Source: Propionispora vibrioides
Lineage (GTDB): Bacteria; Bacillota; Negativicutes; Propionisporales; Propionisporaceae
Length of the DNA stretch: 64,000 nt
Direction: 5' to 3'
Assembly (NCBI RefSeq): GCF_900110485.1
Contig: NZ_FODY01000005.1
Location: 15,093 to 79,092, forward strand
In this document: piece after piece, positions 1 through 64,000 of the stretch
How the letters are laid out: each line of letters begins with the position of its first letter
How positions within the stretch are numbered: the stretch's first letter is position 1
Translations under genes and position numbers: made by a program
Notes under the pieces: generated by a model
Databases searched by the model: none
Seen by the model: only the letters and a program-made list of their open reading frames with translations
Told to the model about the DNA's origin: nothing

Positions 1-2
1 TT

Positions 3-590
3 ACCGGAGCTACCGGAGTGACTGGTGCTACCGGTGATCCGGGCGCCACTGGCATTACCGGAGCCACGGGGGTTACCGGAGCTACCGGTGATCCGGGCGC
101 TATTGGAGCGACAGGCGCTACAGGCGTTACCGGGGTGACTGGTGCTACAGGCGTTACTGGAGAAGTCGTTTTGGCTTTTGGATCTTTAAGAGGGAGTAGT
201 GTAGAGACACCAGGGGCAACACTCACATCCGTACCATTTAACGTGGTTGGACCTTTATCAGATACTATCACAGTTAGTCTGTCAGGCAATGAATTAGTGG
301 TAGGAGAAAGTGGAATTTATCAAATAACGGTATCTATTAATGCGGAAGCCACTACTGATCCAGATCCAGATCCAGATCAACCCTATCTAAATGCTATTAT
401 TACTGTCAATGGTACACCGCTTTTTGGTGATACTACTACTTTCTTTAAGATATCTAATAGAAGTAGTTCAACGTTTGTCGCTCAGGCCTCCTTAACAGCA
501 GGAGACGAAGTAGGCGCAAGTATTAGTACGGATTTTCCTATTTTAGGTTATATGAATCGCTCTTTAACTATCATTCAATTAAGTAATTAA
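3..590 (+). CDS. Collagen-like repeat spore-surface protein, 3' part (partial)
   Basis: The reading frame is open to the left window edge, so the N-terminus lies outside. The visible part begins with about 50 residues of Gly-X-Thr collagen triplets ([10 protein letters not shown]-type units). A C-terminal domain of about 140 residues follows, rich in beta-branched residues and starting near AFGSLRG. This architecture is that of BclA-type exosporium glycoproteins, in which a collagen stalk carries a C1q/TNF-like trimeric head. A short Asp-Pro run (DPDPDPDQ) interrupts the head and is probably a loop. No partner genes are visible on the left. Location on the spore surface is inferred from the family and from sigK just downstream on the other strand. 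Confidence 0.8.
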
Positions 591-1006
591 ATAATTTTCA
601 ATGTTAATGAGGAAAAACTAAAATAAAATCGTTAAGTATATTGTCAATTATGAGATCCCGGCGCGGTTATTGACGTCTTTCTTGCTTTGTCATTTCTCCG
701 AAACTATGAGTATAAATGAGATTAATATGAATATTAATTGGTTTCGTGGGAGACAGTTAAGTTACTCTCAATATAGAGATTTTGGATAAGATATATTCGC
801 TTTAAGGAGCTTACCGAAAACCATCAAACGGGGAAATAAAAAAGGCATAGGTTCTGGACTATGATTAGTCCGTGAACCTATGCCTTTTTCATGCTGACAC
901 ATTTGGGGAGATTGAATTAAATTAAACCCTGACCGCTTTATATAGACAATAGTATGGTGTCGTGTACATATCAGCTAAGAAATTATTTAGATATAATACA
1001 ATATCT
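591..1006. other. Intergenic region without a recognised gene
   Basis: About 416 bases between the convergent collagen-like gene and sigK. I see only the bidirectional terminator at 841-888 and AT-rich sequence. No ORF here has a ribosome binding site. Confidence 0.5.
839..889. terminator. Bidirectional rho-independent terminator
   Basis: A long hairpin with arms AAAGGCATAGGTTC and GAACCTATGCCTTT, and an inner stem GGACTA/TAGTCC. It is flanked by A-run and T-run, so it can stop transcripts from the collagen-like gene and from minus-strand transcription. Confidence 0.8.
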
Positions 1007-1729
1007 TTATTGATTATCCTCTGCCGAAAGATTTTTCCCCAGTTTACCGATCGCTCTCTTTTCAATTCTTGACACGTAAGACCGGGATATCCCTAACAAT
1101 TTGGCAATGTCACGTTGTGTTTTCCGGCTGCCGTCCGGCATGCCGAAACGCATCTGCAGCACCCACTTCTCCCTGGTACTCAGACGGTTGATCTGCTTGC
1201 TAAGCCGTTCCTGTTCGCACTGGTTTTCCACAGCTTCCCCCACTACATCGGGCGCCGTCCCCAACACGTCGATCAGCGTTATCTCATTCCCCTCTTTATC
1301 CACTCCGATCGGATCGTACAGGCTGACCTCGGACCGTACCCGACGCGTACTCCGCAGATGCATCAGGATTTCATTTTCAATGCACCGGGCCGCGTAGGTG
1401 GCCAGCCTGATTTTCTTAGCGGGATCAAAGGTATTGATGGCCTTGATCAGGCCAATGGTTCCGATGGATATCAAGTCGTCCACGTCTTCACCGGTATTGT
1501 CAAATTTCTTTACAATATGCGCGACCAGGCGCAGATTGTGTTCAATCAACACACCCTTGGCCTTTTCATCACCGGCTTTGAGCTTCTCCAAATACAGTTG
1601 TTCATCTTTCTCGGAAAGAGGCAAAGGAAACGTATTGTTCGTTATGTAGGAAACCAACAATGCAATTCCCTGAACCACTGCTGTAGCAAAAATAGCTAAA
1701 ACAGACAACAAACCGATCCCCCCCGTCAA
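1007..1729 (-). CDS. sigK: RNA polymerase sporulation sigma factor sigma-K
   Basis: A 240-residue sigma-70 family factor that directs late mother-cell transcription in sporulation. The first ~20 residues are a hydrophobic pro-sequence (LLSVLAIFATAVVQGIALLVSY) of the kind removed by SpoIVFB. Region 2 follows with EHNLRLVAHIVKKFDNTGED, typical of SigK/SigE, and then DLISIGTIGLIKAI and the -10 recognition helix around CIENEILMHLR. Region 4 ends with the helix-turn-helix DIAKLLGISRSYVSRIEKRA. Length and order match full SigK, and there is no skin-type insertion. It stands alone and converges on the collagen-like gene. SigE is the nearest alternative, but the pro-sequence and region 2 wording favour SigK. 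Confidence 0.9.
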   Translation of the reverse strand: MTGGIGLLSVLAIFATAVVQGIALLVSYITNNTFPLPLSEKDEQLYLEKLKAGDEKAKGVLIEHNLRLVAHIVKKFDNTGEDVDDLISIGTIGLIKAINTFDPAKKIRLATYAARCIENEILMHLRSTRRVRSEVSLYDPIGVDKEGNEITLIDVLGTAPDVVGEAVENQCEQERLSKQINRLSTREKWVLQMRFGMPDGSRKTQRDIAKLLGISRSYVSRIEKRAIGKLGKNLSAEDNQ

Positions 1730-1802
1730 ATCTGTCTATTCATTCTATGGAGAGAACACGGGGTTTGTGCCTGTCAGCGGTTTACATCTTTTTGGTAAAT
1801 TC

Positions 1803-2120
1803 AGGGCGTTTTTTCAAACTATCCGAAACAGCCCCTGATAGCACTTTTTATGCCATATTTCGTTAAATCTTTGAAATAGGGGCTACTATTCCTGTAAAAG
1901 TTTATTGATTTAATGAGCCTGCAGGCCTGGCGAGAGATTTTTTCGGCTGGCACGGAAGTAAAATTAGAGGATCGTTGGGCTATTCTAAGATTTTGCTAAC
2001 GCAGCCAGACAGAGAAAGTTCCGCCAGAATGCACAGTGTGAATAAATTGGTGTTTTCTTGACTCGCCTGGCGCAAAAATTACGCGCCACGGATCATTCTG
2101 TCAGTTTAAAAACACGCCCT
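1803..2120. repeat. Family II inverted-repeat element, interrupted by a family I element
   Basis: The left end AGGGCGTTTTTTCAAACT and the right end AGTTTAAAAACACGCCCT are near-perfect inverted repeats. The interior shares TGCCATATTTCGTTAAAT and GGCGCAAAAA with the copy at 3660-3813. Bases about 1900-2056 are a family I element, so the original unit was about 160 bp. Together the two elements fill the ~475-base sigK to 29-codon ORF gap. Confidence 0.7.
1900..2056. repeat. Family I MITE-like element, copy 1
   Basis: It shares with copies at 4842, 9582 and 25358 the stretch GATTTAATGAGCC, then GGCGAGAGATTTTTTC, AAGATTTTGCTAACGC and the closing GTGAATAAAT. The ends are inverted relative to each other (TTGATTTAAT against ATAAATTGG). 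No ORF is present, so any mobility would depend on a transposase elsewhere. Confidence 0.7.
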
Positions 2121-2204
2121 AGCCGTCTCACCAAAACAAAGAAATATTTGAGTTCTCCCCGGCTTTAGGCTATACTTCTCTATAGAATAGGATGGTGAAA
2201 GACA

Positions 2205-2294
2205 ATGACCGAATATATTGGCGATATAGGCATTATTTTTCTTATTGTTTTAATCGGAATCTACATGCTCTGGGACCAGATCTTCCCCGATTAA
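2205..2294 (+). CDS. Possible 29-residue single-span membrane microprotein
   Basis: A short ORF with AGGATGGTGAAAG upstream of its ATG. It encodes an acidic N-terminus, one hydrophobic helix (IGIIFLIVLIGIYML) and a short polar tail. It is too short for standard gene calling. Its 3' end overlaps the 3' end of convergent yyaC by 45 bases. The role is unknown. Single-span microproteins are common in spore formers, but nothing here proves expression. Confidence 0.4.
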   Translation: MTEYIGDIGIIFLIVLIGIYMLWDQIFPD

Positions 2295-2867
2295 AGCCTT
2301 GTCGGCCGGCAAAGTTCCGGCTATATTATATAGTGCCGCCTGCAGGGCAACGCTGATCACTTTGCTGATTTTCATAACCAACGATAGGGACGTGCTCTGT
2401 AAGCTGACTGCACCAATAATCCCCTCACTGTTTACCACACCGGCAAGTGAAATATGGCCAATACAGGGCAGTCGTTTACCAACGGCACTACCGGCTTGGA
2501 TGCCGCCTTCCCATACCTCGATATTCCCCACTTCCGCTGCGGTTCCCAGGCAGGCATCCACGGCGACAATGACCGGATCGTCATATTGCCGGTATATCTC
2601 TTGAATCGCATCCTGCAAATTACCGGCATGCACCGGATTGTCCATCGTGCCGAAAATAGGATACCCTGTAGTTTCTTCCAGAAATGTACCGGTTAAAGGA
2701 CCTAGCACGTCACCGGTGTAACGGTCCGACCCAATACATAATACGACAACCGGCCTGACGGTGAACGTAAACTGCCGCCGCAGCAACCCGATCACCTGCC
2801 GCCGGATCTTTTCCGGCGCTTCTGCATCATATAAATTAGCAATCAGTTTATTTCCGTTATGTTGCAT
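2250..2867 (-). CDS. yyaC: YyaC-type spore protease-like protein
   Basis: A 205-residue member of the YyaC family, related in fold to the GPR germination protease and to hydrogenase maturation proteases. Landmarks are VVLCIGSDRYTGDVLGPLTG near residue 42, GTMDNPVHAGN near 72, and VAVDACLG near 100. The two acidic residues in GSDR and VDAC match the metal-binding aspartates of that fold. ATG with GAGAAAAG upstream. In spore formers it is normally a sporulation-expressed single gene of unknown substrate. The adjacent sigK fits a sporulation setting. Confidence 0.85.
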   Translation of the reverse strand: MQHNGNKLIANLYDAEAPEKIRRQVIGLLRRQFTFTVRPVVVLCIGSDRYTGDVLGPLTGTFLEETTGYPIFGTMDNPVHAGNLQDAIQEIYRQYDDPVIVAVDACLGTAAEVGNIEVWEGGIQAGSAVGKRLPCIGHISLAGVVNSEGIIGAVSLQSTSLSLVMKISKVISVALQAALYNIAGTLPADKALIGEDLVPEHVDSD

Positions 2868-2949
2868 TTTTCTTTTCTCCTTAATAATAACGTCATACTA
2901 ATTTATATGTCACCTTAGCGGCTAATATATCTTAAAACAGCAGACTTAA

Positions 2950-3010
2950 GCCAAACGACAGCGGTATTTTGCAAAAAGCGCTTGCTATGAACGTTCTGAT
3001 AGTTTGGCAT
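2950..3010. repeat. Family II partial copy (right end)
   Basis: GCAAAAAGCGCTTGCTATGAAC and the following TAGTTTG match the right part of the copy at 3660-3813. The left end is missing or strongly diverged. Confidence 0.5.
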
Positions 3011-3015
3011 CCCCC

Positions 3016-3055
3016 AAAAAAACAACCAGACAGAAAACTGTCTGGTTGTTTTTTT
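3016..3055. terminator. Bidirectional terminator
   Basis: AACAACCAGACAG, loop AAAA, CTGTCTGGTTGTT, flanked by A-run and T-run. It lies just after the HD-domain gene on the minus strand. Confidence 0.8.
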
Positions 3056-3626
3056 AGCCAAGCGCCAGATATTGATATTCCGGTTGCTTTACCGCCGCCG
3101 CTAACGCCCCGGTAACAAAAGCAATGTGTTCTTTTAGGTCGACTCCCATATCAGCGGCACTGATCAGAATGGTTTCCCGGTTTACCGCTTTGGCAAACGC
3201 CTTATCCTTCATCTTCTTCATAACCGACTTGACTTCCAGATTATCCAGGCTCTTATCGGGCCGCACCAAAGCGCAGGCAATGATAAAGCCGGTTAGTTCA
3301 TCAACGGCCAACAGAGTTTTCTGCAGCAGCGTCCGCTCACCAGGCCAGTCTCTGGCATGAGATTCCACATGAGTGGCCATTTCGGCGTCATATCCGTGCT
3401 CCTGTAGGATTTCTCTGGCATGTGTCGGATGCTCGTCGGGGTACTTTTCAAAATCAACATCATGCAATAAGCCGACAGCTCCCCAATATTCACTGTCTTC
3501 GCCGAACTTTTCGGCATAGGCTCGCATGGCCACTTCCACCGCCAGACAGTGCTTCAGCAAGACAGGGCTTGCTACATGGCGATTCAGTGTTTCCCAGGCT
3601 TTTTCTCTTGAAATATCCATATGCAT
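3054..3626 (-). CDS. HD-domain hydrolase
   Basis: About 190 residues of the HD superfamily of metal-dependent phosphohydrolases. The metal ligands are visible as H (LLKHCLAVE), the HD pair (VGLLHDVDFEKYPDEHP) and later H residues (HVESHARDW). A C-terminal helical part with KSVMKKMKDKAFAKAVNRE is typical of the stand-alone HD proteins annotated as hydrolase or HDIG-domain protein. AGAAGGATGTG precedes the start; ATG at 3626 or two codons later are both possible. The substrate is unknown; small phosphorylated metabolites or nucleotides are usual for the family. Confidence 0.8.
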   Translation of the reverse strand: MHMDISREKAWETLNRHVASPVLLKHCLAVEVAMRAYAEKFGEDSEYWGAVGLLHDVDFEKYPDEHPTHAREILQEHGYDAEMATHVESHARDWPGERTLLQKTLLAVDELTGFIIACALVRPDKSLDNLEVKSVMKKMKDKAFAKAVNRETILISAADMGVDLKEHIAFVTGALAAAVKQPEYQYLALG

Positions 3627-3659
3627 TCACATCCTTCTTAAAATATATAGTAAAGTCAA

Positions 3660-3813
3660 GAACGTGTTTTCAAACTATCCGCAACATCTCGCAACAGTGC
3701 TTGCTGTGCCATATTTCGTTAAATTTAAGAGACATTATTCTCTCAAAAAATTACTTTGGCCGGCGCAAAAAGCACTCGCCATGAACTATTGAGCTAGTTT
3801 GAAAACGCCCCCT
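3660..3813. repeat. Family II inverted-repeat element, complete copy
   Basis: The ends ACGTGTTTTCAAACTA and TAGTTTGAAAACGCCCC are inverted repeats. The interior carries GCCATATTTCGTTAAATT and GCGCAAAAAGCACTCGCCATGAAC. It is about 154 bp and noncoding, between the HD gene promoter side and the Na/Pi-type gene. Confidence 0.7.
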
Positions 3814-3916
3814 AATAAACTTACCAATTTTTATCTAAAGTCGGACCGGCTTTATATTTATATTCCAGACAATAGGCTCATACAGTGTAAACAGAAAGAC
3901 TAGCGGGAGGGATGGC

Positions 3917-4840
3917 ATGGATAGCCTGATTTCTGTTATAGCTGGAGTCGGTCTGATGCTTGGCGGCATCTTTCTCATGCGGGCAAGCCTCCGGCACTTC
4001 CTTTTACACCGTATACAGCGTCTGTTATATAAACTGACCGTTACTCCCTGGCGCGGCCTGCTGTTCGGCACAGCCGCCGCCGCCCTGATGCAGAGCAGCA
4101 GCGCCTTAACCATGATAACCATTGGCCTGGTGAGCGCAAACTATTTGTCCTTTTACCAGTCGCTAGGAATTATTCTGGGCGCTAATATCGGCACCTGCAC
4201 GACCGTACAACTGATGACACTGAGTGTTTCCGGCACCTATGCCATGCCTTGCTTAGCGGCATCCCTGCTGATCCTGTTGCTATGCAAAAAGCTGCGCTAT
4301 CCGGCTATGTTTCTGGCGGGCATCTTAAGCCTGTTTGCCGGACTGGACTATTTATCCGGCGCCTTAGGAAATCTAGCACAATACAGTGCGATTTTACAAT
4401 GCCTGGCGGCCGCCAGGGATAATCCCTTTTATGGAATTGTCGGCGGTATTCTGATTACCGTGCTTTTTCAGTCAAGCAGCGCCGCTACTGGCGTATTGAT
4501 GGTGCTGGCAAGCGAAGGCTTTCTCTCCCTGGAAACAGCGGCTTACATTATCTATGGCAACAATATCGGTTCTTGCCTGTCTTCACTCTTAGTAGGGGCC
4601 GCCTCGCCGCTGGCGGGCAGACGGGTGGCTGTCGCCCACCTGCTGTTAAACGTGTTGGGCGCCCTTATTGCCTTGCCGTTTACCCCCTTACTCACTTGGA
4701 CGGCCAAAGCCTGCAGCAATGATTTCAGCACCCAAATCGCCTGTATCCATACGATTTTTAATATTGCTTCTTCGGTTGCCGTACTGCCTTTTACCAGACA
4801 ATATGCCCGCCTGATTATCTGGCTGGTCCCGGAAAAATAA
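3917..4840 (+). CDS. Na/Pi cotransporter family protein
   Basis: A 307-residue polytopic membrane protein with about eight hydrophobic segments. It carries the two QSSS signatures that define Na+/phosphate cotransporter II-type repeats: MQSSSALTM near residue 57 and FQSSSAATG near residue 190. The duplicated GANIGTC / GNNIGSC motifs follow each. The ATG at 3917 is preceded by GGGAGGG. It lacks the C-terminal PhoU-like domain found in longer bacterial NptA proteins, so it is a short version. A sodium-coupled phosphate transport role is inferred from family; related short proteins also occur in sporulation loci. Confidence 0.8.
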   Translation: MDSLISVIAGVGLMLGGIFLMRASLRHFLLHRIQRLLYKLTVTPWRGLLFGTAAAALMQSSSALTMITIGLVSANYLSFYQSLGIILGANIGTCTTVQLMTLSVSGTYAMPCLAASLLILLLCKKLRYPAMFLAGILSLFAGLDYLSGALGNLAQYSAILQCLAAARDNPFYGIVGGILITVLFQSSSAATGVLMVLASEGFLSLETAAYIIYGNNIGSCLSSLLVGAASPLAGRRVAVAHLLLNVLGALIALPFTPLLTWTAKACSNDFSTQIACIHTIFNIASSVAVLPFTRQYARLIIWLVPEK

Positions 4841-4841
4841 G

Positions 4842-4984
4842 AAACCGTTGATTTAATGAGCTTGTCGGCCCGGCGAGAGATTTTGGGGCTGGCAAGGAAG
4901 TAAAACCGTAGGAATAGCGGTCCCTATTCAAGATTTTGCTGACGCAGCCAGACGGATACGCAGTGTGAATAAATCAGTGGTTCC
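4842..4984. repeat. Family I MITE-like element, copy 2
   Basis: It starts one base after the stop codon of the Na/Pi gene with AAACCGTTGATTTAATGAGC and ends with AAATCAGTGGTTCC, its inverted counterpart. The interior GGCGAGAGATTTT, CAAGATTTTGCTGACGCAGCCAGAC and CAGTGTGAATAAATC match copies 1 and 4. It also lies just downstream of znuB on the other strand. Confidence 0.75.
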
Positions 4985-4996
4985 CCGGGCAATGGA

Positions 4997-5806
4997 CTAT
5001 GCTTTATTTTCACGCCAGGTCTGCACCACCGCTATCAGGACGTACAGAATAATCGCAGTCATGACTATGGTTCCGCCGGGAGCAATATCCAGATAGAAAG
5101 AAGAAAGCAGGCCGGCCGTAACCGACAGGACAGAAAAGCCAACCGCCCAGCCCAACGTTGCTTTAAAGCCGAGCCGCAGGGAATGTGCTGCCGCCACCGG
5201 TACAATCATCAGGGCGCTGACCAGCAAAATGCCGACAATCGTCATACCGACTACGACAACCAAGGCCGTCAGGATGCTAAAAATCATATTGACCCGACCG
5301 GTATCAATCCCACTGACATTGGCAATGTCCTCATTAAACGAAGACAGCAGCAAAGGCTTGTGCCAAACAAATAAAATACCGCTCACCAGCAGACCGGCCG
5401 CCGCAATTAAGCCGACGTCCTGCAGAGAAACCGTGACAATGCTGCCAAACAGAAAGCTTAGTAAGCCCGAGCTGGGCATCTTCGTCATAGTACTGAAAAT
5501 AATGGCCATAGCTACACCGGCATAAAAAATAATGGCTAACCCCATGTCGGAATACTGGGCGTGCCGGCGTCTGGTCAATTCAATGCCGACCGCTCCGCCA
5601 AGCGTCAGGAGCAATGCCCCGGCCATGGGATAGATGCCGGCCAAATGCCCGGCGGCAACTCCGGCAAAGGCAATATGCCCCAGGCCGTCACCGATCAGCG
5701 ACTGCCGGCGGACTACAACAAAAATACCGATCAGCGGGCACAAAAAAGCGGTAATCAACCCTGCCGCCAGCGCCCGCTGCATAAAATCATATTGAAAAAA
5801 TTCCAA
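4997..5806 (-). CDS. znuB: Zinc/manganese ABC transporter permease (ZnuB/MntB family)
   Basis: An ABC-3 family integral membrane permease with about eight hydrophobic helices. Motifs include GDGLGHIAFAGVAAG and SALMIVPVAAAHSLRL, both typical of ZnuB/MtsC proteins. I place the start at TTG 5806 because GAGGTGAAAGG stands directly upstream; an upstream ATG at 5878 would add 24 residues without a binding site and would run into a repeat element. With that start the protein is 269 residues, normal for the family. It is transcribed after zur and znuC. No solute-binding znuA gene is in the window. Zinc is favoured over manganese only because the adjacent Fur-family gene looks like Zur. Confidence 0.85.
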   Translation of the reverse strand: MEFFQYDFMQRALAAGLITAFLCPLIGIFVVVRRQSLIGDGLGHIAFAGVAAGHLAGIYPMAGALLLTLGGAVGIELTRRRHAQYSDMGLAIIFYAGVAMAIIFSTMTKMPSSGLLSFLFGSIVTVSLQDVGLIAAAGLLVSGILFVWHKPLLLSSFNEDIANVSGIDTGRVNMIFSILTALVVVVGMTIVGILLVSALMIVPVAAAHSLRLGFKATLGWAVGFSVLSVTAGLLSSFYLDIAPGGTIVMTAIILYVLIAVVQTWRENKA

Positions 5807-5842
5807 ACCTTTCACCTCTTTACTGTACCTTGCGTCATTTAA

Positions 5843-5962
5843 AACATAGGATAAACTTGTACGGATTTTTTGTCCCACCAGGCGGAGGAGCCGTGCCTAT
5901 CGGACATAGGTAAGGTGACGACAACAAAGCGGGTGGAAAAAGTTACAAGATTATCCATGTAT
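5843..5962. repeat. Family III inverted-repeat element inside the znuC-znuB gap
   Basis: The ends ACATAGGATAA..TTGTA and TACAA..TTATCCATGT are inverted. The core GGCGGAGGAGCC, CTATCGGACATAG and GTGACGACAAC matches the copies at 9777-9937 and 29859-30017. It lies inside the predicted zur-znuC-znuB transcript. Confidence 0.65.
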
Positions 5963-5968
5963 GTAAGA

Positions 5969-6685
5969 TCAATACCACATATGGCGTCCTTGGGAATGGG
6001 TGGCACGAAATTCCTGGCTGTTGCCCAAAAAGCATAAGCCCCGGTTGATACAAGCCACATTGGTTGCCCAGGCCGCCGCCTTTTCAATATCATGGGACAC
6101 CATGATCACGGTGATGCCCAAGTTCTTGTTCAATGTCCCCAATAATTCATAAATTCGCTGACTGGCGGCATAGTCAATCCCACTGGTAGGTTCATCTAAA
6201 AGAAGCAGGCCGGGGTTGCCGGCCAACGCCATAGCCACCATTACCCTTTGCTGCTGGCCGCCGGACAACTCACCAATGCGGCGATCACGCAAATCACTGG
6301 CCTGCACCAGTTCAAGCATATGTTCCACAATATGTTTAACCACTTTTTTCGGCTGTCTTTTCTGCCGGGTTCCCGCAATCAAGCCCAGTTCGACAACCTC
6401 ACTGACCGTAATCGGAAAATCAGCTGTGTTTTTTCCATAATTTTGCGGTACATAACTAACCAAACCGCCTAGCCGCGCCGCTTTGGCCACCTGCCCGTTA
6501 ATCAGCACCTCACCCCGGTCAGGCGTTAAAATACCGGCGATAATTTTCAGAACGGTACTTTTACCTGCTCCGTTAGGTCCAAAAATCATCAGAAAATCCT
6601 TTGCCGCTACCTGCAGTGAAATATTCTCCAATACCGGCTCACTGCCGTAAGCAAAAGTAATATTGTTCAAACAAACTTCACACAT
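5969..6685 (-). CDS. znuC: Zinc ABC transporter ATP-binding protein
   Basis: A 238-residue ABC ATPase. Walker A is GPNGAGKST near residue 36, the Q-loop follows at VPQNYGKN, the signature is LSGGQQQRV near 140 and Walker B is LLLLDEPT near 158 with the switch His in MVSHD. It energises the ZnuB permease for divalent metal import. It begins 4 bases after the zur stop, so the two are translationally close, and znuB follows after a 160-base gap filled by a repeat element. Confidence 0.88.
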   Translation of the reverse strand: MCEVCLNNITFAYGSEPVLENISLQVAAKDFLMIFGPNGAGKSTVLKIIAGILTPDRGEVLINGQVAKAARLGGLVSYVPQNYGKNTADFPITVSEVVELGLIAGTRQKRQPKKVVKHIVEHMLELVQASDLRDRRIGELSGGQQQRVMVAMALAGNPGLLLLDEPTSGIDYAASQRIYELLGTLNKNLGITVIMVSHDIEKAAAWATNVACINRGLCFLGNSQEFRATHSQGRHMWY

Positions 6686-6689
6686 TCCG

Positions 6690-7121
6690 CTACTCCTTTA
6701 CCGTCAGTCTGCAATCCGCACAAATTCCAAACAGTTCCACCGTATGCCGCACCAGTTCATAGCCGTGGCCGTGCAAGAGTTCCAACAAATGCTGATTGAC
6801 CGGGCAAAAATCGATACAAACCGCCTGACCGCATTTTACGCACACCACATGATGATGGTGGTGATCAGCGGCGGCAAGCTCATAACGGACACCCTCTTTA
6901 CCTGTGCTTTTGATGGGAATGAGCACACCTAACTCAACCAGGACACTGACATTACGGTATACCGTATCCAGGCTGATGTTCGGATAAGCCTCGCGAACAC
7001 TGTGCCAGATGCTGGTTACCGTAAGCGGCTCCGTCGACTCATAAACCTGCTTGATAACAGCCCGGCGCTGCGGGGTTAGCCGGCACCCCTGCTCCTTAAG
7101 TCTTATTACTATATTTTCCAT
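6690..7121 (-). CDS. zur: Fur-family metal regulator, probably Zur
   Basis: A 143-residue Fur-family repressor. The winged helix contains RLTPQRRAVI and SLDTVYRNVSVL. The metal-binding part has a run of five histidines (HHHHH near residue 88) and two CxxC pairs (CVKC, CADC) for a structural zinc. As first gene of a unit with znuC and znuB it most likely senses zinc and represses this operon. PerR and Fur are alternatives; PerR is less likely because of the zinc-transport neighbours. The start is ATG. Confidence 0.8.
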   Translation of the reverse strand: MENIVIRLKEQGCRLTPQRRAVIKQVYESTEPLTVTSIWHSVREAYPNISLDTVYRNVSVLVELGVLIPIKSTGKEGVRYELAAADHHHHHVVCVKCGQAVCIDFCPVNQHLLELLHGHGYELVRHTVELFGICADCRLTVKE

Positions 7122-7250
7122 TTATTGCCTCATTCTTTCTTCATAAAAATAAATATATAAGAAAAGCTCCGGCCATCGCCAGGCGCTTTCGACAAATCAT
7201 CGTATAGCTGAAAAAATAATGGGGAAGCCGCAGCCTCCCCCAAACGATAA

Positions 7251-7919
7251 TTATACTATGCGGCGAGCTCCGATATAGCGGGCTCCCCAATAACCGCTGC
7301 CTAGTTGGTCAGTGACTACGCCACGGCTGGACGTCGCACTGATAAAAGTGCCATTCCCCAAGTAAATACCCACGTGAGAAGGTCCCGGAGCGTATGTAGA
7401 AAAAAATACCAGATCGCCTGGCTGCAACCGGCTATAGGAAACAGCCTGTCCCATGCCGAAGTCATCATCGGCTGTCCGCGGCAGATATACACCGCTTTGA
7501 GCAAAGACAAACTGGACATAACCGGAACAATCGAACCCGCCAGGGCTGGTTCCTCCAAACTGGTACGGAACCCCTGCATAACTCAGGGCATTTTGGATAA
7601 TTCGCCGTGCCATAACACTTGACCCATCGCGGCTTACCGGAATCTCACGGCCCATCAGAAGACGGTAGGTTTGATACCCGACGACACCATCCGCTTCCAA
7701 TCCGTGGTCACGTTGGAAAGCCATCACGGCACCCACCGTTCGGGAACCAAAACTCCCATCCGCTTCGCCGGCATTATAGCCAAAGTCGTTCAGCTTTGAC
7801 TGAATGGCGGCAACCTCCGGTCCGGTATCACCTTTTTCAAACGCCGCGGCAGCACAGGTAACAGAAAACATGCAAAACGCCAACACAAAAAACACAAAAA
7901 AACGAGACACTTTACCCAT
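7251..7919 (-). CDS. Secreted peptidoglycan hydrolase, PG-binding plus NlpC/P60 domains
   Basis: A 222-residue exported protein with a signal peptide in residues 1-25 (FFVFFVLAFCMFSVTCAAAA). A PG_binding_1 domain follows at about 30-90 (DTGPEVAAIQSKLNDFGY, DGSFGSRTVGAVMAFQ). The C-terminal NlpC/P60 endopeptidase domain has the catalytic Cys in GGFDCSGYVQ and His in GPSHVGIYLG. The usual third polar residue lies in FISATSS, where the common His is replaced by Ser, a variant seen in some family members. It should cut stem peptides in the wall or cortex. Its leader is a c-di-AMP riboswitch, which links expression to osmotic and wall state. Confidence 0.88.
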   Translation of the reverse strand: MGKVSRFFVFFVLAFCMFSVTCAAAAFEKGDTGPEVAAIQSKLNDFGYNAGEADGSFGSRTVGAVMAFQRDHGLEADGVVGYQTYRLLMGREIPVSRDGSSVMARRIIQNALSYAGVPYQFGGTSPGGFDCSGYVQFVFAQSGVYLPRTADDDFGMGQAVSYSRLQPGDLVFFSTYAPGPSHVGIYLGNGTFISATSSRGVVTDQLGSGYWGARYIGARRIV

Positions 7920-7921
7920 GT

Positions 7922-8051
7922 ACGGCTCCTCTCACAGCCTCCGAGGTTAGCTGACGGGTTAGGGTTGAGGTTCTCCCTACTCAAAAAAATGAGTTTCACC
8001 CCTTACAAACGGTTCCCCCGTACCTGAGCTGGATTCGGCTTTATCGCTCAC
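7922..8051 (-). promoter_or_regulatory. c-di-AMP riboswitch (ydaO-yuaA type)
   Basis: On the minus strand the leader of the NlpC/P60 gene shows the conserved blocks in order: GCCGAATCC, CGGGGGAACC, GGGGTGAAAC, AGGGAGAACCTC, AACCCGTCAGCTAACCTCGGAGGC and a GAGAGGAG near the gene. These are the ydaO signature segments. Binding of c-di-AMP usually shuts such genes off, typically cell-wall hydrolases and potassium transporters. Confidence 0.85.
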
Positions 8052-8143
8052 AAAGAACAAATATTCAATATTTTTACATAAACTCCTGCCAAAAAATGCG
8101 TAATATTCCTACAAAAATATATTTTTTTCAAAGGACCGGCCGC

Positions 8144-9079
8144 TTACTTTTTCTTTTCCGGCAGTTCAGCCCGGAGCCAATACAAAGGACGCTGCTTTAC
8201 TTCTTCAAAAATCCGTCCTACATATTCACCGATGATACCCAGCCCCAGCAGTTGTATCCCGCCCAGCAAAGACACGCTGGCTGTGGCCGTACTCCAGCCT
8301 GGCACCGCCTCGTTGGTAAAAACCTTAATATAGATGACATGTACCGCAATGCAAAAACTAATAAAGGAAAATACTATACCAATATAAAAAGCCATCCGCA
8401 ACGGCAGTTTGGAATAGGCCGTGATGCCGTCCAACGCAAAATGCATCATTCGCCGCACCGAGAATTTGGATTTGCCGGCAAACCGTTTTGGCGCGATAAA
8501 CTCAATCTGCACCTGCCTGTAGCCGATGGCGCCGACCATCCCCCGGATAAAACGGGCCCTTTCCCGGAAACGCCGGAAACTTGCCACTACTTGTTTATCC
8601 ATCAGGCGAAAATCCGAACCGCCCTCCTGGACATGCACCTTGGACATAGCGTTCATCAGCTTGTAAAACATTCCTGAGGTAAAGTTCTTAAACCAGGGAA
8701 CCCCCTCCGTCGTTTTCCGGATGGTTTGGACGACCTGAACCCCCTCTTCCCACTTGCCGATCAACAGCGGCAATAGCTCCGGCGGATGCTGCATATCGCC
8801 ATCCATGGTAATTACGGCGTCGCCTGCAGCATGGTCAAGCCCGCAGGTCAACGCTACCTGGTGTCCAAAGTTGCGAGCCAGCAGAAGAGCCCGGACCCGC
8901 CCGTCCCGCTGAGTTAATACATCCAGCAATAGCGGCGTCCTGTCGGTTGAACCGTCATCCACAAAGATCAGTTCGAAATCATAGCTTAGTGGCGTCAATA
9001 CTTCACATACCGTATCATAAAAAATCTCTATATTGTCTTCTTCATTAAAAACCGGCACCACCACCGACAACAAAGCCAT
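8144..9079 (-). CDS. Family 2 glycosyltransferase, polyprenyl-phosphate type
   Basis: About 311 residues. The N-terminal GT-A domain has SVVVPVFNEEDNI, the DDGSTDRT nucleotide-binding motif and the DXD-like MDGDMQHPP. Two C-terminal membrane helices (MAFYIGIVFSFISFCIAV and LLGGIQLLGLGIIGEYVGRI) are those of the GtrB/DPM1/ArnC group that transfers a sugar from a nucleotide to undecaprenyl phosphate. AGGGTG favours the ATG at 9079; ATGs at 9085 and 9097 are also possible. The sugar and acceptor are unknown, and no O-antigen or teichoic acid genes adjoin. Confidence 0.85.
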   Translation of the reverse strand: MALLSVVVPVFNEEDNIEIFYDTVCEVLTPLSYDFELIFVDDGSTDRTPLLLDVLTQRDGRVRALLLARNFGHQVALTCGLDHAAGDAVITMDGDMQHPPELLPLLIGKWEEGVQVVQTIRKTTEGVPWFKNFTSGMFYKLMNAMSKVHVQEGGSDFRLMDKQVVASFRRFRERARFIRGMVGAIGYRQVQIEFIAPKRFAGKSKFSVRRMMHFALDGITAYSKLPLRMAFYIGIVFSFISFCIAVHVIYIKVFTNEAVPGWSTATASVSLLGGIQLLGLGIIGEYVGRIFEEVKQRPLYWLRAELPEKKK

Positions 9080-9127
9080 GACCATATCACCCTGCATTTC
9101 ATCCGCAAAATAACTTCTTTATACAAA

Positions 9128-9487
9128 CTAATTCTTTAAATCCTGTCTAAGCACCGAAGCGCCTTTTAAATACAGGTGCTTGATTTCTTTTTGCGGCACT
9201 TCGGTATTCCACAAAATCAGCACCCGGATACAGCGCGCCACCCCTTCCGGATTATCAATTTCCAGCGTCCCGAACAGCGGAACTTCGGACCAGCCCATTG
9301 CCCTGGCACCGGCCGCCGGAAAAGCGGCGTTGATATCCGGGGTAGAACTGAAGATAACCGCACCGATATCTTCTATATCAATTTTATTTTCCTCCACAAT
9401 AAGCGCGAGCAGTTCTGCGACATTCGCAAAAATCTCCTCCCGTTCGTTTCTCTCCACTGTAGTAGCTCCCCTGACGCCACGCAACAA
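9128..9487 (-). CDS. aroH: Chorismate mutase, AroH type
   Basis: A 119-residue trimeric AroH-fold chorismate mutase, converting chorismate to prephenate for Phe and Tyr synthesis. Active-site residues are visible: Arg in RGVRGATTVE at the N-terminus, the acidic cluster NEREEI, and Arg/Tyr-region residues in RCIRVLILWNT. The length equals that of the Bacillus enzyme. The start is TTG (9487 or the next codon), with AAGGGG upstream. It stands alone. Confidence 0.9.
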   Translation of the reverse strand: MLRGVRGATTVERNEREEIFANVAELLALIVEENKIDIEDIGAVIFSSTPDINAAFPAAGARAMGWSEVPLFGTLEIDNPEGVARCIRVLILWNTEVPQKEIKHLYLKGASVLRQDLKN

Positions 9488-9581
9488 AGATGTACAACCC
9501 CTTCCACAACATTACATTTATTTAATTAGGAATATACTTTATTTCGGCATTCGTCCGGCAAATCCTCTTGTTTTCCTTAAA

Positions 9582-9730
9582 GAAACGCTGATTTAATAAG
9601 CCTGGCGAGATTTTTTCATCTGACAAGAACATAAATCACAAAAACAGTTGGGCTATTTTAAGGTTTACTGACAACGCCAGGCAGAAAAAGCTCCGCCGGA
9701 ACATGGCGTACGAATAAGTCAGCCGCTCCT
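9582..9730. repeat. Family I MITE-like element, copy 3 (diverged)
   Basis: GAAACGCTGATTTAATAAGCC opens it and CGAATAAGTCAGCCGCTCC closes it in inverted orientation. The interior GGCGAGATTTTTTC and GGGCTATTTTAAGGTTTACTGAC matches copy 4 with small deletions. Noncoding; with the next element it fills most of the 558-base aroH to PBP gap. Confidence 0.65.
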
Positions 9731-9776
9731 TAAACATCACCTATTATCTTGCCCGGCTAGCCGCTAAACATACCCC

Positions 9777-9937
9777 AGTGCTCTGACCGGATCAAAAATT
9801 TGGCTATCTTACGCAGACTTTTCCGCCCTGTGCCGTTGTCGTCGCCTTACATATGTTCGATATGTAAGGCTCCTCCGCCTCGCAGTGCGAAAAAATCTCC
9901 GCAATCTAACCTTACATTTTAATCCGGTCAGAGCACT
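9777..9937. repeat. Family III inverted-repeat element
   Basis: Perfect 16-base ends AGTGCTCTGACCGGAT and ATCCGGTCAGAGCACT bound a 161-bp unit. An inner imperfect palindrome CTTACATATGTTCGATATGTAAGG and the core CTCCTCCGCCTCGCAGTGCG recur in the other family III copies. Confidence 0.75.
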
Positions 9938-10045
9938 AGCATAACAGCAAATTAAATCTTATATGTTTTCCAATGATTTATGTTATAATAATTGGGGTAT
10001 AAAACTATGCGGTGATTGTATTTGAAGGAGGTTGTCACACTCAGC

Positions 10046-12259
10046 ATGTATGACGACGAAGCTAACAATAAGAATAAAAATAAAAAAAACCAGCGTTCTT
10101 CACCAAAGTTCTTTTCAAAACTGACTGTCATTGCCATCATTGTGTTTATCGTTATCATTGCCGGTGCCGGCATCGGCTTTTTAACGGCCAGCATTCAGAC
10201 TATGCCGGGACTAAAAGGCGATATCCGTCCGGCGGCCTCTTCCCAGGTATTTGATATTCATGGCAAACCGATTGCCACTATCCATTCGGCCGAAAACCGG
10301 CTTCCTGTTTCCATCAATAAAATACCCAAAGATCTGCAAAACGCTTTCATTGCCACCGAAGATGCCCGCTTTTACCAGCATATCGGCGTCGATCCCAAGG
10401 GGATTTTACGCGCCGTCTGGGCCAATATTACCAATCGCGGTGTCTCCGAGGGCGGCAGCACTATTACCCAGCAGTTGGCGAAAAATGCCCTGCTGACCCA
10501 GGAGCAGACTATTAAGCGAAAAATCCAAGAGGCCTTTTTGGCCCTGCAAATTGAACAGCAATATACCAAAACCGAAATTCTGGAAATGTACCTGAATCAT
10601 ATTTATTTTGGCCAGGGTGCTTACGGCGTACAATCGGCCGCCCAGGTATATTTCGGGAAAAATGTGGAAGATCTGACCTTGGCCGAATGTGCCATGCTGG
10701 CAGGCATTCCCAAGAGCCCTAACTATTACTCACCGCTTAACAACCTGAAAGCCGCCACCGAGCGGCAGGCCACCGTGCTGGAGCAAATGGTCAAATACGG
10801 CTATATTGACAACGCCACGGCCGCCAAAACGCAAAAAGAAAAGCTTGTGCTCAACTCTCATGCCGCGCAAAACAACATGTCCGATACGGCGCCTTATTTT
10901 GTTGATTATGTTTTGCAGCAGCTCATTGATAAATATGGTGCCAATGCGGTGTATAAAGACGGCTTAAAAATATATACTACCCTGGACCTTGACATGCAGA
11001 CCGCAGCGGAAGCGGCGATGAAGCAGCTTCCTACCGTCCGCACCGACAGCAACGGCATTCAACAGCCCCAGGGAGCCCTGGTCGCCCTGGACCCTCACAC
11101 CGGCTATATTAAAGCTATGGTCGGCGGCAGAGGCAACGATCAGTTCAACCGGGCCATTATGGCCGAAAGGCAGCCTGGCTCGGCTTTCAAACCTTTTGTT
11201 TATTTGGCGGCCATTGAGAGCGGCATGACCACTTCCACGATTATTGAAGACAGTCCCATCACCTTTAACAACTGGTCACCCAGCAACTATGACGGGGATT
11301 TCCGGGGGAAAGTATCGCTGCGTACCGCCCTCGAACAGTCTCTGAACGTGCCTACCGTCAAGCTGGCCAATCAAGTCGGCATTGACAAGGCTTTATATTA
11401 TGCACAGCAGATGGGAATCTCCACGCTGGTATTGAACGGCGGTACCAATGACCGCAATCTGGCCGCATCGCTTGGCGGCCTGACCCGTGGCGTAACTCCG
11501 CTGGAAATTGCCAGCGCCTACGGCGTATTGGCCAATCAGGGCGTACGGGCCACACCGGTTGCCATCATTAAGGTAGTTGACCGCACCGGCAAGGTGCTGG
11601 AAGAATACACGCCTCAGGAAAAAGCGGTGATAAACGAAAAAAGCGCCTATCTTCTGACGGATATCTTAAAGGGTGTCCTCTTGCGCGGCACCGGTACGGC
11701 AGCCAATATCGGCCGGCCGGCTGCCGGGAAAACCGGTACCACCAACGACTATAAAGACGCCTGGTTTGTCGGCTATACTCCAGACCTGGTAGCTGCCGTA
11801 TGGATGGGCAACGACAATGACGGCTATTTGAACGGAATTACCGGCGGTGCCACGCCCGCCAGGATCTGGCATTCCTTCATGGCTAAGGCGGTGGACGGTA
11901 TGCCGGTCCGTGATTTCCCCCGTCCCGGCGGGATTGTTTCAGCCACCGTTTCCACCCAGGACGGACTGCTGGTGACCGATCCCAATAACAAAGACGCTAA
12001 AAGTGAAATCTTCATCGAAGGCACCCAACCGAATAAACAAAGCACCGCTACCGAAAATCTGCAGGATAAAGACAAAACTAAAGAAGCGGAGAAAGATAAA
12101 GACAAGACCGGAAACTCCGGCGAAGCTACCACTGAGGCACCTCATAGCGAGGGAAAAACCTTGCCGCCGCCTCCTAAGCAGGACAGCGCCGATAAGAGCG
12201 GCAGTGCCACCCTCCCACCAGTGCCGGAAGGACTGCCGGAAAAACCGAAAAAGAACTAA
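10046..12259 (+). CDS. pbpA: Class A penicillin-binding protein (PBP1A family)
   Basis: About 737 residues, with AAGGAGGT placing the start at ATG 10046 rather than the upstream TTG. A cytoplasmic Lys/Asn-rich tail is followed by one membrane anchor (VIAIIVFIVIIAGAGIGFL). The glycosyltransferase 51 domain has the catalytic Glu in ATEDARFYQHIG and EGGSTITQQLAKN. The transpeptidase domain has SxxK in GSAFKPF, an SLN motif (EQSLNVPTV) and KTGTT. The ~90-residue tail is low-complexity Lys/Asp/Pro and probably flexible in the periplasm or wall. It polymerises and cross-links peptidoglycan. The gene symbol is by family only. Confidence 0.9.
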   Translation: MYDDEANNKNKNKKNQRSSPKFFSKLTVIAIIVFIVIIAGAGIGFLTASIQTMPGLKGDIRPAASSQVFDIHGKPIATIHSAENRLPVSINKIPKDLQNAFIATEDARFYQHIGVDPKGILRAVWANITNRGVSEGGSTITQQLAKNALLTQEQTIKRKIQEAFLALQIEQQYTKTEILEMYLNHIYFGQGAYGVQSAAQVYFGKNVEDLTLAECAMLAGIPKSPNYYSPLNNLKAATERQATVLEQMVKYGYIDNATAAKTQKEKLVLNSHAAQNNMSDTAPYFVDYVLQQLIDKYGANAVYKDGLKIYTTLDLDMQTAAEAAMKQLPTVRTDSNGIQQPQGALVALDPHTGYIKAMVGGRGNDQFNRAIMAERQPGSAFKPFVYLAAIESGMTTSTIIEDSPITFNNWSPSNYDGDFRGKVSLRTALEQSLNVPTVKLANQVGIDKALYYAQQMGISTLVLNGGTNDRNLAASLGGLTRGVTPLEIASAYGVLANQGVRATPVAIIKVVDRTGKVLEEYTPQEKAVINEKSAYLLTDILKGVLLRGTGTAANIGRPAAGKTGTTNDYKDAWFVGYTPDLVAAVWMGNDNDGYLNGITGGATPARIWHSFMAKAVDGMPVRDFPRPGGIVSATVSTQDGLLVTDPNNKDAKSEIFIEGTQPNKQSTATENLQDKDKTKEAEKDKDKTGNSGEATTEAPHSEGKTLPPPPKQDSADKSGSATLPPVPEGLPEKPKKN

Positions 12260-12283
12260 AAGCACCGTTCCTTTCCCCGGTTA

Positions 12284-12318
12284 CGAAAAAAACGCGCTTT
12301 CCGCGCGTTTTTTTTATT
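12284..12318 (+). terminator. Rho-independent terminator of the PBP gene
   Basis: The GC-rich hairpin ACGCGCTTTCCGCGCGT is followed by eight T residues 25 bases after the PBP stop codon. Confidence 0.85.
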
Positions 12319-12412
12319 TTTCCGCATATAATGAAGTGAGCTTCTCCGGCTTGGCAACTAGCTATATAAGTCAACGCCATAGCCGGTTTTCCCTGTTACG
12401 CAAATACCTTTT

Positions 12413-12523
12413 TTAAATAAACGGACCGTCATCTACCGCAAAGAAGAACAGCAAAATAATAATAATGATAATCCACCAGGAGCCAAAGCCGCCGCCGCCA
12501 AAACCGCCACAATTTCTTGCCAT
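12413..12523 (-). CDS. 36-residue Gly-rich/poly-Ile microprotein
   Basis: ATG at 12523 with GGGAGG upstream. The peptide has a Gly/Phe-rich head (CGGFGGGGFG), then a membrane-like run WWIIIIIILLFFF, then an acidic end (VDDGPFI). It resembles in plan the YjcZ/sporulation microproteins of Bacillus (Gly/Tyr head plus one helix). The same plan recurs at 38170-38286, even at the codon level in the Ile run, which argues that both are real. The function is unknown. Confidence 0.65.
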   Translation of the reverse strand: MARNCGGFGGGGFGSWWIIIIIILLFFFAVDDGPFI

Positions 12524-12650
12524 TCGATTCCCTCCCTCAATTAACCAATGAAGTCCTGCCGGAAAGTCTGTACCAGCAGTTGACCTCATCCTTTATTTCA
12601 TAATATGGTTTTGCCAGCTTATATGTTACTAAAATAAAATTCACGCCCGC

Positions 12651-13061
12651 TCATTCCAGCATTTTTCTAATATGCCGCGGCGCCTCGGAGGCAACCTTGA
12701 GGGACTGCATGGTACTATTGACGACCTCGGTTACATTGCGGATTTTATCCACCGTGGTGGTAATGCCGTTCAGATGACGCTCCATAGGAAAATTATCGGA
12801 AAATAAGGTTAATAGGATGATAACGGCCTGAAAACTGAAATTAGGATTGTTAATAATCCGCCGCAAAAAGTTGCCCGGCCCAGGCTGGTATGGCGTTTCC
12901 ACAGTTACCTGTTCCGGCGCGATCGACTTGACCGGTTCGCTCTCCCTGCTGTCAACCGACACTTCCGCCGGCTCGCTATTTATGGTTATATTTTCATCAG
13001 GCAACACTGTCGCCTTGGACTCACGCAATTGATTTCTTCTATGCCGTCGCCGCAGGCGCAT
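12651..13061 (-). CDS. Unknown 136-residue protein
   Basis: ATG at 13061 with AGGAGG eight bases upstream. It has a basic N-terminus (MRLRRRHRRNQLRE), an acidic Ser/Glu linker to about residue 70, and then a helical region with a moderately hydrophobic segment (FSFQAVIILLTLFSD). The last 45 residues (GITTTVDKIRNVTEVVNSTM) look amphipathic or coiled. I recognise no family. It is divergent from the YbaB-like gene at 13210, and the two may share a promoter region. It resembles spore-coat-like or small membrane-associated proteins only in composition. Confidence 0.6.
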   Translation of the reverse strand: MRLRRRHRRNQLRESKATVLPDENITINSEPAEVSVDSRESEPVKSIAPEQVTVETPYQPGPGNFLRRIINNPNFSFQAVIILLTLFSDNFPMERHLNGITTTVDKIRNVTEVVNSTMQSLKVASEAPRHIRKMLE

Positions 13062-13209
13062 GAAGCCCACCTCCTAAGAATTTAAAACTGGCTAATATAA
13101 TATATGTGCGAGGTATGGCATCTGCCTCTTTATTTTTAAATTAAATAAAAGAAGCACATTTTTACTCTTTTTGCATACATTAGCATATAAATATAGCGGA
13201 GGTGGAATT

Positions 13210-13530
13210 ATGTGGGAGAATCTGGGCAATATGATGGATGTCGTAAAAAAACTACAACAGAATGTGGATACTATTCAGGGACAGTTAAAAAATGAACGGC
13301 TGGAAGTCACCAGCGGCGATGTCATAAAAGTTGTAATCAACGGTCAGCAAGAAATCCTCGCCATTGAACTAAACGCGCAATACTTGAATCCGGAAAGCAT
13401 CGCCCTGCTCCAGGATCTGTTAGTCGCCACTATGAACAATGCCCTGGATAAATCGCGTGAATTGCACCAATCGGCCATGAATAAGCTCGCCGGCGACTTA
13501 AACCTCCCTAAAATTCCCGGCCTGATCTAA
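13210..13530 (+). CDS. YbaB/EbfC-like DNA-binding protein (paralogue type)
   Basis: 106 residues from ATG 13210 (GGAGGTGG upstream). It shows the YbaB pattern: a helical start (MMDVVKKLQQNVDTIQGQLKNERLEV), a beta section (VIKVVINGQQEILAIEL), then an amphipathic helix (LLQDLLVATMNNALDKSRELHQSAMNKLAG). YbaB proteins are dimeric nucleoid-associated factors. The housekeeping copy normally sits by dnaX-recR; this one pairs instead with an unknown gene 11 bases downstream, so it is probably a specialised paralogue. Confidence 0.7.
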   Translation: MWENLGNMMDVVKKLQQNVDTIQGQLKNERLEVTSGDVIKVVINGQQEILAIELNAQYLNPESIALLQDLLVATMNNALDKSRELHQSAMNKLAGDLNLPKIPGLI

Positions 13531-13541
13531 GGAGTGGTTAT

Positions 13542-14129
13542 ATGTCGAACGAAACCTCTGACCGGTCCCTGCTACAATCGGTTACCCGCATCTTGGATAC
13601 CCTGACAGCAAATAGCACCAATTATGATACGGCCATCAACCTACTCTCGCTACTATGTCTGATCGCCATACTCAATCGCAGCCAGGGAGCCGGTAACGCC
13701 GCCACAGGGTCGATGCCGGCAGCGTCAGGCGAAAATCCACTGCAGAAACTGCTTGGCGAATTAACTAAAGGTGATGGCAGCGGACCGTCACCGGACCTCC
13801 TCATGTCACTGTTGCCGCTGCTCAACAATCCCCAGTTAAAGGCAAAACTCGGCGGGGGCAATATGTCGGCTATCCTGGGGCTGATCAACAACTTGGGCGG
13901 CAGCCATACTGACAAATTGCAGGACAGCAGTCATGATAAACACGAAAAAAAAGAACCCCCGGAAACTAAATCGTTTGTCGCCAAAGAAGTAGCCGCCGCC
14001 ATCTCGCAGGAACAGCCTGCCACCCCATCGCCTCAGCCTGTACCCTTGCCGGTGGTGGAAAAGCAACCTGGCGAGGAAGGAGAAAAACGGCCGGCCGGGC
14101 GTTACTTAAACTGGAAAAGCAATTTCTAA
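13542..14129 (+). CDS. Unknown 195-residue protein paired with the YbaB-like gene
   Basis: It follows the YbaB-like gene by 11 bases with AAGGAGTGG before the ATG, so it is co-translated. Residues 1-45 are helical with a hydrophobic run (YDTAINLLSLLCLIAIL). The middle has Leu-rich repeats of short helices (LLMSLLPLLNNPQLKAKLGGG, MSAILGLINNLGG). The last 70 residues are charged and Pro/Glu-rich, ending GRYLNWKSNF. I recognise no family. The pattern resembles sporulation-associated low-complexity proteins, but that is only an impression. Confidence 0.6.
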   Translation: MSNETSDRSLLQSVTRILDTLTANSTNYDTAINLLSLLCLIAILNRSQGAGNAATGSMPAASGENPLQKLLGELTKGDGSGPSPDLLMSLLPLLNNPQLKAKLGGGNMSAILGLINNLGGSHTDKLQDSSHDKHEKKEPPETKSFVAKEVAAAISQEQPATPSPQPVPLPVVEKQPGEEGEKRPAGRYLNWKSNF

Positions 14130-14165
14130 TCAACGGCCGGGCTTGTGCCAAGTCCCCGGAAGCGC

Positions 14166-14190
14166 TAGGGCGTGTTTTCAGACCTTCCAT
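14166..14190. repeat. Family II solo end
   Basis: AGGGCGTGTTTTCAGAC matches the terminal repeat of family II elements; no second end is visible nearby. Confidence 0.4.
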
Positions 14191-14206
14191 TCTAAATCTA
14201 AACGCC

Positions 14207-14240
14207 AAAAAACAGAGGTGTGCAAGCACACCTCTGTTTA
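14207..14240 (-). terminator. Terminator of mutS2
   Basis: AACAGAGGTGTG, loop CAAG, CACACCTCTGTT, overlapping the mutS2 stop region and followed on the minus strand by TTTTTTGGCG. Confidence 0.75.
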
Positions 14241-16610
14241 CAGCAGCCGTACAACGGTAGCACCGTCGCCGCCCTCATTCAGTTCTCCAATACTAATATC
14301 CTTGACATGATAATGGTGTTTCAGATAACTTCTGACCCCTTTGCGCAGTGCGCCTGTTCCTTTGCCGTGAATCACAAGGACCTCCTGCAAACCGGCTACA
14401 ATCGCATCATCCAGGTATTTTTCCAAGAGGAGCTCCGCCTCTTCCACATTGGTCCCCCGGATATCAATTTGGCGGCTGACGGCTTTGGCACCACTGTTGT
14501 CCAGCCGGCGCCCTGCTGTTTGCGACGAGCCGGAGTAGGACTTTTTCGCCGGAGCGGCAACGGCCAAACGGCAAACGGAAAGCGGCACATTGACCTTCAT
14601 AATGCCCAGTTGTACCGTCAGCTCACTGCCCTGTACACTGAGGACCGTTCCTTGCTGTTTTAAGGTAGTGACATAGACACCGGTACCGGCTTTTACCTGC
14701 TCCGGTGAAAGCGCCGGATAATCGGCCTCGGATTCGGTCACCTCTTCGATCCTGTCACCGGCTGTCCGCAGCCTGCCTCTTGCCGTGGTGATCGCCGCCT
14801 GCCTATCCCGTTCGGTCCTTACGGCAAACTGTGCTTTCAGCTCGGCAATCACTTCGTCGGACTCGCGCTTTGCCTGCCGGATCAGCAGGGCCGCTTCCTG
14901 TTGGGCTTTTTGCAGCACCTTATGCTTCTTTTCCTCCAGGTTGTCATACTCCCGGGTCAGTTCTTCCCTCAGCCGGGCTATTTCCTTTTCCAATCGGGCC
15001 ACTTCTTCATTTCGCTTATGATAATCAATCTTTTCCGCTTCCAGGCCCTGCAGCACCGTCTCCAGGTCGGCGTGCTCCTTTTCCAGCAGTTCCTTCGCCC
15101 GGCGGATCAATTGGCTGGACAAGCCCAGGCGCTGGCTAATGGCAAAAGCGTTGCTGCTGCCGGGAACACCCACTAGCAGGCGATAGGTCGGTTTCAACGT
15201 CTCCACATCAAATTCAACGCTGCCATTGATCATCCCCTCGCGGCTGTAAGCAAAGGTTTTCAGTTCACTGTAATGGGTGGTGGCAATCGTCCTGGCGCCG
15301 CTGGCAAGCAAATGCTCCAAAATAGCCATTGCCAGGGCGGCTCCCTCTTCCGGGTCGGTTCCTGCGCCGATTTCATCGATCAATACCAAATCCCGGGCCG
15401 ATACCTGCTGCAAGATCTTAACCAGATGAGTCATATGAGCGGAAAAAGTGCTCAAGCTCTGTTCAATGCTTTGCTCATCACCAATATCGGCGAAAATATT
15501 GTTAAAAACAGCAATCACTGAACCGCTGGCGGCTGGAATGAATAATCCGGCCTGCACCATCAGGGCAAACAGGCCAACGGTTTTTAAGGTGACCGTCTTG
15601 CCGCCGGTATTGGGTCCGGTAATCAGCAGGGTATGGAACGAACCGCCCAGTTCCACGTCGATAGGGACAACCACCTCGGACGGAATCAGCGGATGCCGCG
15701 CCCGCTGCAGCTTAACATAACCGGTTTGATTAATTTCAGGCCGCTGCGCCTGCATATCAAAGCTCAGGCGCGCCTTGGCAAAAACAAAATCCAGCCGGGC
15801 CAGCGCCTGACAATTGGCGGTAATAGCTCCCCCCGCCCGGGAAATTTGCAGACTAAGAGCCTGCAGAATCCGCTCTACTTCGTTTTTTTCGGCCACCGTC
15901 CACTGTTTAATGTCGTTGTTCAGATTGACCACCGCCATCGGTTCAATAAATACCGTGGCGCCGCTAGCCGACTGGTCATGGACAATGCCGGGGAAAAACT
16001 GGCGGTATTCCTGCTTAATCGGGATGACATACCGGTCGGAGCGGATAGTCACCAGTGCATCCTGAAAATACTTCTGATATTCGCCGGACCGCAGAATCTG
16101 ATCCAGCTTTTCCTTCACCCGGCTTTGCGCCGTTCTGATCTCCCGCCGGATATTCTTTAATTCCACGCTGGCATCGTCCCGGATTTGCCCTTGCTCGGTG
16201 AGCGTATTTTCAATGGCATTCTCAATCGGACGCAACACTTCGATTTCGCCCGCTACAAGCGATAAGAGCGGCGTCTCTACCGGTAAGTCATGGAAAAAAT
16301 GCTTCATCCGCCGCGAAGCGTACAATACGCTGGCAATGCCGAGCAGTTCGGACGGGTCCAGCACTGCTCCCAGTTCCGCCCGCTTAACCACCTTACGGAT
16401 ATCCCGAATGCCGCCCAACGGAACATTGGGTACGGCGGCCATGATATCGCGGGCTTCCTGCGTTTCGTCAATACGCTCCTGTACCAGTTCAACCTCGCTG
16501 ACCGGCTTCAAGGCCTCGGCTAATTCACGGCCCAGCGACGAGGTTGTGCGTTGAGCCAAAAGTTCAATGATTTTATGAAATTCCAATGTGTGTAATACAG
16601 CTTCAACCAT
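14238..16610 (-). CDS. mutS2: Endonuclease MutS2 (MutSB)
   Basis: A 790-residue MutS-family protein lacking the mismatch-recognition domain. The lever/clamp region is N-terminal. Walker A GPNTGGKT is at 332-338 and Walker B LVLIDEIGAGTDP is near 400, followed by THYSELK. A long coiled coil lies at about 510-630. The C-terminal Smr nuclease domain (VIHGKGTGALRKGV) ends the protein. It acts on branched DNA and, in Bacillus, on collided ribosomes. It follows the U32 gene after about 80 bases on the same strand. Confidence 0.93.
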   Translation of the reverse strand: MVEAVLHTLEFHKIIELLAQRTTSSLGRELAEALKPVSEVELVQERIDETQEARDIMAAVPNVPLGGIRDIRKVVKRAELGAVLDPSELLGIASVLYASRRMKHFFHDLPVETPLLSLVAGEIEVLRPIENAIENTLTEQGQIRDDASVELKNIRREIRTAQSRVKEKLDQILRSGEYQKYFQDALVTIRSDRYVIPIKQEYRQFFPGIVHDQSASGATVFIEPMAVVNLNNDIKQWTVAEKNEVERILQALSLQISRAGGAITANCQALARLDFVFAKARLSFDMQAQRPEINQTGYVKLQRARHPLIPSEVVVPIDVELGGSFHTLLITGPNTGGKTVTLKTVGLFALMVQAGLFIPAASGSVIAVFNNIFADIGDEQSIEQSLSTFSAHMTHLVKILQQVSARDLVLIDEIGAGTDPEEGAALAMAILEHLLASGARTIATTHYSELKTFAYSREGMINGSVEFDVETLKPTYRLLVGVPGSSNAFAISQRLGLSSQLIRRAKELLEKEHADLETVLQGLEAEKIDYHKRNEEVARLEKEIARLREELTREYDNLEEKKHKVLQKAQQEAALLIRQAKRESDEVIAELKAQFAVRTERDRQAAITTARGRLRTAGDRIEEVTESEADYPALSPEQVKAGTGVYVTTLKQQGTVLSVQGSELTVQLGIMKVNVPLSVCRLAVAAPAKKSYSGSSQTAGRRLDNSGAKAVSRQIDIRGTNVEEAELLLEKYLDDAIVAGLQEVLVIHGKGTGALRKGVRSYLKHHYHVKDISIGELNEGGDGATVVRLL

Positions 16611-16693
16611 ACTCTGTTCGTTCTCCTCAAAACAGAAAGGTCCGACCTATGCCGTGTCGCCCAAACCCGTGGCTTAAGGCCGCCGGCTATTAG

Positions 16694-19195
16694 TTACAAT
16701 ACCCCTCTGAAATAATGGCCTCTCGTTATATCTTCATGCTCTGCGGCATTAATCTTTTCCTGCACCCGCTGGCGCTCTCCCGTTCCCAGATCAATACATT
16801 CACGATAAAGCCGGACTACTTCAGCCAAATGAGCGTCAGATCCCCACTTGCCTTCAATGCGCAACCGGCTGATACCGCTTTCGGCAAACCGGTCAATATG
16901 GGGCACCATGCTGAGCTCCTTGCCATTTAACACATGCATGCGGCAATACTGATCGGTAGCCAGAGGAAACTGTTCTCCCTTGCGGTCTTTCAACCAGTAC
17001 TGTCCCTTTAGACAAGTCTGTTGGCAGGTGCCTGTATGAAGCTGGCCCAAAAAACTGCCTACCGCACAGTATTCAGACACCATTAACGTCAAATAGCCAT
17101 GCACCAGGCATTCCAACTCGACAGGACTGCTGCCGGCCAGTTTTTCCACCTGGGAAAAGGTCAGTTCGGGGGAAAGAGTCAGGCTGGCCAGCTGCTGCGC
17201 CGCTAAAAACTGAATGGTATACAGATTATAAATATTAAGCGGGTAATCACCGTGGAGCGGCAGCGAAATCTGCTCCCTGGCCAGATACAGCATACCCAGG
17301 TTGGCAACGGCCACAGCATCCGGCGCCAGCGACTCAAATAGGGCAAGCTCTTGCCGCAGCTTAGGCATCTGCCACTCCTTTGCCAGCCGCGGCGTACTCA
17401 AGACAATTTTTTTACCGGCCGAGCGAACCAGATCGACGGCTCTTCGGTAGTCTTCCGGTGAGAGCGCCTGATGGTTCAACGTTTCCCCGCCAAACATAAT
17501 GCGGTCGGCACCCTGCCGCAAAGCTGTTTTTACTTTCTCCAGCGTGTCCACCTGAACCACCAGTTCCGGCTTTTTGCCCGCCACAGGCTTTATGCTGGCC
17601 GGTTCGGGGAGCCGGGACGACTTGAGCGGCGCCGCCGGGCGGCTGAACCGGGCCAGTCTGTCCTCTTCCAGCGCCTCGACCGCCCGTCGCCGGGCATCAT
17701 TGATTTCACTCAGGGGAACCATGACTGCCCCGTCAATCCGGCATTCAAGTTGTTTGACGGCAAACACGGTCGTCCCCAGGCGTTCGATTTGCTTGGCAAC
17801 AGTCTCGGCCGTCAGGGGCCGGTTGCGGGCAGCCTCGGCAATAAACTGGGTGGCAGCCTGTCCGGTAAACCCATCACCGTCTTGCATATGAACGACCAAC
17901 GGCCGTCCCTGGGCAACCTCTACCACAACCTTTACCGGAATACGCCTGACTGGCGCCGCGCCGGTAAAAAACCGGCGGGCATATTCCATCAGCCGGGCAT
18001 CAAAAATCTTAAACACCCGGTCACCGGCTTTAACCGGCGACGGCACTGCCACGGTTACCTCGGCACCAGCCGGCGCTGCCGCCACTTCGCTCCCCTCCAG
18101 GCGGATTGCAGTTACGGTAGTATTGACCCGTCCGCCCACCTTGACCCAAAATTCAATAATATCATCGACATGAAGCTCCTCATCCAGCTTCAATCTAACC
18201 GCTTTGCCGACCGGGTCATAAGCCAGCACCCGTCCGATCCGGACACCCCGGTTGTTGGGACGCCGGTGGCTCATCATCTCCCGGCCTGTTTTCTTATGTA
18301 AATAAGCGGTGGTAAAATCCCGGTTAAAGATTTGGGCCAGATTCTTATGCTGCAGAACGGCTACTGACGCATCCGGATTGCCCTCCAGATAAGACTGTAT
18401 CCGCCGCCGGTATATGTCGACCACCACAGCCACATATTCCGGCCGTTTCATGCGTCCTTCAATTTTAAACGAGGTTACGCCGGCGTCCATCAAATTCGGC
18501 ATATCGTCCAGTGTATTAAAATCCTTAGGGCTTAACAGGTATTCGCCGGCATCGGCGTCGGCCAGTACATTGTTGCCTTCCCGGTCAACCAAGGTATACG
18601 GCAGACGGCAGGGCTGCGCACAGCGCCCGCGGTTGCCGCTGCGGCCGCCGATCATGCTGCTCATCAAACATTGCCCTGAATAGGAAATACATAACGCCCC
18701 ATGGACAAATACCTCTATCTCAATTGGCGAGTGCTGGCAAATATGACGGATTTCCTCCAAGGACAGTTCTCTGGCCAGCACGGCCCGGGAAAATCCCAGT
18801 TCCGCCAGATACTCTACCCCTGCCAGATTATGAATCGTCATCTGGGTACTGGCATGCAGCGGCACCTGGGGGATAAGCCGCCGGCCCAGCGCCGCCACGC
18901 CCAGGTCCTGGACAATGATGGCGTCCACCTGGAGCCGGTCCAAAAGCTGCAGATATGCGGCTAACTCCTTCAACTCCGCCGTATCTACCAGCGTATTCAC
19001 GGTTATATAAACCAGCACGCCACGCAAGTGGGCAAAACGCACTGCGGCCGCCAGTTCCTCTTCTCCAAAATTATCGGCATAAGCGCGGGCGCCAAAGGAC
19101 TTCCCCGCCAAATATACGGCATCCGCACCGCTTTCCACGGCAGCTACCAACGCAGGGTAACTGCCCACAGGAGCCAAAAGTTCCAAAAAATTCAT
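16694..19195 (-). CDS. U32 family peptidase / RlhA-like with DUF3656
   Basis: An 833-residue protein. The U32 signature is at about 165-205 (HGALCISYSGQCLMSSMIGG, then GRCAQPCRLPY) with conserved cysteines that may bind an Fe-S cluster. The middle matches the DUF3656 insertion, and a second, degenerate U32-like half follows (CLVHGYLTLMVSEYCAV, CQQTCLKG). This two-part architecture is that of the YdcP/RlhA group linked to 23S rRNA C2501 hydroxylation; proteolytic activity is doubtful. The start ATGA overlaps the stop of the preceding metalloenzyme gene. GGAGATG supports the ATG. Confidence 0.85.
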   Translation of the reverse strand: MNFLELLAPVGSYPALVAAVESGADAVYLAGKSFGARAYADNFGEEELAAAVRFAHLRGVLVYITVNTLVDTAELKELAAYLQLLDRLQVDAIIVQDLGVAALGRRLIPQVPLHASTQMTIHNLAGVEYLAELGFSRAVLARELSLEEIRHICQHSPIEIEVFVHGALCISYSGQCLMSSMIGGRSGNRGRCAQPCRLPYTLVDREGNNVLADADAGEYLLSPKDFNTLDDMPNLMDAGVTSFKIEGRMKRPEYVAVVVDIYRRRIQSYLEGNPDASVAVLQHKNLAQIFNRDFTTAYLHKKTGREMMSHRRPNNRGVRIGRVLAYDPVGKAVRLKLDEELHVDDIIEFWVKVGGRVNTTVTAIRLEGSEVAAAPAGAEVTVAVPSPVKAGDRVFKIFDARLMEYARRFFTGAAPVRRIPVKVVVEVAQGRPLVVHMQDGDGFTGQAATQFIAEAARNRPLTAETVAKQIERLGTTVFAVKQLECRIDGAVMVPLSEINDARRRAVEALEEDRLARFSRPAAPLKSSRLPEPASIKPVAGKKPELVVQVDTLEKVKTALRQGADRIMFGGETLNHQALSPEDYRRAVDLVRSAGKKIVLSTPRLAKEWQMPKLRQELALFESLAPDAVAVANLGMLYLAREQISLPLHGDYPLNIYNLYTIQFLAAQQLASLTLSPELTFSQVEKLAGSSPVELECLVHGYLTLMVSEYCAVGSFLGQLHTGTCQQTCLKGQYWLKDRKGEQFPLATDQYCRMHVLNGKELSMVPHIDRFAESGISRLRIEGKWGSDAHLAEVVRLYRECIDLGTGERQRVQEKINAAEHEDITRGHYFRGVL

Positions 19196-20106
19196 CTCCC
19201 TCTATCTGTTTCCAAAGCCGAGATAATCACCGGTGTGATATCGGCTAAAGAATGTATATTCCGGGCCAGCCGGACGCACTGCCTGCCAATCAGTACAGTC
19301 GGCACCGGCTGCAGTGTATGCCTTTTCGTGCTTAAATCCTCAAAATTGCCATGATCGCTGGTCAGCACAAATAGCATGTCCGGCGGTAATGCTTCATAAA
19401 TACCAGCCAAAAACTCCTGCAAAATATTCATGATCCGTGCGGCCCGAACCCAGTCCTGCTTATGGCCGCACAGATCGGTTTGAAAATACTCGAACATAGT
19501 AAAATCCTGCGTATCGGCCAGTTCCACCAACCGTTGTCCGGCCAGCCGAGGCGCCAGAGGCACCACATCAGGCCAACCGGCCTGAATCAGTGCTTCATTG
19601 GTAATATCCTGATAAATAGCCCGCCCGGCCAGCAAATCCTCCAGTGACCGCAGCGGTTGTCCGGCGGTCAAAATGGTCAGCGTAGTCGCTGCATGACGCC
19701 GTTTGCGGCTAGCCACCAAGGTCATATAGTCTGGCGTATACATATTGGCCGAGGTAACCCGATAGCCATGGTTTGTCAGCCGTTTCATGATGCCGTGTTC
19801 GGCAATGATTTCGGTCAGTTTCGGCCCCGGAAAGGCGTGAACATGCATGCCCATAACAGCCGGAGCGTTCACACCGGTAAACAGCGCCGTTTGGCCGGTC
19901 GCGCTCTGCGGCAGTCCCGCTACGCCCAGTGTGGCATCCGTCGGAATCAGACAGGCATGTTCCGATAGTACCGGTCCCAGCGCAAGGGTTGGCGAACCGC
20001 CGAACAAGGTTTGCAGTAACGGCACGGGGTAGGCTACAAAGGGATTTTTATCAGACCGGTTTTCTCCCAAACCGATTCCATCAACAAAAACCAGCAATAC
20101 TTTCAT
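19192..20106 (-). CDS. Phosphopentomutase/phosphoglyceromutase-like metalloenzyme
   Basis: A 304-residue alkaline-phosphatase-superfamily protein. Metal and nucleophile motifs are FVDGIGLGENRSDKNPF at the start, ATGQTALFTG (nucleophile Thr or Ser) near residue 68, and TSDHGNFEDLSTKRHT near 250 with the His/Asp ligands. It is shorter than true phosphopentomutase or iPGM, and is the form usually called 'metalloenzyme superfamily protein'. It overlaps the U32 gene by four bases, implying coupled translation. The substrate is unknown. Confidence 0.8.
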   Translation of the reverse strand: MKVLLVFVDGIGLGENRSDKNPFVAYPVPLLQTLFGGSPTLALGPVLSEHACLIPTDATLGVAGLPQSATGQTALFTGVNAPAVMGMHVHAFPGPKLTEIIAEHGIMKRLTNHGYRVTSANMYTPDYMTLVASRKRRHAATTLTILTAGQPLRSLEDLLAGRAIYQDITNEALIQAGWPDVVPLAPRLAGQRLVELADTQDFTMFEYFQTDLCGHKQDWVRAARIMNILQEFLAGIYEALPPDMLFVLTSDHGNFEDLSTKRHTLQPVPTVLIGRQCVRLARNIHSLADITPVIISALETDRGR

Positions 20107-20172
20107 TAAACCACCTGCTCTGCCATGTAAATAAAAAGCAGTTTCCCATCTGTATATACCTTACCAGCTATT

Positions 20173-20211
20173 CATTGAAAAAAGAAGGGGTTACCCCTCC
20201 TTTTTTCAATG
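20173..20211. terminator. Bidirectional terminator
   Basis: CATTGAAAAAAG..AGGGG, loop TTA, CCCCT..CTTTTTTCAATG. The right arm overlaps the last codons and stop of the DUF421 gene. Confidence 0.8.
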
Positions 20212-20895
20212 AATTTCTTTTTCCGTTAACGGCTGCTGAGAAGCCGGCGCATCATACCGGCCCGGAGGCTGCTGCAAGTATTCCCTGATATAGCTCACAT
20301 CCTCCGCCAGCTTTTCCAGCTTTACCATTTGAGCACCCATGGGACTTAGCGGATTATCGAACATACTGGCAATATAATCATCAAAATCCCGCCGGCACAC
20401 CGGCTCGGCCTCAGGATTCTTTATGACCGAAAAAACGCCGCAGCTTTCCAGACGGCCTGTTTTAATATCCTTCAGATCGGTAATATCCATGCCCTGCCGG
20501 TGCAGTTCCTGACGCAAATCGTCATAATTAAAATAAGTGTCGGCAAAGTTTTCTTTGATGATTTTGCCGTCCTTAATCAAAGTCACCGGCGTCCCCTCAA
20601 ACCAGGTTCTTAGCCGCGTACTCTTTAACGACAGGTAAGACAACAGTTGCTGCAAAAGCAGGAGGGCCAGCAGTGCTTCCACCCCAGTCAGCAGGGTTTG
20701 CGTTTTATCCATGGCAGCGCTGACAATAATGTCGCCGATGCCTACCATGATCACAAAATCAAAAGGAGAAAGCTGCCCTACCGTACGGTTTCCCATAATG
20801 CGCACCACAATCAGCGCCGCCGTACAGAAAAGAATAATATGTAAAAAAACCCGTCCGATTTCACCTAGCGAAGCTGCCTCACCAAGACCAAACAC
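20206..20895 (-). CDS. DUF421/YetF-like membrane protein
   Basis: 229 residues from GTG 20895, which has GGGGTG five bases upstream. The alternative ATG at 20979 overlaps the zapA stop as TAATG and would add 28 residues. Three N-terminal membrane helices (FLHIILFCTAALIVVRIM, FDFVIMVGIGDIIVSAAM, ALLALLLLQQLLSYLSL) precede the soluble YetF/DUF421 domain with GTPVTLIKDGKI, RLESCGVFSVIKNP. Family members are sporulation- or germination-associated in some Bacillus. The molecular function is unknown. Confidence 0.85.
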   Translation of the reverse strand: MFGLGEAASLGEIGRVFLHIILFCTAALIVVRIMGNRTVGQLSPFDFVIMVGIGDIIVSAAMDKTQTLLTGVEALLALLLLQQLLSYLSLKSTRLRTWFEGTPVTLIKDGKIIKENFADTYFNYDDLRQELHRQGMDITDLKDIKTGRLESCGVFSVIKNPEAEPVCRRDFDDYIASMFDNPLSPMGAQMVKLEKLAEDVSYIREYLQQPPGRYDAPASQQPLTEKEIH

Positions 20896-20978
20896 GTTAT
20901 CACCCCTTTTATCGCTATTATTCGCAGATAAAAGAAGGCTTATACCGGCTAGTATTAGACAGCTCTGATGATCAGACA

Positions 20979-21230
20979 TTATTTCTTATCCAGCAGCTCC
21001 AGCAGTTCCTGATAATCTGTCTCCAGCCGAATGAATTCATCCGCCAGATTAAGTGCCGCCAGCACGGCAATCTTCGCCGGTGATAAACGGGCGTTGGTCC
21101 GCGCGACCTTGCGCATACGTTCATCGACCAGGGCAGCGGTTTTTATGATGTGCTCCATATCGGCGTCGCCCTTAAGCGGATATGACTCGCCAAATATTTC
21201 AACTGTAACTTTACATTTTTTATCATTCAT
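20979..21230 (-). CDS. zapA: Cell division protein ZapA
   Basis: An 83-residue ZapA that binds and bundles FtsZ at midcell. It shows the N-terminal beta part (CKVTVEIFGESYPLKGDADMEHI) and the C-terminal coiled coil (LAALNLADEFIRLETDYQELLELLDKK). Its place directly after pheT is common in Firmicutes. Confidence 0.88.
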   Translation of the reverse strand: MNDKKCKVTVEIFGESYPLKGDADMEHIIKTAALVDERMRKVARTNARLSPAKIAVLAALNLADEFIRLETDYQELLELLDKK

Positions 21231-21372
21231 GCTTCTTTCACCAACTACCTTGTTTGTTCTTCAACTACATGTTATATACACCGATTAAGCGTAACAGACC
21301 CGCTTTTAGGGAATTCACATAAATACTTTGTTATGATAGATTCTACCTGCAGGAGCTAAATCCTGCCGGGAA

Positions 21373-21428
21373 AAAGCAAAACAAGAAAGATCGGGCCGGC
21401 TGACCAGATCTTTCTTGCTTTATTTTCC
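21373..21428 (-). terminator. Terminator of the pheST unit
   Basis: AAGCAAGAAAGATC paired with GATCTTTCTTG around a 16-base loop, followed by T-rich sequence on the minus strand. Confidence 0.8.
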
Positions 21429-21439
21429 TAATAGTTTAG

Positions 21440-23884
21440 TTAACTCCGGATTTTTGCCTGCAGCGTATTTTCCAGCGCAGCAATAACCTTTTTGTAAGGC
21501 CCTTCTACCTCTTCATCGGTAAGCGTCTTTTCCGCCGACCGGAAGGTTAGGGAAAATGCCAGGCTGCGCAAGCCGGCAGCCACCTGTTCGCCGGTATACA
21601 CATCAAACAGCTTCAAACCGGTAAGCAGGGCGCCCGCCGTATCGATAATTGTCCGGTATACCTTGTCAACCGGGATTTCCGCCGGTAGAACGACGGCAAT
21701 ATCCCGGTTGATCGCCGGGAACTTAGGCAGTGAGCGGTATTTGGTCAAGAGTTCAGCCTGATCGGCGATAGCTGCCACATTCAGTTCAAAGGCGTATACC
21801 TTACGGTTAATATCAAAGCCGTCCAGCACCTGAGGATGCACTTCGCCAATTGTCCCCAGCACCGTATCATCTTTAACAACAATTGCCGTTTTCCCCGGAT
21901 GGAAGGAAGGATGTTCGCCGGCCTGTATAGTATAGTTCTCGATCCCCAGAGAATCCAGTAATGCCTCGACGGCACCTTTAGTATCATAAAAATCAACCGG
22001 CTCTTTTTTCACATTCCAGGTCGCCTCCTGGCGATTTCCCACCAGAGCGCCGCATAGCATCAACGGTTCCTGCGGCAAAGAGCCAGCCGTCGGCGGCAGG
22101 GTTTCCGGCAAATAGACTGCCCCCAGTTCATATAGGTGTAAATCCTCATTTTTGCGGGATAAATTACGGGCCACCGTTTCCAGCATGCTGCCCAGCAAAG
22201 TGGTCCGCAGCAGCGGGAAATCATCGGTAATCGGATTTACAATGGCGATTGTTTTGCGCAGGGTGCTGTCAGCCGGAATATTCAGCTTATCCAGCGTTCC
22301 CGGATGCGTGAAGCTAAACGCGACAATCTCGGAAAAGCCGCTGCCGGACAAGGTGGTCTTCACTTTATCGGCAATGGTCTGCAGATAGCTCTGGCCGCCC
22401 CGGACCATATTGCCGTGCGGCGTAGTCGAGGGAATCCTATCGTAGCCGTAGATCCGCGCTATTTCTTCCGAAATATCTGCCGCTCTGGTAATATCGCTGC
22501 GCCAGGTCGGCACGGTTACAGTAACCGCATCGGCCGAGCCGGGAGCATCAATCTCAAACTCCAGCCGTTTTAAGATTTCCAGCATGTCCTTCTTGGCAAT
22601 ATCCGTTCCCAAACGGGCATTAATCTGTCCGGCGGTAAAGACCACTTGCTTGGGCAGCACGACTTGCGGGTACTGGTCTACTATACCGGTACAAACTTGG
22701 CAGGCTCCCATATCTTCCAGCAATTGCGCGGCCCGGTCCAACGCCCGGGTAATATTGGCCGTATCAACGCCCCTTTCAAACCGGCCGGAAGCTTCCGAGC
22801 GAAGGCCCATACTGCGTGAAGTCCGCCGAATGCTGACACCGTTAAAAGAGGCTGCCTCCAAAAGAATGTTTTGGGTGTTAGCGGAGACTTCCGTTGCCAG
22901 ACCGCCCATAACACCAGCCAGTCCTACCGCCTGTACGGCATCGGCGATTACCAGCATATCCTCCGTCAGTTCCCGCTTCACGCCGTCCAGGGTCGTCAGC
23001 CGCTCTTTGGGATTGGCCTTACGGACACTCAGGGTGTGGCGGGCCAGCAGATTGTAATCGTAAGCATGCATGGGCTGCCCCATTTCCAGCATGACAAAGT
23101 TGGTAACATCAACCACGTTATTGATGGAGCGCATGCCCGCCGCCTGCAGCCGGTGTCTCAGCCAGTCCGGGGAAGGGCCGACCTTGACATTTTTCAGCAC
23201 CCGCGCAGTGAAGCGCGAACAGAGAGAAGGCTCCTGGATGTCCACTTTAAACAAGGCAGATGCTTTCTCGCCGGCAGCCTCTTTTACGTTCAGCATAGGC
23301 TTTTTTACACTGTTCTTTGTCAATACGGCAATTTCCCGCACCAACCCCAGAATACTGAAACAGTCGGCCCGGTTTGCCGTAAGCTCAAACTCCAGCACCA
23401 CGTCATCCAGGCCCAGCACGGTCCGGACATCGACGCCCAGCGGGGTTTCAGACGGTAAAATATAAATACCCTCTTTAGCTTCCGCCGACAGCAGCTTGCT
23501 GTCCAAATTAAGTTCGGCCGCCGAGCACAGCATGCCGCTGGACATAACTCCGCGCAGCTTGCTTTCTTTAATTTTCATGCCATTCGGCAATTCGGCTCCC
23601 ACCAGCGCCACAGGCACAATATCCTTTTGTTGGACATTTTTCGCTCCCGTTACAATGGTAAGTATCTCACCGCCGGCAACATCGATTTTGCAAATGCACA
23701 GCTTATCGGCGTTAGGATGCGACTCAATAGCCACAATTTTTCCGGTTACTACTTTTTCAATATTCTTACCTAAATATTCAACAGTGGCAACAGGCACGCC
23801 GGCCATAGTCAGCAGGTCGGCCAGGTCTTCCGGTGTTTCCTTAAAATCAATATAGTCTTTAAGCCATTTAACAGATGCACGCAT
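21440..23884 (-). CDS. pheT: Phenylalanyl-tRNA synthetase beta chain
   Basis: An 814-residue beta subunit. In order: a tRNA-binding OB domain (about 40-150), the B3/B4 editing domain (around 210-370, GLRSEASGRFERGVD), the B5 domain, the catalytic-like core (FSEIVAFSFTHP, LRTTLLGSMLETVARN) and the C-terminal FDX-ACB anticodon-binding domain (YRSLPKFPAINRDIAVV). Together with PheS it forms the alpha2-beta2 enzyme. It starts 16 bases after pheS. AAGGGGG precedes the ATG. Confidence 0.95.
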   Translation of the reverse strand: MRASVKWLKDYIDFKETPEDLADLLTMAGVPVATVEYLGKNIEKVVTGKIVAIESHPNADKLCICKIDVAGGEILTIVTGAKNVQQKDIVPVALVGAELPNGMKIKESKLRGVMSSGMLCSAAELNLDSKLLSAEAKEGIYILPSETPLGVDVRTVLGLDDVVLEFELTANRADCFSILGLVREIAVLTKNSVKKPMLNVKEAAGEKASALFKVDIQEPSLCSRFTARVLKNVKVGPSPDWLRHRLQAAGMRSINNVVDVTNFVMLEMGQPMHAYDYNLLARHTLSVRKANPKERLTTLDGVKRELTEDMLVIADAVQAVGLAGVMGGLATEVSANTQNILLEAASFNGVSIRRTSRSMGLRSEASGRFERGVDTANITRALDRAAQLLEDMGACQVCTGIVDQYPQVVLPKQVVFTAGQINARLGTDIAKKDMLEILKRLEFEIDAPGSADAVTVTVPTWRSDITRAADISEEIARIYGYDRIPSTTPHGNMVRGGQSYLQTIADKVKTTLSGSGFSEIVAFSFTHPGTLDKLNIPADSTLRKTIAIVNPITDDFPLLRTTLLGSMLETVARNLSRKNEDLHLYELGAVYLPETLPPTAGSLPQEPLMLCGALVGNRQEATWNVKKEPVDFYDTKGAVEALLDSLGIENYTIQAGEHPSFHPGKTAIVVKDDTVLGTIGEVHPQVLDGFDINRKVYAFELNVAAIADQAELLTKYRSLPKFPAINRDIAVVLPAEIPVDKVYRTIIDTAGALLTGLKLFDVYTGEQVAAGLRSLAFSLTFRSAEKTLTDEEVEGPYKKVIAALENTLQAKIRS

Positions 23885-23900
23885 ATGTTAAACCCCCTTC

Positions 23901-24938
<1,038 letters not shown>

Positions 24939-24954
24939 CTAAAAAACTAAATAA

Positions 24955-25320
24955 AAAGACTTCCACCCCTGAAAAGGGGCGAAAGCCATACTTCCGCGGT
25001 ACCACCCTAAGTTTATACTCTGCTTCCCTAACGCGGAAGAAACGTCCGGCCTACCAGAATCCACCTTCAGCCCGGATACTCAGGAACGAACTTCTGCCAG
25101 ATGCCCCGGAGCTGCTCTCAATCTACGGCAGCTTCCTCCCTGTATGAAACAGACCTGACATACTCTTTCCGTCATCGCAATTAAAGTCCATCAATGTATG
25201 ATCAATTGTCGGTAAGATAAGTACGCAGCAATAGAACCGGTCGTTACAAACAACTTCCAGAAGAATTCGGCGGTCAACACCTAGACCACACCCTCCCTAT
25301 TTAATGTCGGTATCAGGACT
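24955..25320 (-). promoter_or_regulatory. T-box leader of pheST (Phe)
   Basis: On the minus strand the T-box consensus AGGGTGGTACCGCGG lies at 25008-24994, followed by a terminator hairpin made of CGCCCCTTTTCAGGGGTGG. A candidate UUC (Phe) specifier triplet is at 25236-25234 in CCGGTTCTATT; I located it by eye, not by folding. The leader should raise pheST expression when tRNA-Phe is uncharged. Confidence 0.85.
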
Positions 25321-25357
25321 TTTTTCTATTGTAGCATACAGATTCTCAATTTACAAG

Positions 25358-25518
25358 GGAACCGCTGATTTAATGAGCCTGTGGGCCTGACGAGAGATTT
25401 TTTCACCTGGCGGGAAAGCAAAACCGAATGAAAAGCCGGGCTATTTCAAGATTTTGCTGACGCGGTTAGGCTAAAAAGGATCAGTCAGGATGCGCGGTGC
25501 GAATTAATCAATGGTTCC
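25358..25518. repeat. Family I MITE-like element, copy 4 (best-preserved ends)
   Basis: The ends GGAACCGCTGATTTAAT and ATTAATCAATGGTTCC are inverted repeats with two differences, giving a 161-bp unit. Interior blocks match copies 1 and 2. The right end overlaps the last codons of the SpoU methylase gene. Confidence 0.8.
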
Positions 25519-26370
25519 TAAGCCGACAGCCAGCCCCTTATCGGCTATTTTTTCCCGCCGCTGCCCGTAATGTCTCTGCCGCACCGCTTCGTAGAGGATC
25601 ACGGAAACGGCAGCCGACACATTGAGCGATTCGGCCTTGCCCAGTAAAGGAATATACACGTTTTGATCAGCGGCCGCCAGACTTTCCTGACTGACACCAT
25701 TCCCTTCGTTGCCGAAAATGACGGCAACGGCCGGCGTAAAGTCAACCTTAAAGTAAACGTCCGAGGAGGCTAGCGAAGAGGCCAGCAGCGTAACGCCTGT
25801 TTCTTTACAGAGCCGAAAAAAATCCGGCAAGGCAACCTGTTCTAAGATGGGCAGGTGAAACAAGGAACCCATACTGGCTCGCACTGTTTTGCCGGCAAAC
25901 GGATCGGCACAGCCCGGCGACAGGATAACCGCCGTACAACCGGCCGCATCGGCACTGCGAATGGCGGCGCCAACATTGCCTGGGTCCTGGAGGTGATCCA
26001 GCACCACCCAAAACGGAGTCTCCTGCCGGGCAGCCACTTCCCGCAAACAAAAGCGTTGCTTTTGCACTAGCGCCATAATCCCCTGGGGCTGTTCGGTATC
26101 GCTTATTTTGGCATAAACGCTCTCACTAACCTCCAGCAACCGGATCTTCTTCTGCCCTAAAACAGCAAGAATAGCCTGTCCCCGTTCGTTCCGGGCCACT
26201 TTCTCGGTACACAGACACAAATCGATGCAATAGTCCGATTGCGCCGCTTCTTCTACCAGCCGGATTCCCTCTACCGCAAATAGTCCTGTTTCCTCACGGT
26301 ACTTTTTTTCCCGTAAAGAGGCAGCCAGTTTGACATATTGGTTTTGCAAACTGTTGATACGTTCCAGCAT
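25504..26370 (-). CDS. TrmH/SpoU-family RNA 2'-O-methyltransferase
   Basis: A 288-residue SPOUT methyltransferase. The N-terminal substrate-binding domain has LREKKYREETGLFAVEGIRLVEEA. The knotted catalytic domain has motif 1 VLDHLQDPGNVGAAIRSADA, motif 2 AVIFGNEGNGVS and motif 3 IPLLGKAESLNVSAAVSVILYE. It methylates a ribose in rRNA, with SAM as donor. It lies between rplT and the pheS leader, a usual Firmicutes position. The last codons (GTID and the stop) fall in the end of a family I element, so the native C-terminus may have been replaced. Confidence 0.9.
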   Translation of the reverse strand: MLERINSLQNQYVKLAASLREKKYREETGLFAVEGIRLVEEAAQSDYCIDLCLCTEKVARNERGQAILAVLGQKKIRLLEVSESVYAKISDTEQPQGIMALVQKQRFCLREVAARQETPFWVVLDHLQDPGNVGAAIRSADAAGCTAVILSPGCADPFAGKTVRASMGSLFHLPILEQVALPDFFRLCKETGVTLLASSLASSDVYFKVDFTPAVAVIFGNEGNGVSQESLAAADQNVYIPLLGKAESLNVSAAVSVILYEAVRQRHYGQRREKIADKGLAVGLGTID

Positions 26371-26405
26371 AGGGTCGGAACACTCCTTTTTAGAATCTCC
26401 GGTTA

Positions 26406-26438
26406 TGTAAAAAAAATCCGGATTGCTCCGGATTTATC
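26406..26438 (-). terminator. Terminator of infC-rpmI-rplT
   Basis: AAATCCGGA, loop TTGC, TCCGGATTT directly after the rplT stop, followed by a T-run on the minus strand. Confidence 0.85.
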
Positions 26439-26798
26439 TTACTTGGCCAGTTGCTCTTTCGCAGCAGCCACTAACGAACCAAAGGCAGCACTGTCGCTTA
26501 CGGCAAGCTCTGCCAACATTTTACGGTTTACTTCCACACCGGCTTTTTTCAAGCCGTTCATCAACTGGCTGTAAGAAATGCCGTTGGTGCGGGCAGCCGC
26601 ATTAATACGGGCAATCCACAGTCTGCGGAATTCGCCTTTTTTGGCACGACGGTCACGGCGGGCATAATACAGCGCCTTCATAACCGTTTCGTTGGCTTTT
26701 TTAAACTGTTTGCTCTTGGCTCCTCTGTAGCCTTTCGCCAGTTTTAATATCTTTTTATGACGTCTATGTGCAGTCACGCCTTTTTTAACTCTTGGCAT
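26439..26798 (-). CDS. rplT: 50S ribosomal protein L20
   Basis: 119 residues with the hallmark start [20 protein letters not shown] and the helix [18 protein letters not shown]. It binds 23S rRNA early in assembly and in many Firmicutes represses its own operon through a leader RNA. It is the third gene after infC and rpmI. Confidence 0.97.
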
Positions 26799-26833
26799 GT
26801 TGTTTACCCCCTGTTTAAGTTAAGTATGGAAAA

Positions 26834-27031
26834 TTAAGCGTAAGGAAGCATTTTTGCTACGCGCTCATGATCGGATTTGCTGACCAGAGCTGCTTTACGC
26901 AAATTGCGTTTACGGGACGGAGATTTCTTTTCCAGGATATGGCTTTTAAAAGCTTTAGCGCGTTTGAATTCGCCGGAGCCTGTAACTTTAAACCGTTTTG
27001 CGGCACTTCTGCGTGTTTTTATTTTAGGCAT
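26834..27031 (-). CDS. rpmI: 50S ribosomal protein L35
   Basis: 65 residues, [20 protein letters not shown] at the start and a basic [11 protein letters not shown] segment. AGAAGGAGG precedes the ATG. It lies between infC and rplT. Confidence 0.97.
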
Positions 27032-27059
27032 GGTGGATCCTCCTTCTAAATTATAAGGC

Positions 27060-27578
27060 TTAGCTATGTGGTTTAGCTGCCAAAATCATAATCATATTTT
27101 TTCCTTCCAGCTTGGGTTCCCGCTCAACATTGACCATCTCTTTCAATTCGGCGGCCATTTTGAGTAAAACCTGTTTCCCCAACTCCGGATGAGAAAGCTC
27201 CCGGCCACGGAACATAATGGTTACCTTGACCTTGTCGCCGTCCTGCAGAAAACGCTGAGCGTTTTTCAGCTTAACATTGAAGTCATGATCCTCAATATTG
27301 GGACGAAGCTTTACTTCTTTTACCGTAACCACTTTTTGTTTCTTCTTGGCTTCTTTGTCGCGTTTCTGCTGTTCGTATTTGAACTTGCCAAAATCCATAA
27401 TGCGACAAACCGGCGGCTTGGCGGTAGGGGCCACCTCCACTAGGTCAAGATGCTGCTCCCCAGCAATGCGCAACGCCTCTCTGGTCAGCATAACGCCCAA
27501 CTGATCACCATTGCTGCCGACCACCCGAACTTCCCTGGCCCGAATCTCCTCATTGATCTTTAAACTCTCTTTGCTAAT
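27060..27578 (-). CDS. infC: Translation initiation factor IF-3
   Basis: About 172 residues. The N-domain has [22 protein letters not shown], a linker follows near [11 protein letters not shown], and the C-domain has [22 protein letters not shown] and TIMFRGREL. It prevents premature subunit joining and checks the start codon. I favour an ATT start at 27578, nine bases after GGAGG and two codons inside the GTG at 27584, because infC genes typically use AUU for autoregulation. The GTG start cannot be excluded. Confidence 0.93.
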
Positions 27579-27589
27579 TGCCACTCACC

Positions 27590-27735
27590 TCCACTTATTT
27601 ACGAACTATAAAAAAACTAAAAACGGATGGTATATACTACCATCCGCCAAAAAGCATAAATATACATCATGCCCATATGGACCTTACGAACTTTCCGTTG
27701 TAAGGTGAGAAGCGGATGGCTTCTGCTTACTACTA
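27590..27735 (-). promoter_or_regulatory. L20-type autoregulatory leader and attenuator of infC-rpmI-rplT
   Basis: The minus-strand leader contains AGCCATCCGCTTCTCACCTTAC, characteristic of Firmicutes infC leaders (the CTTCTCACC block). A strong hairpin follows: CGGATGGTA, loop, TACCATCCG, T-run. That hairpin just upstream of infC is probably the L20-dependent terminator. Confidence 0.75.
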
Positions 27736-27785
27736 TTCTTCACTTGACTATAATATCATTCACCAGTTCACAAGTCAAGCAATTT

Positions 27786-29696
27786 TCAATTTTTTTCCCT
27801 GATTTCCTTAAGCAGCTGGGGCACGAACTCCGCTACCGGCTGGCTGCCCAGATCGCCCTGGCCTCTTTTGCGCACGGCAACACTGCTCGTTTCCTGCTCC
27901 TTATCACCAACCACCAGCGTATACGGCACTTTTTGCACCTGAGCTTCACGGATTTTGTAGCCGATTTTTTCATTCCGGTCGTCAATTTCCACCCGGATAT
28001 CCTGCTCCCGCATTTGCTGCGCAACAGCCCGGGCATAAGCGACATGACGGTCGGTAATAGGCAGCAGTTTAACCTGCACCGGCGCTAACCAGGCCGGGAA
28101 GGCTCCGGCATAATGCTCAATCAGAATGCCGATAAACCGCTCCATGCTGCCGTAAGCCACACGGTGAATCATAACCGGACGGTGTTTTTGTCCGTCCTCG
28201 CCGATATAGTTTAGATCAAATTTCTCTGGCAGCAGCATGTCCAGTTGGATGGTGCCGCACTGCCAGGTACGTCCGATGGAATCTTTCAGATGGAAATCTA
28301 TTTTCGGACCGTAAAACGCACCATCGCCAGGATTAATCTTATAATCCATACCGCACTCTTCCAGGGCTTCCTGCAAAGCCTTGGTTGCCACTTCCCAAAT
28401 CGCATCGTCGCCCATTGCCTTTTCCGGTTTGGTGCTCAGCTCAGCGTGATAAGACAGGCCAAAAGTGCTGTATACCTGGTTAAACAAATCAATAACCCCT
28501 TTAATCTCGGTCTTGATCTGCGACGGCAGCATGAAGATATGGGCGTCATCCTGGGTGAAGCTGCGTACCCGCATCAAGCCGTGCAAGGCGCCGGACAGTT
28601 CATGACGGTGCACCAGACCCAGTTCGGCCGTACGCAAGGGTAGGTCACGGTAGCTGTGATGCTGGGTGCGATATACCAAAATACCGCCGGGACAGTTCAT
28701 CGGTTTAACGGCATAGCCTTCGTCATCAATTTGGGTAAAGTACATATTGTCCCGGTAATGATCCCAGTGGCCCGATTGCTGCCATAGCTTCTGACTGAGA
28801 ATAATCGGCGTTTTGATTTCCTGATAGCCGTATTTTACATGCAGCTTACGCCAGAAAGTTTCCAGTTCGTTGCGGATAATCATACCTTTGGGGTGAAAGA
28901 ACGGGAAGCCCGGCCCCTCATCCTGAATGCTAAAGAGGTCCAGTTCACGGCCCAGTTTGCGATGATCCCGTTTAGCGGCTTCTTCCAGCATGGTAAGGTA
29001 GGCGTCCAGTTCGGCTTTTTTCTCAAAGGCCGTTCCGTATATCCGCTGCAGCATTTTACGTTTTTCATCGCCGCGCCAGTAAGCTCCCGCTAACGTTTGC
29101 AGCTTAATCGCTTTGACCTTGCCTGTGGATGCCACGTGGGGGCCGGCACACAGGTCGACAAACTCACCCTGTCGGTATAAAGAAATGACGGCATCTTCCG
29201 GCAGGTCGCGAATCAGTTCCACCTTGTAAGACTCACCTTTTTCCTCAAAGAACCGAACCGCCTCAGCGCGCTCCATTTCCAACCTTTCAATCGGCAGGTC
29301 TTCTTTCACGATGCGCTCCATCTCAGCCTGAATACGGGCTAAATCCTCCGGGGTAAACGTAACGGGCGCATCAAAGTCATAGTAAAAACCGTTGGCAATC
29401 GCCGGACCGATAGCAATCTGCACATCGCTATACAGCCGTTTTACCGCCTGGGCCATAATGTGGGAAGCACTGTGCCGCAAAGCATCTTTCCCTTCCTGAT
29501 CTTCAAACGTCAGAAACTCTATTTTGGCGTCCTTGGTTAGCCGGCGGGCCAGGTCCAATACCTTACCGTCCACCTTCGCCGCCAATGCGGTTTTGGCCAG
29601 GCTGCGGCTGATTGACTGTGCCACTTCTCCCAGTGTCTGGTTGGCTTCCACTTCCCGAATCGAACCGTTGTTTAACTCAATATGAATATGTCCCAT
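27786..29696 (-). CDS. thrS: Threonyl-tRNA synthetase
   Basis: A 636-residue ThrRS. It has an N-terminal TGS domain (1-62), an editing domain with HSASHIMAQAV and the later CAGPHV, a class II core with motif 2 RTAELGLVHRHELSGALHGLMRVRSF-type sequence (zinc ligands in MNCPGG and nearby His), motif 3 VAYGSMERFIGILIEHY, and a C-terminal anticodon-binding domain (KLLPITDRHVAYA). AGGAGG lies before the ATG. It is transcribed from a T-box leader, and infC follows with its own leader. Confidence 0.96.
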   Translation of the reverse strand: MGHIHIELNNGSIREVEANQTLGEVAQSISRSLAKTALAAKVDGKVLDLARRLTKDAKIEFLTFEDQEGKDALRHSASHIMAQAVKRLYSDVQIAIGPAIANGFYYDFDAPVTFTPEDLARIQAEMERIVKEDLPIERLEMERAEAVRFFEEKGESYKVELIRDLPEDAVISLYRQGEFVDLCAGPHVASTGKVKAIKLQTLAGAYWRGDEKRKMLQRIYGTAFEKKAELDAYLTMLEEAAKRDHRKLGRELDLFSIQDEGPGFPFFHPKGMIIRNELETFWRKLHVKYGYQEIKTPIILSQKLWQQSGHWDHYRDNMYFTQIDDEGYAVKPMNCPGGILVYRTQHHSYRDLPLRTAELGLVHRHELSGALHGLMRVRSFTQDDAHIFMLPSQIKTEIKGVIDLFNQVYSTFGLSYHAELSTKPEKAMGDDAIWEVATKALQEALEECGMDYKINPGDGAFYGPKIDFHLKDSIGRTWQCGTIQLDMLLPEKFDLNYIGEDGQKHRPVMIHRVAYGSMERFIGILIEHYAGAFPAWLAPVQVKLLPITDRHVAYARAVAQQMREQDIRVEIDDRNEKIGYKIREAQVQKVPYTLVVGDKEQETSSVAVRKRGQGDLGSQPVAEFVPQLLKEIREKN

Positions 29697-29740
29697 TTGT
29701 AATCCCTCCTAAATAAAAGCTAAAAGCTGACAAAAATAGA

Positions 29741-30175
29741 AAACTCCCGTCCCACGTAGGGACGGGAGTATACCCGCGGTTCCACCCTGATTAGTTTTAA
29801 AAAAACTCATCTCGTATATGCTATGCTAACGGACATATAACCCGGCCCGGCTTACTTAGTACTTTGCACCCCCTAATTCTGTATCATTCTGGCGGTATAT
29901 TTTTCGCAATACTGCGTTGTCAACGTCTTACATATTTCCGATATGTGCGACGTTTCCGCCTTATCTTGCGAAAAATCTCCTCGCCAGTCTAGCACAGTCT
30001 TAGGGGCTGCAAGGTACTATTCAACCGGACAGTTCAGAGGCGGTAACAATAGGTAGCTACGTTAAAGATGCTTGCAGCCGGTGACATCTTCTCTCTGTAA
30101 CGCCTTGCTTATTGCCATATCCTCGTCATTACTTTTACTTTACTATTATATTCTCTAAATTATAGCTGATCCCTT
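29741..30175 (-). promoter_or_regulatory. T-box leader of thrS, carrying a family III element
   Basis: On the minus strand AGGGTGGAACCGCGG (29788-29774) is the T-box, followed by the terminator ACTCCCGTCCC..GGGACGGGAGT. Stem I with AGAGAGAAGATG lies at the 5' end. ACC triplets suited to Thr are present but I cannot choose the specifier. Between stem I and the antiterminator, 29859-30017 is a long inverted repeat of family III, unusual for a T-box. Confidence 0.85.
29859..30017. repeat. Family III element within the thrS T-box leader
   Basis: The arms GTACTTTGCACCCCCTAA and TTAGGGGCTGCAAGGTAC are inverted. Inner arms TTTTTCGCAATA and TTGCGAAAAAT, and the core CATATTTCCGATATG with GACGTTTCCGCCTT, match other family III units. 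Confidence 0.7.
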
Positions 30176-30183
30176 GCCTGTTG

Positions 30184-31095
30184 TCAATTATCCGGCGTAA
30201 TATTTCCCAAAACATATGGCCGGCAAAGACTGCAGCCCTTGCAGATTGTCACACGGCCCTCAAATATATTTTTGATGATCTCGACCGTATCCTGCGTTTT
30301 TTGCGGGTCGCAGCCATGCAGTACAATCTCTTGCGGTGCCAGGGTGATTAAAGCGGTAACCAGGAGGTCCCCATAATTAATTTCGTCCGCGCTCTGACTG
30401 ATATAGCTCTCGAGGTACTGATTGTGGATGGAATTACCTGCCGTGTCAATGATTTTAAAGACTCCCTCAGGATCGATCACTATGTGCACTTCATCCGCCT
30501 GGGGTTCCTGTATATCGACAAAATAACGCAGTACACGGATGAACTCTTTATATTCCAATTCCATCATGAAGTCCTCTACCACATCATCCACCAGATGGAC
30601 CAGTTCTTCGCGATAATCTTTCAGGCGAAAGTTGATAAATCCTTCCACCACCAATTCGTGATGATGATCCAGATAATCGGTCAGTCTTGACAATATTTGC
30701 TTGCGGCGATCAACCAGGCAGAAATCAATGACATTTGTTTTATTCCCGTTTAATGCTTTCAGGGTGTTCTCATAAACAGCCGTCCGTTCTTCCTCGTTGA
30801 AGTAATGGTAGTTCTGGTTAATGATCTTGCGGATAATATTCTTTTCTTCATCGGCCACAATCAATTCGGAAACAATTTGAGCCACATAATCCTTCAAGAG
30901 CTGCTTGATGCGTTCATAGCTGCGGAAGGATAGCTCACCGTCGACGACATTGCAACCAAGAAAGGTATAATTGCCTTTGCTGGTTTCATCTATCGCGACC
31001 TGAAATCCTTCCTGCGCCAATGCAACACAATCTTTCTGAAGTTTTACCCGAATCTCATCCGTTGCTCCGGTCAAGCCTACAGAAAGCAATTTCAA
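30184..31095 (-). CDS. ytxC: YtxC-like sporulation protein
   Basis: About 303 residues, all-helical and charged, with IRKIINQNYHYFNEEE, VIDFCLVDRRKQIL and a closing CDPQKTQDTVEIIKNIFEGRVTICKGCSLC. It matches the YtxC family found next to thrS in spore formers; the function is unknown. AAGGGAG lies too close to the GTG at 31104, so I prefer TTG 31095. The C-terminal CKGCSLC could bind a metal. Confidence 0.8.
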   Translation of the reverse strand: MKLLSVGLTGATDEIRVKLQKDCVALAQEGFQVAIDETSKGNYTFLGCNVVDGELSFRSYERIKQLLKDYVAQIVSELIVADEEKNIIRKIINQNYHYFNEEERTAVYENTLKALNGNKTNVIDFCLVDRRKQILSRLTDYLDHHHELVVEGFINFRLKDYREELVHLVDDVVEDFMMELEYKEFIRVLRYFVDIQEPQADEVHIVIDPEGVFKIIDTAGNSIHNQYLESYISQSADEINYGDLLVTALITLAPQEIVLHGCDPQKTQDTVEIIKNIFEGRVTICKGCSLCRPYVLGNITPDN

Positions 31096-31164
31096 GAACC
31101 TCACTCCCTTCTAATGTATTATATGTACTAAAAAATATTTGCATACAAAAACGGGCAGGCTATC

Positions 31165-31201
31165 GTCTGTCCGTGTAAAAAACATTTTTATACGGACAGA
31201 C
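31165..31201. promoter_or_regulatory. Inverted repeat between ytxC and the Lrp-aminotransferase unit
   Basis: GTCTGTCCGTGTA and TATACGGACAGAC form a near-perfect 13-base inverted repeat. It sits just upstream of a -35 box, so it could be an operator for the Lrp-like regulator; a small stem loop in the ytxC leader is an alternative. Confidence 0.4.
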
Positions 31202-31206
31202 TGTAC

Positions 31207-31235
31207 TTGCAATAATAAAATTACTATGGTACTAT
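31207..31235 (+). promoter_or_regulatory. Probable sigma-A promoter of the T-box/Lrp/aminotransferase transcript
   Basis: TTGCAA, a 17-base spacer and TACTAT, located just before the T-box leader. Confidence 0.5.
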
Positions 31236-31239
31236 ATTC

Positions 31240-31490
31240 AAAAATGACTTAATGTGAATGTGATGACAGGGATAGTACGTATCGCGTGTTTTGCTCAGAG
31301 AGCCGGGTAAGGTGTGAGCCGGCGCAGGAACCGCTACGGAATGCCACCCTCGAACAGCCTGCGGAAAACTAATAGTAAGCATGGCCGTAGCCTGGCGTTA
31401 ACAGGAAAAAGTGAGCCCCACAGGCTAAACTAGGTGGTACCACGGGAATATTTTCTCGTCCTTTTCAGGACGGGATTTTTTTATTTTATA
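31240..31490 (+). promoter_or_regulatory. T-box leader upstream of Lrp-like regulator and aminotransferase
   Basis: It contains AGAGAGCCGG-type stem I sequence, the T-box AGGTGGTACCACGGG at 31432-31446, and the terminator CGTCCTTTTCAGGACG followed by T-run. The specifier region reads GGAATGCCACC; with one base after GAA the codon would be GCC (Ala), in the other register TGC (Cys). This choice is by eye. It should couple the two genes to charging of that tRNA. Confidence 0.75.
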
Positions 31491-31504
31491 AGGAGGTTTT
31501 TTAC

Positions 31505-31984
31505 GTGATTGAATTATTAGAGCTCTTAGAAAAGGACCATACCCTGCCGCTTGACCAACTGGCGGTCATGCTGAACAAGCCTCAGTCGGAAATTGAAAAA
31601 GCCATCAAGCGGCTGGAAAATGAAAAGATCATCGTGAAATACCACACGATCATCAACTGGGATAAGGCAGGGGTGGATAGTGTCACCGCCATTATCGCCG
31701 TAAAAATAACGCCGCAGCGCGAAGTCGGTTTTGATTCGGTAGCCGAACGTATTTACCGGTTTCCCGAAGTGCGCAGCCTGTATCTGATGTCCGGAGCCTA
31801 TGACCTGCTGGCCATGATCGAGGGCAGTTCGCTCAAGGAAGTGGCCAACTTCGTATCCACCAAACTTTCTACCATTGACGGCGTCGTCAGCACAACCACG
31901 CATTTTATGCTGAAAAAGTACAAAGAAGCCCATGTGATCATGGATGACCGGGAAGCCGATCACCGGTTGGTGGTGTCGCCATGA
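31505..31984 (+). CDS. Lrp/AsnC-family transcriptional regulator
   Basis: 159 residues. An N-terminal winged helix (LPLDQLAVMLNKPQSEIEKAIKRLENEKII) precedes a RAM ligand-binding domain (SVTAIIAVKITPQREVGF, VRSLYLMSGAYDLLAMIEG). GTG start with AAGGAGG. Its stop overlaps the aminotransferase start as ATGA. Such Lrp proteins sense amino acids; here it probably controls the adjacent aminotransferase, itself in a T-box operon. Confidence 0.9.
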   Translation: MIELLELLEKDHTLPLDQLAVMLNKPQSEIEKAIKRLENEKIIVKYHTIINWDKAGVDSVTAIIAVKITPQREVGFDSVAERIYRFPEVRSLYLMSGAYDLLAMIEGSSLKEVANFVSTKLSTIDGVVSTTTHFMLKKYKEAHVIMDDREADHRLVVSP

Positions 31985-33150
31985 ACTGGGCTGAACGCAT
32001 CTCGCCGGTAGTCAACTCCATCCCTCCCTCCGGCATCCGGCGTTTTTTCGATATCGTTTCAGAAATGGAGGACGTCATTTCACTGGGCGTAGGCGAGCCT
32101 GACTTCATTACGCCCTGGCATATTCGCGACAGTTGTGTCGACGGCCTGCACCGGGGCTATACTTCCTACACTTCCAACTTTGGCCTGCTGGAGCTTCGCG
32201 AAGAGATTGCCCGGCTCAAACAAAATGAATTCGGCGTTACCTATAATCCACGCAACGAGATTCTGGTCACGGTCGGCGTAAGCGAAGCGCTTGACCTGGC
32301 GATGCGGGCTTTGCTTTGTCCCGGCGACGAGGTCCTGATCCCGGAGCCCTGCTATGTATCGTACAAGGCCTGCGTCACCCTATCCGGCGGCGTTCCGGTG
32401 CCTGTATCGACCACTCTGGAAACAGAGTTCCGGGTAACCGTAGAGCAACTGGAAAGCAAAGTTACACCCCGTACCAAGCTATTAATTATCGGCTATCCCA
32501 ACAATCCCACCGGTGCCGTTATGCCCCGGGAGGAGCTTGAAAAAATCGCCGGTTTTGCCAAAAAGTACGACCTCATTGTCATTTCCGACGAAATCTACGG
32601 TAAGCTGACCTATGACGGCCAGCATACCTGTTTTGCTTCCCTGCCGGATATGAAAGACCGTACCATCTTGCTGGACGGTTTTTCTAAGGCCTACGCCATG
32701 ACCGGCTGGCGCATCGGCTATGCCATGGGCAACCCCGATTTTATTGCGGCTATGACTAAAATTCATCAGTATACTATGCTTTGCGCGCCGATAACTGCCC
32801 AGATCGCCGCTATTGAAGCCCTGCGGCGCGGCGAAAAGGCTGTCCAGCAGATGGTCGGCGAGTACAACTTCCGTCGCCGGCTCATGCTGGACGGTCTGCA
32901 CAACGCCGGTTTGTCCTGTTTTGAGCCCAAGGGCGCCTTTTACATCTTTCCTTCTATTAAAGAGACCGGCTTATCGTCCTTGGCTTTTGCCGAACAACTG
33001 TTGAAAGCAGAGAAAGTGGCTTTAGTCCCCGGCGATGCCTTCGGCACCTGCGGCGAAGGCTTTGTCCGCTGTTCCTATGCCACCTCCAGCGACAATCTGG
33101 CCGAGGCCCTGGAACGCATCGCCTGTTTCGTAAAACGGTTATCCCGCTAG
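31981..33150 (+). CDS. PLP-dependent class I aminotransferase
   Basis: A 389-residue fold-type I aminotransferase. It shows ISLGVGEPDF at the N-terminus, NNPTGAV with the PLP-contacting Asn, ISDEIYGKLTYDG, the Schiff-base Lys in LDGFSKAYAMTGWRIGY, and the carboxylate-binding Arg in EGFVRCSYATS. It resembles the PatA/AlaT-like aminotransferases that pair with an Lrp gene. The substrate is not readable; an Ala-type specifier in the T-box would fit an alanine-forming or -using enzyme. Confidence 0.9.
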   Translation: MNWAERISPVVNSIPPSGIRRFFDIVSEMEDVISLGVGEPDFITPWHIRDSCVDGLHRGYTSYTSNFGLLELREEIARLKQNEFGVTYNPRNEILVTVGVSEALDLAMRALLCPGDEVLIPEPCYVSYKACVTLSGGVPVPVSTTLETEFRVTVEQLESKVTPRTKLLIIGYPNNPTGAVMPREELEKIAGFAKKYDLIVISDEIYGKLTYDGQHTCFASLPDMKDRTILLDGFSKAYAMTGWRIGYAMGNPDFIAAMTKIHQYTMLCAPITAQIAAIEALRRGEKAVQQMVGEYNFRRRLMLDGLHNAGLSCFEPKGAFYIFPSIKETGLSSLAFAEQLLKAEKVALVPGDAFGTCGEGFVRCSYATSSDNLAEALERIACFVKRLSR

Positions 33151-33156
33151 AAATAT

Positions 33157-33199
33157 AAAAAGGCCGTAAAGACAGTCGTTCCTGTCTTCACGGCCTTTT
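33157..33199. terminator. Bidirectional terminator
   Basis: AAAAGGCCGTAAAGACAG paired with CTGTCTTCACGGCCTTTT, between the aminotransferase and the convergent small membrane gene. Confidence 0.85.
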
Positions 33200-33212
33200 C
33201 CGTTTATAAAAA

Positions 33213-33371
33213 TTAATCCTTGACCTTGTTATATAACGCAATAAAATAGAACACAATGGCAATGATACCGGCAATCTGGATAAATGTTAAGTTATGAATG
33301 TCCAAAATAGCAATCCATGCCACAAACAGCACCGATAAGATTTTATCCTTTGTCGAAAGCTTTTTAAACAA
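33213..33371 (-). CDS. Small membrane protein of unknown function
   Basis: About 52 residues from TTG 33371, which has AAAGGGGG upstream; an ATG at 33410 has no binding site. Two hydrophobic helices (ILSVLFVAWIAILDI, IQIAGIIAIVFYFIALY) are separated by HNLTF. No family recognised. It stands alone and converges on the aminotransferase gene. Confidence 0.5.
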   Translation of the reverse strand: MFKKLSTKDKILSVLFVAWIAILDIHNLTFIQIAGIIAIVFYFIALYNKVKD

Positions 33372-33502
33372 ACGCTTGCTTCCCCCTTTTGTTCTAGCTG
33401 CTATTATCATACCACAGATTGCCCAAAAATTCTAACCTAAATGGAATAACCCCGCAGCCGGCCGGGGCTGCGGGGTCGAAAAAATAAAGAAATGAAATCA
33501 GG

Positions 33503-33549
33503 GAGAAAACATCTCTTTATTTGTCCCGGTATCTCCGAGATGTTTTTAG
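33503..33549. terminator. Hairpins between the small membrane gene and the Cas2-like gene
   Basis: AAAACATCTC and GAGATGTTTTT pair around a 21-base loop. A separate GC-rich hairpin CCCCGCAGCC/GGCTGCGGGG lies at 33451-33476. Neither clearly belongs to a coding gene. Confidence 0.5.
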
Positions 33550-33678
33550 TATACCCCTTTTTTCTTTGAATTCCGTTTAGCTTAGAGCTATTTTGCTGTT
33601 TTTTTCTTAAGAATCAATCGGAAAGGATTCCTTACGGTGTCGGCGAATTGTATAGGATATAACAGAAAGGATACAGTG

Positions 33679-33951
33679 ATGATCTACACAATTACCTTTG
33701 CCATTGGCTCCAAGCAGCCTGATTATGACCGTCTTACCGCCGCACTCCGCGCCTTGGGCGATGCCATACCGGCCCTACCGTCCGTGTGGCTGCTGGACAG
33801 CCTCTATGACGCCAACCAGATTTTCGAGGCCATCGGTCGTTACCTTGCTCACGAAGATCGACTGTTTGTCGCCGAAATTACTGACAACAGCATGGGCTGG
33901 ATTGAGGAGCCGGCCAGTTATTGGCTGTCGCAAAAATTCGGACTCTATTAA
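33679..33951 (+). CDS. SinR-family (Cas2/VapD-fold-like) protein
   Basis: 90 residues from ATG 33679 (GAAAGGATAC upstream). Strand-helix-strand pattern MIYTITFAIGSKQPDYDRLTAALRAL, then SVWLLDSLYDANQIFEAIGRYLAHEDRLFVAEIT and an aromatic end. This resembles small ferredoxin-fold proteins annotated as 'SinR family' that are distant relatives of Cas2 and VapD. No CRISPR array, cas gene or toxin partner adjoins. The function is unknown. Confidence 0.55.
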   Translation: MIYTITFAIGSKQPDYDRLTAALRALGDAIPALPSVWLLDSLYDANQIFEAIGRYLAHEDRLFVAEITDNSMGWIEEPASYWLSQKFGLY

Positions 33952-33969
33952 AAAACAGCGCTTCCTCCA

Positions 33970-34000
33970 AACAGGCCGGCTATATGCCGGCCTGTTTTTG
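33970..34000. terminator. Bidirectional terminator
   Basis: AAACAGGCCGGC, loop TATAT, GCCGGCCTGTTT. Overlaps the stop region of the CytX gene and serves both converging genes. Confidence 0.85.
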
Positions 34001-35194
34001 CTGTCCTCCCACCTGGCGCACCAGCTTAAGCAATATGGCTGTGATAACCATGACCGGTATGGTCGCGCCGGCGATAAAATCAACCTCCAGCATTTGATAA
34101 TACAGCCAAACCCCAATGCCCCAAACGGCCAACGCCGGCCAGTCAACCAAGAGACCTGCTGTCACCTGCCGGCGGCCGTGCCAGAAATAATCGCTGAACA
34201 GAACAGCAAATAGCGGTGCAAAAACTGAGCCAATAGCCAGCAAAAAGTCCTGATAAAGTTCCATATCCACCGCAAGCGCCAGTGCCGTACCGATTGCCGT
34301 CAGTACTAACGCCATCCATTTTTCATTCCAGGCCGGCACCAGATTGGCAAAACTGACTCCGGCAGAATAGGCATCCATAAATGTAGTCGTCACAGTGGCC
34401 AGCACAATAATGCCCAGGGCGCCAAAGCCCAGACCAGCGGCCAGCATCATGGCCGACGGATCGGCACTACCGCTCACCAGTGCCGCTCCCAGGCCGATAA
34501 TATACATCCAGCAGCTGCCAACAAAATAGCCGGCCCAACTGCCCCACACGGCACCCTGGCGGTTTCGGGCAAAACGGGTGTAGTCGGCGATCAGCGGCAG
34601 CCAGGATAACGGCATAACCACGCTCAACTCCAACGCCCCGCCAAAAGATATGCCGCCAACCGCCTCTTTGGTCAGAGCGCCGGTATCATGAAAGACGACC
34701 TGGCTCAACATCACCGTTACGCCCAGCAGCAATACCACGGCAGCCATATTCAGTTTTTTCCAGCCTCCTTCGCGGCCCAGCGCAATCCATAGAGCTACCA
34801 GCGCGCCAATAAAAAGACTCCATACTTGCAGCTGGTCCCAGCCCCACAGCAGCCTGGTCACATCATTGGCTGAACGGGCAGCCGAAATGATCATGACTGC
34901 CGTCCAACCCACCAGTTGCAAAATATTTAAAGCAGAAAAAAGATAAGAGCCATATACCCCAAAAGAAATTCGCGTAGAAAACAAGGCTGGAATTCCCTCG
35001 CGGGCACCAATGTAGCCGCCCAAGGCCAGCAGCGTTGTTCCGGCCAGATGACCGAGGAGCACCGCCAGCAGTCCCTGCTTAAATCCCAGCGGCGCCAATA
35101 GACCGCCTGTCATAATCTCAGCGATTGATACCGCCGCACCAAACCATAAAAATAAAAAATGACTTCCCCGTACCGTCCGGTTATTTTCCTGCAT
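33980..35194 (-). CDS. cytX: CytX-like hydroxymethylpyrimidine permease
   Basis: 404 residues from ATG 35194. A twelve-helix NCS1 (cytosine/purine/uracil/thiamine/allantoin) permease with GGYIGAREGIPALFSTRISFG, LQLVGWTAVMI and SVVMPLSWLPLIADYTRFAR. The gene follows a TPP riboswitch, which identifies it as the thiamine-precursor branch (CytX) rather than a nucleobase carrier. It likely imports hydroxymethylpyrimidine for thiamine salvage. It is a single-gene unit. Confidence 0.9.
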   Translation of the reverse strand: MQENNRTVRGSHFLFLWFGAAVSIAEIMTGGLLAPLGFKQGLLAVLLGHLAGTTLLALGGYIGAREGIPALFSTRISFGVYGSYLFSALNILQLVGWTAVMIISAARSANDVTRLLWGWDQLQVWSLFIGALVALWIALGREGGWKKLNMAAVVLLLGVTVMLSQVVFHDTGALTKEAVGGISFGGALELSVVMPLSWLPLIADYTRFARNRQGAVWGSWAGYFVGSCWMYIIGLGAALVSGSADPSAMMLAAGLGFGALGIIVLATVTTTFMDAYSAGVSFANLVPAWNEKWMALVLTAIGTALALAVDMELYQDFLLAIGSVFAPLFAVLFSDYFWHGRRQVTAGLLVDWPALAVWGIGVWLYYQMLEVDFIAGATIPVMVITAILLKLVRQVGGQQKQAGI

Positions 35195-35384
35195 CTTAGT
35201 TCGTTCCTTTCCTAACAACCATTGATTTTCTTATCCTGGCTCCCATTAAAAGATTAGAAAGACTGCAAAGACCCCAAGCTTTTAGTGGAAGTTCAGTATT
35301 ACATCCCTACGGGATAAAAAAACTGCTTTCAATTACCATCAGCCCGGTCAATAAAAAAAGCATCCTCACGGATGCTAACGGTTA

Positions 35385-35505
35385 AAAACAGGCCCTTCTA
35401 TCCGTCATCCCTCCGCTGGCATTATCCAGATCAGGTTACAGGTCATAGACATATCGGGTCTATATCTCAGCCGGCCTTCCCAGCCCCCTGTGACAGGTAT
35501 GTAAT
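35385..35505 (-). promoter_or_regulatory. TPP riboswitch
   Basis: On the minus strand CAGGGGGCTGGGAAGGCCGGCTGAGAT, then TGTAACCTGATCTGGATAATGCCAGCGGAGGGA. These are the conserved THI-box segments (CTGAGA, ACCTGATCTGG, AGCGGAGGGA). It lies upstream of cytX and would lower its expression when thiamine pyrophosphate is plentiful. Confidence 0.93.
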
Positions 35506-35542
35506 TGGTATCAGCGTATCACAGATTTATCAAAAGGTCAAT

Positions 35543-37432
35543 TTATTCCGGAAAGAGCTTCCGCAAAAACCCTGCTGTCTGCCTGGCAATGCCGTTGGCG
35601 TCGAGACCATACTTTTTTAGCAGCAGGGCATGAGCGCCATGCTCAATAAACTCATCCGGCAGCCCCAGGCGCAGCACACGGCTACCCGCCAGCCCCTGGT
35701 CGCTAAGACATTCCAGAACGGCAGATCCAAAGCCGCCAGCCAGCACATTTTCCTCCACCGTAATCAACGGACCGGTTTCCGCTAACAGGTGAATAACTGA
35801 CCGGTCCAGCGGTTTAACAAAGCGGGCATTGACTACCCCGGCGTCAATACCCTGTTCCTGCAATTGCGCGGCAGCTTGTTGGCATGGGTTTACCATGGAG
35901 CCGATAGCAACCAAGTTAACATCCCGCCCCAGCCGTAATACTTCGGCCTGCCCGACAGGCAAAACCTGCAGCGGTTCACTCAAATCGACCCCGATCCCGA
36001 TCCCGCTGCCTCGCGGGTAGCGCAGGGCTACCGGCCGATTTCCCTGCAGCGCCGTATACAGCATATGCCGCAGTTCCCCCTCGTCCTTCGGAGCCATGCA
36101 GATCAGATTGGGTATATGCCGGAGATAGGAATAATCAAACACACCGTGATGCGTCGGACCGTCTTCCCCTACCAGACCGGCCCGGTCAAGAGCCAGCACC
36201 ACCGGCAGCTCCTGCAGACAGACATCGTGCAGCACCTGATCATAAGCCCGCTGGCCAAAGGTGGAATAAAGCGCAATGACCGGTTTCTTCCCCTCACAGG
36301 CCATCGCCGCCGCCATGGTCACCGCATGAGGTTCGGCAATACCTACATCAAAAAAACGGGCCGGGAAACGGCCGGCAAAAGCTTTTAGCCCCGTTCCTTC
36401 CGGCATAGCTGCCGTAATGGCGGCTATATTTTTATCGGCTTCCGCCAGGGTCAGCAAGGTGTCACCAAATACCCGGGTATAGGTGGGTGGTCCGTCCTTT
36501 TTGATAATCTCGCCGGTTGCCGCATGAAAAGGTCCTACCCCATGAAAGATATCGGCATTTCGTTCGGCTGGAGCATATCCTTTTCCTTTGCGGGTCAGCA
36601 CATGGAGGACAACGGGGCCGCTCATTTGCTTTGCTTTTTCCAACAGTCCGGTCAGGTCGGCCAGATCGTGTCCGTCGATCGGACCGAGATAGGTAAAACC
36701 CAACTCTTCAAACAGCATCCCCGGAATAAAGAAATGCCGCACACTGTCTTTCAGCCGCTCCGCCGTCTGAACCATCCGGTCACCGATCGAGGGAATACGC
36801 CGCAGCAAATGTTCAAGATCTTGTTTGACCTTCGCATAACCGGGAGCCGTCCGTATTTTGGCAAGATAGCCGGACATGGCGCCTACATTCCTGGCAATGG
36901 ACATCTCATTGTCATTCAGTACCACAATCAGTTTGGTGCCGATATGCCCGGCGTGATTCAAAGCTTCATAAGCTTCCCCGCCAGTCAACGACCCGTCGCC
37001 GATTACCGCCAACACGTGATTGTCCTGTCCCGACATATCCCGCGCCACCGCCATGCCGACAGCCGCCGAGATGGACGTACTGGCGTGGCCGGTGGCAAAC
37101 GCGTCATGTTCGCTTTCACTGCGCTTCGGGAAGCCGCTGATACCGCCCATTTGCCGCAACTCATGCAAGGCACCGCCCCGCCCCGTCAATATTTTATGGA
37201 CATAAGACTGGTGACCCACATCCCAGATCATTTTATCCTGTGGGCTGTCAAACACTTTATGCAAAGCCAGGGTAAGCTCCACCACCCCCAGATTGGGAGC
37301 CAGATGGCCGCCTGACCGGGCTACCGTTTCAATAATCAGGCTGCGGATTTCTCCCGCCAGCAAAGTAAGTTCGGCAAAAGTCAGCTTCTTAATATCTTGC
37401 GGACTGTTGACACGTTCTAAGAAAGTATGCAA
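35543..37432 (-). CDS. dxs: 1-deoxy-D-xylulose-5-phosphate synthase
   Basis: A 629-residue TPP-dependent transketolase-like enzyme, the first step of the MEP isoprenoid pathway. It shows [33 protein letters not shown], the TPP-binding [33 protein letters not shown] in the pyrimidine domain and the C-terminal transketolase part ([14 protein letters not shown]). The start is TTG 37432 with AGGAGGGAG upstream. Its own promoter must lie in the repeat-filled region upstream. Confidence 0.95.
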
Positions 37433-37529
37433 AATTCGTTCTCCCTCCTGAAACTAATACCGGAAATAGTTCGCCATGTTGGAAGAAATCCCCTGCCATT
37501 TTGCACAAAAGTTCATTTTTACTGCTCCG

Positions 37530-37645
37530 CCAACTTTGAAACTGGAAGCTACGGCGAGGCAAAGTTTTTGTCAGCCAAGACGCCTATATGTCGACTGACG
37601 ACCACGCCGGCTGACGAAATTTTGACCGTCAGCAATTTCTGTTTA
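37530..37645. repeat. Possible diverged family III element
   Basis: TTTTTGTCAGCC and GGCTGACGAAATTTT form inverted arms around GCCTATATGTCGACTGACGACCAC, matching the GTCGTC...ACATAT core of family III in reverse orientation. The outer ends are not clear. Confidence 0.35.
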
Positions 37646-37669
37646 CAAGGTTTATGGAGCACTAGAGAT

Positions 37670-37816
37670 CTGTAAACTCTAAACCTATAGAATGAATTGC
37701 GAGAGATTTTTCGTCCTGCAAGACGAAGGAGGTGCGCATATCGGGAATACGCAAGCCGACGGCAACTAAGCAGGGCGGAAAGATCTCGTAAGAACACTAA
37801 GAATTAGGGATTACAG
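37670..37816. repeat. Family III element upstream of dxs
   Basis: The ends CTGTAAACTCTAA and the inverted TTAGGGATTACAG. The interior GAGAGATTTTTCG, GCATATCGGGAATACGCAAGCCGACGGCAAC and GCAGGGCGGAAAGATCTC aligns with the 9777 copy in reverse. Together with the possible copy before it, this fills most of the 474-base dxs upstream gap. Confidence 0.65.
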
Positions 37817-37906
37817 ACTACCAGGTAACATAAAGAAATTTTACAGTTCACCTTCCCGCCGGCTCATCCGTATAATAAAGTAAAGACACAATAAGGGGTG
37901 GTCCTG

Positions 37907-38080
37907 TTGGTAATTGATTTTAATGAGCAAAAGTTCCGCAACGAAGTCAAGTCAATGGTTCGTCCTTTTGGCTTAAACAAACATCAAGTGGATGAAGTCA
38001 TACGGCACGCTCTGGCGGCAGTCCGCCGGTCAAGTAAACCGGTTCGCGGCAATCCGGCAATTCCCGGCAAAGAAGAATGA
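37907..38080 (+). CDS. Unknown 57-residue protein
   Basis: TTG start at 37907 with AAGGGGTG six bases upstream. A small basic helical protein (FNEQKFRNEVKSMVRPFGLNKHQVDEVIRHALAAVRRS) with a Pro/Gly tail. It is followed closely by a terminator, which supports a real gene. No family recognised. Confidence 0.55.
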   Translation: MVIDFNEQKFRNEVKSMVRPFGLNKHQVDEVIRHALAAVRRSSKPVRGNPAIPGKEE

Positions 38081-38088
38081 AATAAAAA

Positions 38089-38125
38089 GAAACTCACCTT
38101 CCGGATTGGTAAGGTGAGTTTCCTC
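38089..38125 (+). terminator. Terminator of the 57-residue gene
   Basis: GAAACTCACCTT, 9-base loop, AAGGTGAGTTTC starting a few bases after the stop. Confidence 0.75.
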
Positions 38126-38169
38126 ATGCTACAACATGTAAAGACACAACCTATCTATTTATGGAAAAA

Positions 38170-38286
38170 TCAACAGGTCGACGTGTCATTATCGTTACCG
38201 ATGCAGCAAAACAACAACAAAATAATAATAATGATAATAAACCAGCTACCTCCTGGTCCAAAGCCACCATTTCCACCCCAACGCAT
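38170..38286 (-). CDS. 38-residue Gly-rich/poly-Ile microprotein (second copy type)
   Basis: ATG at 38286 with GAGGAGG upstream. Gly-rich head (WGGNGGFGPGGSW), then FIIIIIILLLFCC, then a polar Asn/Asp/Thr end. The plan and the codons of the Ile run match the 36-residue gene at 12413-12523. Two Cys follow the helix. YjcZ-like in organisation; the function is unknown. Confidence 0.65.
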   Translation of the reverse strand: MRWGGNGGFGPGGSWFIIIIIILLLFCCIGNDNDTSTC

Positions 38287-38378
38287 GATTATAACCTCCT
38301 CATAGCTTAATACAGAATCTACTGTATCCTATGTCGGATGAACGTTAGAGGTTACTCTCCCGCCGAGAAAAATGAAAG

Positions 38379-39500
38379 TTATGCTTCAAAGACCCGGGCC
38401 ACATCCTCCAGGCACTTGGTAATTTCAATATGCTGCGGGCAATGGCGCTCACATTGCCTGCAGGCAATACATTCCGAAGCCTTGCCATGGATTTTGGTGT
38501 AGTTATTGTAGTAGAGCTGCTGCAGGGAAAAGCCCTTACTCACCGCTTGCTGTTCCGTATTGTACAGCGCAAAATACTTGGGAATCGCTATATTTTTCGG
38601 ACATTCATCCACACAGTACTGGCAGGCGGTGCAGGGAATGGCAATCGCCTCATTAATAATCGTAACCGCCTGTTCGATAATAGCCTGCTCTGCCTGGCTA
38701 AGCGGCTGAAAGTCGCTCATGTACTCCGTATTGTCCAACAGTTGCTCCTTATCGGACATCCCGCTCAGTACCATCATAACCCCGTCCAGACTGGCAGCAT
38801 ACCGTACCGCCCAGGACGGCACCGATAAGTCCGGCCGGTACCCCTTAAACAGCGCTTCCGCTTTTTCCGCCACCTTAGCCAGCGCCCCGCCTTTGACAGG
38901 CTCCATCACAATAATCGGTTTATTGTGTTTGCGCGCCACTTCGTAGCACTTCCTGGACTGGATACTGTCATTATCCCAATCCAGGTAATTAATCTGCAGC
39001 TGCACAAAGTCCACTTCCGGATGGGCCGTCAGAATTTCGTCAAGCAAAGCAGCATTGTCATGATAGGAAAACCCGACTTTTCTGGCCTTGCCTTCCCGCT
39101 TCTTTTGCTGCACAAAACCGAAGCTATCCAATCGTTTGGCTGTTTCGTAATTGGTTACGCCCAGATTGTGAATCAAATAATAATCGAAGTAATCAACACC
39201 GCATTTTTCTAATTGCTCATTGAAAATGCGCTCTTGATCTTCCTCGACTTTGAGAAACATCGTCGGCAATTTGCTGGCCACCGTAAACCGGTCGCGCGGA
39301 TGGCGCTTGATCAAGGCTTCGCGCAAGGCGATTTCGCTCTTGCCGGAATGATACATATAGGCAGTATCAAAATAAGTAAAGCCTCTCTCCAGAAACAGAT
39401 CGACCATCTGATTCAACTCCGTGAAATCAACACTGGTCGGATCATCCTGCTTAATCAGCGGCAATCGCATAAAGCCAAAGCCTAATTTTTTCGCTTCCAT
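38379..39500 (-). CDS. Aldo/keto reductase with C-terminal 4Fe-4S domain
   Basis: 373 residues from ATG 39500, with GGAGGGG upstream. The TIM-barrel AKR core has [13 protein letters not shown] (catalytic Tyr), then a KVGFSYHD-like strand and the KGGALA/GMS cofactor loops. The C-terminus has a ferredoxin-like set ([12 protein letters not shown] and [12 protein letters not shown]), enough for two clusters. This group is common in anaerobes and reduces unknown carbonyls or transfers electrons. It stands alone. Confidence 0.88.
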
Positions 39501-39530
39501 GTCGTACCCCTCCATGTTGTTATGGAATGA

Positions 39531-39701
39531 TTAGGGAGTGTCTTCAAACAATTAGCGAACTGATCAGTGATGCGTGACTTTCGTGACAGACAAGACAAAA
39601 TTTCGCAGGAATACTGAACTTTATTCCCGGGAATTTCAACGAAGTATGGCACAAAGGGCGCTGTCAGCGGACGTTCCGATCATTTGAAGACACGACCTAA
39701 C
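39531..39701. repeat. Family II inverted-repeat element, variant copy
   Basis: The ends TTAGGGAGTGTCTTCAAA and TTTGAAGACACGACCTAA are inverted for about 28 bases with mismatches. AACGAAGTATGGCACA inside is the reverse of the TGCCATATTTCGTT block seen in other copies. Noncoding, between the AKR gene and the GRE activase. Confidence 0.65.
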
Positions 39702-39888
39702 TAAAATGCCGGAAAAAGGATAGCCTAGTTCAGGCATTGTCTTACTCTTTTAAACCCTAGTTTAGCACCTGGAGTGAACTCCATGTCAAGCGGTTTTTAC
39801 AAAAACGGCAAAGCGGACTGCCGCCTTCATCACACCACAGCTAACGTCAGGCTTCCGTCAGTAAGTCCAACAAGAGGCCTGCGCATCA

Positions 39889-40797
39889 TCAACCACCGAT
39901 CATCACACGCAGCCCCTTGGCGGCTCCACTGGCTACATACGGCGCCAACTCGCTTGGGGCCAGCATATTTACAGTAGCCAGGCTATATGCATATACTCTG
40001 CCAAGCTGTTCATACTTATTCCTGCCCAGTGTATGATAAGGCAGCAGATGCACTTCCTTAATCCGATATCGGACAGCCAGGTCAAATATCCCCTCCAACA
40101 CGGCCACCTCATAATTAAAGCCTGGAATTACCGGTGTTCTAATGATAATTTTTTGCGGGTTCTTTTTGGCAAGATAAGCTAGATTGTTAAGAATGACACC
40201 CAGCTCGGCTCCGGTGGTCGCTTTTAATATTTCATCGTTTACGTGTTTTATATCAAAAAGAAACAGGTCGATATAGGGCTCAGCTTCCATCAGCTTTGTC
40301 AAGCCAGTCTGGCCTGTTGTTTCTACCGCCACATGCAGCCGCCCGGCCTTGAGTGCCTTGAGCAGAGTCAAAAAGCCGTCATACCGGGTAAAGGGTTCCC
40401 CGCCGGAAAGGATAACTCCGCCCTGTGAATCTTCATAGTAAGCCCGGTCCTTCTCCACTGTCGCGAGCACCGCCGCAATTTCCATGTTCACACCGGGAAA
40501 ATGTATCGCTTGCTGCGGGCAAAGCTCGCCGCACAAGCGGCAATTGCCGCAAAGGCTTCTGTCAAACACCAGACGATTGTGCTCATTTAAATGAATTGCC
40601 TGCTGTGAACACTGCTTTATACAGATGTGGCATCTGACACATTTTCTTTCATTATACATGAGCTGTTTGCTGCTACCTTGTGACTCCGGATTGGCACACC
40701 AGGGGCAAAACAGCGGACATCCTTGTAGAAAAACCACCGTTCTGATCCCCGGCCCGTCATGGAGGGCAAAACGTTCGATCTCCAGAACGCTTACCAC
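39889..40797 (-). CDS. Glycyl-radical enzyme activating enzyme (radical SAM)
   Basis: About 302 residues. GGAGGAGG supports the GTG start at 40797; an ATG at 40827 overlapping the GRE stop lacks a binding site. The radical SAM motif CxxxCxxC is in FLQGCPLFCPWCANPES. Two extra ferredoxin-like clusters follow (CVRCHICIKQC, CGNCRLCGELCP), as in activases of the CutD/HpdA/PflC type. SAM-derived radical would be used to place the glycyl radical on Gly736 of the adjacent GRE. It is the last gene of the nanE-GRE unit. Confidence 0.9.
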   Translation of the reverse strand: MVSVLEIERFALHDGPGIRTVVFLQGCPLFCPWCANPESQGSSKQLMYNERKCVRCHICIKQCSQQAIHLNEHNRLVFDRSLCGNCRLCGELCPQQAIHFPGVNMEIAAVLATVEKDRAYYEDSQGGVILSGGEPFTRYDGFLTLLKALKAGRLHVAVETTGQTGLTKLMEAEPYIDLFLFDIKHVNDEILKATTGAELGVILNNLAYLAKKNPQKIIIRTPVIPGFNYEVAVLEGIFDLAVRYRIKEVHLLPYHTLGRNKYEQLGRVYAYSLATVNMLAPSELAPYVASGAAKGLRVMIGG

Positions 40798-40819
40798 TAG
40801 CTTCGCTTCCTCCTCCGGC

Positions 40820-43099
40820 CTACGCATATAGATGGCGGCTCAGCAATTCCTGCTGTACATCAGACTCCAGATTAACAAAAACCGCGCTGAAACCGCTGAC
40901 CCTTACAATCAGATGAGGATACCGTTCCGGGTGAATAACCGCGTCTTCCAGTACTCCTTTGTCGACGACCGTGACCATCAACTGGCAGCCCCCTTTACGG
41001 AAATAGGTTTTGAATAACGCTTTGATTTTTTCCCGATTCTGATTGAACAAGACGGGGGAAAATTTAATATTTTGCACTGCTCCCCCGTGATATTTCGCCT
41101 TAAACTTAGTCAGTGAGTTTAACAGTGCCGTGGGACCGGACCGATCAGCGCCGCCCTGCGGATTGTTGGCCGGATTCATAAACATGCCACTCAGTCTGCC
41201 GTCTAAAGAAGCGGCGGTTTTTCTCCCCCATTCCGTGTTGAGCTGATTGTTACTGATAACGATCAGGTAATAGGCCATGCCGGCCTGTATGCCCCGGTCC
41301 CTGATTCCCTGGGCAACATACTCATAAAATTCATTGGCCAGAGAATCTGCAGCCTCCAGGTCGTTGCCGTATTTTTCACAGCGGAGCAAATCCAGCCTGA
41401 TTGCCTCATACCCTGCAAAATTAGCCAGTGCGGCTGTCTGCAACTGTTTCAAGGTATATTTCTGCTTATCAAACACCAATTGCTTTATGGCATATAACGC
41501 GTCCGATGTATTGATATTGCCATAGGTCTCATTGGTCCCGCCCAAATAACGGATTCCACCGTCCAAAAGAGCTTTACCCCGGGCAATACAATCATCCATT
41601 AACAGGCTGGTAAACAAAAATGCCGCTTGCTCGTTCATAACTTTATAGGAGTATAGTTGGGCCCTCATCGACAGGTCAAAATAATAATCCAATAGCTCCA
41701 GAAACTTGCCATATAGCTCCGCAAAACTCTGGAAGGTTTCCACCGGTCCGATTTGAACCGGTCCCGACTTTCTTATATTATCCATCGGATCAACGCCCTC
41801 ATTTAACACGATCGTTAATAATTTCAACAGGTTGATGCAGGTATTGGGTGTGCCGGTACTTTGCCCTTGTATGACAAACTCCCCGCAGCCAAAGGGAACA
41901 TATTGTTCCGCCGTCTGCTCATCGACGTTCATGGCGTACATAACGGCAGGAATATTGACCTGATCATTGTACAGCGTCGGATAGGTCACGCCCTGGCCCA
42001 GCAAATCCAGCGCCTGATCAAAGATGTCCTCCGGCGTGTCCTTCGACAGGCGCAGCGTAAACTGAGGCTCCACATACCGGCACTCGCCGGTCACCTGCAG
42101 AGCAAGCCTGGCAAATACATCGGCTTCCTTCGGGTGCTGCCGGCCCTTGCCACCCACAATAATCCGGCCATTAACCGTAGTTCGCCTGTTTTCAATCAGC
42201 GTCCACAATGTCTTTACATGCTGCTTGGCTTCTTCTTCCGTGATTCTATGATTAGTTAAATCACGGACAAGAAAGGGACCGAAGTAATCGTCAAGTCTGC
42301 CATAATTGATAACCCCAGCCAACAGCGCATACAGCCAAAATAGCTGCAGGGCCTGGTGAAAGGTTTCCGGTTTATCCTGCTTGATTTTTTCCAGGCTGTC
42401 AAAAATAACCTGCAATTCTTTTTTTCTATTTTTATTGGCCTTTTCCATATGCCGCAACACCATGGTTTGCAAATAACCGGCACAATCTACGAATAAATCT
42501 AACACCTGCAGAGCGGCCTGATAAAAAAGATTATTCCGGTCATTTGTCTGATGAGTTTGAAGCAGCCGCCTTAGCCCGCCAATCCCTAAGTCCAGCAGTT
42601 TGGGATAGTCCAGCATCATGCCGCTAAGTCTCGCTGTAGCAATCAACGGAAAATCAACATCCACAAACCGGCCGATCGTGGCTTCCGTTAAAACATCCCT
42701 GCAGTATAAAGCCTTGGTATCATGCTCCATCCAATACCGGTACAACGCATCGACCCGTGCTTTTATCCTTTCGTCCTGAAACTGATTCTTAAATTCCCGC
42801 AGCTTGTTAAACACACAGTAATGACCCACACCGCCTACCGAGGTGACACAGCCAAAGCCTATGGGCAAAAAATCCAGCCGCCCAATCAGGGTGTCGGTTT
42901 CCTCCAGCTCCCGGAAAAGCGCCGGATAGATGGTTCTCAGGCAAGCAACCTCTCTCATTTCCTTTGCTAAGCCCAACGAGTCCTTATGTGCCTTTGTGTA
43001 CCGCTCCATAATTGCCAATTGCTCCAAGGGAGATTTTTCCGATGGGATTTTCTTGCTGACCTCTACATTTTGAATCCCATCTATTTGGGACATAACCAT
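40820..43099 (-). CDS. Glycyl-radical enzyme of unknown substrate (PFL/dehydratase-like)
   Basis: A 759-residue GRE with AAAAGGAGATG before the ATG. The barrel carries the thiyl-radical Cys405 followed by Gly406 and Glu407 in VPFGCGEFVIQG. The C-terminal glycyl-radical loop is RVSGFSAVF with Gly736. Eliminating GREs such as choline lyase and glycerol dehydratase keep Cys-X-Glu, and this pattern fits an eliminase or dehydratase rather than pyruvate formate-lyase (Cys-Cys). The Gly at the middle position differs from the common Val or Ile. Neighbours are a NanE-like epimerase, the activase, and a sugar PTS regulon, so a sugar or polyol derivative is the likely substrate. The exact reaction is unknown. 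Confidence 0.9.
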   Translation of the reverse strand: MVMSQIDGIQNVEVSKKIPSEKSPLEQLAIMERYTKAHKDSLGLAKEMREVACLRTIYPALFRELEETDTLIGRLDFLPIGFGCVTSVGGVGHYCVFNKLREFKNQFQDERIKARVDALYRYWMEHDTKALYCRDVLTEATIGRFVDVDFPLIATARLSGMMLDYPKLLDLGIGGLRRLLQTHQTNDRNNLFYQAALQVLDLFVDCAGYLQTMVLRHMEKANKNRKKELQVIFDSLEKIKQDKPETFHQALQLFWLYALLAGVINYGRLDDYFGPFLVRDLTNHRITEEEAKQHVKTLWTLIENRRTTVNGRIIVGGKGRQHPKEADVFARLALQVTGECRYVEPQFTLRLSKDTPEDIFDQALDLLGQGVTYPTLYNDQVNIPAVMYAMNVDEQTAEQYVPFGCGEFVIQGQSTGTPNTCINLLKLLTIVLNEGVDPMDNIRKSGPVQIGPVETFQSFAELYGKFLELLDYYFDLSMRAQLYSYKVMNEQAAFLFTSLLMDDCIARGKALLDGGIRYLGGTNETYGNINTSDALYAIKQLVFDKQKYTLKQLQTAALANFAGYEAIRLDLLRCEKYGNDLEAADSLANEFYEYVAQGIRDRGIQAGMAYYLIVISNNQLNTEWGRKTAASLDGRLSGMFMNPANNPQGGADRSGPTALLNSLTKFKAKYHGGAVQNIKFSPVLFNQNREKIKALFKTYFRKGGCQLMVTVVDKGVLEDAVIHPERYPHLIVRVSGFSAVFVNLESDVQQELLSRHLYA

Positions 43100-43162
43100 T
43101 TTTTCATCTCCTTTTATCTAAGCTGTCAATTACAGTACTACCCTACGGCGGGCAGCCATCGC

Positions 43163-43909
43163 TTAATGCTTGCTGCGTTCGGCATCACGCCAGTTTGTCT
43201 GATATCCGTTCAACAAATCCACAAACCTTTTGGCAATCAGATGCGGTCTGGTAATCGCACTTCCCACCACAACGGCATGGGCCCCTAAATACATGCACTT
43301 CATGGCGTCTTCCGGCGTATAGATATGGCCTTCCATCACCATATACGCATCCTCTTTAAAGTCCCGGCACATCCGGGCAAACTCCCGTATATCCGGTTGT
43401 TCAATATGTTTGGTTTCCGCCGTATAGCCGTATAAGGTGGGTGCTACCAGGTCTGCCCCCAGTTGAATCGCCCGCTTGGCTTCCTCATAAGTGGCCACAT
43501 CAGCAAAAATAATCGCTTCGGGGATTTCTTTTTTCAGTACAGGCAGCAGCTCATAGGCCGGTCTGCCCTCCTCCGTAAGCTGACTGGTGCAATCAAGGGC
43601 AATGATTTCGGCCCCCGCTTCCCACACCTGTCGGCAGGCGTCCAGGGTAGGAGTAATAAATACATCGGTATGCTCATACCAGATTTTATATAGTCCAATG
43701 ACAGGCAAATCCACCTTGGCCTTAATGGCTTTAATCTGTTCCGGCGAATTGGCCCGAATGCCGCTGGCACCAGCCCACTGGGCCGCTTCCGCCATTTTGA
43801 CAACCATGTCATCCGTATGAATCGGATCATCCTTTTGCGTTTGACAAGACACAATTAAACCTGCCAACGACTCAATAAGCTGCCTTTTCTTAGGGTCCTG
43901 GGTTTTCAT
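43163..43909 (-). CDS. NanE-like N-acylmannosamine-6-phosphate 2-epimerase family protein
   Basis: A 248-residue TIM-barrel. Landmarks are GLIVSCQ at the start, ASGIRANSPEQIKAIK, LPVIGLYKIWYEHTDVFITPTLDA, IIALDCTSQ, ADVATYEEAKRAIQLGADLVAPTLYGYTAET and GAHAVVVGSAITRP. The lysine in GLYK and acidic residues correspond to NanE positions. True NanE sits with nanA/nanK/nagB in sialate operons; none of these is here, so a different 2-epimerisable sugar phosphate is likely. AAAGGAGG before the ATG. Confidence 0.85.
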   Translation of the reverse strand: MKTQDPKKRQLIESLAGLIVSCQTQKDDPIHTDDMVVKMAEAAQWAGASGIRANSPEQIKAIKAKVDLPVIGLYKIWYEHTDVFITPTLDACRQVWEAGAEIIALDCTSQLTEEGRPAYELLPVLKKEIPEAIIFADVATYEEAKRAIQLGADLVAPTLYGYTAETKHIEQPDIREFARMCRDFKEDAYMVMEGHIYTPEDAMKCMYLGAHAVVVGSAITRPHLIAKRFVDLLNGYQTNWRDAERSKH

Positions 43910-43985
43910 AAATACACTGTACCTCCTTTAAATTTAGATTACAACAACTTTACTAATTACCTCAAACAATTATCTCTCTTCCTTT

Positions 43986-44013
43986 ATTATACACCGCCAA
44001 CAATTCTTTTCAA
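43986..44013 (-). promoter_or_regulatory. Probable sigma-A promoter of the nanE-GRE unit
   Basis: On the minus strand TTGAAA (44013-44008), a 16-base spacer, and TATAAT (43991-43986), about 80 bases before the nanE ATG. Confidence 0.55.
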
Positions 44014-44050
44014 TTCATTTTAATTCATATTAAATCATTTTATATCTTTA
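44011..44050. promoter_or_regulatory. Tandem decamer repeats at the nanE promoter
   Basis: Four consecutive related 10-mers: CAATTCATTT, TAATTCATAT, TAAATCATTT and a weaker TATATCTTTA. A 10-bp period places them on one face of the helix, at and upstream of the -35 box. Candidate operator or bent DNA. Confidence 0.4.
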
Positions 44051-44161
44051 CATCGCATTATTAGTTTATATAAATTACATTTTCTCGAAGATCCTGACAT
44101 ATAGTTATCTAATTGTCCAGCTTAACGCACTATATAATCAGCGTAATCTAACACAAAACAA

Positions 44162-44208
44162 ATAGAGGCCCCGGACTTGTTGCTCACAAGGAGAACACCG
44201 GTAACCTC
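44162..44208 (-). terminator. Probable terminator of the PTS operon
   Basis: AGAGGTTACCGGTG and CCGGGGCCTCT pair imperfectly downstream of the aldolase gene, followed by ATTTGTTTTG on the minus strand. Confidence 0.5.
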
Positions 44209-44257
44209 TTCTAACTTAATACATAATGATTTTTATGTTTATTTTTAAGTAAACAAA

Positions 44258-45097
44258 CTATCTCTTTTCATTTAATCCTAATGCTTTTTCTTCCACTAAA
44301 CTTGCAACTTCTTCTTGTGCCTCTATGCTTAGCGAAATTAAATCATGCGCATTGGTATCCTCCTGATAGGCTTCACCAAACACGCTGATAAACTTCCGTC
44401 TTAACTCCGAAGCAATGTTGATTTTTACCAAATTAAACTTTTTAGCTGCCAAAATCGCCTCTTTGGGAATCCCGGATCCGCCATGTAAAACTAACGGCAC
44501 TGGGCACACTTGAGAGATTTTCTCTAAAAGAGGCAAGTCCAACTCCGGTTCTAAGTCCAAACCATGCACATTACCCACCGCTACGGCCAGCAAGTCGCAA
44601 TTTGCCCTTGATACAAAATCAAAAACCAAAGCAGGATTTGTTTTGTCGGTATCACCGTGAGCAATATCTTCCTCTTTACCTTTAATTGTTCCTAACTCGG
44701 CTTCCAAGGGAATATTATAGAAGTGGCAATAGTCGGCGCACTTCCTTACCAACTTAATATTGTCTTCATATTCCAAATGCGAGGCATCAATCATAATCGA
44801 GGTAAAGCCGGCATCTACACACGCCTTGACATCTTCAAAGCTACGGCCATGATCTAAATGCAGGGCAATAGGCACATCGACTTTCTCCAAGGCCTTATTG
44901 GTTAAATAAGTAATGACCTTGGGATGGGAAAGCCGCAAGTTATTGGAGGATATCTGGATAAATCCCGGAATATTGGCTCTCGCAAGTCCCTGAACAATGG
45001 CATTCGTCATTTCTAGATTTGTGGTATTAAAGGCAGGTAAAATATAACAATTACTTTTAGCATATTTGATCAAATCAAAGCCATTAACGATTTTCAT
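44258..45097 (-). CDS. Class II ketose-bisphosphate aldolase
   Basis: 279 residues from ATG 45097, with AAAGGGTG upstream; GTG at 45106 overlaps that site. Zinc-dependent Fba/GatY/KbaY family: the N-terminus has LPAFNTTNLEM, the zinc ligands are in LHLDHGRSFEDV, DASHLEYEDN, EAELGTIKGKE, AVGNVHG and LVLHGGSGIP. Cleaves a ketohexose-1,6-bisphosphate or tagatose/related bisphosphate to triose phosphates. It is the final gene of the PTS operon, supporting a phosphorylated sugar route. Confidence 0.9.
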   Translation of the reverse strand: MKIVNGFDLIKYAKSNCYILPAFNTTNLEMTNAIVQGLARANIPGFIQISSNNLRLSHPKVITYLTNKALEKVDVPIALHLDHGRSFEDVKACVDAGFTSIMIDASHLEYEDNIKLVRKCADYCHFYNIPLEAELGTIKGKEEDIAHGDTDKTNPALVFDFVSRANCDLLAVAVGNVHGLDLEPELDLPLLEKISQVCPVPLVLHGGSGIPKEAILAAKKFNLVKINIASELRRKFISVFGEAYQEDTNAHDLISLSIEAQEEVASLVEEKALGLNEKR

Positions 45098-45146
45098 CTT
45101 TATCACCCTTTACAGAAAATATATCTATCATCATAGTAAGTTTACT

Positions 45147-45677
45147 CTAACTAGCTATAACCTCTTCCAGTTCTGACACAATTCGTTTTGATAACTCCAA
45201 CGCTTTGACATAGGCAAAGCTGGATTTTCTTACTGCTTTAGCAAGCAACACAATGCTAACCCGTGGTTGCTCGTTATCTTGTAGAAAAATATCGACATGC
45301 AATTTTTCAATCCAATTATCCTGTGCTTGCTTCTCTCTTATTTCACATTTTTTAATTTGAGTATACTTAAATATTTCCGGCAGCCTGTTTCCTGACGTAA
45401 ACATCCGATGATTAGGTAGACAAATAAGCTTGTGCTTCTCATCAAACAATACGATGTTTTCGATCTTTTTGGTAATTTCAAACTCGTCAATACATAACTG
45501 ATTTTTCTTATACTGATTATATATCTCCAGCAAATCGGCATATTCTTTCTGCACAATCGTCTCGGTAAAATGTCTGCTTACTATAGCATAGCAGGCTTTG
45601 CAGACATATCCACCAATGAATTTAAACCTTCCTAAGAATACACTTTTATTGCAAATAGCACATGTTACAGTAAACAC
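45147..45677 (-). CDS. DUF4428-like zinc-ribbon protein
   Basis: About 176 residues from GTG 45677, with GGAGGTG ahead. The N-terminus is a four-Cys ribbon (TCAICNKSVFLGRFKFIGGYVCKACYAIV) as in DUF4428. The rest is a helix, a PH/GRAM-like beta part (IENIVLFDEKHKLICLPNHRMF) and a closing helix. It lies inside the operon between the FGGY kinase (4 bases away) and the aldolase. A catabolic role is not suggested by the fold; signalling or regulation is possible. Confidence 0.65.
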   Translation of the reverse strand: MFTVTCAICNKSVFLGRFKFIGGYVCKACYAIVSRHFTETIVQKEYADLLEIYNQYKKNQLCIDEFEITKKIENIVLFDEKHKLICLPNHRMFTSGNRLPEIFKYTQIKKCEIREKQAQDNWIEKLHVDIFLQDNEQPRVSIVLLAKAVRKSSFAYVKALELSKRIVSELEEVIAS

Positions 45678-45728
45678 GCTGCACCTCCTTTCCCCGTAAA
45701 ATTGCAAAACTTCTTCAAGTACCAAGCT

Positions 45729-47204
45729 TTATCCAGGAAAAATTGCCTTTAAGGCGGGATATATTCTTTTATATACGGAGTATTTTTCTTCATATAAGCT
45801 GTGTAGTTGCTCATTAGGCTGAATCGTTTGGGCAACAACCACCTGCTTATCTACTACTTCTTCGATAGAATTGCAATATCCGCAGCCATACAAAGCCAAT
45901 ATACCGGCTCCGTAAGCAGGACCGGAGCTAATGTTCAATTTATCCAGCGTAATATGCAAGACGCTCGCCAAAATCTGAAGCCACAGTTCGCTCTGTGCGC
46001 CACCACCAACAATCTTAGCTCTTTTAAATTCTATTCCCATGCTCCGTAAAACCTCAACAACATCCCGAAAGGCAAACGCAACACCTTCCAGCACGGCTTG
46101 AGTCAAATGCCGTCTCTCTGTATGAATGCCTAAGCCCAGAAACGCGCCTCGAATCAACGTATCGGCAAAGACCAGCTTATCTCCGGTCAAATGGGGGAAA
46201 AACATCACATCATTTTTTCCCAGCTCATCATAGTTAATCTTTCTTTGCTCCCCTGCATAATCATGGGTGGCAAGTACATTCTCCATTAACCATTTATTAC
46301 AGGAGGCACTAGCTTGCACCACGCCTTGCAATAGATTGATCACCGTATCATCGGCAATAGAAAATAAGATATTTTTTGCCCTTCCGCTAAAATTGGCTTG
46401 CTTGCAAGGCACACAAATCACACCAGAAGTTCCTAAGGATATAACGGGATAATCAATATCAATGCCGCCTGCCGAAATCGTGGCCGCCGGATTATCGCCT
46501 GTTCCAACTACCACTTTTACGTTTTTGCGCATTCCTAGCATACTGGCTAACTCCTCTTTTAAAGAACCGGCGATAGCTGCCGAGCTTTTAATTTCAGGCA
46601 AGATATGATCTATGCCAATCATCGCCTGCATCTTCGCCGACCATTGCTGCCGGTCAAAATCGAATAAGGCGGAAGTGGACGCATCGCAGTAATCTGTGGA
46701 CATAACGCCGGTTAAGCGATAAACAATATAATCTTTGGCAATCAGCATGGTTTTGACTCGGCGGAAATTTTCCTTTTCATTTTCTTTCAGCCATAAAAGA
46801 TTAACAGCCGGAGAACCAGTAGAAATTATGTTTTTTAATTTTTTAGTTTCATTATCCTTGTCAACTTCGGTTTTTACCCTGCTAACCAAAGCATGGGTTC
46901 TCGTGTCATTCCACATGATAGCCGGCCTGATACTCTGCCCCTTGGCATCCAGCACAACCGTTGTATGCATCTGTCCGGTAACACCGATACCTTCCACCTT
47001 TGAGGCATCACCGGGATCTAACAGCTCTTTCATTCCCGCAAGTATATTTGCGAACCAAATTTCAGGTTCTTGCTCTCTCCAGCCAGGTTGAGGCGAAAGA
47101 TTATCATAGTCTTTGGTTACCGTTTCGAGCGGTCTGCCCATTTCATTGATCAATACTAATTTAACCGCAGAAGTTCCCACATCAACACCAATAAAAAGTG
47201 CCAT
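45729..47204 (-). CDS. FGGY-family carbohydrate kinase (xylulokinase-like)
   Basis: A 491-residue actin-fold kinase. N-domain GVDVGTSAVKLVLI with the phosphate 1 loop, GWREQEPEIWF, GVTGQMHTTVVLDAKG (MHTTV is XylB-like), DYIVYRLTG, and the C-domain ATP site KIVGGGAQSELWLQILA and GPAYGAGILALYG. It should phosphorylate a ketose or polyol. With a PTS upstream, kinase and aldolase together could make a bisphosphate for cleavage. The exact substrate is uncertain; xylulokinase is the closest family label. Confidence 0.88.
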   Translation of the reverse strand: MALFIGVDVGTSAVKLVLINEMGRPLETVTKDYDNLSPQPGWREQEPEIWFANILAGMKELLDPGDASKVEGIGVTGQMHTTVVLDAKGQSIRPAIMWNDTRTHALVSRVKTEVDKDNETKKLKNIISTGSPAVNLLWLKENEKENFRRVKTMLIAKDYIVYRLTGVMSTDYCDASTSALFDFDRQQWSAKMQAMIGIDHILPEIKSSAAIAGSLKEELASMLGMRKNVKVVVGTGDNPAATISAGGIDIDYPVISLGTSGVICVPCKQANFSGRAKNILFSIADDTVINLLQGVVQASASCNKWLMENVLATHDYAGEQRKINYDELGKNDVMFFPHLTGDKLVFADTLIRGAFLGLGIHTERRHLTQAVLEGVAFAFRDVVEVLRSMGIEFKRAKIVGGGAQSELWLQILASVLHITLDKLNISSGPAYGAGILALYGCGYCNSIEEVVDKQVVVAQTIQPNEQLHSLYEEKYSVYKRIYPALKAIFPG

Positions 47205-47249
47205 CCATCGCCCTTCTTTCTACGAAAGTTCCGTTTACGATTTTCTCCG

Positions 47250-48293
47250 TTAATCAAATCGTAGAATCGTTTTTAAGGTGTCCGGGCGCGAAGCTTCCTC
47301 AAAAGCTTCTGTTGCACTTGTATACGGATACACTTTATGAATTAGCGGAGTAAAGTCGATCATTTTTTCAGCGATTACTTTAACTGCTTGTTGAAAGGAA
47401 TATACCGTCGGGCTAACCGATCCTGTGATAACAGTCTCCTGGGAATGAATACGACCACCATCAACTTGTAAGGGAGTATTAGGATGCATGGAGCTGAACA
47501 ATATGCACCGGCCAGCCGCACTAGTCATGCGGATTGCTTGTTCTGCCACCGCCGGAATAGCCGTAGTATTAAACACAACCTCCGCCCCTCTATGACCGGT
47601 TAACTCTTTAACGTAATCCACCGGGTCCTTTTCCCTTGGATCAAAGGCGATATCGCAGCCGTACATTTGAGCAAGGTTCCTCCTTTTCATATCCGGTTCA
47701 CTTAGAATGACTTTGGCACCTCTCAGCTTGGCTAGCTTTATATGCAGCAACCCCATAACTCCACCGCCAATCACTACGACTAGATCACCGATTTCAATTT
47801 TCCCATGACCGATGCTATTGAGAACGCAGGCCAGCGGTTCTGTAAATGCCCCAATTTCAAAAGGGATATCCTCCGGTAATACATATACATCACGCGTATC
47901 AATTGCAATATATTGGGCGTAGCCGCCAAAACCGGATATTCCATCCTTTGAATAAAAAGTCTTACTCACAGGCGCTTTTTCACATAAATTTTCTCTACCC
48001 TGCCGACAATAGCTGCATTCCCGGCAGGCAGGAATGATATAAGACACGGCATGTTGACCAATTGAAAATTGATTTTTATCTACCTTGTCCCCCAGTGCTA
48101 CAATTTCTCCGCAATACTCATGCCCGCCAACCCGGGGTAAACTGTATGGATTATTCCCTTTATAATCACGAATATCATTTGCGCAAATTCCGCTTGCCCT
48201 GATTCTCAATAATATTTCACCAGTTCCGGGGCTTGGTGTTGCCAATTCCCGGATCTCGATGTTTTGGGCTCCTACCAGCACTAGTGCTTTCAT
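47250..48293 (-). CDS. Zinc-dependent sugar/polyol dehydrogenase
   Basis: 347 residues of the medium-chain alcohol dehydrogenase family (sorbitol/threonine dehydrogenase type). Catalytic zinc ligands are in RASGICANDIRDY and GGHEYCGEIV; the structural zinc is held by CRECSYCRQGRENLC. The Rossmann segment is VVIGGGVMGLLHIKLAKLRGAKV. It probably oxidises a hydroxyl of the imported (phosphorylated) sugar alcohol to a ketone. It starts 143 bases after the IID gene. Confidence 0.88.
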   Translation of the reverse strand: MKALVLVGAQNIEIRELATPSPGTGEILLRIRASGICANDIRDYKGNNPYSLPRVGGHEYCGEIVALGDKVDKNQFSIGQHAVSYIIPACRECSYCRQGRENLCEKAPVSKTFYSKDGISGFGGYAQYIAIDTRDVYVLPEDIPFEIGAFTEPLACVLNSIGHGKIEIGDLVVVIGGGVMGLLHIKLAKLRGAKVILSEPDMKRRNLAQMYGCDIAFDPREKDPVDYVKELTGHRGAEVVFNTTAIPAVAEQAIRMTSAAGRCILFSSMHPNTPLQVDGGRIHSQETVITGSVSPTVYSFQQAVKVIAEKMIDFTPLIHKVYPYTSATEAFEEASRPDTLKTILRFD

Positions 48294-48369
48294 TTTCTTT
48301 CTCCTTTTACCTTTATTTCAACTTATGCTTATCACGACGGACTATCATTTTATCCATAATGAAAGAGTA

Positions 48370-48416
48370 AGTAAGAGTAATTTTAGAAAGTTCCTCCTAA
48401 AATCACTCTTATTACC
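48370..48416 (-). promoter_or_regulatory. Hairpin between PTS IID and the dehydrogenase
   Basis: GTAAGAGTAATTTTAG and CTAAAATCACTCTTA pair in the intergenic RNA. The T-run is weak, so it could be a partial terminator or mRNA-stability hairpin that sets the PTS-to-enzyme ratio. Confidence 0.45.
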
Positions 48417-48436
48417 CCATAATCACCGACTTATGA

Positions 48437-49267
48437 CTACACCAAAATCCCTGTCAGTCCGCCAATGACACCGATGGCGATAATCATGGCGATAATCTGC
48501 AATGAAGTTTTCCTGCGTTTTAGCAAAGAATAAACTAATAAGGTGAAACCAAAAGGCAAAATAGATGGCATAATTGCATCTAAAAATTGGGTTTGTACAT
48601 TAAAGGTAGACGTCGAACTAACAATATTTAATCCTACCTTCATGGTGACATAGTTGGATATTAATCCTCCCATAACCATGCAACCCATAATCTCCGCGCC
48701 TTTCAGTATCTTATTTAGCGTGCCTTGCTCTAGGAAGTTCATGATGGCCTCAATTCCCGATCTATAGCCAAACATAAAGTTAAAATAACTAAATGCATAA
48801 GCTAAAGCGACAATCACGGTACCATAAATGATAGATCCTGCAACAGTTCCACTCAAAGTAATATCTATACAAATTGCCAATAATATGGGAATAACCACTC
48901 CCTGCCAGATAGTATCTCCCACTCCAGATAAAGGTCCCATTAGTGATGTTTTTATACTAGTAATAAATTCTCCCGGTACTTCTGTTCCTAAAGCCTTTTG
49001 CTCTTCCATGGCAACTGCCATACCTAAAATACATGCTCCAAACTCAATATGCACATTAAAGAACTCAATCTCACGCCTCATTGTTTCTTTTCGCTTTTCA
49101 GGATCATTTTTATACAGCTTCATAATGAGAGGAGCAAACATATGGGCACAAGCCTGTCCCATCATTCTTTCATAGTTATAGCACGTTTGAGGAAAGGTTT
49201 CCCAAATCAGAAAGGCTTTCATTAAATCTTTCTTGCTTAGCAATCGTTTTTCATTTTGATCACTCAC
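48437..49267 (-). CDS. PTS mannose-family EIID component
   Basis: 276 residues. The N-terminal cytoplasmic helix has LSKKDLMKAFLIWETFPQTCYNYERMMGQACAHMF, typical of EIID. GPLSGVGDTIWQGVVIPILLAI is the conserved membrane region, followed by FGYRSGIEAIMNFLEQGTLNKILKGAEIMGCMVMGGLI. With IIC it forms the membrane channel of the mannose-class PTS. It overlaps the IIC gene by 8 bases. Confidence 0.92.
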   Translation of the reverse strand: MSDQNEKRLLSKKDLMKAFLIWETFPQTCYNYERMMGQACAHMFAPLIMKLYKNDPEKRKETMRREIEFFNVHIEFGACILGMAVAMEEQKALGTEVPGEFITSIKTSLMGPLSGVGDTIWQGVVIPILLAICIDITLSGTVAGSIIYGTVIVALAYAFSYFNFMFGYRSGIEAIMNFLEQGTLNKILKGAEIMGCMVMGGLISNYVTMKVGLNIVSSTSTFNVQTQFLDAIMPSILPFGFTLLVYSLLKRRKTSLQIIAMIIAIGVIGGLTGILV

Positions 49268-50018
49268 TTAAAGTCCCCCCTTTTGTAGCAGGCTGCAGTT
49301 GTACATAGATGATGGCGATAATGGCTGCAATGACGCCTAGCGGTAATAAACTTAGTTTAGAATATACGGCTAGCACGAACCCAAAGAAGAAAAACACCCG
49401 GGCATCGCCCTTAAAAATATATTGTAGAGTAATGCCAATCCCTAATGCCGGCATCATTTGACCAATAACTTTAAAAATAGTTAAAATATTACCACTGAGT
49501 AAATTAATGAAATTGAGAATGTAAGCCGATCCATAATAAGCTGCCAGACCACAGGGAATAACTGTCATGACAAAGCACATAAGCTGCGGGAAAAGAACAT
49601 TCGCTCGCCAGATTTTGTGATATTCCTCTCTTTCGATATATCTATCCGCGGCATGAACAAAGATCGGATCAAGCGTCATCCTCCCATACCAGACAATCGT
49701 CCCCAATAACCCGATAGGCACTGCCAGCGACAAGGCTGTCGTAGCATCTAAATTTCCCGTAATGGCAAAAGCTGTTCCCAGAATCCCAGCCAATGCCATA
49801 TCGGCTGGCATGCTGCCACCAGCGGAAATGAAGCCTAAGTAGACCAGATTAATCGTGGCTCCAATCATAGCTCCTTTCAAAGGATCTCCCAGTATAATCC
49901 CTACAATAAAACCGCAGACAAGAGGTCTTTGCAAAGACCAAAGACCGACGAAAGGAAGATTCCCAATAGCAAAAAAGTAAACCAAACCGCATAAAAACGC
50001 ATCGAACGCTGACATCAT
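49260..50018 (-). CDS. PTS mannose-family EIIC component
   Basis: A 252-residue membrane protein, with PLVCGFIVGIILGDPLKGAMIGATINLVYLGFISAGGSMPADMALAGILGTA-type sequence over the first 90 residues and several later helices. It forms the sugar channel together with IID. AGAGAGGGATTC precedes the ATG. IIB ends 458 bases upstream, an unusually large gap within a PTS operon. Confidence 0.92.
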   Translation of the reverse strand: MMSAFDAFLCGLVYFFAIGNLPFVGLWSLQRPLVCGFIVGIILGDPLKGAMIGATINLVYLGFISAGGSMPADMALAGILGTAFAITGNLDATTALSLAVPIGLLGTIVWYGRMTLDPIFVHAADRYIEREEYHKIWRANVLFPQLMCFVMTVIPCGLAAYYGSAYILNFINLLSGNILTIFKVIGQMMPALGIGITLQYIFKGDARVFFFFGFVLAVYSKLSLLPLGVIAAIIAIIYVQLQPATKGGTLSE

Positions 50019-50133
50019 GAATCCCTCTCTTTCACAATATAGTGTTAGTCACATTCCGTATCTGAAATCACCAACAACGTTTTACCAAACAGCCAGTAAA
50101 AAAACACAACCATTATCTCCTAATGACCTTTAG

Positions 50134-50469
50134 GCAAAGCCAAGCAAATGGGCTTGGTGTAGCTACTTCACCAAAGGACGAATTCACCGTAAGATCGCAT
50201 CGGCTGCTTCTCGGCTAAAAGAACAGGCATTTCTGATGGGAAACTGCTTTTCTATGATAAAATGGGACGTAAATTTCCAATGGCCCATGTATACGGTCAA
50301 CCAAGACAAAACTTTGTGATATCACGCGCTTACCTGTCGATACAGAAAAACTTTCTGTAGAACTGCATTAACTCCATGTTCCGCAAACATCATTAGCAAA
50401 CTAATTGAGTTTACCGCTACACTTAGAAACTCAAAAGCTTACTATTGCGTAACCTCGCTGTTTCCATGA
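50134..50469 (+). pseudogene. Possible decayed ORF in the IIB-IIC gap
   Basis: On the plus strand a frame stays open for 112 codons except a single TGA at 50317. It reads GRIHRKIASAASRLKEQAFL, then MIKWDVNFQWPMYTVNQ and a second part after the stop. No start codon or ribosome binding site is evident and I recognise no family. It could be chance, but stop-free length in this AT-rich gap is higher than expected. Nothing else is visible in 50019-50476. Confidence 0.3.
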
Positions 50470-50476
50470 AAGCCCC

Positions 50477-50953
50477 TTATAACAAGTTTTTTATATCAAT
50501 TGATCTTTGATCAGGAACTAATTGATAATAAACATCTATGCCTTTATTGATCATATTCCGAATTGAATCTACTTCCTCTGGTGAACAGGACACGTTCTTA
50601 ATAAAAGGTTTTCTTTCTCCCCGCAGCCCCATACCGCCTAAAATGACTTCTTTGATTCCAACACCGCCATCAATTAATGCTTCAAAAGTAATCGGACTTT
50701 TGGTCAATATCAGAATCCTTTCGCCAGCGTCAAAGTTACCTTTTAAGTCATTAATTCCCTGCTCAACAGAAAAGACATCCACCGTAATTCCAGACGGTGC
50801 CAACGCCTTGATAATCCGTTTATTGAATGGATCTTTTTCAACCAATTCATCTACGATAACAATTCGGGTTGCATTACAGCTTGGTGCCCAGGCAGTGACT
50901 ACCTCGCCGTGAATCAGCCGGTCATCCACTCTTGCCACAACGATATTTTTCAT
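50477..50953 (-). CDS. PTS mannose-family EIIB component
   Basis: A 158-residue cytoplasmic phosphotransfer protein. The active-site His15 is in ARVDDRLIHGEVVTAW. Other family marks are RIVIVDE and a C-terminal YYQLVPDQRS. It passes phosphate from IIA to the sugar. It starts directly after the IIA stop (adjacent codons). Confidence 0.92.
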   Translation of the reverse strand: MKNIVVARVDDRLIHGEVVTAWAPSCNATRIVIVDELVEKDPFNKRIIKALAPSGITVDVFSVEQGINDLKGNFDAGERILILTKSPITFEALIDGGVGIKEVILGGMGLRGERKPFIKNVSCSPEEVDSIRNMINKGIDVYYQLVPDQRSIDIKNLL

Positions 50954-51355
50954 TTACATGACCTCCTTCAAATAATTTTTTACATCAGAAATGGAATCTT
51001 TGGCACTTTTCATAATTTCCGCACACAGTTCCTCACCTTTCAACAAAGTGCGTTTATTCATGATTTCTATGAATAGAGGTAGGTTAATGCCCGTAATATG
51101 ATAGATAGGATAATCTTTCATTAAAGAGACCACCACATTAAAAGGACTGCCGTGAAATAAATCTGTCAAAAATAAAAACTCTTCTTTGTCTTCGGAATTT
51201 TTCATCTCCTCCTCCAATAAATTTCTCAGGGTGTGCGTACTATCAGTAGGATATAAGCCAAAAGCAACCACATTCTCCTGTTTCCCAATAATCATCTGCG
51301 CACTTTCCAATAAGCCTTTGGCAAAACTGCCGTGGGATACTACTATGATTTTCAT
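50954..51355 (-). CDS. PTS mannose-family EIIA component
   Basis: 133 residues, with the phosphorylated His in IIVVSHGSFAKGLLES (residue 9) and DLFHGSPFNVV later. The first gene of the sigma-54-type operon, accepting phosphate from HPr. AGAGGTTGAAG before the ATG. Confidence 0.92.
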   Translation of the reverse strand: MKIIVVSHGSFAKGLLESAQMIIGKQENVVAFGLYPTDSTHTLRNLLEEEMKNSEDKEEFLFLTDLFHGSPFNVVVSLMKDYPIYHITGINLPLFIEIMNKRTLLKGEELCAEIMKSAKDSISDVKNYLKEVM

Positions 51356-51450
51356 TCTTCAACCTCTTTTCCGTTATAATTCATCCATTTCTTGTTGGCG
51401 ACATATCACTGAGTATTTTTCTATCTGATGTCTGCTCATCTATAATTAAA

Positions 51451-51465
51451 GCAAGTTTCGTGCCA
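51451..51465 (-). promoter_or_regulatory. Sigma-54 (-24/-12) promoter of the PTS operon
   Basis: On the minus strand TGGCAC, GAAAC, TTGC matches the TGGCAC-N5-TTGC consensus exactly, about 95 bases before the IIA start. The divergently irrelevant but adjacent LevR-type activator, which has a GAFTGA loop, is the expected partner. Confidence 0.88.
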
Positions 51466-51514
51466 AAATGCGTTTCAATCAAAAGTTTTTTTAATCCCTA
51501 CATTTTGTTGACAT

Positions 51515-51558
51515 GAAAAAAAAAGAAACCGGTTGATTTACAACCAGTTTCAAAATAT
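51515..51558 (-). terminator. Terminator of the levR-like gene
   Basis: GAAACTGGTTG, 6-base loop, CAACCGGTTTC, followed by a long T-run on the minus strand. Confidence 0.85.
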
Positions 51559-51569
51559 AGGTTTATCAG

Positions 51570-54158
51570 TCAAATGTGTTTCGCAAGTGTTTTAAATATA
51601 TTAAAGATAAAAACATATTCCGTGTCAGGAATGCAAATCTCGAAAAACTCTTCTACTTTGCTGAGTTTAACCTTTATTAAAGAAATCATATCCATATTCG
51701 TTTCCAAAATAGCATCCGTTTTATCGTATTCTAAAGAAATATTTCGCAAAACTCTTTCTATCATACAAGCACAATGGAAGATAAACTTGATTCGCAGGCA
51801 ATCATCTATTTCAACTTCTAAGCCATCCGCTATTTCCGTTAATACTTGATCAAACATATGATAAATTTTTCTGGAATCCAAAAAGCTAAGTGTTTCATCT
51901 AAGATCCTTAAAATGTTATCTTGAAAATAATCATTCATCTTATTATGATTAAATTCAATAATAGCTGGCGTATCCCGATTATTATATTCTTCCGATCTGA
52001 TTTTTTGTATATCGGCTGTTAAATCTTCGATGTCCAGGTCCGCTAAAAATAGTGATTTACGGGTAGCTTCAATCACGATAGGCGTACTGACCATATCAAT
52101 CGTGCTGGTTTTAATGCCTGTTTCTTCTGTAATCATCTGGGCAAAGGAAAGCAATGATCCCATATCGACCAATAGCAGCACTCCCTTGCCGCGATTGATT
52201 TCTTTTACTTTTTCTTTGACCTTTTCATAGATATCTTTAATATTGGCTGTTAACGGCATATCAATCCCATACGCGTGCTCTGTATCCAGCAATTGATTTG
52301 CCACTTTCGCCATGCCTGTTGCAGTATTATCACCATGGGCCACAACAATAACGCCAATATTCTTACGGACTCCTACTTCCCGAAAAGCATATAGAAACAT
52401 GGTTAAATAAGCAATTTCATCATCCGGTATTTTAATATAGAATTCGGTTTCGAGTTCGCTGCGTAATTTTGTAGCAACCTGGAACTCTTCCTTATGTTTA
52501 GGCTGCGTCTTATGCTGATTATCTATGTAGTTCTCGTAGCCATTATGCAACCTTATAATTAAAGCATTGATATGCAAAGCCAGTCCGTATAATATTTTTT
52601 TATTATAATCTGTACCAAATAGCTTTGATTCGTTTAATACTCTTTCAATGATATCAATAATTTTCACATCAACAATTTTAGCAATTACATCTTTAGTATA
52701 ATAAAAATTCTTGGTTTTAATCTTGGAAAACAATGTATCAAAGTAATTATCTATCTGATTATTTAATTCTTGCAAGATTTGATTTTCCGGTAAATTGCTG
52801 TTAACTCTCTTCTCCCAGCTTTTTTCGATGATTTTGTAGAAGTTATCACTTAAGCTATTATCCTGAAGCACCAATGGCTCTTTATCCTGATCAGTTTGAG
52901 AACAATCAAAAACAATATCCGTTACTAAGGTATTATTAAAATTTTGTGTCATATTTTTCCTATATTCACTAATTTTAAAAATACCATCTTTCATATTACT
53001 AGATAGCTGAGACAACTTTACAATAATCATATCCTGCTTAAACCTTATATATTCCAGGAAAGCTTTCGCACAGATAAGCTGTATATTGCTTTTTAACTGG
53101 CCTATATTGGCATTGCACTCATAAAGCATGAGTATCCGTATCAATTCATGATTGACTTTAATCGAGGTACCGATGCGCTGCGCTTCTACTGAAAAAAATT
53201 CATAAATAAAATCCTGCCTCTCCTGCAGGGTAAACTCACTTAAATCCGGCATTTTTATTATCACCGGTATCCTGCGAAGAAAAGTACTTAATACGGCCGT
53301 ATTGGGGTCCTCTGTTGTTGCCGCGATAATCCTTACATTAACCGTATGATAAAGATCGGTCTCTCCCAATTTTCGGTAAATTCCTTTATCCATAATCAAA
53401 AACAGCATTTCCTGCCCTTCCGGCGGCAGTCTATGAATTTCATCTAAAAAGAGGATTCCCTGATTCGCCCGGCTTACCAGACCTTCCTTATTCTTATCCG
53501 CTCCGGTAAAAGCTCCTTTCACATGTCCGAAGAGATGAGATAAGAGCAACTGTGCATTATCCGTATAATCAGCACAGTTAAAAATGACGAAAGGTGTATC
53601 CTCTTTAAATATCTTTGTTTCTATCCCGTATTTATACATGGCTTCCGCAAAAGTAGTCTTGCCTACGCCTGTGGAACCGGTAATCAATGTATGTAGTCCG
53701 TTAGGGGGATATAAAATAGCGGCCTTAGCCTGTTCAATTTGCGTTTTCAACGAACCGTCGGCACCAATATAGCTGCTAAACACACTGTTATTCTGTTCCT
53801 GTATAACCTCCTTAGGGAAGTTGTTCTTATTTTGATTATGCAGCAAATAGTCTTTAAACGCGCTCATGTCATCAAACGTATTATCGGCAAAAACCATGCC
53901 CAGCTTTTGTTCCATAATCCCCTTGTGCAAATAATAGACTGGCTTGCCTTTTATCTTTAATAACTTGTTTTCTTTAAATAACTCATTTAATTCCTTGCTG
54001 GTATTGGCTCTGCTGATATGTAAACACTGTCCGATGGTTGTGGCATCATAACCAATCTGGCGTTGCTGCCCAATAGACTGTTCATCAATTTGGCAAGTTA
54101 ATGTTTCCAGTTGTAAATATACTTTCTCTTCTCTTTTTAATACAACCTGATGATCCAT
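51570..54158 (-). CDS. levR: LevR-family sigma-54-dependent activator with PRD and PTS EIIA domains
   Basis: 862 residues. An N-terminal helix-turn-helix lies at about 40-80 (TTIGQCLHISRANTSKELNEL). The AAA+ domain has Walker A GSTGVGKTTFAEAMYKYG, Walker B ILFLDEIHRLP and the sigma-54-contacting GAFTGADKN. A PRD follows (about 470-560), then an EIIA-Man-like domain with GVIVVAHGDNTATG (about 575), and a second PRD near the C-terminus. Such regulators are switched by HPr and PTS phosphorylation and activate a mannose-class PTS operon. It has its own terminator upstream of that operon. The symbol is by family. Confidence 0.9.
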   Translation of the reverse strand: MDHQVVLKREEKVYLQLETLTCQIDEQSIGQQRQIGYDATTIGQCLHISRANTSKELNELFKENKLLKIKGKPVYYLHKGIMEQKLGMVFADNTFDDMSAFKDYLLHNQNKNNFPKEVIQEQNNSVFSSYIGADGSLKTQIEQAKAAILYPPNGLHTLITGSTGVGKTTFAEAMYKYGIETKIFKEDTPFVIFNCADYTDNAQLLLSHLFGHVKGAFTGADKNKEGLVSRANQGILFLDEIHRLPPEGQEMLFLIMDKGIYRKLGETDLYHTVNVRIIAATTEDPNTAVLSTFLRRIPVIIKMPDLSEFTLQERQDFIYEFFSVEAQRIGTSIKVNHELIRILMLYECNANIGQLKSNIQLICAKAFLEYIRFKQDMIIVKLSQLSSNMKDGIFKISEYRKNMTQNFNNTLVTDIVFDCSQTDQDKEPLVLQDNSLSDNFYKIIEKSWEKRVNSNLPENQILQELNNQIDNYFDTLFSKIKTKNFYYTKDVIAKIVDVKIIDIIERVLNESKLFGTDYNKKILYGLALHINALIIRLHNGYENYIDNQHKTQPKHKEEFQVATKLRSELETEFYIKIPDDEIAYLTMFLYAFREVGVRKNIGVIVVAHGDNTATGMAKVANQLLDTEHAYGIDMPLTANIKDIYEKVKEKVKEINRGKGVLLLVDMGSLLSFAQMITEETGIKTSTIDMVSTPIVIEATRKSLFLADLDIEDLTADIQKIRSEEYNNRDTPAIIEFNHNKMNDYFQDNILRILDETLSFLDSRKIYHMFDQVLTEIADGLEVEIDDCLRIKFIFHCACMIERVLRNISLEYDKTDAILETNMDMISLIKVKLSKVEEFFEICIPDTEYVFIFNIFKTLAKHI

Positions 54159-54350
54159 ATATTCTCCACCAATCTATATACAAATAGTGAGTTCAGCCGA
54201 TGGAACACAAACAGCCGGAAGTTTTTTGCCACACAAAACCGTAGCTACTACAGGTAATCTCAAAAATTAAAATTATTTTGATAAATGTCTAAAGTAATCT
54301 TACTAGAAATGATAAGAGCAAGCAATCATTTTTTCCTATATTAGTTTATT

Positions 54351-54434
54351 GTGGAGCGCTAAATTCGTGCGCTCCACTGGCTGAAGCCAATAAAAATAAC
54401 CTCCGGCATACAAGCTATGCTGCGCCGGAGGTTG
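54351..54434 (-). terminator. Tandem hairpins downstream of jetD
   Basis: On the minus strand AACCTCCGGC and GCCGGAGGTT (54433-54398) are followed by TTATTTTTATT, a terminator. A second hairpin GTGGAGCGC/GCGCTCCAC (54351-54377) lies just beyond. Confidence 0.75.
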
Positions 54435-54439
54435 ATGAC

Positions 54440-55624
54440 TCATAGAACTGATAAACCGTCTAAATCTCTTACTAAGTAATTAAAAGCAATGCGTTCTTGT
54501 TCTAGTCGAACGCCCTTCCCCCATTTATCATCCTGCAAAGAAACAAATAACTGTTTTTCTTCCCCTGTTAGTTTAGTTAATTCACCGACAACCGGTTTAT
54601 CCTCGTCGCTCCATAATTTTTTATGGTCTAGTAAAACCGTTTCATTCATCAGCAGTGACTTCGTCTGCGGCAGAAAGTGACGAATTTGATTTAACATAGC
54701 AAAGCCATGCGTATCAATATCACCCCAATAATAAACATCTTTATCTCGAAGCCATGGTATAAATTTTAATACATCAAGCCCATATCCTAATCTGAAAACC
54801 ACCAAACTCTTGCTAACCGGAGGAAACGCAAGACCGTTAATCTCATTTTCTGTAATAAACACTCGGTCAACAGCTGGAGAAAAGGCAGCAAACTGCGACA
54901 GAGGAATTTCCATATCAGAAACTCCCTGAGCAAGCAGCATTGGATCCAATAAGCGAAACCGAATCCTAATTGGCTTCATCTGCAATCCATAACGCAATTC
55001 AAAAATTGTGTTATTCTTATCAATTGCCTGCTCCGGTAAAACAATATCCAACAGTTTCGTGAACAGGCTTTTTCTCTGTTCAATAAACTTTGTATCGATA
55101 CCGCTGATATCCAGTTGGCGCAAATACAAACCCGATCTATGATGCCCAGAAAACCATTTCAATACGGCTACAATCTGATTCCATTCCTCACCAATTTCTA
55201 AAACTTTAATCGGGTGTTCAAATACCCATTCACTTAAAATAGGCCACTCTGTCATAATCATCTTGGTTAGCTCGCCAAACCACTTTGCCTCCCGCTCTTT
55301 TTTTAACAAACGCAGCGCATCCTGCACGGTAGGGATGACCACATGGGTCGGGATTACATTTCGCCCCGATTGTCTGTGATGAATCTCCTTCTCTACCAAT
55401 TCATAGCCATGCCCAAGGTTTTGCTTACTCTTTTCTTTTAAACTTTTAATCCATGCAAAAATTTCTGAAAAATTGGTATTAATCTCGGAATTTTGTGGTC
55501 TCTTAAGGGATATCTTTAACGGAAATAAATCGTCCTGAGCCAGTACGTGTTGCAAAATCCTCCCACTCTGCCACCTCTTTTCTAATTCTGCCTGGATAGT
55601 CTTAGCATCAGACCATTTTAACAT
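54440..55624 (-). CDS. jetD: Wadjet protein JetD (DUF3322/DUF2220, TOPRIM nuclease)
   Basis: A 394-residue nuclease subunit. N-terminal helical DUF3322-type region (KSLKEKSKQNLGHGYELVEKEIHHR). The C-terminal TOPRIM-like DUF2220 domain has the Glu in FITENEINGLAFPP and the acidic pair in YYWGDIDTHGFAML (residues 301-307). It overlaps jetC by 17 bases, so it is co-translated. In Wadjet systems JetD cuts circular plasmid DNA extruded by the JetABC condensin. Confidence 0.9.
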   Translation of the reverse strand: MLKWSDAKTIQAELEKRWQSGRILQHVLAQDDLFPLKISLKRPQNSEINTNFSEIFAWIKSLKEKSKQNLGHGYELVEKEIHHRQSGRNVIPTHVVIPTVQDALRLLKKEREAKWFGELTKMIMTEWPILSEWVFEHPIKVLEIGEEWNQIVAVLKWFSGHHRSGLYLRQLDISGIDTKFIEQRKSLFTKLLDIVLPEQAIDKNNTIFELRYGLQMKPIRIRFRLLDPMLLAQGVSDMEIPLSQFAAFSPAVDRVFITENEINGLAFPPVSKSLVVFRLGYGLDVLKFIPWLRDKDVYYWGDIDTHGFAMLNQIRHFLPQTKSLLMNETVLLDHKKLWSDEDKPVVGELTKLTGEEKQLFVSLQDDKWGKGVRLEQERIAFNYLVRDLDGLSVL

Positions 55625-58600
55625 AACGAGCAGCCTCCCTTAGCTTCCGCTCTTTCTCAAACTCTTCAATGGTAATATTTCGTACCATTGACTGATGCGA
55701 CACATCGTCATGATGCACCAGCCCCACATGGGAAACAAATTTAGATATTGTCGGAATCTTAAGCAAAGGCGTAACAATCATAAGCTGTAAATCCAGGCTT
55801 TGAAATAAATTTAACCCAAAGCGGGCTGACTCATCCGAACTTTTTAAAAAAGCCTCATCAATAACCACAAAACGAAAGGACTGAGGATGATTATTTTGTC
55901 CCTTCAAGCCAAAATGATAAACAAGGCTGGCTGCTAAAATTGTGTAGGCTAACTTCTCTTTTTGCCCGCCGGACTTTCCTCCAGAGTCTGTATAATGCTC
56001 ATATTCCTCATCTGTTTCACGCCAGCGCTCTGACGCAGAAAACAAAAACCAATTACGCACGTCAATGACTTTCTTAGTCCAGCGCGCATCTGTTTCGTTT
56101 TCTCCCTCACGCCCACGGAATCGTTCGATAATTTCTTTTACCTGCAAAAATTTCGCTTCCGTATACTGCTCCTCTTCCTCGCTACCGAAGAAACCTTCGG
56201 TGCAGGTCCGCAAGCGCACTCGAAAATCTTTAATATCCGAGTCATGGGTCTCATCATATTCAATTCTTATATAACGATCTGGATTATAGTCAATATTATT
56301 GAGAGAGTCATTGATTTGATCAATACGATCGCGAATCTGTTTTTGCGCTTTATATAAATTCTGTTGAAACAATGCAATTTGATTGATTGCATTCGTGTGA
56401 AGCAATTCCTTAAAACGCCGCTCAAAATTAGGCAAGCCGTCTTTTTCTAACTTCTCCAGGATTTTTTCATACTCGACAAACGCCTCAATGCTTGCATCAA
56501 TGTCCTGCATTTCCGCCAAATATTTATGGCGATAAGAACTCATCGTACTCACAACAGTCTGACCCGTTTTCTGAATCTCCCCGTTCAAACTATCCCGTTC
56601 CCCATCAAGCCAATCCCGGTAGTTTCGCTCCTGTAGAGCGGCATTTCTCAAGGTAATTGATTGATCTTTCAATGCATTCATCTTGTTTTTTTCAAGAAAA
56701 GCATAGTCTTTTTCCCGCATCGCTTCCGTCGCCTGTTCAACAATCATCTGACTATTTTTATAGTCTTCCTTTAAACTCTTAAGTTTGTCTTTCAATGTTT
56801 CTTCTTTGGATTTTAAATCAATCAATCTTTTCTCTTGCTGCTTTTTCTTTTCGGTTAAGTTTTTCAATTGTTCCTGCAGAGCTTTTAATATGTCATTTTC
56901 TTCCTCTAACTGTTTTTGCCGTTCTTTTTTTTCAGCAATTTCCTGCTCTTTTGCAACCGTATCAATTTCAGAGAATGCCTTAATCCGTTCCAGTTCCTTT
57001 ACAGCGTCAAGCTTAGCTTCATTCCTTTTCTGCCGCTCCCTGATCTTTAAAAGTTCCTCAGACACTTGCTGCAGTTGGTCTTGAGTCTGCTTTACCGCTT
57101 CTTCTAAAGCAGCAACTTTTTTTTGATTAGAAAATCCTAATATAAAGTTACGGCGATCATCCAAGGCACGACGGTCGTCTTTTTCGTGACGTTTTCCATT
57201 CACCTTAATCTGTCCGGCCTTCGTGACAGCATACCGTTCATGGCGAAACTCCTCTATGGTCTCACAGCAAACATAGCGATAGCGCTGAAAAAGTTCCTGT
57301 GATAACCAACTGCCAAAAGAAGTGTCCGGTTTAATTACTAATTTGTCTGCGACCACCGAAGCGGTTGTTTCTTCCTGCAAAGGCTGCCGTTTTTCCTCAT
57401 GTACCCGGTAATATACGAAGCGGAGTCCTAAGTTCGTCTTATCAACCCATTCCGCGACGGAACGGTAATATTTTTCAGGCACTAGCATTGATAAGCCAAA
57501 ATTATGCAGTAAGCGCTCCAAAGCACCTTCCCATGTAGCTTCTTCGGGCTTTATCTCTAACAACTCGCCAACAAACGGAATTTCCTGCTCTGCAATATTT
57601 AGACTCTGACACAATTCCCAGCGCTTTTCAATATAATTACGAGGAATGCTCGTCTTTCTGGAACGAAGCGATTCTAGTTCCGAAGTATTGTGAGTTAGTT
57701 CATCCTCTATCCGCTTCTGTTCTGTAAGTTGCTCAACAAGCATCATGTCCAATTGATCTTTTATTTTGACCTCATATTCGCGCAGCTCAAAAAGCTTATT
57801 AAAATTCTGTCTAAAAGCTTCTGATGAGTCCGGAGGAAGCAGTTGTAAAACACCCGCCTGTTTTACATATTGATGGCGTATATCCTTCATCTGCCGCCAT
57901 TGTGTCTCATTTTGTTCAATGGCCTGTTTAAGTTCCTCTAATGCACCGCCGCCATTTTGATAAATATTCCGGTTTAAAGCTTCTAAATCGCGTTCGTTAT
58001 TATTGAGTTCTACTTCCGTCCGGTGCCGCTCTTCTTCCTTAAACTGCAAAGTTTGTTCATGCTCATTTATTTCTGTTATTAACAACCGAAGCACCTGTGC
58101 GGCAACCCAGGGCGCAAGCGTTGTTCCAGCTTCTACAAACTGCTTTAAGGCCCCTTGCAATTGCTCATACTTTTTTCCCGCTCTCACAATGGGCTGCAAT
58201 AATGATATTTGCTCTTTGGCTTTTAGAACAGCTTCATGGGCACGGTCAAGATCGTGGAAATGACTGATAAGCTTTTCAACATCTTCCGGCGTATTCGGTT
58301 CTTCCAGCATATTCGCCCGGACAAATTCCGTAAGAGATTCTACTTTTTTCATGGAAATTGTTTGTTGGAAAAGATCCAACGCCTGCTCATGCGCAATCCC
58401 AAATTTTCTACAAAAAATATTAGCATACCTTGTATAATCATCCAAAACTTGTACCTTGTCATCACTTTTAAGACGTTTCCGCAAAATTTTCATATTACAT
58501 TGAAACTTGGAAAAATCATCGGCAATTTTCATTTCCCGATCGGCGACCACATAAAAACGCTGCGGCGGCTTTTGCGCATCTGCAAACCAGAACACTTGCG

Positions 58601-59015
58601 CTAACGTAACGTATTGTGATAACCCCTTATCAAAATAAACAGCTAGCAGAACCGAATACGAGTTTGCATCACGCAATGCATCAGGGAGTCCCTGCCCCTC
58701 ACCGCTTCGTTTCATACCAAAATAGCCTTTTACGTAAGAAGCTACACTTCTCTCCTTGGCACTTGAATCTGCCGCCTTATTATAAGTCACTTTTCGAGGA
58801 GATACCAAAAGAGTGCTCAAGGCATCCACCAAGGTCGATTTTCCCGAACCAACATCCCCCGTTAAAAGAGCCGTTTGGCCTTTAGGCGTAAAAGTCCATA
58901 CTTGCCCATCAAAGGTACCCCAATTATACACTTCCAGTTTATGTAAACGAAAACCCGGCGTATGCCCAAAGAGCATACCAGCTTCGTCTGCTTCACAATT
59001 AAATAAATCCCTCAC
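55608..59015 (-). CDS. jetC: Wadjet protein JetC (MksB-like SMC ATPase)
   Basis: A 1135-residue SMC-like ATPase. Walker A GDVGSGKSTLVDAL is at 53-61. Two long coiled-coil arms (about 290-480 and 660-820) flank a hinge-like region. The signature SGGQKEKLAYTILAASL and Walker B RFVVIDEAFLKSSDESA are near the C-terminus. It extrudes DNA loops with JetA and JetB. The GTG start overlaps the jetB stop by four bases (GTGA). Confidence 0.93.
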   Translation of the reverse strand: MRDLFNCEADEAGMLFGHTPGFRLHKLEVYNWGTFDGQVWTFTPKGQTALLTGDVGSGKSTLVDALSTLLVSPRKVTYNKAADSSAKERSVASYVKGYFGMKRSGEGQGLPDALRDANSYSVLLAVYFDKGLSQYVTLAQVFWFADAQKPPQRFYVVADREMKIADDFSKFQCNMKILRKRLKSDDKVQVLDDYTRYANIFCRKFGIAHEQALDLFQQTISMKKVESLTEFVRANMLEEPNTPEDVEKLISHFHDLDRAHEAVLKAKEQISLLQPIVRAGKKYEQLQGALKQFVEAGTTLAPWVAAQVLRLLITEINEHEQTLQFKEEERHRTEVELNNNERDLEALNRNIYQNGGGALEELKQAIEQNETQWRQMKDIRHQYVKQAGVLQLLPPDSSEAFRQNFNKLFELREYEVKIKDQLDMMLVEQLTEQKRIEDELTHNTSELESLRSRKTSIPRNYIEKRWELCQSLNIAEQEIPFVGELLEIKPEEATWEGALERLLHNFGLSMLVPEKYYRSVAEWVDKTNLGLRFVYYRVHEEKRQPLQEETTASVVADKLVIKPDTSFGSWLSQELFQRYRYVCCETIEEFRHERYAVTKAGQIKVNGKRHEKDDRRALDDRRNFILGFSNQKKVAALEEAVKQTQDQLQQVSEELLKIRERQKRNEAKLDAVKELERIKAFSEIDTVAKEQEIAEKKERQKQLEEENDILKALQEQLKNLTEKKKQQEKRLIDLKSKEETLKDKLKSLKEDYKNSQMIVEQATEAMREKDYAFLEKNKMNALKDQSITLRNAALQERNYRDWLDGERDSLNGEIQKTGQTVVSTMSSYRHKYLAEMQDIDASIEAFVEYEKILEKLEKDGLPNFERRFKELLHTNAINQIALFQQNLYKAQKQIRDRIDQINDSLNNIDYNPDRYIRIEYDETHDSDIKDFRVRLRTCTEGFFGSEEEEQYTEAKFLQVKEIIERFRGREGENETDARWTKKVIDVRNWFLFSASERWRETDEEYEHYTDSGGKSGGQKEKLAYTILAASLVYHFGLKGQNNHPQSFRFVVIDEAFLKSSDESARFGLNLFQSLDLQLMIVTPLLKIPTISKFVSHVGLVHHDDVSHQSMVRNITIEEFEKERKLREAARYVKMV

Positions 59016-59617
59016 ATCACTCCCCCCTCATCCGCCCCGTCGCCATTGGCATAGCGTTGATACCCTTCCAGCTTATTATTAAGGTTATTTAACCACTCGG
59101 CATTAACAAAACTACGGATAATACGCTGTACTTCAAAAATATTGTCTTTGCCGCGCAGCCGTCGCAGGAAACCTAATTTCTCTACGCGATCGATATGTTT
59201 ATCTATATCGCGCATCAATTTCGCTTCATTGGTTGTATCCCGCAAAAACAAACTCATTCTTTCAACAATTTGCTCTTGTGTAAGAATAAGCCGTTGATCT
59301 CCGCTTGTAGAGTCAAACTCCAGCAATTGCTTTCTGAGCAGCAATAAGAGTAAACTAACAGGATAACTCAATGCATGGCGAGGCACCAACCGCGGAATTT
59401 CTTCCTCACTTGTGTCATATTCTCGCTGCTTCAGGTAACCATATCCATCCATCTCATCAATCATAAAAGTAAGCCCTAATTTACTTACATATTCTTCAAT
59501 TTTACCTCGCTGGCTTATCAGAACATCCCACAGTTTCGGATCAGTCTCTTTTTCTACAACATTTTTGCAAAGTGCTACGACCGCACGTGAAAAAGCTAAC
59601 GCATCCCCTTGTCCCAT
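59012..59617 (-). CDS. jetB: Wadjet protein JetB (DUF4194, MksE-like)
   Basis: 201 residues of the DUF4194/KITE-type subunit, with two winged-helix parts. The middle has RHALSYPVSLLLLLLRKQLLEFDS and the later VEKLGFLRRLRGKDNIFEVQRIIRSFVNAEWL, which is the family wording. AAAGGAG before the ATG. It bridges JetA kleisin and the JetC heads. Confidence 0.92.
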   Translation of the reverse strand: MGQGDALAFSRAVVALCKNVVEKETDPKLWDVLISQRGKIEEYVSKLGLTFMIDEMDGYGYLKQREYDTSEEEIPRLVPRHALSYPVSLLLLLLRKQLLEFDSTSGDQRLILTQEQIVERMSLFLRDTTNEAKLMRDIDKHIDRVEKLGFLRRLRGKDNIFEVQRIIRSFVNAEWLNNLNNKLEGYQRYANGDGADEGGVM

Positions 59618-59636
59618 CTTTTTTCTCCTTTAATTA

Positions 59637-61112
59637 TTACTTTTTACTCAAAAAAATAACTTTGGGCACAGTAGCCTTTCTCATCTTGCCATTTTCATCA
59701 GTCCAACCAATCGTTTCCTCACTGTCAGAGGAGAAACAGTCGTTCCCTTTTTCACCGGCAATCACTAAGTACGTCAAAAGTTCCGTAAGCCCAAACTGCA
59801 AAGGATAATGTTCAATAACTTGCGTTAAACTGATTGTCCCGTGAGATTGCAAAAGATATCTGATCCTTCCCTTCAATTCTTCCTTATCAACATAAACTTG
59901 TGAAAAAAGGGCATCGGCATCAATCATTGCATCCCCTTCACTAATATTGTCATTTTTTATTTCTGGCCGTTCCGGCGGTGAAAATAGAGGCCTATCCATT
60001 GGCAGGGAAAATTCCGGTTTACATCCGTCCAATTCCATAAAAGCATCGCGCGGCGGATCATTTCGGACAGCTAGCGCCCGGCCTTCAATTTCACGGACCA
60101 ATTGCACAATTCTTCTCTCTTCTTCTAAAAAGTTCTCGTCAACATAACGGCGCAATTGCTGTGAAAGAAGGGCAATTGTATCCTGTACATGAGCGCCTGC
60201 ATCAATCCATTCATAATGAATATTGCGCATCCGACGCTCATTGTCCATTTTTTGCACTTCCTCCATAGCCAAAACTTTATCTAAATTCCTTTCAAAAATC
60301 TCCTGATAAGACGGTGCCATTAAAAAATTCCAAAAAGAAGTAAAGCTTCTCCCCTGTTCTGAATGAGCAATTCCATCTTGTTCTTGAAAAATAGCGGTAA
60401 GAAGTTCGCCCTTGCCTCCGCTCCAAGTAGAAATCTGTTCACGCAAACCACGATCCAGATCGCGAAACTTCTGTTCCACAGCGCGAAAATCCGAAAGAAT
60501 TTCCCGAGCCGTTGCCATTGCCTGCCAAAACCTCTCTTTGATCTGCGTTTCGTCTAATAGATCTACTTTGCCTGCTTGAATCTGCTCAATCTCCCGATCA
60601 ATTTTTTCCTTTTGCCGGTTCAATTCAGCTATTCGTAAAACCGGGTCAGCCTCTGACCGTTCTACAATCTGCTGTATTAGATCAAACACAGTAATCAGAC
60701 GTGATTCTGCACCGATAAAAGAGCGCTGCTTTAAACTTAAAAGCCAGTCAATCGCTTTTTGGGCCGAGGAAGTAATATCAAAATGCGCTTCATCCTGCCC
60801 TTGCGGATAAAACTTTCGCAGCCAGGCATGATCATCATCCGCCCAGCTTTCCACATATTCACGAGCAGCTCTAGGCAACGGCACCTGCTCTTCCGCCTCA
60901 TTTATTCGGTAGATATAATAATCAAGCTTCGCAATCAATTCCTGTTCACCAACAGACCTTTTATTCTTAGCAATAAACTCATGATAGAGAAAGGAAGCAA
61001 CAAATGACGCATGTGGCGAAGCTAATAGACGCCAAGCGGGATTTTTTCGCCGCAGTAATTCAAGAAATTGATAGTCCATATGTTCTGCTAATTCATTTTG
61101 TAAGTCTGCCAT
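59637..61112 (-). CDS. jetA: Wadjet protein JetA (DUF3375, MksF-like kleisin)
   Basis: About 491 residues from ATG 61112 (GAAGGGAAATA upstream); ATG 61127 is also possible. An all-helical N-terminal region (FLELLRRKNPAWRLLASPHASFVASFLYHEFI is the DUF3375 start), a coiled-coil middle with DREIEQIQAGKVDLL, and a C-terminal winged-helix (LTQVIEHYPLQFGLTELLTYLVIA). It is the kleisin of the JetABC complex and the first gene of the operon jetA-B-C-D. The four genes are tightly packed, so they are one unit. Confidence 0.92.
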   Translation of the reverse strand: MADLQNELAEHMDYQFLELLRRKNPAWRLLASPHASFVASFLYHEFIAKNKRSVGEQELIAKLDYYIYRINEAEEQVPLPRAAREYVESWADDDHAWLRKFYPQGQDEAHFDITSSAQKAIDWLLSLKQRSFIGAESRLITVFDLIQQIVERSEADPVLRIAELNRQKEKIDREIEQIQAGKVDLLDETQIKERFWQAMATAREILSDFRAVEQKFRDLDRGLREQISTWSGGKGELLTAIFQEQDGIAHSEQGRSFTSFWNFLMAPSYQEIFERNLDKVLAMEEVQKMDNERRMRNIHYEWIDAGAHVQDTIALLSQQLRRYVDENFLEEERRIVQLVREIEGRALAVRNDPPRDAFMELDGCKPEFSLPMDRPLFSPPERPEIKNDNISEGDAMIDADALFSQVYVDKEELKGRIRYLLQSHGTISLTQVIEHYPLQFGLTELLTYLVIAGEKGNDCFSSDSEETIGWTDENGKMRKATVPKVIFLSKK

Positions 61113-61145
61113 TTTATTTCCCTTCATTTTCTATATTTGACAATT

Positions 61146-61192
61146 AAGAAAGAGTCATAATTCACTGATTTTATGAATTATGACTCTTTCTT
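61146..61192. promoter_or_regulatory. Perfect 19-bp inverted repeat just upstream of jetA
   Basis: AAGAAAGAGTCATAATTCA and its exact reverse complement are separated by 9 bases. It ends 34 bases before the jetA start. It may be an operator or a leader hairpin; the T-run needed for a strong terminator is weak on both strands. Confidence 0.6.
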
Positions 61193-61246
61193 CCTATTGG
61201 ATTAATTTTCCTGCAAAATCACTAATATATTGACAAAAATTATCAT

Positions 61247-61372
61247 TTATCCTATTTCTTGAATATTACGTGTAAAATAGTCCACGCGTACGGGAGCGAC
61301 GGGTCCAGCCTCTTCTGGTTCTTCCATGTTGTCAGGGCCGCCCATAATCAGCGTCCAAGACTTCGTTAACAT
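61247..61372 (-). CDS. Possible 41-residue ORF in island debris
   Basis: ATG 61372 with GGTGAAAGTCAGG before it. MLTKSWTLIMGGPDNMEEPEEAGPVAP-like, acidic, ending YFTRNIQEIG. It overlaps another reading frame (ending near 61328, ERFKEENELYKSLIQAG) that looks like the tail of a small toxin-antitoxin-type protein. Neither is a recognised complete gene. Confidence 0.3.
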   Translation of the reverse strand: MLTKSWTLIMGGPDNMEEPEEAGPVAPVRVDYFTRNIQEIG

Positions 61373-61513
61373 CCTGACTTTCACCTCTACGGCTCTCACC
61401 TGCTTGAATAAGAGATTTATACAATTCGTTTTCTTCTTTAAATCTTTCGAGTAAGGAATATGAGCTTGAGGTTAAATTAAAATCCAGTAATACAAAAGTA
61501 AACGACCTTATAA

Positions 61514-61548
61514 AGCCCCAAGCACTATAAAGTAGCTTAGGGCTTTTT
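61514..61548 (+). terminator. Orphan terminator, plus strand
   Basis: AAAGCCCCAAGC, 11-base loop, GCTTAGGGC followed by TTTTT. No plus-strand gene precedes it, so it may be a remnant of lost DNA. The 490-base gap 61128-61616 otherwise holds only the inverted repeat at 61146 and the debris above. Confidence 0.6.
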
Positions 61549-61616
61549 CTATTCTGCTAAAATTACCTAAACAATCTTAAAATCATACTGCTTAAATTGT
61601 TCATAATCTTTTCTAA

Positions 61617-62315
61617 TCAATAGAAATCACAATATACTTTCCAATCCGCTTTTTGGGGATTGGAATAAAAATAAAAATTCCCATTGTCTACAATATTAAA
61701 TTTTGCTTTTTCGTCTGAAGATATTTGCAAAACAAAAGAATATCCTTCACCAAACCAATGTCCACTTTGGCAGAAAACAGGATACCCTCCAATTTTGTAT
61801 TGAGCATAAATTTCTTCGCAGATATCATCGAAGTAATCAATCCCGTCCGTATTTTCCAATTTGAGTATGACATCTTCTATTACAGACGGAATACCTCCTC
61901 CATCCCATGTAGGAAAATCATTCTCTACAAATTCAGGCATGATGGGGAAAGGGTTCATTAGGTCGGATTTGTATTCGCATGGAACTAAATCATCAAGTGA
62001 CTTATAAGTCCGAATAGTAAACCAAGGACTTAAATCTTCTGCTATAAGGTTATCCCAAATCTCCTCCGACATAAATATTGTTACAAGCTCCGTTCCCAGT
62101 AATTCCATGGGACAAAATGGAATACCTTTTAGAAAAATTGTAGCTATTGGCATCATGTTTTTGCCGATGCTGTCAAGCGGCAAATCTTCATCTTGCTGTT
62201 TCCAACCGACTCTTCCAATCCAGCTTTCAAGTAGCTCTTTTGTGGGTCTTTTCCCTCCTGTATGGAAAATGATAGCTTTTCTTTTGAGTATTTCCTTTAT
62301 CTCATCAACTGTCAT
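61617..62315 (-). CDS. DUF1963 (YwqG-like) protein
   Basis: A 232-residue DUF1963 protein: GGKRPTKELLESWIGRVGWKQQDEDLPLD, FCPMELLGTELVTIFM, and a C-terminal YKIGGYPVFCQSGHWF plus FVLQISSDEKAKFNIVDNG. AGAGAGG before the ATG. Family members often lie near polymorphic-toxin immunity genes and are cytoplasmic. The biochemical role is unknown. Confidence 0.85.
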   Translation of the reverse strand: MTVDEIKEILKRKAIIFHTGGKRPTKELLESWIGRVGWKQQDEDLPLDSIGKNMMPIATIFLKGIPFCPMELLGTELVTIFMSEEIWDNLIAEDLSPWFTIRTYKSLDDLVPCEYKSDLMNPFPIMPEFVENDFPTWDGGGIPSVIEDVILKLENTDGIDYFDDICEEIYAQYKIGGYPVFCQSGHWFGEGYSFVLQISSDEKAKFNIVDNGNFYFYSNPQKADWKVYCDFY

Positions 62316-62383
62316 AGTAACCTCTCTTTTGAAAATATAAACTTCCTGTAGATTTGTTTTAATTCACACGCTGTACTGAATGC

Positions 62384-62653
62384 TCATAATGCAATGATTT
62401 TCCATTTTTGATAAGTTTTCCCTATAGAATTTATTGTTACGCTAGCTCCATCAATTTTTTCGCAAACTTTAAATGAGATAGTTCCTAAAGAATACTGACA
62501 TAAAATTTCCCCTGAACCTATATCGAAAGATTTTACGGGGAACCCCAGAGCCAAGGCCAACAGGAAGTGTCCCAGCTCATGAACTATAATATTTGGCATC
62601 AACAGGATTAATAAGATACATCGAATACAAAATAAGCAAAGTGACAACATCAA
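62384..62653 (-). CDS. Short M50-like (site-2 protease family) ORF, probably truncated
   Basis: 89 residues. A hydrophobic start (CLFCIRCILLILLMP) then the zinc motif HELGH in NIIVHELGHFLLALALGFP. M50 enzymes need more helices and a second Asp ligand (usually over 200 residues), so this is a fragment or a degenerate member. Its 5' end overlaps the recombinase remnant on the other strand. Confidence 0.5.
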   Translation of the reverse strand: MMLSLCLFCIRCILLILLMPNIIVHELGHFLLALALGFPVKSFDIGSGEILCQYSLGTISFKVCEKIDGASVTINSIGKTYQKWKIIAL

Positions 62654-62801
62654 CTTATGGGGAGGATGGCAGTCTCCGCGAGTGCTGCTAGAACATTACT
62701 CTCACGCACTACGTTCAAACAAAGACAAAGCTCTAGAAATTTTAAGCGGCCTTACAAAAGAAAATGAGCCTTCTGCAACTACAGAAAGCCTAAATTGCTA
62801 A
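62640..62801 (+). pseudogene. Tyrosine recombinase C-terminal remnant
   Basis: An ORF without a start codon ends in a stop at 62799. It reads WGGWQSPRVLLEHYSHALRS followed by NKDKALEILSGLTKE. The HYSHAL segment with a Tyr fits the catalytic tyrosine region of phage integrases, which end within ~40 residues. Only this last ~50-residue part remains. It points to the tRNA 3' half just downstream. Confidence 0.5.
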
Positions 62802-62819
62802 AAATACCTTTTTATATAA

Positions 62820-62844
62820 CGCTCAGGTCCAGACCACCTGAGCG
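62820..62844. terminator. Hairpin after the recombinase remnant
   Basis: CGCTCAGGT and ACCTGAGCG around a 7-base loop, followed by TATTCTTTT on the plus strand. Confidence 0.45.
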
Positions 62845-62912
62845 CTATTCTTTTATCGAAGCACTTAGGCAGAAGTTAGGCAGAACCAACCATACCAAAG
62901 TGCCTTACATAC

Positions 62913-62957
62913 TGGTGGGGTTAAAGGAACTCGAATCCCTGACCTCTTCGATGGCAA
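62913..62957 (-). other. 3' half of a tRNA gene (possible attachment-site scar)
   Basis: Read on the minus strand, it fits tRNA positions 32-76: anticodon loop TTGCCAT, stem CGAAG, variable loop AGGTC, T-stem AGGGA, loop TTCGAGT, T-stem TCCTT, acceptor TAACCCC and ACCA. The bases preceding it do not complete the anticodon stem, so no whole tRNA is encoded. A tRNA 3' half next to a recombinase remnant is what an integrase leaves at an att site. The rest of 62654-63127 shows no clear gene. Confidence 0.55.
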
Positions 62958-63127
62958 CTGTAAGTACACGTAAACTGAATTTGAAAACAACAGTCCACGG
63001 ATACTTGTTATTACTGCTTCCGTGGACTTTTATATTGGAATTCATGAAAATCAGTATTGTTACTATTTTTAAGCTTCCTACAGTACCAACAAAGCAGGGT
63101 AGCAACATCGTAGCAACACAAAAACTA

Positions 63128-64000
63128 TTAAAAATCTTCCCTTATAATTCCTGAGAACTCTGCATTAGAGGTACTGACCGAATGGAGCCTTACTTCATAT
63201 GCAGTTTCTCCCTTTTTTAGTGTTACCAATGTTCCGACATCTGCCTTCTCAATAACTTCAGATAGCCCGAACCCATCGATTTTAGCAGACACCTTGTCGC
63301 GAAGGGGACTACCTTCAAAAGAGATACCAATGACGCTAACTCTGACAGCACCGTCAAACAGCGTACCTGTTGTACCTCTGTTTACCATCACAATCTCTTC
63401 CTTCTTCTTTGGTACAGGTTTAGGAGGTATCGAGTTTGTAGAATTTATAGGATTCGTTGGCGTAACAGTTGGCTGATTAGATGGATTGGGTTGACTAGGC
63501 TGATTAACAATCGACTGAATGGCAACTGGCCTATTTTGTTCCTCTTTTACTGGTTTGCTACCAAAAAACCAATTCCACCACCATGGTGTGCCTGTTAATA
63601 AAACTATACCAATGATAGCAGATACTATCTCACTACGATATTCTTTAAAAAACTGTGACATCGCAACGTCCCAGCCTCTCACGGAAGGGGGTTGAACCAG
63701 ATTATTCTTTTTAAATTCAAAAAAAATGGGAACATCTCCACCTCGCGAATAAGGTGCTGGGTTATTCTGATTAAATTCAATGTAAAACTTGTCAAGCGAC
63801 TTTTTATCAGCGGACCATTTATTGCTCAAGGTATCGATTACAAAAATATCTTTTACGTCATGTAGAAACAACGACGCTTTCATTTGTATTTGTACTTTAT
63901 GCTGACCTTCGATTTTACCTAGCTTCTCTCCAGTTTTAGATATGTACTGCAATTCGCTGAATCCACCGTGAACAGGAGCATTGGGTGCTGTAGACGTAAA
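63128..64000 (-). CDS. Unknown single-span membrane protein (5' end cut by the window)
   Basis: The frame is open to the right edge with no start in view; a TTG at 63952 need not be the start. About 115 soluble residues, then one helix (IVSAIIGIVLLTGTPWWW), a Pro/Asn/Ser-rich linker (QPSQPNPSNQPTVTPTNP) and a beta-rich C-terminal domain of about 90 residues (GTLFDGAVRVSVIGISFEGS). No family recognised. Confidence 0.6.
   Translation of the reverse strand, partial: FTSTAPNAPVHGGFSELQYISKTGEKLGKIEGQHKVQIQMKASLFLHDVKDIFVIDTLSNKWSADKKSLDKFYIEFNQNNPAPYSRGGDVPIFFEFKKNNLVQPPSVRGWDVAMSQFFKEYRSEIVSAIIGIVLLTGTPWWWNWFFGSKPVKEEQNRPVAIQSIVNQPSQPNPSNQPTVTPTNPINSTNSIPPKPVPKKKEEIVMVNRGTTGTLFDGAVRVSVIGISFEGSPLRDKVSAKIDGFGLSEVIEKADVGTLVTLKKGETAYEVRLHSVSTSNAEFSGIIREDF

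Follow-up and report, generated by a model that had tools for sequence, protein, structure and literature searches.

A putative IS630-mobilised MITE in the stem II loop of the thrS T-box leader of Propionispora vibrioides

How can a T-box leader accommodate a repeat element of some 160 nucleotides placed between the part that reads the anticodon and the hairpin that takes the decision? The leader of the thrS gene of Propionispora vibrioides raises this question, and we analysed it within a window of 64,000 nucleotides (contig NZ_FODY01000005.1, positions 15,093 to 79,092 of the forward strand; all positions given without a locus or contig name are those of the window). Our answer, to which we assign a probability of roughly 0.77, is that an IS630-mobilised MITE of ~161 bp entered a TA dinucleotide in the terminal loop of stem II a long time ago and is tolerated there as an insulated arm.

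The thrS leader and the site of the insertion

The thrS gene, encoding a threonyl-tRNA synthetase of 636 amino acids, is an ORF located at 27786..29696 on the minus strand (TIGR00418, 748 bits); full-length ThrS matches were obtained in 34 of the 40 genomes searched, our own included, and pieces only in the other six. Upstream of the gene, a predicted promoter of the sigma-70 type (TTGACA-17-TATAAT; 30159..30187, minus strand) agrees with the consensus at 12 of 12 positions. The T-box leader including the insert (29755..30138, minus strand) aligns with the full RF00230 model (positions 1-219) at 75.6 bits and an E value of 1.5e-16 and was recovered in the whole-genome search as well. This score lies below the gathering score of 93, which is not attributable to the insert alone, since the insert-free thrS leader of a class relative (L038) scores 76.2 bits; the insert-free leaders of three further relatives score 81.2, 88.5 and 96.1 bits. 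The printed RF00230 alignment omits a block of 163 nt within stem II. Correspondingly, among the 19 T-boxes found in the genome by the Rfam search the thrS T-box spans 384 nt, and the other 18 span 200-272 nt. Two further T-box leaders of normal length are present in the window at 31254-31466 (plus strand) and 24972-25184 (minus strand), the latter below the gathering score. A match to the P31 sRNA was dropped (22.7 bits versus a gathering score of 40).

The leader resembles the threonine class of T-box riboswitches in its alignment over the full model, albeit below the gathering score, a putative ACC specifier, both S-turn strands, stem IIA/B, the T-box sequence and the terminator, and differs from the usual T-box in that the terminal loop of stem II is replaced by a mobile hairpin of 163 nt. 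The putative specifier triplet ACC (Thr; 30042..30044, minus strand) fits the amino acid of the gene and forms part of a TTACC pattern found in seven of the eight thrS leaders compared, L044 being the misfit; we presume its placement from the RF00230 alignment and from the general architecture of T-boxes. The same alignment, together with inspection of the letters and of relatives, assigns the 5′-arm of stem II, CCGGTT, and the 5′-strand of the S-turn, GAA, to 30020..30028 (minus strand), and it likewise assigns the 3′-strand of the S-turn, AGTA, and the 3′-arm of stem II, AGCCGG, to 29847..29856 (minus strand). The antiterminator, AGGGTGGAACCGCGGG ... CCCGTCCCT, occupies 29758..29788 on the minus strand (RF00230 alignment, letters checked) and competes with an intrinsic terminator (29743..29769, minus strand) that consists of an 11-pair stem with 8 G-C pairs followed by a T-rich tail.

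A preliminary description of this DNA had placed a repeat element at 29859-30017 inside the thrS T-box leader and had judged the T-box and terminator to be intact. Its coordinates proved exact, and the T-box sequence, the antiterminator and the terminator (29769-29743) are indeed present. Its further statement that the element separates stem I from the antiterminator by about 160 bases is right as to the length, 161 nt being added to the leader, and gains in precision as to the site, which is the terminal loop of stem II.

In relatives, the order within stem II is stem, GAA, short loop, AGTA, stem, where GAA and AGTA represent the two strands of the S-turn. The S-turn is reported to stabilise the codon-anticodon duplex laterally (PMC7583486) and to be critical for the docking of stem I and stem II (PMC10651847). 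The element sits between GAA (30022-30020) and AGTA (29856-29853), so that both strands survive, and its terminal repeats, UAGUAC/GUACUA, are able to pair beside them. Our stem II parser read 39 of 110 loci, some distant ones wrongly, and counts were therefore restricted to the class loci L029-L058, where 23 of 30 thrS loci were read. Nineteen of these readings, including our own genome, contain [AG]GTA and one (L047) contains TGTA; the 3′-strand of the S-turn is missing in L030, the locus of the sister genome G002, and in L055, and L054 was misread. Leaving aside our own genome and the misread L054, the R1 element described below was present in none of the remaining 21 thrS leaders, and the counter-reading named in the preliminary description, an ordinary stem II or III conserved in all relatives, thus fails; stem II itself is ordinary and conserved among the thrS leaders of relatives. 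The terminal loop comprises ~3-10 nt in many relatives. Longer native distal arms of 34, 35 and 47 nt occur in the thrS leaders of three class relatives, and arms of 47-55 nt were read by a strict parser in three distant thrS leaders.

The R1 family and its mobility

Positions 29859-30017 comprise the element proper (GT...AC, minus strand), and 29857..30019 the element plus the TA pair on either side. The latter stretch matches the R1 family with 145 bits on the minus strand and has the TAGT...ACTA ends common to other copies; it is itself one of the 19 copies from which the R1 covariance model was built. R1 is a dispersed palindrome of ~163 nt. BLAST lists 25 places in the genome, including the thrS copy and its own reverse strand, and the best-scoring other place is 75% identical over 105 nt. 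The covariance model yielded at least 149 matches in our own genome (G000), with lengths close to 163 nt among those listed, at least 128 in G002 and at least 12 in G001, numbers that may include opposite-strand matches of one copy; among the matches listed there was none in G003. In a survey of 150 genomes of the class, run with stricter filters than the own-genome count, R1 matches with an E value of 1e-5 or better were obtained in at least 39 genomes, our own genus included. Within the window, a second copy is located at 9776..9938 (minus strand, 146.9 bits), with an uninterrupted counterpart in G002, a third at 37663..37820 (plus strand, 118.4 bits) and a diverged partial copy at 5838..5967 (plus strand, 77 bits, model positions 16-148). 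None of the R1 copies of the window matched an Rfam family at or above the gathering score.

For the model, 22 places were inspected, 20 aligned (L014 and L020 omitted) and 19 modelled (L018 omitted, as it is nearly identical to L013). In the resulting alignment of 171 columns, 31 of the 43 predicted pairs were changed on both sides in at least one copy. By crude ORF calls, none of the 27 copies with enough flanking sequence lies inside an ORF of 100 or more amino acids. An assembly join is an unlikely source of the insert, because no near-identical twin of the thrS copy was found in the genome. A separate dispersed repeat, similar in look and by eye with another core (GGCGAGAGATTTTTTCGGCTGGC...), is present in the window at 1906-1963, 4849-4906 and 25366-25423.

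R1 copies open with TAGT and close with ACTA. The dinucleotide TA was present at the left end of 33 and at the right end of 36 of 43 copies. Because the copies used for the model had been cut at such ends, the 21 copies not used for it give fairer figures, 15 and 18, respectively; copies L146-L165 were drawn from the upper part of the match list and do not constitute a random sample. In the thrS copy, both ends carry TA, and the outer 20 positions of the terminal inverted repeat contain two mismatches. Moreover, three pairs of tandem copies overlap by exactly 2 bp, namely 37768-37930 and 37929-38091 on contig C12 and 40576-40738 and 40737-40899 on contig C21 of G002, as well as 117142-117304 and 117303-117464 on contig C7 of G000, and therefore have one TA in common. 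In addition, the uninterrupted G002 counterpart of the copy at 9776-9938 reads CATAC-CTA-ACGG, which fits a TA target; one TA pair of this copy has since changed.

The ends of R1 resemble those of IS630-family elements. Such an element of 1217 bp, encoding HTH_32 and DDE_3 domains, is present in the related genome G035, and another of 1173 bp, with its gene in pieces, in G082. In a search that demanded TA at both ends, the ends of these DDE_3 elements were TAGTACTCCATCAA and TAGTGACTCGCCAA, and they agree with the best of the compared R1 copy ends at 13-15 of 16 positions without gaps, as opposed to only 11 of 16 for the IS630 ends of G048. The ends TAGT...ACTA are found on the IS630-family elements at L168:875-2091, L169:1362-2534 and L173:852-2142, the first two being candidate sources of the enzyme that moves R1 MITEs. 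A search for DDE_3 genes found none in G000, G001 or G002, and DDE_3 was present in only four of the 14 other copy-bearing genomes tried. As few copy-bearing genomes, and not our own, contain it, mobility in our own genome is probably past, or else the enzyme is missing from the draft.

Taken together, the TAGT...ACTA ends, the single TA in tandem copies and the similar IS630 ends in two related genomes suggest that R1 is best read as a MITE of the IS630 type with TA target duplication. Correia, ERIC and RUP elements are bacterial MITEs with such a duplication. R1 resembles them in being short, non-coding and of high copy number, in its terminal inverted repeats and the TA at both ends, and in its intergenic position (27 contexts); it differs from them in sequence, forming a family of its own around the conserved core GGCGGAGGA...CGACGACAACG. 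It likewise shares similar terminal repeats with the IS630/Tc1-mariner elements of G035 and G082, but carries no transposase. No paper on the R1 repeat family was found in the literature searched.

Predicted folding and age of the insertion

The preliminary description had offered as one outcome that the element is tolerated as a side hairpin, and had proposed to fold the leader with and without it. We performed this comparison up to the antiterminator, using the predicted empty site as the leader without the element and 150 dinucleotide-shuffled inserts as the control. The helix probabilities with and without the element were identical to three decimals for the antiterminator (0.491/0.491 and 0.827/0.827), for apical stem I (0.831/0.831) and for the base of stem I (0.195/0.195), and nearly so for stem II (0.981/0.988). 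In the predicted fold the element closes into an arm of its own, free of pairs with stem I, stem II or the antiterminator: the mean outside pairing per element base was 3e-8, as compared with a mean of 0.18 and a minimum of 0.0024 for the shuffled inserts. These predictions fit a tolerated side hairpin.

Only 0.7% of the shuffled inserts kept stem II as well as the element does, which indicates that a random insert of the same length would usually wreck stem II and that the palindrome does not. However, the antiterminator was at least as probable in 61-63% of the shuffles, so that the test speaks for stem II alone; for the stem I helices the corresponding proportion was 21-24%. As the base of stem I reaches only 0.195 either way, the predicted fold is to be taken as a rough and poor model of a T-box.

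In the proposed mechanism, the long-ago insertion of the IS630-mobilised MITE (~161 bp) into TA in the terminal loop of stem II would have left the S-turn strands GAA (5′) and AGUA (3′) on either side of the insertion point, both preserved. The terminal inverted repeats are predicted to form a UAGUAC/GUACUA helix adjoining the S-turn, and the element to close on itself. The reading of tRNA-Thr by the T-box would continue, since the S-turn makes the contact with the codon-anticodon duplex and the loop side of stem II extends past the S-turn, and the insertion would therefore be tolerated. The cost would consist in 161 extra nucleotides transcribed ahead of the terminator decision.

The position of the insert, between the anticodon-reading part and the decision hairpin, would equally suit an element that alters the response. 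The delay of 161 nt could give uncharged tRNA more time to bind, or RNase III could cut the hairpin, with the result that thrS is read through more easily or the leader is processed; RNase III cleavage of Correia MITEs in mRNAs is reported in PMC10969869. Yet the longest uninterrupted helix in the element comprises only 11 pairs. Moreover, the hairpin is not unusually stable, as 22 of the 43 copies are more stable and its GC-adjusted rank is 18 of 43. The thrS copy is thus unexceptional among R1 copies, and nothing points to selection for a more stable hairpin in the leader. We consider an altered response possible but rather unlikely.

The insulated arm that we favour would be an old one. The ThrS protein of G002 is 98% identical to our own, and its leader reads GGTTGAA-GCCGG, with neither the element nor the AGTA strand. 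By eye, stem II of this T-box (L030, 1229-1442) is a plain hairpin, GUCCGG-UUGAAG-CCGGAC, that is, a natural T-box without the S-turn latch. Elsewhere, at window position 33610, G002 contains a different insertion of ~180 bp between alignable segments. An exact pre-insertion leader was not found among the thrS leaders read. From the TA duplication the empty site is predicted to be GGTTGAA-TA-AGTA-AGCC, and it has to be deduced in this way because G002, which is without the element, is also without the AGTA strand.

With neither the element nor a longer loop at this site, and with 94.6% and 96.3% identity in the two segments flanking it, G002 could be taken for the ancestral state, the element having inserted recently, after the two species split. 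However, a recent insertion should have a close source, and none was found among the matches listed. The thrS copy is 73% identical to its G002 match over all 163 bases, the other matches of 130 nt or more listed across the 150 genomes are 72-75% identical, and pieces of 71-93 nt reach 79-83%; among the 43 own-genome copies, its distance to the nearest neighbour is the third largest. Likewise, the 3′-strand of the S-turn is kept in 19 of the 23 readings and as TGTA in one more, and beyond G002 only L055 is without it. Finally, the G002 junction exhibits AA microhomology. On the grounds of source identity, S-turn conservation and this junction we discarded the reading that takes G002 for the empty state and the insertion for a recent one, which we regard as improbable. 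The sequences argue instead for an old insertion followed in G002 by a deletion between two AA pairs, which would have removed the element and the S-turn strand together. Alternatively, G002 may have lost its S-turn separately, without any insertion there.

The same loop in other T-boxes

A T-box survey of 17 genomes chosen for their R1 copies gave 359 matches. Four of those listed exceed 350 nt, namely our own thrS leader and one leader each in G082 (396 nt), G048 (417 nt) and G063 (415 nt), and all four have an excess of 150-169 nt in stem II between GAA and AGTA or GGTA. The long T-box of G082 precedes tyrS (TIGR00234), and its insert belongs to the R1 family (120.4 bits). Over 155 nt it shares 91% identity with another R1 copy in G082, which points to a younger R1 copy than that of thrS. 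The tyrS leaders of two congeners of G082 are without insert, reading GGCTGAA-AGTGTGCAGT-AGTA in G035 and GGCTGAA-AGTATATTATT-AGTA in G106; in the tyrS leader stretches of G118, G146 and G048 no T-box match was obtained. The stem II inserts of G048 and G063 (L201 and L202), which are 78% alike over 111 nt, represent a second dispersed family with the core TTGCGCCGCGCCGCGTAC...GTACGCAAGCAAGCAA and with at least 42 matches in G048, at least 49 in G063 and at least two in our own genome. The gene after the G063 T-box resembles PanS/BASS transporters, though below the cut-offs and on partial sequence.

Folding supports insulation more weakly in these three leaders than in thrS. The tyrS insert of G082 has a predicted outside pairing of 0.029, and in 20% of 60 shuffles the T-box is disturbed to the same or a lesser degree. 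Relative to a short loop, the remaining pairs change by 35% in the G048 leader, where 30 shuffles gave a mean of 42% and a minimum of 11%, and by 16% in the G063 leader, which is below all 30 shuffles (minimum 20%). The bias towards stem II may in part reflect ascertainment, because large inserts elsewhere may lower the score and escape the Rfam search. R1 elements were also observed near T-boxes outside stem II. In a second leader of our own genome, an element lies between a promoter-like sequence and stem I (L199:165-328, contig C33 of G000); the protein encoded downstream starts CysE-like by eye, and a stretch of 701 bp is 96% identical in G002 (L198, contig C35). In other genomes, R1 elements lie 5 bp upstream (L204:253-414), ~130 bp downstream (L201:202-364) and ~145 bp upstream (L200:1061-1223) of T-boxes.

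That the thrS arm is a native, lineage-specific extension of stem II merely resembling the repeats is scarcely credible, and the copy number and common ends largely refute it. A length of ~10 to 200 nt is given for the stem II region (PMC7583486), and other thrS leaders do have distal arms (34-47 nt in three class relatives, 47-55 nt in three distant ones), but the ends and the length of this arm are common to dispersed copies, none of the 21 other thrS leaders read contains it, and the corresponding tyrS loop contains the younger R1 copy that is 91% identical over 155 nt to a copy elsewhere in that genome.

In the literature searched, which was short on subscription journals, we found no description of a MITE within stem II of a T-box. 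According to PMC10969869, potential T-box riboswitch motifs reside in the BOX elements of Streptococcus pneumoniae, so that BOX and R1 are alike as dispersed repeats linked with T-boxes; in BOX the T-box motif is said to lie in the repeat, whereas in thrS the repeat lies in the T-box of a synthetase gene.

Beyond the preliminary description, the analysis thus adds the S-turn loop as the site, the probable identity of the element as an IS630-type MITE, and the same loop struck in other T-boxes. The loop of stem II would seem free to carry cargo, and in the T-boxes of this class it looks like a safe harbour used repeatedly by mobile hairpins. A more far-reaching view is speculative and in our opinion doubtful: T-box stem II would be a recurrent landing site, some lineage-specific arms would be domesticated or decaying transposable elements, the thrS arm would retune the switch as a built-in delay or as a site of processing, and the loss in the sister genome would have taken the S-turn and left a T-box without its latch.

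The stem II insertions described here have a source in dispersed, mobile-looking hairpins, found in four leaders of four genomes and always between the strands of the S-turn. The origin of stem II arms thereby becomes directly testable, and natural pairs with and without an insert are at hand in the tyrS leaders of G082 versus G035 and G106 and in the thrS leaders of G000 versus G002. The loop of stem II marks a spot in a riboswitch that has room for a large RNA insert.
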